From: a virus
Length of the DNA stretch: 29,459 nt
IMG/VR virus record: IMGVR_UViG_3300033994_002805
Location: 1 to 29,459 of that record
Direction: 5' to 3' (one strand)
Part shown: one piece after another, positions 1-29,459 of the stretch
How the letters are laid out: each line of letters opens with the position of its first letter
Numbering within the stretch: position 1 is the stretch's first letter
Notes under the pieces: model-generated
What the model saw: the letters and a program-made list of their open reading frames with translations, nothing else
What the model was told of the DNA's origin: nothing
Databases searched by the model: none
Made by a program: the position numbers and the translations under genes

Positions 1-66
1 AATCCATTCTTTTTTAGAGTCTTTTTCTTTAATAAACTCTTCTACTAATTTTAAAATTTCTTCCAT
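1..66 (-). CDS. Partial CDS, N-terminal 22 residues only
   Basis: An ATG at 66 opens a frame that runs without a stop to the window edge. The visible peptide starts MEEILKLVEEFIKEKDSKKE and is a charged amphipathic helix. The start has the AAGTTATG context used by many genes here and lies 3 nt after the stop of the glycosyltransferase gene upstream, so it is probably the next gene of the same operon. The product cannot be identified from this fragment. Confidence 0.55.
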   Translation of the reverse strand, partial: MEEILKLVEEFIKEKDSKKEWI

Positions 67-69
67 AAC

Positions 70-693
70 TTAAATTGTATCGTATAACTGATTTTGTTTT
101 TCTTGTTTTTCAATTGTTTTTGGGTGATATAAAGCAAAATATTCTACATCTGGCATTGCTGTATACATTTTAAATCCATCTAAACGTTCATGTACTTTAT
201 TTACCCACTGAATTTCAGGTTTATTCTTCCAGATTCGCCATTGATAATCAGGCCAATTAACCCAGCCTTCATCATTTACTCTCCAACCCCATTTTGCAAT
301 GTGTTCGGGAGTTAAACCTTCTACTGTGTTTACTCGAGGGACTAGGAAAACATCAATGTTTTCGTTTTCTTCTAATAATTCAGGTAAAACAGCAATTAGG
401 TTTTCATTTGGGATTTCATCAGCGTCAATTTGGAAAATATAATCGCCTTTGCAAAAACTGGATAGTTTGTTTTTCCAGTCTGCAAAATGGCGATCAAATT
501 TTCCTTTATGCCACATAAACTCTCCATTTTGGGAGTGGGAGCGAAGGAATGCCTCCACTTCAGGGTCACCATTTGCTTCATCAAATAAAATCACAATATT
601 GTCTTGTATGCGTTTGTGTTGAAGCAAAAAGTGCACTAAACGTTGAATTTCTTTAAATTCATTACATACTGTGATAGCATAACTTATTTTCAT
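70..693 (-). CDS. Family 2 (GT-A) glycosyltransferase
   Basis: The 207-residue protein opens with a strand followed by TVCNEFKEIQRLV, the nucleotide-binding start of GT2 enzymes. Around residues 85-95 it has YIFQIDADEIPNE, in which DADE is the metal-binding DxD motif. GT2 enzymes transfer a sugar from a nucleotide-sugar. The acceptor is unknown: modified phage DNA, virion protein or a host surface glycan are all possible. The protein is short for GT2 and has no membrane segment, so it is a single cytoplasmic catalytic domain. It is the last complete gene of a run with two GT4-type enzymes, which suggests a shared glycosylation task. Confidence 0.85.
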   Translation of the reverse strand: MKISYAITVCNEFKEIQRLVHFLLQHKRIQDNIVILFDEANGDPEVEAFLRSHSQNGEFMWHKGKFDRHFADWKNKLSSFCKGDYIFQIDADEIPNENLIAVLPELLEENENIDVFLVPRVNTVEGLTPEHIAKWGWRVNDEGWVNWPDYQWRIWKNKPEIQWVNKVHERLDGFKMYTAMPDVEYFALYHPKTIEKQEKQNQLYDTI

Positions 694-698
694 GTATC

Positions 699-1163
699 TT
701 AATTTGGTAATATTCCAATATACGAAAGGGCTTCAATATAATCACGCTCTTCAAAAAGTTGCATGTTTTTCATATCCATTTTGAATTTCATAAATTCTCC
801 TGGTTTACCTGGGATTGGGTGGTTTTTCTGTTCTTTTTTAGGGATTTCAATTGCTTTAACAGCAGCCCATTTCCAGTTTGAAGCGTTTGTACCATTAGCA
901 AATACCATACCTTGTTCAAGATTGTTGATAGTATTTGGTAACCAAATTAAACCTGTTTGAGGATCTTTCCAAGCTAAATCTTTATACAACTCAGGCAATG
1001 TTTCCATTTGTTGCATATAAAATTCATGGTCTTCAGTCATAAATGAGTTTGTCCAAAAACCACAAGATAAACTCATGTAGTTATAAATTTCAGGGGCAAC
1101 TTGTACTTTATAGCACAAGTCACCTCCTGATTTAGGACAATTAATGATTTCTTCGTGTTGCAT
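699..1163 (-). CDS. Conserved phage protein with cysteine-rich N-terminus
   Basis: This 154-residue protein has the N-terminal pattern NCPKSGGDLCYKV and then SLSCGFWTNSF, resembling a degenerate zinc ribbon with three cysteines left. The middle contains LPELYKDLAWKDPQTGLIW and a segment rich in Trp and Ala. From memory, similar proteins occur in T4-like cyanophages as conserved hypotheticals; this was not checked by search. The ATG overlaps the stop of the upstream glycosyltransferase by one base (TAATG), implying translational coupling. No function can be assigned. A role alongside the glycosyltransferases is inferred from position only. Confidence 0.7.
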   Translation of the reverse strand: MQHEEIINCPKSGGDLCYKVQVAPEIYNYMSLSCGFWTNSFMTEDHEFYMQQMETLPELYKDLAWKDPQTGLIWLPNTINNLEQGMVFANGTNASNWKWAAVKAIEIPKKEQKNHPIPGKPGEFMKFKMDMKNMQLFEERDYIEALSYIGILPN

Positions 1164-2458
1164 TATTGTTCTACTTTTTTAAGTTTTGGTAATTCAATTT
1201 TTTTCAATTTAGGTAACTGCAATTGAACTTGTTTTGGAAATTCAGGAATTTTTTCAGTGAATAGCTTATCAAGTTTTTCTTTCATTGCGTCAAACGAGAA
1301 TTTGGTACGTGATTGGAAACCTTGACGTTTTGCTTTTTCAGCATATCCTTTATAATTTTCAAATACATCTTTTAAATAGTGTCCTACATGACCTGTATCT
1401 ACACTAAACCATTCAGCTTCTTTCATCAACATATGATTTGCAGCTGACTCATGAACATTTGTCATTGTACCTGGTAGAAGTGTTGTAAATTCTGGGTTTA
1501 GGTAATCTGTATGTCCACTCCAATTTGTTGTGATAATTGGTTTGTTTACAAGTGAAAATTCGAGTAATGGACGACCAAATCCTTCTCCTTTAGTTAAGCT
1601 AACCATAGCTTTAACTTTAGAGTGGTTATAGATTTGATTCATTTCTTCATCTGTAAATTCACCATGTAACAGATAAACATTTGGGATATTGTTTGATTTT
1701 ACAGTTGCTCTAATTGCTTGAATTTTCTTAATTAATTCATCTCGGTCCATATAAGAGGAACCTACTTGAGATGTTTTTAAAATTAAAGCTGGTTTTTTGG
1801 ATTTGTTTTTGAATGTTTCGTAAAATGCTTTTATAAGCAAACCTACATTTTTTCTATCTTCACCTAATTGTCCTGGGATCCAATGTCCTACAAATAGATA
1901 AGCAAATTCTTCTTTTACATTAGATAAATCAAAAGTTGATTTGATTGGTTTGTAAATGTCTGTGTTAGCACCTTCAAAAATTACTTCACTATTATCACCT
2001 TTCCACTCAATAAATCCTACTGGTTGGTTTGTTTTTTGGTCACGTTTTTCAAATTTACTTTCTTTAAGTACTTTGATTGTGTGTTCAGAAGAACCTAAAA
2101 TCAAATTCATACGACCACATCCTTCAACCCATTCAGCTGGTGCTACTGTTGTTTCAATTCCTGCTGTACATCCAATATTAAATTTTCCTATTGGTTGAAA
2201 TTCATTTGGAACCGTAATTTGCATCCAAATTTCAGGTTGTGCTGGGAGTTGAGGGGAATTTAAAATATGTTGGGTTAAAAATTCCCATTCAGGGTGTGCT
2301 TGGATAAATCCAAATGGAGTTGCTCCCCAACGTTGAGATAAAATCTTAACGTCATATTTATCCATTTCAATAATCGCTTTAACGATATCGCGAGAACGTG
2401 CTCCATATCCACTATAAGTGTCGATTGGGCAACTAATTACAAATACTGGTTTGTCCAT
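1163..2458 (-). CDS. GT4-like (GT-B fold) glycosyltransferase
   Basis: The 431-residue protein begins with VISCPIDTYSGYGARSRDI, a glycine-rich N-terminal loop as in GT-B enzymes. Around residues 289-311 it has KGEGFGRPLLEFSLVNKPII, the E-x7-E type donor-nucleotide motif of GT4/GT1 enzymes, followed by TTNWSGHTDYL. The N-terminal and C-terminal Rossmann domains are both present and the length is normal. The last 35 residues are Lys/Pro/Leu-rich repeats (QLPKLKKIELPKLKKVEQ), an unusual basic tail. It lies 6 nt after a second GT4 gene and starts in AAAAGTTATG. The acceptor is unknown. Confidence 0.88.
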   Translation of the reverse strand: MDKPVFVISCPIDTYSGYGARSRDIVKAIIEMDKYDVKILSQRWGATPFGFIQAHPEWEFLTQHILNSPQLPAQPEIWMQITVPNEFQPIGKFNIGCTAGIETTVAPAEWVEGCGRMNLILGSSEHTIKVLKESKFEKRDQKTNQPVGFIEWKGDNSEVIFEGANTDIYKPIKSTFDLSNVKEEFAYLFVGHWIPGQLGEDRKNVGLLIKAFYETFKNKSKKPALILKTSQVGSSYMDRDELIKKIQAIRATVKSNNIPNVYLLHGEFTDEEMNQIYNHSKVKAMVSLTKGEGFGRPLLEFSLVNKPIITTNWSGHTDYLNPEFTTLLPGTMTNVHESAANHMLMKEAEWFSVDTGHVGHYLKDVFENYKGYAEKAKRQGFQSRTKFSFDAMKEKLDKLFTEKIPEFPKQVQLQLPKLKKIELPKLKKVEQ

Positions 2459-2464
2459 AACTTT

Positions 2465-3904
2465 TTAATATACAAATTCGTGATCAATTGTGTCTTCTTT
2501 AACGTCATTAACGTTGATTAGCTCATATTTTTCTCGTGGAGTCCACGTGTTAAATAATTGATCTATCGCGTTAATTGCTCTTTCTCCCATAGCTTCACCT
2601 GTAAAGCCTGCTTCATTTACTGCCCAATGACGACCTGTTTTACCAAGACCATCTCTTGTTTCTTTATCTAAAGCATATACTTCAGCAATTCGAGCAGCTG
2701 CATCTTCAGCTGTACATCTATCATCCCAAATATAAGGAGTTTTAGGTGAACCTTGAATTGAGCGGTTTGTTGGATAAACGGGGAATGCCCAGCAACCATG
2801 GTTTCTCAAACGTCCTGTATGGTTTGAAGGTAGTTTTGGAGTTGGTTCAAACCAATTACCATATTCGTCTTCAAATTTCATTTGGTCTTGCATTCCACCA
2901 GTTACATTAGCAATAATTACAGTTCCTGCTAAAATTGCCTCTGTTAATGATAGACCCCAACCTTCGTTTGATGTCAATAGGATTTGAGCATCTGCAATAT
3001 TATACAATTGGTTTAATTGTTTAGTGTCTAAACGGTTTGTTGAGAAATAAACTGCTTCAGGATAGTTTGGAAATAAAATTTTTCTAACTGCTTCCAAATC
3101 TGTACCATGCTCACTTACAATTTCAGTATGCATTACCAAAGCACATTTTTCTGCTTTTTCTTTAGGCAACGTATCTAAGAAAATTCTAAAGGCAAGCATT
3201 GTGTCAGGAATTTGTTTGCGTCGAATGTTTCTTGAATTGAAGAATACAATAAAATCCTTTTCTTTACCACCAAACAAATTTGCTTTGAATTGCTCTAGTT
3301 CTTTTACTTCATCCTCTTTTTCAATTGGATAATACATTTCTTGGTTCAAACCATGAGGAACATATTCAATTACTTTTTTCTTTGCTTTCTCACCTAAAAC
3401 AAGCTCATTGATTAATTTTGTTTGCTTTGAAATTGCCAACAACGCGTCACATGACTCATAAAACGCTTTATTGTACAATGGAGCTGGGTAATCATCCCAA
3501 ATGTTCAAGTAAATGATTGGCATTGTTTTTCTAATCTCGTTTTCGATTTGAAATAACCATTCAAAATACCTTGGGTCAGTAATCAACATAATTGCATCAG
3601 GTTTTTCCATTGCAATTAATTGACGAATCAAATCAGGATTTCCATATCCGTCTACTGGATATAAAAATACAGAAGCATCTGTTAAACCTGTATTTGCGTT
3701 TGTGTCTGCAGAAATATCAAATCGTTTACCTTGTTCAGGGTGTTTGATTGCACCTGCAATGTTTACCCAATTGAAATGTTGGGCTGTGTTCAATACTAAT
3801 TCACGTGCTACTGTCGCTACACCGGAGTGTACTCGAATGTCGTCACAAATTAGCATGATTTTTTTCCGCTCGTTTTGCGGTAAGTACTTAAAACTTGAAT
3901 TCAT
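2465..3904 (-). CDS. GT4-like (GT-B fold) glycosyltransferase
   Basis: The 479-residue protein starts with IMLICDDIRVHSGVATVARE, the N-terminal GT-B loop. Around residues 310-330 it carries TSNEGWGLSLTEAILAGTVI, with the paired glutamates that contact the donor nucleotide, followed by ANVTGGMQDQM. Length and domain order are normal for GT4. It is the first of three glycosyltransferase genes and sits 15-20 nt downstream of a TACATTTA promoter-like box. Both this and the next enzyme look intact, so a two-step or branched glycan is plausible. The donor sugar and acceptor cannot be read from the sequence. Confidence 0.88.
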   Translation of the reverse strand: MNSSFKYLPQNERKKIMLICDDIRVHSGVATVARELVLNTAQHFNWVNIAGAIKHPEQGKRFDISADTNANTGLTDASVFLYPVDGYGNPDLIRQLIAMEKPDAIMLITDPRYFEWLFQIENEIRKTMPIIYLNIWDDYPAPLYNKAFYESCDALLAISKQTKLINELVLGEKAKKKVIEYVPHGLNQEMYYPIEKEDEVKELEQFKANLFGGKEKDFIVFFNSRNIRRKQIPDTMLAFRIFLDTLPKEKAEKCALVMHTEIVSEHGTDLEAVRKILFPNYPEAVYFSTNRLDTKQLNQLYNIADAQILLTSNEGWGLSLTEAILAGTVIIANVTGGMQDQMKFEDEYGNWFEPTPKLPSNHTGRLRNHGCWAFPVYPTNRSIQGSPKTPYIWDDRCTAEDAAARIAEVYALDKETRDGLGKTGRHWAVNEAGFTGEAMGERAINAIDQLFNTWTPREKYELINVNDVKEDTIDHEFVY

Positions 3905-3919
3905 ATAACTATTTTGTTT

Positions 3920-3929
3920 TAAATGTAAG
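3920..3929 (-). promoter_or_regulatory. Candidate TAnnTTT-type promoter of the glycosyltransferase operon
   Basis: CTTACATTTA on the sense strand, 15 nt before the ATG at 3904, differs by two bases from the CGTACATTTA boxes before folE and the AT-hook gene. It lies between the ribbon-helix-helix-like gene and the first glycosyltransferase. Confidence 0.45.
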
Positions 3930-3932
3930 AAA

Positions 3933-4130
3933 TTACTCTTCTGTCTCCCAACTTAAATCATTGTGGTTGTGGATTTGTTTTCTGAATTCATCACTTGTTA
4001 AGTAAAGATGAACTGCTCGTTCGCTCAATTTTTGGAAGCTAAACTTTCGTTTAATGCATTCTACTTTGAATTGCTCAAACAAGTCTTTGTCTAGCTTGAC
4101 GCTAGTTAACTGTTGGTTTTTTTCACTCAT
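3933..4130 (-). CDS. Small ribbon-helix-helix-like protein
   Basis: A 65-residue protein with the segment LTSVKLDKDLFEQFKVECIK, a short beta strand followed by a helix, then a turn and a second helix (SFQKLSERAVHLYLTSDEF). This is the ribbon-helix-helix or CopG-like arrangement, suggesting a small dimeric DNA-binding protein, possibly a phage transcription regulator. The acidic tail (NHNDLSWETEE) is not part of the fold. It is preceded by an exact TATAAATA sequence, the T4 late promoter consensus, so it may be expressed late. The assignment rests on the pattern only. Confidence 0.6.
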   Translation of the reverse strand: MSEKNQQLTSVKLDKDLFEQFKVECIKRKFSFQKLSERAVHLYLTSDEFRKQIHNHNDLSWETEE

Positions 4131-4139
4131 AGATTTTAT

Positions 4140-4147
4140 TATTTATA
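4140..4147 (-). promoter_or_regulatory. Candidate late promoter TATAAATA
   Basis: The sense strand reads GATAATATAAATAATAAAATC, with an exact copy of the T4 late promoter consensus, 9 nt before the ATG of the small ribbon-helix-helix-like protein. Confidence 0.5.
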
Positions 4148-4173
4148 TTATCGGATATACATATATGAGGAGA

Positions 4174-5109
4174 TCAGTAGGTCGCAGAACATAGATGAGT
4201 TTTATAAAATGGACACCACTTGCAATTATTGTTTTCTCTTGGTTGGTGGTCTACATCTTTAAAACCATTGCGATCAAATGCTTGTTCTAAAAATGAATTA
4301 ATCGTTTTAGCAACTCTATTTAATTTCACTTTACCAGATGTTGGTTTAAATATTTGAACGCGTTTGATAACATAAAGGTCACTTTCAAATACTTTACGTT
4401 TCACAATCATAAACTCAACATCAATATTATCTATTGGGAAATTGTATAGTTCAGAAAAATACTTTTTGTAGGTAATAAGTTGGAGTTGTTTGTTTTGATC
4501 AGCTTTTTCTTTCTTACCCCAACCTTGTCTACTAGTTTTGATATCAATAATCTTGATTTTGTTTGTTTTTTCGTTGTATAAAACAACATCTAAATACCCT
4601 TGGAACATTACGTTTTGTAATTTGGGGTTTGGAGTTACTATAATAGGAACTTCACATCCAACTAAATGCCATCCTCGTTTACCAAAATATTTTGTTTTGT
4701 CCTTTGCTAACTCTCTTATAATTGCTACTCCGTCCTCATAAAACTCTCTCAATTCATCTGGGGATACAAAGTGTTGGTTGTTGTTTGCTTTGTATTGGGT
4801 TTTATATTCTTCACGAAGTTTTTCCTCTAGCATTTCAGATGTGTTTAAACGATCTGCTGCTGCTCCACTTTGCTCATACATTACTGTAAGGTAATGTTGG
4901 AGCGTTTCGTGTAGTGCAGTTCCAAAAACAGTATGAATGGAAGAAGTAAATTGCTTATGTCCTTCTCTATATTGTAGTGACCATTTTTTAGGGCACTCAT
5001 TGAACATAGACATTTGAGAGTACGAAATAGACTTTTGTGTTGCGTAGTCTATTTGTGGTAATTGTTTTTCTCTTACTTCTTTGAGTATAACAGGAGGTTT
5101 CTTTCTCAT
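4174..5109 (-). CDS. PD-(D/E)XK nuclease of the Cas4/RecB type with Fe-S cysteines
   Basis: The 311-residue protein has the order of a Cas4/AddB-like exonuclease. SQMSMFNECPKKWSLQYR near residue 38 gives the first cysteine. GTALHETLQHYL gives the motif I histidine. GYLDVV and KIIDIKTS give the catalytic Asp and the D-x-K pair. QLQLITYKKYF is the QxxxY motif. The C-terminus has CKWCPFYKTHLC with three more cysteines. Four such cysteines normally hold a 4Fe-4S cluster that staples the nuclease fold. Likely role: DNA end processing in recombination or packaging, or degradation of host DNA. It starts just after a strong terminator, with a TATCTTTA box before its AAGTTATG start. Confidence 0.85.
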   Translation of the reverse strand: MRKKPPVILKEVREKQLPQIDYATQKSISYSQMSMFNECPKKWSLQYREGHKQFTSSIHTVFGTALHETLQHYLTVMYEQSGAAADRLNTSEMLEEKLREEYKTQYKANNNQHFVSPDELREFYEDGVAIIRELAKDKTKYFGKRGWHLVGCEVPIIVTPNPKLQNVMFQGYLDVVLYNEKTNKIKIIDIKTSRQGWGKKEKADQNKQLQLITYKKYFSELYNFPIDNIDVEFMIVKRKVFESDLYVIKRVQIFKPTSGKVKLNRVAKTINSFLEQAFDRNGFKDVDHQPRENNNCKWCPFYKTHLCSATY

Positions 5110-5112
5110 AAC

Positions 5113-5122
5113 TTAAAGATAA
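5113..5122 (-). promoter_or_regulatory. Candidate TAnnTTT-type promoter of the nuclease gene
   Basis: TTATCTTTAA begins in the T run of the preceding terminator and ends 3 nt before the ATG at 5109. It shares TTATCTTTA with the clamp-gene box. Confidence 0.4.
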
Positions 5123-5149
5123 AAAAAGAGCTTGGAAAATCCAAGCTCT
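5121..5149 (-). terminator. Rho-independent terminator
   Basis: On the minus strand a 9-bp stem AGAGCTTGG / CCAAGCTCT with a 5-base loop is followed by seven T residues. It closes the operon of tagged virion-like genes. The T run is directly followed by TATCTTTA, so the promoter of the nuclease gene appears to start where the terminator ends. Confidence 0.9.
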
Positions 5150-5216
5150 CTTAATTTTTTGAAAATACCTTTGATAGCGGTGAAAAGTATTCTCTTGCTA
5201 TAACTAGCAAACGGTC

Positions 5217-5330
5217 CTAAGCCGTCTTGTACTGGCTTAGTAATTGCTCGTTTTTAGCGATCATTTTAAGGTACTTTGCCAAATTGGTTTTGTTACGGCC
5301 TTTCTTGCCTTTTTTTCTTGCTTTAGCCAT
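5217..5330 (-). CDS. 37-residue highly basic protein
   Basis: The ATG at 5330 lies 1 nt after the stop of the upstream gene, so the two are probably translationally coupled. The peptide begins MAKARKKGKKGRNKTNLAKY and ends NEQLLSQYKTA. Its N-terminal half is almost entirely Lys/Arg/Gly, so it probably binds nucleic acid; the rest looks helical. It could be a DNA-condensing virion protein, given that it follows genes with capsid-tag-like termini, but that is inference. A 67-nt structured untranslated stretch and a terminator follow it. Confidence 0.6.
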   Translation of the reverse strand: MAKARKKGKKGRNKTNLAKYLKMIAKNEQLLSQYKTA

Positions 5331-5331
5331 C

Positions 5332-5568
5332 TTATTTGATAATACCTGCTCTTACTTGCAGCATTCTACGTTCAGCGATTTCTTCTTCAGTTGTACCTAC
5401 AATTGAATTGTAGTCGTCCATTGTTAGAACTTCTCCGTCTTCGCTTAAACCAATGATATTTTCTGCTAAATCGTGTAGATCCATATCTGTGTTAGCATCT
5501 TCACGAGCATATTCCAATAAGCGAATGAATAGAGGAACGTCTACTGTAATTGTATCTTTTGGGTTCAT
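5332..5568 (-). CDS. Small acidic protein with C-terminal RAGIIK tag
   Basis: The chosen start, MNPKDTITVDVPLF, is at 5568, one base after the upstream stop; a further in-frame ATG at 5607 would overlap that gene by 38 nt and is less likely. The 78-residue product is mostly acidic helix (RLLEYAREDANTDMDLHDLA). It ends with EERRMLQ-type sequence, AERRMLQVRAGIIK. The last residues match the C-terminus of the 319-residue protein encoded at 8759-9718 and resemble the N-terminal MLAG(I/V)ITE tag of two neighbours. It is probably virion-associated; no known family was recognised. Confidence 0.75.
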   Translation of the reverse strand: MNPKDTITVDVPLFIRLLEYAREDANTDMDLHDLAENIIGLSEDGEVLTMDDYNSIVGTTEEEIAERRMLQVRAGIIK

Positions 5569-5569
5569 C

Positions 5570-6118
5570 TTAGTAGTTGTATGGTTCTTCAACTTCTTTA
5601 CCTTCATCTAGAGTAGCAATTAAACTATATGCAATATCTCCATTAGGTAATGCTTTATATGTTACATCAGGATTTCCTTCAATAGTGGTTTCTCCACCTT
5701 TACCCATAATATATTCATGAGCATTTTTAAATTCTTGAGCAGCTTCACCATAAGCGTCTTCATCAGCATATTCCTCAGCTTCCCAAACACCATTTATTTC
5801 TTCACCTTCTTCAGAATCTTCTGGGATTGAAGTGTTGATCATATCATCTAGGAATGCTTCAACTTTATTATCTGATTCCATTTCCTCATTGATAGAGTAT
5901 TTTTGGTTTAAAAAGTATTCGAAAGCATCTTCGTAATCTGTTTTAGCACGAGATGGGATTTGAGTAATTGCTCCAATTCCTACAATTCCACCTGCAACAT
6001 AATGCTCGTTAAGTGAATCTTTTTCAGTATTTTCAACTTCTTGGTTAATAGCAGCAGCATATTCACTTTCTGTGATCACACCAGCTAGCATTTGCATGCG
6101 TAAAGTTTCTTTATCCAT
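5570..6118 (-). CDS. Acidic protein with N-terminal LRMQMLAGVITE tag
   Basis: The 182-residue protein starts MDKETLRMQMLAGVITESEY. Residues 6-17 are nearly identical to the start of the 163-residue protein at 8241-8732. The body is strongly acidic (a run near residues 88-125 rich in Glu and Asp) and contains GGIVGIGAITQIPSRAKTDY. In T4, internal head proteins carry an N-terminal capsid-targeting sequence cut by the prohead protease after I/L-x-E; ITE followed by Ser fits that rule. A virion or prohead role is therefore inferred. An ATATTTATAA late-type element lies 13 nt upstream of the start. The family is not recognised. Confidence 0.8.
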   Translation of the reverse strand: MDKETLRMQMLAGVITESEYAAAINQEVENTEKDSLNEHYVAGGIVGIGAITQIPSRAKTDYEDAFEYFLNQKYSINEEMESDNKVEAFLDDMINTSIPEDSEEGEEINGVWEAEEYADEDAYGEAAQEFKNAHEYIMGKGGETTIEGNPDVTYKALPNGDIAYSLIATLDEGKEVEEPYNY

Positions 6119-6130
6119 TTTAAGTATTTT

Positions 6131-6141
6131 ATTATAAATAT
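6131..6141 (-). promoter_or_regulatory. Candidate late promoter ATATTTATAAT
   Basis: The sense-strand sequence ATATTTATAATAAAATAC precedes the tagged protein gene starting at 6118 and touches the stop of the previous gene. The same 10-mer occurs before four other virion or lysis genes in the window. It resembles the T4 late -10 element TATAAATA. No -35 element is evident. Confidence 0.55.
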
Positions 6142-6395
6142 TAGCCCTTTAGTATTCGTTCAAGTTTTTCCAAATACAATATGGCATCCATATGCTCTTG
6201 CTTGGCATGTTCGATCCAATCTAAAACACTTAAATCGTTTCTATCTAAATCAGTGCCATATTTTTCTTTTCCAAAACGTGCTCTAGATACAAATTGATCA
6301 ATTACTGAATCAACAATTGAGTCTGTTTTATGGATTGTTCTTGTTTGAAGTGGGTTTGTTGGATTAGTTCCAAATGTTTCTCTATTTGTTGTCAT
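6141..6395 (-). CDS. MazG-like / dATP-dGTP diphosphohydrolase-like small protein
   Basis: An 84-residue protein whose central segment, RFGKEKYGTDLDRNDL followed by DWIEHAKQEHMDAILYLEKL, matches the pattern of small phage all-alpha NTP pyrophosphatase-like proteins: R-x-G-x-x-KYG, then a helix with W-x-x-H-x-x-x-E-x-x-D-A-x-x-YL. Such proteins may hydrolyse dNTPs or modulate nucleotide pools. The fold is proposed from the acidic helix pattern only. It overlaps the end of the gp62 gene by 14 nt, so it is co-translated with clamp-loader genes. A second MazG-like protein is encoded near 16 kb. Confidence 0.6.
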   Translation of the reverse strand: MTTNRETFGTNPTNPLQTRTIHKTDSIVDSVIDQFVSRARFGKEKYGTDLDRNDLSVLDWIEHAKQEHMDAILYLEKLERILKG

Positions 6396-6849
6396 TTTTT
6401 AATAACTTATTTACTTCTTTGTCTTCGATCCCCATATCGTACAAAACTTTTCGTACACCATGTTCGCGTAGAATATCAATGTATTCTTCAGCTTCGCCTA
6501 AACTGCATTCAAAATGTTTTGCTACGTACTCTACCAACGTTGCAGGCTGTCTCTGTGTTCTTGATTTAACGTACTTCAAGAACGTTTTAGCTTTTGGGAT
6601 CATCTCTCTATAAATTGTATATGTTTGTTGTTTGTTCTCGTATGGTAGAGTTTGAACAAAATTAGCTAATTCAACATAATTTATATTCATAGATACATAT
6701 CGATGTATCATGTAAGAGTTCCATTTGTCCCACGATTCTTCTGAAATATTTTCGACAGGAGTTTTATAGAGGGTGATTTCATTCAACCACCCCCATATAT
6801 CTTTTATTTGCTTCTTAGAGGTCAAGGGCAATGTCTTTATATTCCTCAC
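6382..6849 (-). CDS. 62: Clamp loader small subunit, T4 gp62-like
   Basis: The 155-residue protein aligns by eye with T4 gp62: SYMIHRYVSMN corresponds to the T4 YSKFMVENALSQF region, IPKAKTFLKYVK to VPRGKRYGKWAK, and VAKHFECSLGEAEEYIDILR with the following EHGVRKVL to LAKRYQVNTNDAINYKSIL with TKNGKLPLVL. gp62 joins four gp44 subunits to open and load the gp45 clamp at primer-template junctions. The frame opens with GTG at 6849 and has no ATG until residue 47. A TTG seven codons in is an alternative start. It overlaps the preceding 81-residue gene by about 35 nt. gp44 is encoded 0.4 kb upstream, as in T4 but with two small genes in between. Confidence 0.82.
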   Translation of the reverse strand: MRNIKTLPLTSKKQIKDIWGWLNEITLYKTPVENISEESWDKWNSYMIHRYVSMNINYVELANFVQTLPYENKQQTYTIYREMIPKAKTFLKYVKSRTQRQPATLVEYVAKHFECSLGEAEEYIDILREHGVRKVLYDMGIEDKEVNKLLKNDNK

Positions 6850-7060
6850 GAATGTCTGGTGGAAGTGTATCTAAAATGATTTTTTTAGATTCCAAATCAT
6901 AGAATACTGGAATTGGAATGAGTGAATCCTCATCGGCTCCAATCAAAAATTTAGATACTTTACGTAGGATAACTGCTTGTCCAAACAATTGTCCTCCATC
7001 ATAGCCAGTTACGGCTGTTGTGTTTTTAAAATCGATGTTTAATCTAGGTTGTTCTTGCAT
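6815..7060 (-). CDS. Conserved phage hypothetical protein (81 aa)
   Basis: The protein contains GGQLFGQAVILRKVSKFLIG, then IPIPVFYDLESKKII and LPPDIREEYKDIALDL. I have an impression of similar small proteins near replication genes of T4-like phages but could not check it. It has no cysteines, membrane segment or catalytic motif that I recognise. It sits between the clamp-loader genes 44 and 62 and overlaps gp62 at its 3' end, so it may be part of the replication module. Confidence 0.7.
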   Translation of the reverse strand: MQEQPRLNIDFKNTTAVTGYDGGQLFGQAVILRKVSKFLIGADEDSLIPIPVFYDLESKKIILDTLPPDIREEYKDIALDL

Positions 7061-7061
7061 T

Positions 7062-7274
7062 TTATTTGTTTTTATTGTTTAATTTATCTTTTCTATAATC
7101 TATAAAGTCAGCTATAAATCCAGCTGCCACAATTATGTTCAATCCAAGTGACATTACAATTTCATGTATGTCAGCGTATATTGTTGTCATCAAGTGGATA
7201 TGACCGATTGTCCAGAAAGGTATGGCCAAATTTTGAGATATCCACGAAAGAGTATATCTTAATAGGTATTTCAT
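7062..7274 (-). CDS. Small membrane protein (70 aa)
   Basis: Two hydrophobic segments can be seen: roughly residues 8-32 (WISQNLAIPFWTIGHIHLMT) and 38-57 (EIVMSLGLNIIVAAGFIADF), followed by a charged tail, DYRKDKLNNKNK. The start overlaps the gp44 stop by 4 nt (ATGA), giving translational coupling with the clamp loader. It is odd to find a membrane protein inside a replication operon; it could tether replication to the membrane or be an unrelated inserted small gene. No family was recognised. Confidence 0.65.
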   Translation of the reverse strand: MKYLLRYTLSWISQNLAIPFWTIGHIHLMTTIYADIHEIVMSLGLNIIVAAGFIADFIDYRKDKLNNKNK

Positions 7275-8179
7275 AGTACTTCAATTATTTTTGCAATTGC
7301 AGACATTACGTTAATTTCTTTATCAATTCGGAAATTTGCTTGATATAGGTGCTCGTTTAGAATAATTGCAATTGATCCTTCCTTGCCTGGAGCATATTTT
7401 GGAGCATATTCAAATAAATTGCGATATAATTCCTCAAAATCCTTAACGTTTGAATCTGCTATAATCTGTCTAATGGTAATCCAATTTTTCTTACCTGCTA
7501 GTTCTTTCAATACATCTTTGATGTAGTTGTTTGAGGTCAAAACAGTATCATCAAGTACAACAGCATCATCTTTTACAGACATTTGTAAAACGTTTAGCAT
7601 TTTACGCATATCGGGATAGTACTTAACGATCAAGTTTTTAATGTCTTCTGTCTCATATGATAAAGATAATTGATCAGCTAAAATCCAAGTTAAATGGTTA
7701 TACACATCCATTTTTGTTGGTGGTACAATTTTAAGTACCTGGCAACGTGATTGGAGGGGATCAATGATTCGCTCAATAAAGTTACAGGTTAAGATAAAAC
7801 GTGTTGAGCGAGAGAATGTTTCAATTACATTTCGTAAAGCGGCTTGTCCCTGGATTGTAATGAAATCTGCTTCATCTAGGATTACTACTTTAATGCCTTT
7901 CCAAGATGCAGCACTAGCAAATCCTTTTACTTTCTCTCGAATAGTATCGATTCCGTTTTCATCAGATGCGTTTATATAAAGATAATCGCAGTCTAGATTT
8001 TTAACGATAATTTTTGCTAGGGTAGTTTTACCTGTACCTGCAGGACCATAGAAGATGAAGTTTTGGATATCACCTTGGTCTAGGTATTTTTGTATTGTGT
8101 CTTTAACATTTTCGTTACCAACATAATATTTCAGTTCGGTAGGACGAAAACGTTCTACATATAACGTATTTTCTTTCAT
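7271..8179 (-). CDS. 44: Clamp loader ATPase subunit, T4 gp44-like (RFC family)
   Basis: The 302-residue AAA+ protein has an N-terminal LYVERFRPTELKYYVGNENV as in RFC small subunits, Walker A GPAGTGKTTLAK, Walker B VVILDEADFIT, sensor 1 in FILTCNFIERI, and the SRC motif of clamp loaders in DPLQSRCQVLK. It forms the ATP-driven part of the clamp loader with gp62. The frame extends to a TTG at 8194, but that codon follows straight on the terminator T run, so the ATG at 8179 (ACGGTTATG) is preferred. TATAAT lies between terminator and ATG and might be a -10 element. Confidence 0.93.
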   Translation of the reverse strand: MKENTLYVERFRPTELKYYVGNENVKDTIQKYLDQGDIQNFIFYGPAGTGKTTLAKIIVKNLDCDYLYINASDENGIDTIREKVKGFASAASWKGIKVVILDEADFITIQGQAALRNVIETFSRSTRFILTCNFIERIIDPLQSRCQVLKIVPPTKMDVYNHLTWILADQLSLSYETEDIKNLIVKYYPDMRKMLNVLQMSVKDDAVVLDDTVLTSNNYIKDVLKELAGKKNWITIRQIIADSNVKDFEELYRNLFEYAPKYAPGKEGSIAIILNEHLYQANFRIDKEINVMSAIAKIIEVL

Positions 8180-8192
8180 AACCGTATTATAC

Positions 8193-8218
8193 AAAAAAAG
8201 CTTGCACTAGGCAAGCTT
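8193..8218 (-). terminator. Rho-independent terminator
   Basis: An 8-bp stem AAGCTTGC / GCAAGCTT with loop CTAGT is followed by a T run on the minus strand. It ends transcription of the tagged 163-residue protein gene and leads at once into GTATAAT, upstream of the gp44 ATG. Confidence 0.88.
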
Positions 8219-8240
8219 CTTTAGTTATTTTATTAATATT

Positions 8241-8732
8241 TTACCACTTTCTAAGTATCCAAGAATTGTTTGGACCTCCTCGGTAAATTATATTTTGTGG
8301 AGGAATTAAATTTTCTTGGGATGGATTAAATGCTACGTTATCTATTGCCCATGAAAAAAGTGATCTAAAACCAGCTTTAGGAGGATTAGCCCATTGAAGA
8401 TCATTCCAAAACTCCCATCCAAATTTTTTTCCTACTTCTTTACCAAATTCAGTAAACGATCCAATAGGATCTTCACCTCTATTTTTATATTCATCCATAA
8501 TACTTTTAATTATTTTGAATTTCGGTTCCCAATTTTTCATCCATTTTTCTTTTTTAGAAAGTTTTTGGTTGTTTGAATTGTTTTTTTCATTAGAAATAGA
8601 ATCTTCATACCCAGGAGCAGGGTAAGATTTTCCAATTTTACCCATGGAATCTACTTCTTCCATTTTTTCTTTATATTGGCCCTCTGTAATGATACCAGCT
8701 AGCATTTGCATACGTAATTGTTCTTGTGTCAT
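8241..8732 (-). CDS. Virion-like protein with N-terminal LRMQMLAGIITE tag
   Basis: The 163-residue protein starts MTQEQLRMQMLAGIITEGQY. Residues 6-17 are nearly identical to the start of the 182-residue protein at 5570-6118, but the rest shares nothing obvious with it. After a Ser/Asn/Lys linker (residues 40-60) there is a helical basic region (KKEKWMKNWEPKFKIIK) and a Trp-rich, Pro-rich C-terminus. It has a TATAAATA-type late element upstream and a terminator downstream, so it is a one-gene late transcript lying between replication genes. Its role is unknown; the tag suggests delivery into the prohead. Confidence 0.78.
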   Translation of the reverse strand: MTQEQLRMQMLAGIITEGQYKEKMEEVDSMGKIGKSYPAPGYEDSISNEKNNSNNQKLSKKEKWMKNWEPKFKIIKSIMDEYKNRGEDPIGSFTEFGKEVGKKFGWEFWNDLQWANPPKAGFRSLFSWAIDNVAFNPSQENLIPPQNIIYRGGPNNSWILRKW

Positions 8733-8741
8733 TGTATTTTA

Positions 8742-8752
8742 TTTATAAATAT
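8742..8752 (-). promoter_or_regulatory. Candidate late promoter ATATTTATAAATA
   Basis: The sense strand reads GTATATTTATAAATAAAATA and includes the exact T4 late consensus TATAAATA. The gene start at 8732 is about 9 nt downstream of it. It is one of six such elements in the window and one of two that match the T4 consensus exactly. Confidence 0.6.
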
Positions 8753-8758
8753 ACTATT

Positions 8759-9718
8759 CTATTTTATAATTCCTGCTCTAACAAGCATTTGGCGCATTTC
8801 AAAATATTGTTCTTCTTTCAACGTAGTTTTTTTAGCAAACAATTTTGCACGTTGATCTGGGTTTTGGAATCCAGTTACTACAAGTTTGTATTTTCTTTCA
8901 CCGTTTATATCAACTGGTTCAATATCATAGGTTACAGTAGGTACTTCTCCAATTTCTTTTTGGAATAGTGTTCTTGCTTTTTCAGCTTTGTCTTTTGTAT
9001 CTGCTACATAAGATAAAGGTGGAACTGCTTCTACTTTAGGTTTTTCTACTGCTTTAGGTGCCTCAACATCTTGTTCAACATCAACCAATTTGAAATCAAC
9101 TCCTGCATTGTCCATGATTGTTTTCAATACTTTAGACAAATATGGTTTGGTTTTGTATGGGTTTTCTAGTGTATGAGGGAAAACAATTTTTCCATCTTTT
9201 ACTACATAGTGAATGTCTTGTTCCAATTTACCACCATATTTTTTCAAATTGTCTGGTGTTTTCATTGGATAGTAATTGGCACCGTATTTTCCAATAATAT
9301 CTTTTGGAAGTTCTTTACCTGATAGGGAAAATAAATAGTCGTTTAAGCTACCATCGTTTCCTTCTGCTTGCCATTTTTCATAGCCTGCTTCTGCTTCAGC
9401 TTGAGCTTTTTCCCATGCTTCAGGTACTCTGTTTTTGATATCAATTAACTTGAATGCTTTTTCGTCATCTGAACGAGAGTCCCAATCTTTCCAAGCAGCG
9501 CCTGCTTTTTGTGCAGGGATTGAAGGACCGAATGCTTTTACAATAGCTTGTGGGTCTCGCATGTTTTGTGCGTAAATACCGTAGGTTTTAGGGTCGTTTA
9601 AAGCAGCTAATGCTTTATCGAGATCAGCGGGTTCAACAGCAAGGTCATAACGTACCTTTACTTGTTGCATACCATCTTCTTCTCCTTCTATTTCGCGTAA
9701 GATGTCAGTCAATTTCAT
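8759..9718 (-). CDS. Virion-like protein with C-terminal RAGIIK tag
   Basis: The 319-residue protein begins MKLTDILREIEGEEDG, resembling the M-K-x-x-x-h-h-x-E start of T4-like head-targeted proteins. It continues with an Ala-rich helical domain, a lysine-rich middle (residues 155-210), a Pro/Glu/Val linker near 225-240 (DVEAPKAVEKPKVEAVPPLS) and a small alpha/beta domain. It ends EMRQMLVRAGIIK, matching the C-terminus of the 78-residue protein at 5332-5568. It is probably an abundant internal or head-associated protein. The ATG is only 3 nt from an ATATTTATAA element, so this element cannot be an ordinary promoter for that start. Confidence 0.78.
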   Translation of the reverse strand: MKLTDILREIEGEEDGMQQVKVRYDLAVEPADLDKALAALNDPKTYGIYAQNMRDPQAIVKAFGPSIPAQKAGAAWKDWDSRSDDEKAFKLIDIKNRVPEAWEKAQAEAEAGYEKWQAEGNDGSLNDYLFSLSGKELPKDIIGKYGANYYPMKTPDNLKKYGGKLEQDIHYVVKDGKIVFPHTLENPYKTKPYLSKVLKTIMDNAGVDFKLVDVEQDVEAPKAVEKPKVEAVPPLSYVADTKDKAEKARTLFQKEIGEVPTVTYDIEPVDINGERKYKLVVTGFQNPDQRAKLFAKKTTLKEEQYFEMRQMLVRAGIIK

Positions 9719-9719
9719 A

Positions 9720-9730
9720 ATTATAAATAT
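9720..9730 (-). promoter_or_regulatory. Candidate late element ATATTTATAAT
   Basis: The sequence lies between the GroEL-operon terminator and the ATG at 9718. If TATAAT acted as a normal -10 box, transcription would start inside codon 2 or 3. Either the true translation start is the Met at codon 17 or the element works differently. Confidence 0.45.
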
Positions 9731-9732
9731 GT

Positions 9733-9762
9733 AAAAAAGGAGACCCGTTATTGAGGGTCTCC
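9733..9762 (-). terminator. Terminator containing the stop codon of the preceding gene
   Basis: The minus-strand stem GGAGACCC / GGGTCTCC (8 bp) has an 8-base loop TCAATAAC and is followed by TTTTTT. The TAA stop of the 87-residue gene lies in the loop. It ends the operon that encodes GroES and GroEL. Confidence 0.92.
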
Positions 9763-10011
9763 GTAAATGTTAAAGCGTTTAACGGGTTCAGGTTGGATTT
9801 CTTTTACCTCACTTCGTATAACATAAAGTTTACTGTCCAAAGGAGCCAAACGAAATTCTGCTTTTTCTTGGTTTGCTTCAAACCATGCTTCTAAAGCATC
9901 GGTAAGTGACTTGTGAATCACTTTACTTTTATCGTTTACGAGCACCCACTGATCTCCAGGGGGTACTCGTGTTGCGATAAGTTCGTTATATTCTACTTGT
10001 TCAGTTTTCAT
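9748..10011 (-). CDS. Hypothetical protein, last gene of the chaperonin operon (87 aa)
   Basis: The protein reads as a small alpha/beta domain: TRVPPGDQWVLVNDKSKVIH, a helix (LTDALEAWFEANQEKA), then EFRLAPLDSKLYVIRSEVKE. I recognise no family. It starts 1 nt after the groEL stop (TAATATG), so it is co-expressed with the chaperonin, and its stop codon sits in the terminator loop. Whether it works with the chaperonin, for example as a substrate adaptor, is unknown. Confidence 0.75.
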   Translation of the reverse strand: MKTEQVEYNELIATRVPPGDQWVLVNDKSKVIHKSLTDALEAWFEANQEKAEFRLAPLDSKLYVIRSEVKEIQPEPVKRFNIYGDPQ

Positions 10012-10012
10012 A

Positions 10013-11953
<1,941 letters not shown>

Positions 11954-11957
<4 letters not shown>

Positions 11958-12310
11958 ATTTCTATTTTGTTTAACATTGATTCCATTCCTTCTTTGACTG
12001 TATTCCAAGTGTTGAGGTACTCTTGAATGGTTTCGTACTCACCTTGATTTTGATAAAACTTTTCTTTTGAGATGCGGTTTAGGGCATTTGCAAAGTTACT
12101 GTAGTAACCTAATACTTTTTCAGTTTCTTTACCGGATGCTTTACCGCCTCCAAATCCTCTTGTAGCAACAGACTTTTCCATAACTGTAAAGTTTGTAGCA
12201 TCCTTTACAATATAAAAAGGCTCCATTGCAGGATCTTTAATTGTACATAAGTTTGATTGTGTGTCATTTTCGTCCCGAGCCGGACGACCTCTGCGTTTTG
12301 TTTCTTGCAT
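11954..12310 (-). CDS. Hypothetical protein with AT-hook-like N-terminus (118 aa)
   Basis: The N-terminus MQETKRRGRPARDEND holds an RGRP core, the minor-groove-binding element of AT hooks. The rest forms a compact domain: MEPFYIVKDATNFTVMEK, KVLGYYSNFANALNRISKEK, then a helical tail, TIQEYLNTWNTVKEGMESM. I recall proteins with the GYYSNFxNALNxISKE pattern in T4-like marine phages, but the function is unknown. It is first in the operon before groES and overlaps it by 4 nt. A CGTATATTA promoter-like box lies upstream. Confidence 0.72.
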
Positions 12311-12333
12311 AACTAAATTTAAATTTATAACTA

Positions 12334-12342
12334 TAATATACG
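12334..12342 (-). promoter_or_regulatory. Candidate TAnnTTT-type promoter of the groESL operon
   Basis: The sense strand contains TTTTCGTATATTATAG, 24 nt before the ATG at 12310. CGTATATTA also occurs before the gene at 22856, and CGTACATTTA before those at 17136 and 25439. It resembles the Bacteroidota -7 box. Confidence 0.5.
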
Positions 12343-12378
12343 AAAACTTATTTGAACTTGCACGTTCTATTATACATA

Positions 12379-13113
12379 CTAGAAAGCACTTTCTTCTTTA
12401 CGTACCATATAATAGGTGCTTAGCGTATCTTCTGATTTGAATTCGAGTTTCATTAGGCCCTGGTAGCTCAAATAAATGCTACCACTTTCTAGATCCTTAT
12501 TTTCCTTCAAAATGTTTCTAAACATATCTGAATTGAATGGTATTTCTGCTTTTTCTTGTTTGATTGTACCATACATTTGGTAAGTGATCTTGTTGTTATG
12601 ACCTTGCTCATCTCCAAATGTAAATAAACACATATTGTCTCCGTTTAAGTCAACTTCAACAGAAATAGTCATTGAACCAACACCTGCTAAAGCATTTTTT
12701 GCTTTAACTAAATTGTCAACATATTCTTTTTCTAAAGGCAAAACTGCATCCCATTCTGGTTCAGTTACAGAACCTACTTTTCCAATCAATAAAGGATCGG
12801 CAAGTGCATAGGTTAAGTTAAAGGAGGCATCCGCAAATTTCATTTTGGTATAAACCGATTTGCCTTTCTCTAGTTCAAACATTAAATCACCTTGAGTGAT
12901 ACCTAATAGGTTTAATAGTTTTTTAGTATCAAAAATAGCTAATTCACTATCTTCAATATCAATATTGTTGTGAACGATTTTACCAATTACCTCTTTGTTT
13001 ACAGACATAAAGTCTATAGTAAGGGTTTTGTCTTTGATACTCCACTTGACGGACTCGTTTTCGCCTAAGTAGTATTTGTTTATAACTGATTGTAATGTTA
13101 GTTTATTTACCAT
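12379..13113 (-). CDS. 45: Sliding clamp, T4 gp45-like
   Basis: The 244-residue protein (T4 gp45 has 228) has LTIDFMSVNKEVIGKIVHNN, AIFDTKKLLNLLGI matching the T4 AIYDLNGFLGIL region, FNLTYALADPLLI, and the C-terminal strand STYYMVRKEESAF. The trimeric ring encircles DNA, tethers the polymerase and in T4 also activates late transcription. The neighbouring upstream gene is DNA polymerase, in keeping with a T4-type replication module. A TTATCTTTA box lies directly before the start, so it may have its own promoter. Confidence 0.88.
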   Translation of the reverse strand: MVNKLTLQSVINKYYLGENESVKWSIKDKTLTIDFMSVNKEVIGKIVHNNIDIEDSELAIFDTKKLLNLLGITQGDLMFELEKGKSVYTKMKFADASFNLTYALADPLLIGKVGSVTEPEWDAVLPLEKEYVDNLVKAKNALAGVGSMTISVEVDLNGDNMCLFTFGDEQGHNNKITYQMYGTIKQEKAEIPFNSDMFRNILKENKDLESGSIYLSYQGLMKLEFKSEDTLSTYYMVRKEESAF

Positions 13114-13117
13114 ATTG

Positions 13118-13127
13118 TAAAGATAAG
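13118..13127 (-). promoter_or_regulatory. Candidate TAnnTTT-type promoter of the clamp gene
   Basis: The sense strand reads TTTTTCTTATCTTTACAATATG. TATCTTTA fits the Bacteroidota -7 box and also occurs before the nuclease gene at 5109. The ATG follows within 5 nt, so any leader would be minimal. Confidence 0.42.
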
Positions 13128-13145
13128 AAAAATATTTTAAGTATC

Positions 13146-15875
13146 CTAGCTGAAATTGAAGAATTTAGCTTTAAACGGGTTCAAATTCAATACCCATCCA
13201 ATATCATTGTATACTCCCTCTAATTTGTTTCGAATTACACTATCAAATAAACCATCACGATCAATATACTTGTTGATCAATTCTGTAATTTCAGGTGGAT
13301 CATTGTAGCCATTGTAACCGATTACCTCAATTTGATATGGATTTGGTTTTAAATAAGCAATATACATTTTGTCTCCAATTGTAAATTCAGGGTATTTTAC
13401 ATTGAGTTTCTTGTAACGCAAAAAGTCATTGTAAATAATAGCTGATTTGGTGTTGATGGGGCATTTCAATTTCAACTTAGAAAACAATTCACCAGCCATA
13501 GGTTTACGTTCAATATATTCACCTAGTTTTTTCAATCCAGTTGGTTTAAGTAACTTAATCCACTCTACTGTTTGCATTGAATTTTTAAAATCCATTACAA
13601 ATTTGTCTATATCTTCTTTTGGTTTACTGAATAGAATGGATTTGATAAGTTCCTCTCCAAAGTTTCTAAAGTAAGGTGGGAAATTAGATTTCATAATGTC
13701 CAATCCTTTCATCTCTAGTTCCTCAATAGGTACACCTTCTTTATTTACAATGTAAATAGCGTATCTACGTTTACCAGCCCAATATGCTTTTTCAGCGATT
13801 ACCTCCTGTTTCAACACGAAGTGGTGTTTGCCATGCATATTGAACAGATCCTGCGTAATATTGTTTAGATTTCCGTTTGCTACATCTTGGAGTTCCTCTG
13901 TCAAAACCAACAATCGTTTGATTTTTTCTTCACGATCATTGTAGTCTAGATCGGGGTTACGTTTTTTAAGCAAATCAGTCAACTCCATATAAAGTGAATC
14001 GGTATCTGAGGCGATAACAAAATCTTTAGGGTCGATTTCAAGTTGATCGGAAATGTAATTGTTTACAAATATAATCGATTCTTTTGTTAAACGTTGTCCA
14101 CTGTTTGTAATCCCAGCTGAACATATTTTGAATCCATCTGTAAAGCGCCAAGAGTTGATTGCATATGTACCATACAAGGCATTTTGCAAGATCTTGAATG
14201 CCATTTGATACAAGTCATATAGTTTGTAATTGGCCCAATCTTCCGCTTTACCTGCGGTTTTCTTAAGTGCTCGATAATGTTCTCGCTGATCAAACCAGTC
14301 CTCAAGTACCTCGCAAGCAATACTTTTCTTATCGTTTGTAAAAAACGCCCCACTAGCAGAAATAGTCCAATTATTGTCTTCAATCAAGCGAATTAGAGCC
14401 CCAACTGATATTGTAGCATCTTTAAGTTGATATGAATATCGGTTTAGTTTTTGGATATGTATTTTTTCTTCAGGGTCAAGCTTCTTTAACTGTTCAAGTG
14501 AATTGTACTGCTCGTAATTGTTTTTTGTAACAATTCTACCTACCAACGTTTCAACACCCAAATTTAAAGATTTGATAATTGAAGGATATAGTGAGGTAAA
14601 GTCAAGGTCACTTACATCTGAATATAATCCTGGAATAGGATCAAGTAGATATCCACCTGCGTAACTGTCTTTTTTCTTAATTGTTCTAGGGTTACGAGCA
14701 ATATATTTTCCAGCCATTGTTTTAACTATAACTTGCTTGTCCTCAAAAGCATATACTGTACCTTCAATTGTAGAAGTACCTCGTTGGTGTACAACATGAT
14801 CACCCAATTCCAATTCCCTAATTGATGGGTTTGTAGTTGTCGGTTTGTTTGGTGCAATAATATTTTTACGTTTTAGATACGTTAAAATAGCACCCTCATT
14901 TAATGCAGTATTGTAGTAAATTGATTCATATGGTGTATGGCATAGGTGGGAAATCAAAATAGTCAATTCAATAAACTTCTGTTTTTCCTCTAGTGCCTCA
15001 ATGATTTCAACATCTCGAATGTTGTAGTCGATGAATTTGTTTGGGTCTTCTCTAAACAATGTATCCAAACTACCATTGTATTCAATTTTTCCTAGTTTAG
15101 CATACTTGGTTCCAATGTCACCTAGTTTATATGATGGTTCTTCCTTCATAATATATTTGCGAAGCAACATCATATAGTCTAGACTGTTAACTAAACCAAT
15201 ACGAATTGGGGAATTGGGTTGGGATGGTACCTCTTCAATTTTACCTACTGGGGATAAGCGATATACTTCATCTCCTAGTTTTTTCTTGATTCGATAGTAC
15301 AAATATGGAATATCAAAGAAATCACTGTTGTAACCTACAACAATTGTAGGATCCATTTGTTCCCATTTCAATAAAAACTTACGTAGTAAAGTATCTTCAC
15401 TTGCACAAGAAATAACTTGCTTACCATCTTGATCGATGTCTTCAATTTTACCTGCTTTATCTAAGATAAAACATATTTTTTCTTTAGTAGAAGCATCAAT
15501 CAAAGCAATTGCTGTAATCTCAGCATTTGCCTCTTTGATTGTAACTGGTGTAAGTGCACCTAGAATTTCAATCTCAATATCCAAATAAACGGTATTGTGG
15601 TAGGAGGGCATTTCATCTGTCTTGTAATACAAATCCCTTAACAATACAAGTTCACGGTCAATATCTTTTTCTAGAATAGTAGGATCTTTTCTATCGTATT
15701 TACCTTGGAGAGGGGAACATCTATCACCAAATAGTGTTTCATATTCCCCTTCTTCATCAAGTTTATAGACAGTGGGCCAATACTGGAATTTGTGTATTCC
15801 TTTTTTATCGTCCCTGAGATAGTAATGCCATTGATCCTCTCCGGGTAATCTATTGTAGAAAACCGATTGATACAT
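13146..15875 (-). CDS. 43: Family B DNA polymerase, T4 gp43-like
   Basis: At 909 residues it is close to T4 gp43 (898). The 3'-5' exonuclease motifs are visible: YLDIEIE (Exo I), VVGYNSDFFDIPYLYYRI (Exo II) and YNIRDVEIIEAL (Exo III). Polymerase motifs follow in order: DLDFTSLYPSIIKSLN (motif A), KILQNALYGTYAIN (motif B) and DFVIASDTDSLYMEL (motif C). It is therefore a replicative proofreading enzyme. The C-terminus LNPFKAKFFNFS has the aromatic spacing of the T4 clamp-binding tail. It lies between the MazG-like gene (17 nt) and the clamp gene (32 nt). No intein or intron was seen. Confidence 0.97.
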   Translation of the reverse strand: MYQSVFYNRLPGEDQWHYYLRDDKKGIHKFQYWPTVYKLDEEGEYETLFGDRCSPLQGKYDRKDPTILEKDIDRELVLLRDLYYKTDEMPSYHNTVYLDIEIEILGALTPVTIKEANAEITAIALIDASTKEKICFILDKAGKIEDIDQDGKQVISCASEDTLLRKFLLKWEQMDPTIVVGYNSDFFDIPYLYYRIKKKLGDEVYRLSPVGKIEEVPSQPNSPIRIGLVNSLDYMMLLRKYIMKEEPSYKLGDIGTKYAKLGKIEYNGSLDTLFREDPNKFIDYNIRDVEIIEALEEKQKFIELTILISHLCHTPYESIYYNTALNEGAILTYLKRKNIIAPNKPTTTNPSIRELELGDHVVHQRGTSTIEGTVYAFEDKQVIVKTMAGKYIARNPRTIKKKDSYAGGYLLDPIPGLYSDVSDLDFTSLYPSIIKSLNLGVETLVGRIVTKNNYEQYNSLEQLKKLDPEEKIHIQKLNRYSYQLKDATISVGALIRLIEDNNWTISASGAFFTNDKKSIACEVLEDWFDQREHYRALKKTAGKAEDWANYKLYDLYQMAFKILQNALYGTYAINSWRFTDGFKICSAGITNSGQRLTKESIIFVNNYISDQLEIDPKDFVIASDTDSLYMELTDLLKKRNPDLDYNDREEKIKRLLVLTEELQDVANGNLNNITQDLFNMHGKHHFVLKQEVIAEKAYWAGKRRYAIYIVNKEGVPIEELEMKGLDIMKSNFPPYFRNFGEELIKSILFSKPKEDIDKFVMDFKNSMQTVEWIKLLKPTGLKKLGEYIERKPMAGELFSKLKLKCPINTKSAIIYNDFLRYKKLNVKYPEFTIGDKMYIAYLKPNPYQIEVIGYNGYNDPPEITELINKYIDRDGLFDSVIRNKLEGVYNDIGWVLNLNPFKAKFFNFS

Positions 15876-15892
15876 AACTCTTATTTGTTGTT

Positions 15893-16441
15893 TTATTTAA
15901 AAAATTGGGTAAGGTCGGGTCTGAAGTAATTAATGTTCTTCATAACTTTGCGATCGCGTGTTCTATAGACGATAAAATACTTACCAACCTGTTCATAGTG
16001 ACATGGTTCCTTTTGCTCTGCGGAACGTACTCTAACGGTCTCTTGTGCCTCTTCTTCACTAGTGCAAGCTTTGCTAAGATTTGACGCCTGTACTTCTTGA
16101 TACGCGGGCCATACTTTATCCTTAAGACCATGTAGCATAGCACCGTTACCCAGTGAAACATAGGTAATGTCACATAGAGCATCAAGCACTTCAACAATAT
16201 TGCCCGTTTCACACGCATGCTTATATTCCTCGAGTTCTTCCAAAATGAAATTGTATACAAACATCCACTCCTTCTCCTCGGGAATGACCGGGTCATAATT
16301 ATTAGGCTTTCCCATAATTGCGTTGAATTCCTCAACTTCTGATACAAACGGAACGTAGGTTTGTTCGGGAATATCTTCCTTAACTGCCTTTTTAGCTAGG
16401 AAAGGAAGAATCTTGTTTTTATAGGCTTTAAATAGTCTCAT
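15893..16441 (-). CDS. MazG/PRA-PH-like nucleotide pyrophosphohydrolase
   Basis: The 182-residue protein has the acidic helix pattern of all-alpha NTP pyrophosphatases: VYNFILEELEEYKHACETGN, then VEVLDALCDITYVSLGNGAM, giving E-x2-E and D-x2-D metal ligands, followed by QEVQASNLSKAC. Such enzymes split (d)NTPs to monophosphates. The last 45 residues (KYFIVYRTRDRKVMKNINYF) form an extra basic tail. It overlaps FolE by 4 nt (ATGA), linking it to deazaguanine synthesis; trimming the dGTP or dUTP pool is a plausible role but inferred. Base composition is slightly richer in GC than its neighbours. Confidence 0.75.
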   Translation of the reverse strand: MRLFKAYKNKILPFLAKKAVKEDIPEQTYVPFVSEVEEFNAIMGKPNNYDPVIPEEKEWMFVYNFILEELEEYKHACETGNIVEVLDALCDITYVSLGNGAMLHGLKDKVWPAYQEVQASNLSKACTSEEEAQETVRVRSAEQKEPCHYEQVGKYFIVYRTRDRKVMKNINYFRPDLTQFFK

Positions 16442-17136
16442 ATCTGGTGTCCTCCGTTATTGATTTTTAATGAATCAAAGAATTCTTTACGTGCTTGATT
16501 ATCATTATCCATAAACACACCTGATGCTTTTGTAGTTACCATTGAAGCACCTTGGTGTTTAACACCTCTACAAGATACACAATTATGTGTTGCTACTGTA
16601 GTAACGATTACACCACGATTGCCTTCACATACTTTGCTTACTGCTTGGTGAATGGCTGCAGTCAATTGCTCTTGAATAGCACCTCGACGACCAAAATGTT
16701 CTACAATACGGTTCAATTTAGATAAACCAATAACACGTCCACCTTCTCCAACTACATAACCAACGTGAACTACTCCTCCAATTGTTTGGTGGTGGTGTGA
16801 ACACATTGAAGTTAAAGGAATGTTGCGCTCAATAACAATACCATCGTATCCGTCTGATGGGAATGAAGTAATATCTGACATTGCATTATATCGACCTGCA
16901 AATAAATCAAATACATAGGCTTTTGCTACACGGCGTGGAGTATCTTCTGAATTGGGGTCGTTTCGCCAATCAACACCTAAAGCATCTAGAAATTTACCAT
17001 AAGCTTCTTCTGCTTCATCTACCATTGCCCATTTTTCTTTTTCGGTAAGGGGAAAACCAGGTGCAACTCCATTTGCAAAACCTGTTTGCACACATTCTAA
17101 ATCGTTGTGCTGTTTTTTTCGATTGTTTTCTGACAT
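16438..17136 (-). CDS. folE: GTP cyclohydrolase I
   Basis: The 232-residue protein has DTPRRVAKAYVFDLFAGRY, SMCSHHHQTIGGVVHVGYV (zinc Cys and substrate His residues), RVIGLSKLNRIVEHFGRRG, QEQLTAAI and VATHNCVSCRGVKHQGASM, which carries the second zinc cysteine. It converts GTP to dihydroneopterin triphosphate, the entry point to folate and 7-deazaguanines. The first 45 residues are an extra N-terminal extension. With QueD, QueE and QueC nearby it most likely feeds preQ0 synthesis, though folate for the phage thymidylate synthase is also possible. A CGTACATTTA box lies upstream. Confidence 0.96.
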   Translation of the reverse strand: MSENNRKKQHNDLECVQTGFANGVAPGFPLTEKEKWAMVDEAEEAYGKFLDALGVDWRNDPNSEDTPRRVAKAYVFDLFAGRYNAMSDITSFPSDGYDGIVIERNIPLTSMCSHHHQTIGGVVHVGYVVGEGGRVIGLSKLNRIVEHFGRRGAIQEQLTAAIHQAVSKVCEGNRGVIVTTVATHNCVSCRGVKHQGASMVTTKASGVFMDNDNQARKEFFDSLKINNGGHQI

Positions 17137-17154
17137 ATAACTAATTATTTTATA

Positions 17155-17164
17155 TAAATGTACG
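17155..17164 (-). promoter_or_regulatory. Candidate promoter of folE
   Basis: The sense strand has TCTTAAAG, six bases, then CGTACATTTA. The same two boxes with the same spacing occur at 25455-25478 before the AT-hook gene. The upstream part also forms a small inverted repeat, GGATA / TATCC (17164-17183). Confidence 0.55.
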
Positions 17165-17186
17165 GATAACCTTTAAGATATCCAAG

Positions 17187-17681
17187 TTAGAGTGCATAAA
17201 TGTAATCTAAATTACGCTCTTTTTTATCGTTATCCATCCCATAACCTACTACCCATTCATCTTGAATCATAAAACCATAATAGTGATAGTATTCTGGTAG
17301 GGGTGAAACATCTCTGGTTAATAGGGTAATCATCTTAAGTGATTCAGGGTTTTGAGTATTTAAATGTTCTAAAATTCTATTTAAAGTATTTCCAGTATCA
17401 TAAAAATCATCTACAACATACACATGTTTTCCTTCAATATTTGTTTCAATATCTTTTGTAATGTGAACTACACCTTGATCTTGACCGTTATATGATTTAG
17501 CTCGTATAAAATCAACTTCAACATTAGTTGACATATTTTTTACTAAATCACTAAAAAACATAAAACCACCATTCAACACACAAATCATTACAACTTCGTC
17601 ATCAGCAGTATGTTTAAAATCAATAGCATGAGCCATTTCTATTACTTTATCTTGGATTTGTTCAGATGTAAATAAAATCAT
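17187..17681 (-). CDS. hpt: Hypoxanthine-type phosphoribosyltransferase
   Basis: The 164-residue protein has the type I PRTase fold: VVMICVLNGGFMFFSDLVK, VDFIRAKSYNG, the PRPP-binding loop HVYVVDDFYDTGNTLNRILE, and EWVVGYGMDNDKKERNLDYI at the C-terminus as in bacterial Hpt. It would join a purine base to PRPP, making IMP or GMP. It overlaps the queE stop by 4 nt (ATGA), so it is coupled to the deazaguanine pathway. That raises the possibility of guanine salvage after base exchange in DNA, or use of a deazapurine base. Neither can be told from sequence. Closest alternative: xanthine or guanine PRTase. Confidence 0.9.
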   Translation of the reverse strand: MILFTSEQIQDKVIEMAHAIDFKHTADDEVVMICVLNGGFMFFSDLVKNMSTNVEVDFIRAKSYNGQDQGVVHITKDIETNIEGKHVYVVDDFYDTGNTLNRILEHLNTQNPESLKMITLLTRDVSPLPEYYHYYGFMIQDEWVVGYGMDNDKKERNLDYIYAL

Positions 17682-18460
17682 ACTCCTCGTTTTGTATCGA
17701 AGGCAATGATGTGGTCACGCCCTGTCATATTATAACCTTTTTCAGCACACATATCAAATACAATTGGATACATTTTAACAAGTTCCTCACGTGTATCACC
17801 TGCTGGCATGATGAATGTTTTGTGTTTTGGAATGTTAAGTGCTACTCTAAATGCTTCAATCTCAGCTAAATTTTCTTCAGTACCATCCCAAACTGGTTTG
17901 TAGTGATAATCGATATGGTATTCTAAAGTTTGCTTAATTGTGTCTAATTTTAGACGAAACTTATTGTGTTGGTCAATCATTTTTTGGTCCACAATCGCTC
18001 CTTGAGGCGTTTGAGCTCCCACAACGGGAATACTATTACCAAACTTAGGACTGAGCGAAATAAGATCAATAGGATAGTCAGTAGCGAGGAAATGACTACC
18101 TTCAGTCTCAATAGTAATGAGGATATCTCTTTCATTTGCAAAATGCGTTAGTTCGTTTACTAATTTTGGATGCATCGTAGGTGAACCTCCAGTTAACATC
18201 ATTTCTTTGATATGTGGATTTTCATCATAAATTTTGATGATGTCGTTAAAGGTAAACGTACCTTTTTCTGGGTGGATACTTGTATACCAAGAATCGCACC
18301 AACCACCTTCTCCAAAGTAGCAACGGTGAGTACAACCTGTTGTGCGAACTGCAATCGTTGGACGTCCAAAACGAGATCCCTCGCTTTGAACGCAACGATA
18401 TAATTCTACAATTGGTAAAACTTTGTTATAATCTTCAATTCTTCCTAGAGTAGATTCCAT
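17678..18460 (-). CDS. queE: 7-carboxy-7-deazaguanine synthase (radical SAM)
   Basis: The 260-residue protein begins with IVELYRCVQSEGSRFGRPTI, the QueE substrate loop, then RTTGCTHRCYFGEGGWCDSW. This gives a cysteine arrangement CX3CX7C rather than the standard CX3CX2C of radical SAM enzymes. MMLTGGSPTMH is the SAM-binding GGxP-like motif, and ITIETEGSHF and SLSPKFGNS are typical QueE segments. It converts 6-carboxytetrahydropterin to CDG using SAM and a 4Fe-4S cluster. It overlaps thioredoxin upstream by 16 nt and Hpt downstream by 4 nt, so all three are co-translated. Confidence 0.92.
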   Translation of the reverse strand: MESTLGRIEDYNKVLPIVELYRCVQSEGSRFGRPTIAVRTTGCTHRCYFGEGGWCDSWYTSIHPEKGTFTFNDIIKIYDENPHIKEMMLTGGSPTMHPKLVNELTHFANERDILITIETEGSHFLATDYPIDLISLSPKFGNSIPVVGAQTPQGAIVDQKMIDQHNKFRLKLDTIKQTLEYHIDYHYKPVWDGTEENLAEIEAFRVALNIPKHKTFIMPAGDTREELVKMYPIVFDMCAEKGYNMTGRDHIIAFDTKRGV

Positions 18461-18693
18461 TTTTCTTTTACTTGTGCTTCTGTTAAAACTCCGATTGTTT
18501 TGTCTGCTTCTTGTCCATCTTTTAAGAACACTAATGTAGGTATACTTCTAATATTATATTGGGTAGCTAGTTGAGGGTTTTCGTCTATGTTTACAAATTG
18601 TACAGGAAGATCTTGTCCTACTCGCTCCATAATTGGTTTGAAATTCTTACATGGCATACACCAGTTGGCAGAGAAATAAAGTATTTGTTTCAT
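18445..18693 (-). CDS. Thioredoxin-like protein with CMPC active site
   Basis: The 82-residue protein is a short thioredoxin fold: ILYFSANWCMPCKNFKPIM with active site CMPC in place of the usual CGPC, FVNIDENPQLATQYNI, and RSIPTLVFLKDGQ with the cis-proline. Members reduce disulfides; phage thioredoxins may support ribonucleotide reductase. Its gene overlaps queE by 16 nt, which suggests it may supply reducing power to or protect QueE, but that is inference. The first helix is short and the C-terminal helix ends at EAQVKEKWNLL. Confidence 0.93.
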   Translation of the reverse strand: MKQILYFSANWCMPCKNFKPIMERVGQDLPVQFVNIDENPQLATQYNIRSIPTLVFLKDGQEADKTIGVLTEAQVKEKWNLL

Positions 18694-18750
18694 TTTGTTA
18701 TTGTATAAGTGAATTTAATGTCACCAAAAGTGGTGGTGGAAGTATAATAA

Positions 18751-19227
18751 TTATCCTTCATAAATACTAGAGTTATTGTCGTTCTCGAAACATTCTACTT
18801 TGATACATTTGCATCTTCCGGCGTCTGTATTGGCTAGAACTTCGTTAAATTTGTCAAATACCAACTTAGCACATGATTCTGCGCCCATTTTGTCCATTAC
18901 TCGAAGTGCGCATAAACCTTCCATCGCTGCCGATTCGAAAAAGTCTAAGTATGGATCGTCCTTCTCGATCAACAATGTGTGATCCCACATATAATTCATC
19001 CAAGATTTCAAACCATTTCCTACAGGTGCATCTTTAAAGCCTCCGTAATCAACAATCCAGTTCATATCGTCTAGTTGGTTTTCCTCTAGCGGTTCGTTTG
19101 AAGCAAACCATACTTTGAATTTCAAAGCATAACCATGTAGCAATTCACAATGTGAGTGAGATGCTCTCCATTGTCTAAGTGCTACTGAATAATTTTCAAA
19201 TAATTTGGTGCTAATATATCTACCCAT
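18751..19227 (-). CDS. queD: 6-carboxytetrahydropterin synthase
   Basis: The 158-residue protein carries QWRASHSHCELLHGYALKFK, with the His residues and Cys of the PTPS/QueD active site, VDYGGFKDAP (the usual DFGGLK-like motif), and YMWDHTLLIEKDDPY. It converts dihydroneopterin triphosphate from FolE to 6-carboxytetrahydropterin, the QueE substrate. It starts within the tail of a 44-residue gene (8-nt overlap). A related reading, 6-pyruvoyltetrahydropterin synthase, is less likely next to QueC and QueE. Confidence 0.9.
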   Translation of the reverse strand: MGRYISTKLFENYSVALRQWRASHSHCELLHGYALKFKVWFASNEPLEENQLDDMNWIVDYGGFKDAPVGNGLKSWMNYMWDHTLLIEKDDPYLDFFESAAMEGLCALRVMDKMGAESCAKLVFDKFNEVLANTDAGRCKCIKVECFENDNNSSIYEG

Positions 19228-19354
19228 TTTTCTTAGTTTTTTTAAATGTTTTAATTTCTGTATCTATATCTGTTAATTCAATAGTAATGTACTCAGGAAA
19301 GAACATATTCAATCCAATTCCGGTACATACTTTAATTGTTTTTTTCTTTGCCAT
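19220..19354 (-). CDS. 44-residue hypothetical protein between queC and queD
   Basis: The peptide begins MAKKKTIKVCTGIGLNMFFP and continues EYITIELTDIDTEIKTFKKT. It starts in AAAAAGTTATG and overlaps the queD start by 8 nt in another frame, so it is embedded in the operon. It looks like a small beta structure with basic ends. No family was recognised. Tight coupling suggests a real gene, though it could be a leader peptide controlling queD translation. Confidence 0.6.
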   Translation of the reverse strand: MAKKKTIKVCTGIGLNMFFPEYITIELTDIDTEIKTFKKTKKNG

Positions 19355-19388
19355 AACTTTTTGATGTAATTCCCAGTTTATGATGCTT

Positions 19389-20264
19389 TTATCCTGCATG
19401 GCTGGCTAATACTTTATTTACTTCTTTTACTACGTGTTCCCAACTTACAGGACCTTCTTCATCAGCATAAAGTACTGGGTCAGGTTTTCCTAGTTTAATA
19501 AATGCTTCTACACGTTCCACAGAACTTGCTGATTTGTAATCCGAGAACCACCATTGGATTTCAGTAATACTGTTTCCTTCTTCATAAGCCATTTTATGGA
19601 AAATTGGTTTGTATGAAGTATTTGTACGAGAATATACTTCGTTAAAGTCTAAACCTAATTCACCACATAATACTTCTCCATCTTGTAAAATGGTGAATTT
19701 ATCACCTTCAAGATATGGTGTAAAGTAACCTACTTTTTCAGAACCCCAATTACCAATTCTAAATGCTGCATCATCTGCATCACGGAATTCTTGTCTGCAA
19801 TCAGGATAAATTGCATGATCACCTGCATGTATTCCTAAAGCAATATCACATTGTTCACCTGTTTTATCTGCAATTGAAAGAGCAACTGCTTGAGTAATTG
19901 AAGCAAAGATTTTGTTACGATTAGGAACAACTGTTGCTTTCATATTTTCTTCAGCATAGTGCCCTTCAGGTACTTCATCTCCACCTGTTACAAGTGCTGA
20001 ATTAAGCAGGTCAACTAGGCCATCTAATTTAATTTGACGGTAATTAATAGGGAAATAAGGTGCTTTATCACCATCTTCTACTATTTTATTTTCTTTATCA
20101 TTAATATAATCTACTAATGATTGAGCACGTTCAAGCTCAACTCTATGTTTTTGACCATAGTCAAATGAAAGTGCAGTTACTGTATCGTACTCTTTCAAGC
20201 AACGAAGTAACAATGTGGAGGAATCCATCCCTCCAGATAAGGATACTACTACGTGTTTTGCCAT
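19389..20264 (-). CDS. queC: QueC-like 7-cyano-7-deazaguanine (preQ0) synthase lacking the zinc motif
   Basis: The 291-residue protein has the PP-loop SLSGGMDSSTLLLRC, LSFDYGQKHRVELERA, ATVVPNRNKIFASI and LGIHAGDHAIYPDCR, all typical of QueC, which uses ATP and ammonia to turn CDG into preQ0. The C-terminal region that normally holds four zinc cysteines instead reads TNTSYKPIFHKM and SDYKSASSVERVEAFIKLGK: each expected Cys is another residue, while the flanking RVEAF is kept. The protein is also longer than the usual 220-240 residues. It overlaps the upstream small gene by 16 nt. It may be a zinc-free QueC or a variant with altered chemistry. Confidence 0.9.
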   Translation of the reverse strand: MAKHVVVSLSGGMDSSTLLLRCLKEYDTVTALSFDYGQKHRVELERAQSLVDYINDKENKIVEDGDKAPYFPINYRQIKLDGLVDLLNSALVTGGDEVPEGHYAEENMKATVVPNRNKIFASITQAVALSIADKTGEQCDIALGIHAGDHAIYPDCRQEFRDADDAAFRIGNWGSEKVGYFTPYLEGDKFTILQDGEVLCGELGLDFNEVYSRTNTSYKPIFHKMAYEEGNSITEIQWWFSDYKSASSVERVEAFIKLGKPDPVLYADEEGPVSWEHVVKEVNKVLASHAG

Positions 20265-20422
20265 AATTCACTATTTAAATTTTTAAATTCTTGTTTGGTT
20301 AATCCTTTCATTAACATATACATTTCAAAGTCAATATCCAAGAGTCTCCAATGATCATACCATTCAGACTTCCAAGTCTCACGATATTTTTCAAATTCTT
20401 CTTTAGAAAGGGAGTTCATCAT
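20249..20422 (-). CDS. Small helical hypothetical protein (57 aa)
   Basis: The start is taken as the tandem ATG ATG at 20422/20419, which overlaps the upstream stop by about 20 nt; the longer frame to 20467 would overlap by 65 nt. The product begins MMNSLSKEEFEKYRETWKSE and is rich in Trp, Glu and Lys, ending KQEFKNLNSELWQNT. It appears all-helical. It precedes and overlaps queC. Function unknown. Confidence 0.6.
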   Translation of the reverse strand: MMNSLSKEEFEKYRETWKSEWYDHWRLLDIDFEMYMLMKGLTKQEFKNLNSELWQNT

Positions 20423-20666
20423 CTTCAAGATTTCCTGTCCAATCATGCCCTTGAGGCAAGTCTTCAATTTGATACGACGCTGGTTCTCTAAAATAAAAAT
20501 CTAGAAAATTCTTAGGGTACAAATATACTATTCCTGTATATTTTGGGTTTGAAACCTCTCTCTTTTCTAATCTAATCCCAGCTTCTGTTGCAGCTATTGC
20601 TACTTCTTTACCTAGTTCAAGTCCTGCGGCATGTCCTAGATAATCATATAAACTTAAATATTCCAT
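20403..20666 (-). CDS. Hypothetical protein, first gene of the queC operon (87 aa)
   Basis: The protein reads MEYLSLYDYLGHAAGLELGK and contains VAIAATEAGIRLEKREVSNP and KYTGIVYLYPKNFLDFYF, then an acidic tail, EDLPQGHDWTGNLEDDELPF. It looks like a compact alpha/beta domain. I recognise no enzyme motif. It starts in AAGTTATG below a TTTTGTATATTC box and follows the dpdA terminator, so it opens a new transcript that carries queC and queD. Confidence 0.7.
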   Translation of the reverse strand: MEYLSLYDYLGHAAGLELGKEVAIAATEAGIRLEKREVSNPKYTGIVYLYPKNFLDFYFREPASYQIEDLPQGHDWTGNLEDDELPF

Positions 20667-20683
20667 AACTTATTATTTGCTTT

Positions 20684-20693
20684 GAATATACAA
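20684..20693 (-). promoter_or_regulatory. Candidate promoter of the queC-queD operon
   Basis: TTGTATATTC lies on the sense strand between the T run of the dpdA terminator and the ATG at 20666. It resembles the TAnnTTT-type boxes of the other metabolic operons. Confidence 0.45.
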
Positions 20694-20694
20694 A

Positions 20695-20724
20695 AGAAAA
20701 ATATGGGCTCCAAATTAGAGCCCA
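20695..20724 (-). terminator. Terminator overlapping the dpdA-like stop codon
   Basis: The minus-strand stem TGGGCTC / GAGCCCA (7 bp) has loop TAATTTG and is followed by TATTTTTCTTTT. The stop codon TAA of the preceding gene forms the start of the loop. Confidence 0.85.
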
Positions 20725-21509
20725 TTTATTTTGCGAAACATTTCAACATTGTATTCTACAAGATCTTCGTTTACAAAGTCAATGCTTACGTCTTGGTATT
20801 TATTCATGTTTGCAATTGGTTTCATATGCAACCCCATTTTTGTATAAGGCATTTCACCGATTGCAGCCATAATTGGATTTGATGTATCAATTGATTCGAT
20901 ACAAGGGATGTTTTTATACATTCCAAATTCAATAGGGGAAGCAGTTCCAAGCAAATGTACTCGATCACCTGGTAGAAGTGTTTTGTTTTGCATAAATTGG
21001 GAAACAACCATATATCGTCCAATTGCTTTACCTAAATCTTTGTTTGGATGTGGACACATTTCATGATAGTATTCTGCACCATATGAAAATGCAATTTTCT
21101 TGTATCCAAAATCACGATATGCTTGTACGCATAATCCAGCTTCATAGGTTGATTTTGCTTGTACTACTGCTACTTTGGTTACTCCTTCAGGCAATTGTAC
21201 TTTAGACCATTGCTTTGCATTTCTAACTGAAGCAGCATAATCTTCCCATACATCTGGAACGATGAATTCATTTGGTTTAATTTCATTGATCCAATGCATT
21301 AAACGTTCTGTATCATATGCTTCACCCAGTTCATGGAGTGAATTATCCATTACAATATATCGACCCATTTTCTTGGATTCGTAGAAGAAATTGCGATATT
21401 CTTCATTTTCATCCATCAAGTGGGGCAATAAGTAATCATAGTCGTTAAACTCTCGACTTTTTTCTAAGAGGCAAAATGGTACCTCGTGGCTAATTTTTAT
21501 TTGTTTCAT
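20715..21509 (-). CDS. dpdA: DpdA-like DNA 7-deazaguanine transglycosylase (TGT superfamily)
   Basis: The 264-residue protein begins IKISHEVPFCLLEKSREFND and has RYIVMDNSLHELGEAYDTER, NEFIVPDVWEDYAASVR, KVAVVQAKSTYE, KKIAFSYGAEYYH and VHLLGTASPIEFGMYKN. The last resembles the glycine-rich HLLG/YLMG segment of the tRNA-guanine transglycosylase barrel, and the order fits phage DpdA as I remember it. DpdA swaps guanine in DNA for preQ0. The CxCxxC zinc motif of tRNA enzymes is absent, as expected for DNA-acting phage forms. Clustering with FolE, QueC, QueD and QueE supports the call. The start overlaps the upstream stop by 4 nt (ATGA). Confidence 0.7.
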   Translation of the reverse strand: MKQIKISHEVPFCLLEKSREFNDYDYLLPHLMDENEEYRNFFYESKKMGRYIVMDNSLHELGEAYDTERLMHWINEIKPNEFIVPDVWEDYAASVRNAKQWSKVQLPEGVTKVAVVQAKSTYEAGLCVQAYRDFGYKKIAFSYGAEYYHEMCPHPNKDLGKAIGRYMVVSQFMQNKTLLPGDRVHLLGTASPIEFGMYKNIPCIESIDTSNPIMAAIGEMPYTKMGLHMKPIANMNKYQDVSIDFVNEDLVEYNVEMFRKINGL

Positions 21510-21754
21510 GCTTCTGCGTATGCGTGTTCGTAAATTTCTTCTTTTATTGTGTCTAAATCTGCAAATCTATTTGCATCATATCCGATCCAACGTAATCCCA
21601 TTCTAGTAGTGCCTTCATTTGCTATACCTTCAATGATGAAAACTCGTTGATCGTAATTGTTTACAAATTCATCTACTACATTATATTCTCTACCTTTAAC
21701 TACTTGAGCACCTTCAGGTAGTCTACTATCGTTTATACAAACTACTGTTTTCAT
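21506..21754 (-). CDS. Small conserved hypothetical protein (82 aa)
   Basis: The start MKTVVCINDSRLPEG at 21754 gives an ATGA overlap with the transglycosylase stop; a TTG two codons earlier is less likely. The sequence is beta-rich: QVVKGREYNVVDEFVNNYDQ, RVFIIEGIANEGTTRMGLRW, then NRFADLDTI. This spacing is common in small SH3-like barrels of phages. It couples by ATGA to dpdA downstream. Function unknown. Confidence 0.65.
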   Translation of the reverse strand: MKTVVCINDSRLPEGAQVVKGREYNVVDEFVNNYDQRVFIIEGIANEGTTRMGLRWIGYDANRFADLDTIKEEIYEHAYAEA

Positions 21755-22272
21755 CTCCAATTTATTTTAAAGTTTACAACCTTTCTTGCGTAACCATTTA
21801 CTTGAGGATAACCTGTATTGTAGTATCCAAATGTAACAGCCCAATTTCTATAGCGATTATATAATCGTCTTACATAACCTAATGAAGTTTTTACGTTATA
21901 TTCAATATCTGTACGTAAACGTTCACGTGAAACACCATCTTTGTTTAAGTAACGTGCTGTTGAAAGCAAAATTTGCATTGGTCCTTCAGCACCTGTAGGA
22001 GATGTTTGAGCTGGATTGTATTTCCATTGGAATGGTCCTTCGTATCTTGTTTCACAATATGCTACTCCAAATGCATAATTCAATGGAATATCAAATGTAT
22101 CAGCGTATGCTTTAATGTATTTGTACATTTGCAATGATGGTGGTGAACCTTGATCGATACTGTCAGGAATGCGCACTTCTTGAGTTGATTGCACTTCCGG
22201 TTCAGTAACAGTAAGGGCGGTAGCAATTACTGCTCCCGCCACAATACCAATTTTAATACTATTTACTAGCAT
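21751..22272 (-). CDS. Membrane-anchored lytic transglycosylase (SLT domain)
   Basis: The start at 22272 (MLVNSIKIGIVAGAVIATAL) gives a 173-residue protein with an N-terminal signal anchor; the open frame to 22362 would overlap the upstream gene by 104 nt. The catalytic domain has IKAYADTFDIPLNYAFGVAY, CETRYEGPFQWKYNP with the presumed catalytic Glu, GAEGPMQILLSTARYL and AVTFGYYNTGYPQVNGYA. It cleaves peptidoglycan glycan strands. Its place in the dpdA transcript, away from the lysis genes, suggests expression at another time, or a virion role in cell entry. Confidence 0.85.
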   Translation of the reverse strand: MLVNSIKIGIVAGAVIATALTVTEPEVQSTQEVRIPDSIDQGSPPSLQMYKYIKAYADTFDIPLNYAFGVAYCETRYEGPFQWKYNPAQTSPTGAEGPMQILLSTARYLNKDGVSRERLRTDIEYNVKTSLGYVRRLYNRYRNWAVTFGYYNTGYPQVNGYARKVVNFKINWR

Positions 22273-22582
22273 TCGTTGCTTCTTGGTGGATACGATTTGC
22301 ATACATTCCAAAGATTGTTTGACCAATCTCGTCTGAATACACAATATATTCTCCAGTTGCACGTTCGATCATGATCAATTCGTTTGATTCGTTGACTGCA
22401 ATTGAAATTTCCTCAGGGGAATATGCATGTGCATATGGGTTTTCTACTTTTGTTTGTTCTTTTGCTTTATGTGCTTGATAAGCTGATCCTAAACTAAACA
22501 TTGCTGTTCCTACTGCAACTAGAATGATAACATTCATGGCTGGTTTCAATAAATTCATAACTGTTTCGTGTGAAATTTTCAT
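22259..22582 (-). CDS. Single-pass membrane protein (107 aa)
   Basis: The start MKISHETVMNLLKPAM at 22582 (AAAGTTATATG) is preferred over the longer frame, which would overlap the upstream gene. Residues 15-37 (MNVIILVAVGTAMFSLGSAY) form one membrane helix. The outer part is acidic and polar, with EEISIAVNESNELIMIERAT and YIVYSDEIGQTIFGMYA. It overlaps the lytic transglycosylase by 14 nt, so the two may act together at the inner membrane or periplasm. No family was recognised; a spanin or superinfection-exclusion role would be speculation. Confidence 0.65.
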   Translation of the reverse strand: MKISHETVMNLLKPAMNVIILVAVGTAMFSLGSAYQAHKAKEQTKVENPYAHAYSPEEISIAVNESNELIMIERATGEYIVYSDEIGQTIFGMYANRIHQEATNASK

Positions 22583-22601
22583 ATAACTTTGATTTGTGGG
22601 A

Positions 22602-22856
22602 TTACTTTTTCTTATTTTTTCTAGGTTTTTTAACATCTTTGTGAACTTCTTTCCAAATATGGAGTTCGGTTTCAAACGTATTACCTTCAAATAGTGGTTG
22701 TTTATCTAACCTTTCATGGTTAGTAACTGTACCATTAGGCCAAAGTGTTTTGGAAATACGGATACGTTTTGAGGGTTGTGATGGTTGTTTGCAAAGCAAA
22801 CCTAGTCGTCTTAGAAACGACTTGAACTTAGCTTTTGTTTTTTTTCTAAATGTCAT
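22602..22856 (-). CDS. Basic hypothetical protein (84 aa)
   Basis: Both ends are strongly basic: MTFRKKTKAKFKSFLRRLG at the start and HKDVKKPRKNKKK at the end. The middle (ISKTLWPNGTVTNHERLDKQ) is polar. It may bind nucleic acid or membrane lipids. It is the first gene of the transcript that leads to the dpdA-like gene and starts in AAGAGTTATG. No family was recognised. Confidence 0.6.
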   Translation of the reverse strand: MTFRKKTKAKFKSFLRRLGLLCKQPSQPSKRIRISKTLWPNGTVTNHERLDKQPLFEGNTFETELHIWKEVHKDVKKPRKNKKK

Positions 22857-22867
22857 AACTCTTATTT

Positions 22868-23305
22868 TTATACTCTAATATACGAAACTTCTTTTTCAGA
22901 ACCAAATTCTTCTTTAAGAAGATTTGAAATTCTGGCTTTGGCTTTTTCACCTAAAGGTATAGCATTTCCACCTTCATCAATTTGAACAAACGTAATATTT
23001 GTTTTCAATATCAAGTCTTGTTTTCCAGTATAAACATTATGTGCTCTTGCCTCCATATAAAGAGTCATTGAACTGTTTCCAACTTTAAGTGGACGTCCAT
23101 AGATTTTTAATAGCTGAGATTCTTTAGCTGGGCGTTCAAAATTACATTGGTCAATACTTACTGTTACCATTCTTGGGGTATCACAAAGCTGCATTGCATA
23201 ACCTGCAGCTGAAGCATCTATCCAACTCAATAGTTTACCTCCAAATAGGTTACCGTGGAAACCAAGGTCAGATTTTTTGATTGGGTGTGTATTTAAAATT
23301 TCCAT
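22868..23305 (-). CDS. Acyl-CoA thioesterase (hotdog fold)
   Basis: The 145-residue protein matches the YciA/BFIT-type hotdog family: DLGFHGNLFGGKLLSWIDAS (helix with the catalytic Asp), AGYAMQLCDTPRMVTVSIDQ, FERPAKESQLLKIYGRPLKV and SSMTLYMEARAHNVYTGK. These enzymes hydrolyse acyl-CoA thioesters. Phage copies are uncommon and their use is not clear; changing host membrane lipid or CoA pools is one idea. It follows thyA by 2 nt, and its last codons contain the CGTATATTA box of the next operon. Confidence 0.9.
   Translation of the reverse strand: MEILNTHPIKKSDLGFHGNLFGGKLLSWIDASAAGYAMQLCDTPRMVTVSIDQCNFERPAKESQLLKIYGRPLKVGNSSMTLYMEARAHNVYTGKQDLILKTNITFVQIDEGGNAIPLGEKAKARISNLLKEEFGSEKEVSYIRV
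22876..22884 (-). promoter_or_regulatory. Candidate promoter inside the 3' end of the thioesterase gene
   Basis: The sense strand reads GAAGTTTCGTATATTAGAG, sharing TTTCGTATATTA with the groESL promoter candidate. It encodes the last residues of the thioesterase and lies 20 nt before the ATG at 22856. Confidence 0.42.
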
Positions 23306-23306
23306 A

Positions 23307-24347
23307 TTAGTTGCTTAAAGGGAATTTAATTGCAGGATGCGATTCATAGTTTTCTAAAAGTACATCACTTGGGGAACTACAATAGATTCCATCTTGGATA
23401 GTTACTTTTGGCAGTTTCATTGGTTGTCTATTTAATTGCTCTCTAACACCATCTTGTTGGTCTAAATAGATATGACAATCACCTAAATTACCAACTAATT
23501 CTTCAGGCACCATATTTACTTCATCTGCAATCATCATCAATAATAAAGCATAACTTGCAATGTTAAATGGTAAACCAAGTGGAGTATCTACTGAACGTTG
23601 GTTCCACATTAAAGAGATTGCTCTTGTTGGAGTTGAAGGTTTGGCTATTTCTTCTACAATATAAAGATTTTCCCATTCAACATTAGTGTTCTTCATAACC
23701 CATTGAACTTGTTCTTCCCATGTTAACTCTCTTGTATAAACTTGAAATCCATAATGACAAGGTGGAAGAACCATTTGGTCTAATTCACCTACATTCCAAG
23801 CATTAACCATCAATCGTCTAGAATCTGGGTTTGTTTTGAGATCTTGGATTAGTTTTTGTATTTGGTCTATTTCAGATATTCCATACTGCATTCCATCATC
23901 TTCAATTTTACCCCATTTTCTCCATTGTGCACCATACACAGGACCTAATTCACCCCACTTCTTAGCAAACTCATCATCCGTTTTGATTTTGTTGATGAAT
24001 TCTTCTTGAGTGAAAGAACGTTTTACTTGTTCATCCTCATAAAATTCGTGACCATCTTTATAAGCTGTACAATAATTCTTATAAGCATCACCATCCCAAA
24101 TATGACAATTATTGTCAACTAGGAACTTGATGTTTGTATCACCACGTAAAAACCATAACAATTCAGTTACAATTGTTTTAAATGGCATTTTCTTGGTTGT
24201 CAATAAAGGAAAGCCCAATCGCATATCGTGACGAATCTGTCTTCCAAATACTGAAATGGTTCCAGTGCCAGTGCGGTCTTGTTTTTTTACTCCATTGTTT
24301 AAAATGTCATGAAGTAGTTTTAGGTAGTCATGTTCTATGTTGTTCAT
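23307..24347 (-). CDS. thyA: Thymidylate synthase
   Basis: The start MNNIEHDYLKLLHDIL at 24347 overlaps the upstream small gene by ATGA, giving 346 residues. Key motifs are VKKQDRTGTGTISVFGRQIR, TELLWFLRGDTNIKFL, PVYGAQWRKW, PDSRRLMVNAWNV, the catalytic Cys in VLPPCHYGFQVY, and GLPFNIASYALL with the Asn that selects dUMP over dCMP, so it is a true dTMP synthase rather than a hydroxymethylase. An insertion of about 50 residues after the catalytic Cys (YTRELTWEEQVQWVMKNTNV onward) makes it longer than the 264-residue E. coli enzyme, as does one near residues 80-110. Confidence 0.96.
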   Translation of the reverse strand: MNNIEHDYLKLLHDILNNGVKKQDRTGTGTISVFGRQIRHDMRLGFPLLTTKKMPFKTIVTELLWFLRGDTNIKFLVDNNCHIWDGDAYKNYCTAYKDGHEFYEDEQVKRSFTQEEFINKIKTDDEFAKKWGELGPVYGAQWRKWGKIEDDGMQYGISEIDQIQKLIQDLKTNPDSRRLMVNAWNVGELDQMVLPPCHYGFQVYTRELTWEEQVQWVMKNTNVEWENLYIVEEIAKPSTPTRAISLMWNQRSVDTPLGLPFNIASYALLLMMIADEVNMVPEELVGNLGDCHIYLDQQDGVREQLNRQPMKLPKVTIQDGIYCSSPSDVLLENYESHPAIKFPLSN

Positions 24348-24517
24348 TTTGACCATTCTACAGTGAAACCAAAATCCCAAAACAATACATTAGCACTTAA
24401 GCAAAGTAATCTTACATTGCGGGATATTTTGTTGTGTGTTATATACATTGCAGGCCAAAGAGCCATTTGTGTAAATCCACCTTCTAAGGTGTTGTGTAAA
24501 TAAAATCTAATTCTCAT
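24344..24517 (-). CDS. 57-residue hypothetical protein upstream of thyA
   Basis: The ATG at 24517 lies in TAGTTATG just after the stop of the DUF1653-like gene and the frame ends in an ATGA overlap with thyA. The peptide starts MRIRFYLHNTLEGGFTQMAL and ends VLFWDFGFTVEWSK. It is rich in aromatics and has a hydrophobic middle, perhaps one short membrane-associated segment. Both junctions are what coupled genes show, which supports it as real. Function unknown. Confidence 0.62.
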   Translation of the reverse strand: MRIRFYLHNTLEGGFTQMALWPAMYITHNKISRNVRLLCLSANVLFWDFGFTVEWSK

Positions 24518-24519
24518 AA

Positions 24520-24753
24520 CTATAATTTTCTAAAACGGTTTGCTTGATAATCTTCCACACGTAATTTATCGTGCCATTCACTATACGGACGAGCATGGAA
24601 TCCTCCAAATGAAAGTGATTTGTATATTACAAGTACTTCATCTGTGTCTGTATGATTACACATTGCTACAATTTCATAAAGGCCACCTTTGTAGTGTTGC
24701 CAACGTTCTCCTGGTTTAGGGTAATCTCCTTGATTATTTTGTTTTGCTTCCAT
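24520..24753 (-). CDS. DUF1653-like small protein
   Basis: The 77-residue protein contains YPKPGERWQHYKGGLYEIV, MCNHTDTDEVLVIYKSLSFG and HARPYSEWHDKL, which match the DUF1653 pattern (HYKGxxYxV...H.E..E..VvYr.L...W.RP...F). This is a small beta-barrel domain of unknown function found in bacteria and phages. It starts inside the 3' end of the 42-residue gene (20-nt overlap). Its gene is in the thyA transcript; no activity can be inferred. Confidence 0.8.
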   Translation of the reverse strand: MEAKQNNQGDYPKPGERWQHYKGGLYEIVAMCNHTDTDEVLVIYKSLSFGGFHARPYSEWHDKLRVEDYQANRFRKL

Positions 24754-24862
24754 ATTTTTTCTTTAAATGTCTTGCCCAAGCATCTTGTTTTGAGGGGTGG
24801 ATGAAAAACCATCCTAGATTTAATTCAAACCATCTGTTTAATTTGTACCACATATTACGCAT
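24734..24862 (-). CDS. 42-residue hypothetical protein
   Basis: The ATG at 24862 overlaps the stop of the AT-hook gene by 8 nt; a second in-frame ATG is at 24853. The peptide starts MRNMWYKLNRWFELNLGWFF and ends ARHLKKKYGSKTK. It has an aromatic, partly amphipathic helix followed by a basic tail. It overlaps the next gene by 20 nt. The coupled start at 24862 makes it plausible, but the length is small enough that chance cannot be excluded. Confidence 0.5.
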   Translation of the reverse strand: MRNMWYKLNRWFELNLGWFFIHPSKQDAWARHLKKKYGSKTK

Positions 24863-25439
24863 TTTTTTTAGGTCTACCACGTTTTGCTTGTAAAACTCTA
24901 GGTAGGGGTTGGTTTAATACTTTTTTAGGACGCCCACGCATGTCTTTACGAACACCAGCTGGGAGTTTGTATAAAAATTCTTCTGCAAAGTAATAGAACT
25001 CTAAAATAGTGCCGTTGAATTTAACAAATTTTTCCTCTAGTTCTTCTCTAGTAATTCTATATTCAGCTGTAAATGCTTCATATAAAGCAAGCATACGATT
25101 TGTTTCTTCCTTTTCAAAGTCTTCCATCAATTTTTTGTAACGTTGAATGTCAACTGCAAGTAACTCAAGTTGATAACGAGTATCGTGTTTGGTCAAGTCA
25201 AGTTTGTCTTTTGCAGTATAAAGTGCAAGTTGCGCTTGCCAAAAATAAGGAGATGGATTGAAATCACCATTTAGAATACGGTCTTTAAGTAAAGCACGTT
25301 TACCTAATGGAACAACTTTGTCTGTGTGGGTTCTCCACCACATAAATTTATTGTAGTTGAGTGGTTGGAGCTTTTTGATATGCTCCATAACTGTTTCTTT
25401 ACTATGACGAATATTACTTTCTTTGATAAATGCGTACAT
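24855..25439 (-). CDS. Protein with two C-terminal AT-hook motifs (194 aa)
   Basis: The first 160 residues are helical, including HIKKLQPLNYNKFMWWRTHT and YQLELLAVDIQRYKKLMEDF. The last 30 residues hold two AT-hook cores, DMRGRPKKVL and AKRGRPKKNA, separated by about 11 residues. AT hooks bind the minor groove of AT-rich DNA, so it is likely a DNA-binding phage protein, perhaps a regulator or architectural factor. It is first in the transcript that carries thyA and is preceded by the CGTACATTTA promoter-like box. No known family for the helical part was recognised. Confidence 0.72.
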   Translation of the reverse strand: MYAFIKESNIRHSKETVMEHIKKLQPLNYNKFMWWRTHTDKVVPLGKRALLKDRILNGDFNPSPYFWQAQLALYTAKDKLDLTKHDTRYQLELLAVDIQRYKKLMEDFEKEETNRMLALYEAFTAEYRITREELEEKFVKFNGTILEFYYFAEEFLYKLPAGVRKDMRGRPKKVLNQPLPRVLQAKRGRPKKNA

Positions 25440-25454
25440 AACCTTTGTTTTCGC

Positions 25455-25478
25455 TAAATGTACGAAGATTCTTTAAGA
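25455..25478 (-). promoter_or_regulatory. Candidate promoter of the thyA operon
   Basis: The sense strand holds TCTTAAAG (25471-25478), six bases, then CGTACATTTA (25455-25464), followed by the ATG at 25439. Both boxes and the spacing repeat upstream of folE. Confidence 0.55.
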
Positions 25479-25491
25479 AAGCCAAGTATTT

Positions 25492-26214
25492 TTAAGCAAT
25501 TTCAAAAGAACCATTCCAAAGAAATCTATCACTATTTGCCCATGTAAATGGTTGAGTTGCATTAACATCTAATGCTGTGCCGCCTGTTGATTGGTACTGT
25601 ATTGCTGTTTTAAAATTAAATCCAGCGCGTGCTCCGTTTAATACAGCATTATACCAAGCTGAGCCATTATCTAGTAAATTTGTTGTCATTAATATAGCAT
25701 CAGCGTGTGATGCTGTAAATGGCATTGAAACATACCATTCTCCAGAACCAAATGTTGTAGATGATCCCATTACTATATTACCTCTTACAAAACAAGTTTT
25801 ACCAATTACTTTATACCAACCTTGTAATGAACCGTTTCCAATCACAGGATTAACGGATGCTGCTGTCCAAACAGGAGTATATGAAGTCCAGGTACCTTCA
25901 TATGAAGGGACAATAGAAGCAGTACTTGCATAAGAAGCACTTGTAGAAGTTAATGAACTTAAATCTACAGTAAATGTGTCTCCGTTTCCTTTTGTAAATG
26001 TTAAACGAGGGTCTGAAAAAGATGCTGTTGTTAATAGAGATCCTGTATTAGTAGAGTTATCCCCACTTAAAGCATATGATGCTGTAATGGCTGAGCTAAC
26101 TAAAGTATTTTGGAGGGTAATAGATCCTTCTTGAGGGAGATAATATTCTTCTCCTGTATTAGGAACTATAACTTTTATCCAATTTAAGGATTGTACTGAT
26201 TGTAAATTTTCCAT
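25492..26214 (-). CDS. Fibre-like or receptor-binding structural protein
   Basis: The 240-residue protein has a start region that mentions EYYLPQEGSITLQNTLVSSA, then a Ser/Thr/Ala-rich segment (ASYALSGDNSTNTGSLL, SSLTSTSASYASTASIV) typical of Bacteroidota phage fibres, and DPRLTFTKGNGDTFTVDLSS. From about residue 105 a C-terminal beta domain begins (EGTWTSYTPVWTAAS, NGSLQGWYKVIGKTCFVRGN, GSGEWYVSMPF), a pattern seen in phage tip or decoration domains. Likely a tail fibre tip or head decoration. It lies 5 nt after a late-type element. Confidence 0.7.
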   Translation of the reverse strand: MENLQSVQSLNWIKVIVPNTGEEYYLPQEGSITLQNTLVSSAITASYALSGDNSTNTGSLLTTASFSDPRLTFTKGNGDTFTVDLSSLTSTSASYASTASIVPSYEGTWTSYTPVWTAASVNPVIGNGSLQGWYKVIGKTCFVRGNIVMGSSTTFGSGEWYVSMPFTASHADAILMTTNLLDNGSAWYNAVLNGARAGFNFKTAIQYQSTGGTALDVNATQPFTWANSDRFLWNGSFEIA

Positions 26215-26219
26215 CTCGT

Positions 26220-26230
26220 ATTATAAATAT
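26220..26230 (-). promoter_or_regulatory. Candidate late element ATATTTATAAT
   Basis: The sense strand reads TTAATATTTATAATACGAGATGG; the gene ATG follows within six bases, and the element begins at the stop codon of the upstream gene. A transcript starting from it would have almost no leader. Confidence 0.45.
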
Positions 26231-27249
26231 TAATACGTTATGATATTATCTAGGTCCCTTAAACGATTTTGTAGTTGTTCAATGGCAGGAGCTGCTTTTC
26301 TACCTGATACTCCTGAACGGTTTATTTTGTCTATTTCAAATTGAATAGCTTGTTTTTCTGCTTCAATCTCCTCTTTTGGGGTTGTTTGTTGAGATTCAAT
26401 TACAGGTTCAGGTTCAATTGGTTTTGGTTCACCATAAATGTTTATTTTAGGTTTGCGTTGTTCAAATGCTTGATTTGTTGCTATAACAAGGGTAATGGCT
26501 AGTGGATCAAACACAAAAATTAACATGAATATGAACCAATTTGCAACCGTTTTAAGGTCAGCTCCCGTAATTTCACTTACATATTGTACAGCACCTAGTT
26601 CATTTGCCTCACTTGCTTTAGATTCCATATCTAAAATTTGAATATCTAGGTTTGTAATGGAATCGTTTAAAGCATCTATTTTAGTAGATAGTTTATCTCT
26701 ATTGGTTTGAGCACCTGCAAGTTGTGTTTCAAATGATTTACGGTTAGCATTATTTGCTTTTGTAACCATTTGTCCAGTTTTAGCATCTACTGATTGAGTG
26801 GTTGTATTTGTGGATAAAGCATTACGTAACTGGGAAATGTCTTTGTCTAGAATGGTTTTTTCTTTGGAGAGTTCAAGTTTAATTTCCTCAAATCTCTGTT
26901 TTTTAACTTCTATATTTTGAATTTGTTTGGTTCCAATTTCAAGTTTAGCAATATTTTCTTGAAATCCTGTACTTAATAAACCATAAATTCCAATAGAAGT
27001 AATAACAGATAACACTACTAGTGCTACAGTTAAATATACTTTTAAAAGAGCATATGTTTTTTTCCATGCATTATGGAGATAAGTTGCAATTGCAATTTTG
27101 GATACTTCCAAAAATGAACCCATTACAATCACAGGTATAGCTACACCGGTAAATACTACAGATAAACCAATTACACTATAATAAGCTGCTGTTGACGATA
27201 GTCCTATCGCACAAAACAGCAAAAACCAAGGTAAATATTTTTGTTGCAT
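26230..27249 (-). CDS. Membrane protein with central coiled coil (339 aa)
   Basis: Three N-terminal hydrophobic segments (about residues 5-27, 30-52 and 70-95, including PWFLLFCAIGLSSTAAYY and LTVALVVLSVITSIGIYGLL) are followed by a long coiled coil (KQRFEEIKLELSKEKTILDK, NRDKLSTKIDALNDSITNLD), a fourth membrane segment (WFIFMLIFVFDPLAITLVIA) and a Pro/Glu-rich cytoplasmic tail. It starts with a TATATTTC box just after a terminator. The topology suggests a large periplasmic or cytoplasmic rod between membrane helices. Function unknown; it could alter the host envelope or prevent superinfection. Confidence 0.75.
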   Translation of the reverse strand: MQQKYLPWFLLFCAIGLSSTAAYYSVIGLSVVFTGVAIPVIVMGSFLEVSKIAIATYLHNAWKKTYALLKVYLTVALVVLSVITSIGIYGLLSTGFQENIAKLEIGTKQIQNIEVKKQRFEEIKLELSKEKTILDKDISQLRNALSTNTTTQSVDAKTGQMVTKANNANRKSFETQLAGAQTNRDKLSTKIDALNDSITNLDIQILDMESKASEANELGAVQYVSEITGADLKTVANWFIFMLIFVFDPLAITLVIATNQAFEQRKPKINIYGEPKPIEPEPVIESQQTTPKEEIEAEKQAIQFEIDKINRSGVSGRKAAPAIEQLQNRLRDLDNIITY

Positions 27250-27253
27250 GGTC

Positions 27254-27263
27254 GGAAATATAA
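27254..27263 (-). promoter_or_regulatory. Candidate TAnnTTT-type promoter
   Basis: TTATATTTCC lies between the terminator stem and the ATG at 27249. It also serves as the imperfect T-rich tract of that terminator. Confidence 0.35.
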
Positions 27264-27283
27264 GGAGCCCCTATCGGGGCTCC
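27264..27283 (-). terminator. Strong hairpin terminator after the lysis cassette
   Basis: The stem GGAGCCCC / GGGGCTCC (8 bp, GC-rich) has a 4-base loop, GATA. The following TTATATTT is a poor T tract, so release may be incomplete. It lies 22 nt after the stop of the M15 peptidase gene. Confidence 0.8.
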
Positions 27284-27304
27284 AAGAATTTTTAAAAATT
27301 TTAA

Positions 27305-27772
27305 TTATTTGTATGGTACATAAGATGTAGCACCACCTTTTCTAACCGCTTTAAGGATTTGTTTACGTTGCTTTCCTGTTGACTCGTAAGAAACGTGTAC
27401 CCAATCTGGGTTAGCATCTGTTCCAAATTCCCAAATTAATTGATCAAAATTTAGATTTTCTTTAATAAAATCAAACACCATTTTGTTTGTAACACCACCT
27501 GCATGTCCATCCATATCGATGTCAATTGCTTCACCTGTACAATGTTGTGAAGAAGCGGCACCACCAATTGCTTTATTTAAAGCAGCTGAACGGTAACCTG
27601 AAGAAATGTGGATTGGTTTTCCAAAATGTTTTCTAATTGGCTCAAAAACGTTTTCAGCCAATAGTTTGAAATTAGCAATGTGGGCTTCTGTTGGCATGTT
27701 TGAAACCCCTCTGCGTTTTGCAGTTTCACTACGTGTTACTTCTGCTAATGATAAATGTTCACTTAGTTGCAT
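27305..27772 (-). CDS. M15 family D,D-carboxypeptidase/endopeptidase (endolysin-like)
   Basis: The 155-residue protein has the Peptidase_M15_3 pattern: HISSGYRSAALNKAIGGAAS, SQHCTGEAIDIDMDGHAGG with the zinc His and Asp, and ANPDWVHVSYEST with the final zinc His. It would cleave stem or cross-link peptides of peptidoglycan. No signal peptide is visible, so release needs a holin or virion delivery. It follows the GH19 enzyme gene by 6 nt, so two enzymes with different bond targets are produced together. Confidence 0.92.
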   Translation of the reverse strand: MQLSEHLSLAEVTRSETAKRRGVSNMPTEAHIANFKLLAENVFEPIRKHFGKPIHISSGYRSAALNKAIGGAASSQHCTGEAIDIDMDGHAGGVTNKMVFDFIKENLNFDQLIWEFGTDANPDWVHVSYESTGKQRKQILKAVRKGGATSYVPYK

Positions 27773-27778
27773 AGTTTA

Positions 27779-28390
27779 TTATTTAACGTATTCGTAATAT
27801 TTGTATGTTTTTGCTTTACGGTCTTCTAATCCGTGAGTACCTCCGTTAATGCGTTTTGTCAATGCTAAAATAGCAGCATCATTGATTCCTTGATCACAAA
27901 TAGCCCACAATTTATTTCTTTCAAAGAAAAACATTGCTGATTCAAAAGAATATTTTGTAGCTACTAGATCAGGATTTTCCATCACTTCGTTATTGCCTAA
28001 ATACTTTGCAAACGCCTCATAATTAGCTTTACCAGTCAATTGTAATGCACCACGACCTCTAAATTTCCAACCATCGCCTGAAGCTTCGTTTCCGTTACCC
28101 ATTCTATCTGCATAAACTCGGTTAGCAATTTTTTCAGGTTGACGAGCATAAGATTCTTCTAGGTTACCAGGAAAATATTTCCCAAAGATACCTTGTAAAC
28201 CTTGTGCTGAATAATTTAGGTTTTCGCTAAATGCTTTAAAGCCACCTGTTTCGTGTGATGTTTGTGCAAAGAAATGTGCTGCGCGAATTGGGGTTAACTT
28301 AAGCAATGTCATTGCTGCTTTCATTGTACCTGGGCCAAAAGCACCATCTGCGGCTACTCCGGCTCTTTCTTGTAAACTTTTTAAGCTCAT
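27779..28390 (-). CDS. Glycoside hydrolase family 19 endolysin
   Basis: The 203-residue protein begins with a short repeat like a peptidoglycan-binding domain (LQERAGVAADGAFGPGTMKA) and then the GH19 pattern: AAHFFAQTSHETGGFKAFSE with the catalytic Glu, NLNYSAQGLQGIFGKYFPGN, ANRVYADRMGNGNEASGDGW, FRGRGALQLTGKANYEAF. Phage GH19 enzymes act as muramidase-like endolysins. The start overlaps the holin-candidate stop by one base (TAATG). No signal sequence is visible. Confidence 0.93.
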   Translation of the reverse strand: MSLKSLQERAGVAADGAFGPGTMKAAMTLLKLTPIRAAHFFAQTSHETGGFKAFSENLNYSAQGLQGIFGKYFPGNLEESYARQPEKIANRVYADRMGNGNEASGDGWKFRGRGALQLTGKANYEAFAKYLGNNEVMENPDLVATKYSFESAMFFFERNKLWAICDQGINDAAILALTKRINGGTHGLEDRKAKTYKYYEYVK

Positions 28391-28647
28391 TATCCTTCTG
28401 TTTCGTCGTTACTATCTTTACCTTTATTAATCCATTTATCAACAGAAGCAATTCCAAATGAACCTAGTACAATTACCATAAATCCATCAAAAATAAACTC
28501 GTTGATTACTAATGGTTTGCCTGAAAAACCTGTAAGGATATCTACTCCTAGGGCAATTACCATCATAAAAAATGCGATAAAACCAACTACTGCTTTTTCG
28601 TTGATTGAATTGTTGTCGTCAAACAACTGTCTAAAAAATTTTCTCAT
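28390..28647 (-). CDS. Holin candidate, two membrane helices (85 aa)
   Basis: The protein has a short charged N-terminus (MRKFFRQLFDDNNSINEK), membrane helix 1 (AVVGFIAFFMMVIALGVDIL), a turn, membrane helix 2 (FIFDGFMVIVLGSFGIASVD) and a charged C-terminus (KWINKGKDSNDETEG). Size, two helices and position directly before two endolysin genes fit a class II holin, which would release them to the cell wall. No sequence family was recognised, so the call rests on topology and context. Confidence 0.75.
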   Translation of the reverse strand: MRKFFRQLFDDNNSINEKAVVGFIAFFMMVIALGVDILTGFSGKPLVINEFIFDGFMVIVLGSFGIASVDKWINKGKDSNDETEG

Positions 28648-28660
28648 AATGTTTTCTTTT

Positions 28661-28671
28661 ATTATAAATAT
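28661..28671 (-). promoter_or_regulatory. Candidate late promoter of the lysis cassette
   Basis: The sense strand reads TTAATATTTATAATAAAAG, sharing ATATTTATAATAAAA with the element at 6131. It is 14 nt upstream of the holin ATG and overlaps the stop codon of the secreted-protein gene. Confidence 0.55.
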
Positions 28672-29123
28672 TAAGGTTTTGAATAAAATTCAATTTGGTT
28701 TTGGGCGTGCTCCAGTAACCAAGGCTCTATATTTGGTAATAAAAGAAGGAATTGCATTTCATATACGTAGCACCTAAATTCTTCTTGATGCTCGGTCATT
28801 TTATAGCCTTTCCTTTGAAAATATAGGTGTAAAGATTCATGAACTAGTACTGCTGCTATGTTGTTTATGTTTTTTGATTTGATATCTCTTTGAGAAATCA
28901 ATATAACATATCCACTTTCGGTTGTTGAAAAAGGAGCAGTTGAATAGCTGATTTGGGAACAATTTTCGAGTAATACTTTATAGCGTGTTGTATCGTATTG
29001 TTTTATCAAGTCTATCGCTTGTTCAACGGTTTGTTTCCAACCATCACCAACATCATCGATTTTGATTTGAGCAAATAGATTAACCGATAAAAATAAATTA
29101 AGGCATAGTAATAACTGCTTCAT
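28671..29123 (-). CDS. Secreted protein with HExxH metallopeptidase-like motif
   Basis: The 150-residue protein starts with a signal peptide MKQLLLCLNLFLSVNLFAQ, ending in the FAQ cleavage site typical of Bacteroidota. The mature part has an HExxH motif in AAVLVHESLHLYFQRKGYK, followed by EEFRCYVYEMQFLLLL, whose Glu about 22 residues on could be the third zinc ligand. This is a minimal zincin-like arrangement. It would act in the periplasm or outside; cutting host surface proteins or peptidoglycan links is possible but unproven. It overlaps the upstream gene by 26 nt and precedes the lysis genes. Confidence 0.72.
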   Translation of the reverse strand: MKQLLLCLNLFLSVNLFAQIKIDDVGDGWKQTVEQAIDLIKQYDTTRYKVLLENCSQISYSTAPFSTTESGYVILISQRDIKSKNINNIAAVLVHESLHLYFQRKGYKMTEHQEEFRCYVYEMQFLLLLPNIEPWLLEHAQNQIEFYSKP

Positions 29124-29459
29124 GGATGCCTTTTTTAAGTGCAGATGATACAGTCATTTTAGAAAATGGCACTTTATTATCTACTAGTTCAATCATAACT
29201 GCTCTTACTTCGGTTTCAGATTCACCTATACCTTCATAACATTTTCCTTTATAGTAAATGCGTACACCTACCTGGGTTATTTGGTTTGTTTTTTCAACTC
29301 CTACAATTCGGATTGTATATTTTGGGATACCAAAGTAAAATATTTCTACTTTAACAGGCTCTCCAGTTTCAGCCATACAGTATTTTTCAGATAATTCATC
29401 TTCAACGATTTGTTTTACACCAAAGCGAATGTCTCTATTTCCAAGTTCACGTAGTTTAG
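29098..29459 (-). CDS. Partial CDS, C-terminal part of a conserved protein
   Basis: An ATG at 29376 gives 92 residues, but the same frame stays open to the window edge (KLRELGNRDIRFGVKQIVED precedes the Met and reads as real protein), so the true start is probably outside. The visible part is beta-rich: PVKVEIFYFGIPKYTIRIVG, TQVGVRIYYKGKCYEGIGES, then a helix (ETEVRAVMIELVDNKVPFSK) and KKGIHEAVITMP. It looks like a complete small alpha/beta domain. No family was recognised. Confidence 0.65.
   Translation of the reverse strand, partial: KLRELGNRDIRFGVKQIVEDELSEKYCMAETGEPVKVEIFYFGIPKYTIRIVGVEKTNQITQVGVRIYYKGKCYEGIGESETEVRAVMIELVDNKVPFSKMTVSSALKKGIHEAVITMP

Follow-up and report, generated by a model that had tools for sequence, protein, structure and literature searches.

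Genes at the queE locus

The DNA analysed here (the window, i.e. the whole stretch of 29,459 bases) is an IMG/VR virus record and represents a fragment. The queE gene is encoded on the minus strand, and its genomic partners folE, queD and queC are all present close by (Table 1). QueF was not seen within the window, a fragmentary record. The protein encoded at 20715-21509 belongs to PHROG 19058, for which no function is listed there. Its model is a TGT-type barrel, matching TGT at Z 17.6 and the DNA preQ0 insertase DpdA (7ui4) at Z 17.3, and by analogy we infer that it would put the modified base into DNA. Homologues of this protein (36-38%) are encoded by Campylobacter phages, where they are annotated as hypothetical; for these phages, a DpdA-independent insertion was considered in 2019 (PMC6884629).

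Table 1. Features of the window in the region of queE
Feature	Coordinates	Strand	Basis or remark
MazG-like nucleotide pyrophosphohydrolase	15893..16441	-	phrog_671 7.9e-26
folE, GTP cyclohydrolase I	16438..17136	-	phrog_2197 1.2e-57; TIGR00063 2e-41
Hypoxanthine phosphoribosyltransferase	17187..17681	-	between folE and queE; TIGR01203 over cut-off
queE, 7-carboxy-7-deazaguanine synthase, 260 aa	17678..18460	-	stop 17678-17680; phrog_2076, TIGR03365, fold to 5th5
CX3CX7C cluster loop, GCTHRCYFGEGGWCDSW	18287..18337	-	QueE residues 42-58; within 18280-18345, marked in the first-pass annotation
Codon of C55	18296-18298	-	
Seven residues between second and third cysteine, YFGEGGW	18299..18319	-	five extra residues lie here
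Codon of C47	18320-18322	-	
Codon of C43	18332-18334	-	
Thioredoxin-like, 82 aa	18445..18693	-	TIGR01068 9.3e-23; overlaps queE start by 16 bases
queD-like 6-carboxytetrahydropterin synthase	18751..19227	-	variant Zn-site motif SHCELLHGY; phrog_2389 1.3e-30; PF01242
queC, 7-cyano-7-deazaguanine synthase, 291 aa	19389..20264	-	PF06508 7.8e-35; 76% to immuto QueC
DpdA-like guanine transglycosylase	20715..21509	-	34% to annotated DpdA of immuto; TGT/DpdA fold

Several further genes accompany the cluster. A thioredoxin-like gene similar to that overlapping queE was found in 71 of the 80 window-like viral loci. The hypoxanthine phosphoribosyltransferase perhaps recycles the guanine released by the transglycosylase. 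Two adjacent ORFs on the minus strand (10013-11659 and 11652-12008) resemble GroEL and GroES on reading of the sequence.

Identity of the QueE protein

PHROG 2076 (QueE-like radical SAM) matches the window QueE over its full length (E 3.1e-48, profile positions 7-247 of 247), and the protein scores over the cut-off of the Pfam Radical_SAM model. With the NCBIfam QueE models, values of about 1e-15 to 1e-6 were obtained, all far under the curated cut-offs. TIGR03365 (Bsubt_queE equivalog) gave 7.5e-15 and 55.1 bits against a cut-off of 206.1 bits, and TIGR04508 (queE_Cx14CxxC) gave 28.1 bits against 240 bits, the motif of the protein being CX3CX7C. The Q-x-E-G, downstream R, CD, GG and E/K motifs of other QueEs are present. 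Upon alignment with divergent QueEs, Q25, E27, R39, D56, G91, G92, E118 and K139 were invariant or nearly so; Q25, E27, R39, D56, K139 and R248 are among the other invariant residues in an alignment of 62 sequences (A3).

The AlphaFold model, calculated with 62 homologues as input, reached a pLDDT of 90.4, with lower certainty in the region of the cluster loop (block means of 73-80 for residues 41-70). In this model, the overall fold is clearly that of a QueE. The four best structure entries, with Z between 23.0 and 17.0, are all QueEs of B. subtilis, E. coli or B. multivorans. They are led by B. subtilis QueE (5th5; Z 23.0, 2.2 A, 216 residues), continue with E. coli QueE (Z 19.1) and B. multivorans QueE (Z 17.0), and are followed by the PFL-activating enzyme PFL-AE (15.0). 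The profile match to PHROG 2076 and the fold at Z 23.0 thus confirm the assignment as QueE made in the first-pass annotation. The gene product is a genuine QueE and probably a working CDG synthase of a tailed phage.

The CX3CX7C cluster loop

Translation of the minus-strand ORF confirms the motif CX3CX7C, with C43, C47 and C55 separated by three and seven residues, i.e. five residues more than in CX3CX2C between the second and third cysteine (C2 and C3), as initially read from the sequence. The B. subtilis-type QueE (TIGR03365; 5tgs/5th5) shares its pathway position and fold with the window protein but has a C2-C3 gap of two residues. The B. multivorans-type QueE (TIGR04508; 4njg) also has the QueE fold and a lengthened cluster loop; in this CX14CX2C type, however, the C1-C2 interval is the one that holds the additional residues (PMC4389238), so that the insertion site is indeed a different one, as had been pointed out. 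Altered ligand spacings are also found in other radical SAM enzymes, namely ThiC (CX2CX4C) and PhnJ (CX2CX21C) (PMC4389238).

All three cysteines are invariant in the 62 sequences of alignment A3, and C55 stands in the context WCD[ST], the same as in CX3CX2C QueEs. The three cluster ligands are therefore almost certainly C43, C47 and C55, as aligned here and as originally named. The first-pass annotation had allowed for another cysteine as ligand, an idea that lost its footing in the alignment because no other cysteine is conserved. The third ligand could in principle be C23, C238 or a non-cysteine residue, with C55 incidental and the motif not truly CX3CX7C. C23 precedes the motif and is found in many close relatives (38/62), but it is replaced by A or S in the other 24, while C238 is present in 29 sequences and replaced by V or A in 33. 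With C55 found throughout and in the context common to CX3CX2C QueEs, such an arrangement is extremely improbable.

In the simplest reading, the loop would be a tolerated glycine-rich bulge (GEGG) between ligands 2 and 3. C43, C47 and C55 would hold the SAM-binding [4Fe-4S] cluster, as their invariance and alignment suggest, and the five extra residues would bulge out, so that neither the CxxxC turn nor the WCDS segment downstream would be displaced.

Distribution of the extended loop

The CX3CX7C spacing was found in 159 of 160 IMG/VR relatives, which are all that were readable, in two viral scans of 80 loci each; L160 and a few divergent or non-QueE loci were left out of this count. The search patterns of the second scan avoid the cluster loop, and its sample is therefore unbiased towards CX3CX7C. 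Since the 159 independent loci agree, the spacing is neither chance nor an assembly error, and a sequencing or assembly artefact is ruled out. The QueEs of Flavobacterium phage immuto and Cellulophaga phage phiST, both annotated as such, have the same spacing and are 65-67% identical to the window protein over 98% of its length. Both are encoded beside folE and queD, as in the window; immuto differs from it in that QueF is present and queC is located elsewhere. The initial view of the spacing as unusual or novel did not hold, because a large QueE clade carries it. In the literature searched, neither a published description of the CX3CX7C spacing nor a biochemical assay of any CX3CX7C QueE was found; the spacing may be mentioned in a QueE structure paper or in the 2023 phage 7-deazaguanine paper. 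The CX3CX7C QueE is thus a known enzyme with a loop variant that has apparently not been described before, in a large clade whose named members already carry the annotation QueE.

More distant phage QueEs lengthen the same gap. Six residues separate C2 and C3 in phi3:1, eight in Bacteroides phage BS162P1, 17 in CP220, 23 in HCTV-1 and 40 in phi-Grn1, where the assignment of C3 in the very long loops (X17 and X40) depends on the alignment. A gap of four was found in one viral contig pair, and the remaining distant phage QueEs have two. The proteins of Campylobacter CP220, Haloarcula HCTV-1, Cellulophaga phi3:1 and Vibrio phi-Grn1 share the lengthened gap with the window QueE, whereas their inserts differ in length and sequence and overall identity is 26-31%. 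Hence the C2-C3 site, as seen across the aligned sequences, is a recurrent place of variation in viruses.

A scan of genome contigs yielded 18 loci. Some are phage contigs within metagenome bins and have a phage DNA polymerase close by. The others are chromosomal loci of cultured bacteria (Cysteiniphilum, Facilibium, Fangia and related Thiotrichales), whose QueEs are 55-62% identical to that of the window and share its CTHRC motif, with CX3CX7C or CX3CX8C, the loop often being one residue longer than in the window. The chromosomal gene adjoins queD and usually a divergent queC. A DpdA-like gene was not detected in the cellular extended-loop loci examined. In nine genomes, no other convincing queE accompanies the extended-loop gene, and queC, tgt and queA are present in every one of them; queuosine synthesis there therefore apparently needs the extended-loop QueE. 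These genomes are good evidence that the variant functions in the making of queuosine. Within the order of G001, one of the genomes analysed, 13 of 33 genomes encode an extended-loop QueE.

In the tree, the whole CTHRC clade is united with a support of 100/99, and viral and cellular rows are interleaved. CP220, phi-Grn1, BS162P1 and further long branches are placed with little certainty, and for this reason no number of origins of the C2-C3 insertions (one or several) is claimed. A recent capture from a Bacteroidia host was considered and is unsupported: all 31 QueEs that were read from the class of the Algoriphagus-named bin G036 have CX3CX2C with a different motif. We regard the loop as a trait inherited within one QueE clade, common to Flavobacterium-type phages and Fastidiosibacteraceae-type bacteria, and not as peculiar to this phage.

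Instead of the HGH zinc motif usual in QueD, the QueD of this clade has (S/T)HCxxLHGY, which follows an FRQW-like segment. There were 148 hits for this variant, in phage and bacterial loci with an extended-loop QueE (window 18751-19227, L005, L121, L105, L114 and others), so that two pathway enzymes are non-canonical together. No solved structure matched the variant QueD by sequence.

Proposed pathway and alternative readings

By analogy to the characterised pathway, FolE, QueD, QueE and QueC, all the phage's own, would make preQ0 from GTP. The DpdA-like transglycosylase would then substitute this base for some guanines in the phage DNA, which might thereby escape host restriction. The window QueE thus probably feeds a 7-deazaguanine DNA modification; preQ0 is the probable product because the window has QueC. 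HCTV-1, CP220 and phi-Grn1, which are relatives of HVTV-1, Campylobacter phages and nt-1, encode QueEs in which C2 and C3 are 23, 17 and 40 residues apart. In the DNA of HVTV-1 and nt-1, 7-deazaguanines were measured, and for Campylobacter phages a high degree of modification with dADG was reported (PMC6884629). Host enzymes could account for part of these measured modifications.

Taken together, a real and probably active QueE would hold its cluster with C43, C47 and C55, act in a preQ0 route with DpdA-like insertion and carry a loop inherited within its clade, a reading to which we assign a probability of about 0.88. The final base is where another outcome deserves most attention: the product may be used as CDG or ADG, with the clade supplying different DNA bases depending on the phage, the window included. 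In phiST, with folE, queD and a CX3CX7C queE present, no match to QueC was found across the whole record, and CDG itself may therefore be the end product there; in addition, dADG was reported for Campylobacter phages (PMC6884629), which also encode the homologue of the DpdA-like protein. With QueC in the window pointing to preQ0, this outcome is unlikely here, though far from negligible.

A radical SAM enzyme that arose from QueE but has a different substrate or product, its longer loop reflecting the change, would account for a score far under every NCBIfam QueE cut-off (55 versus 206 bits) and for the conservation of a glycine-rich loop. Similarly low scores are, however, obtained with the Fastidiosibacteraceae QueEs, which are the only QueE of their genomes, and the fold nearest to QueE as well as folE, queD, queC and the DpdA-like gene nearby make this very unlikely. 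It is also doubtful, if less so, that the extended loop defines an undescribed QueE subfamily of phages and Fastidiosibacteraceae in which the bulge has its own task, such as docking another electron donor or adjusting SAM cleavage where hosts lack the usual flavodoxin; in the window, a thioredoxin-like gene overlaps queE.

Implications

The window QueE represents neither a new enzyme nor a new pathway, but an ordinary, little-described variant of QueE. It indicates a second site at which insertions into this enzyme's radical SAM cluster loop are tolerated. Searches demanding CX3CX2C, as well as the NCBIfam QueE cut-offs, would miss a variant that is common in phages and in one bacterial family. 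The natural C2-C3 lengths of 2, 4, 6, 7, 8, 17, 23 and 40 residues provide material on what fixes the third cluster ligand.
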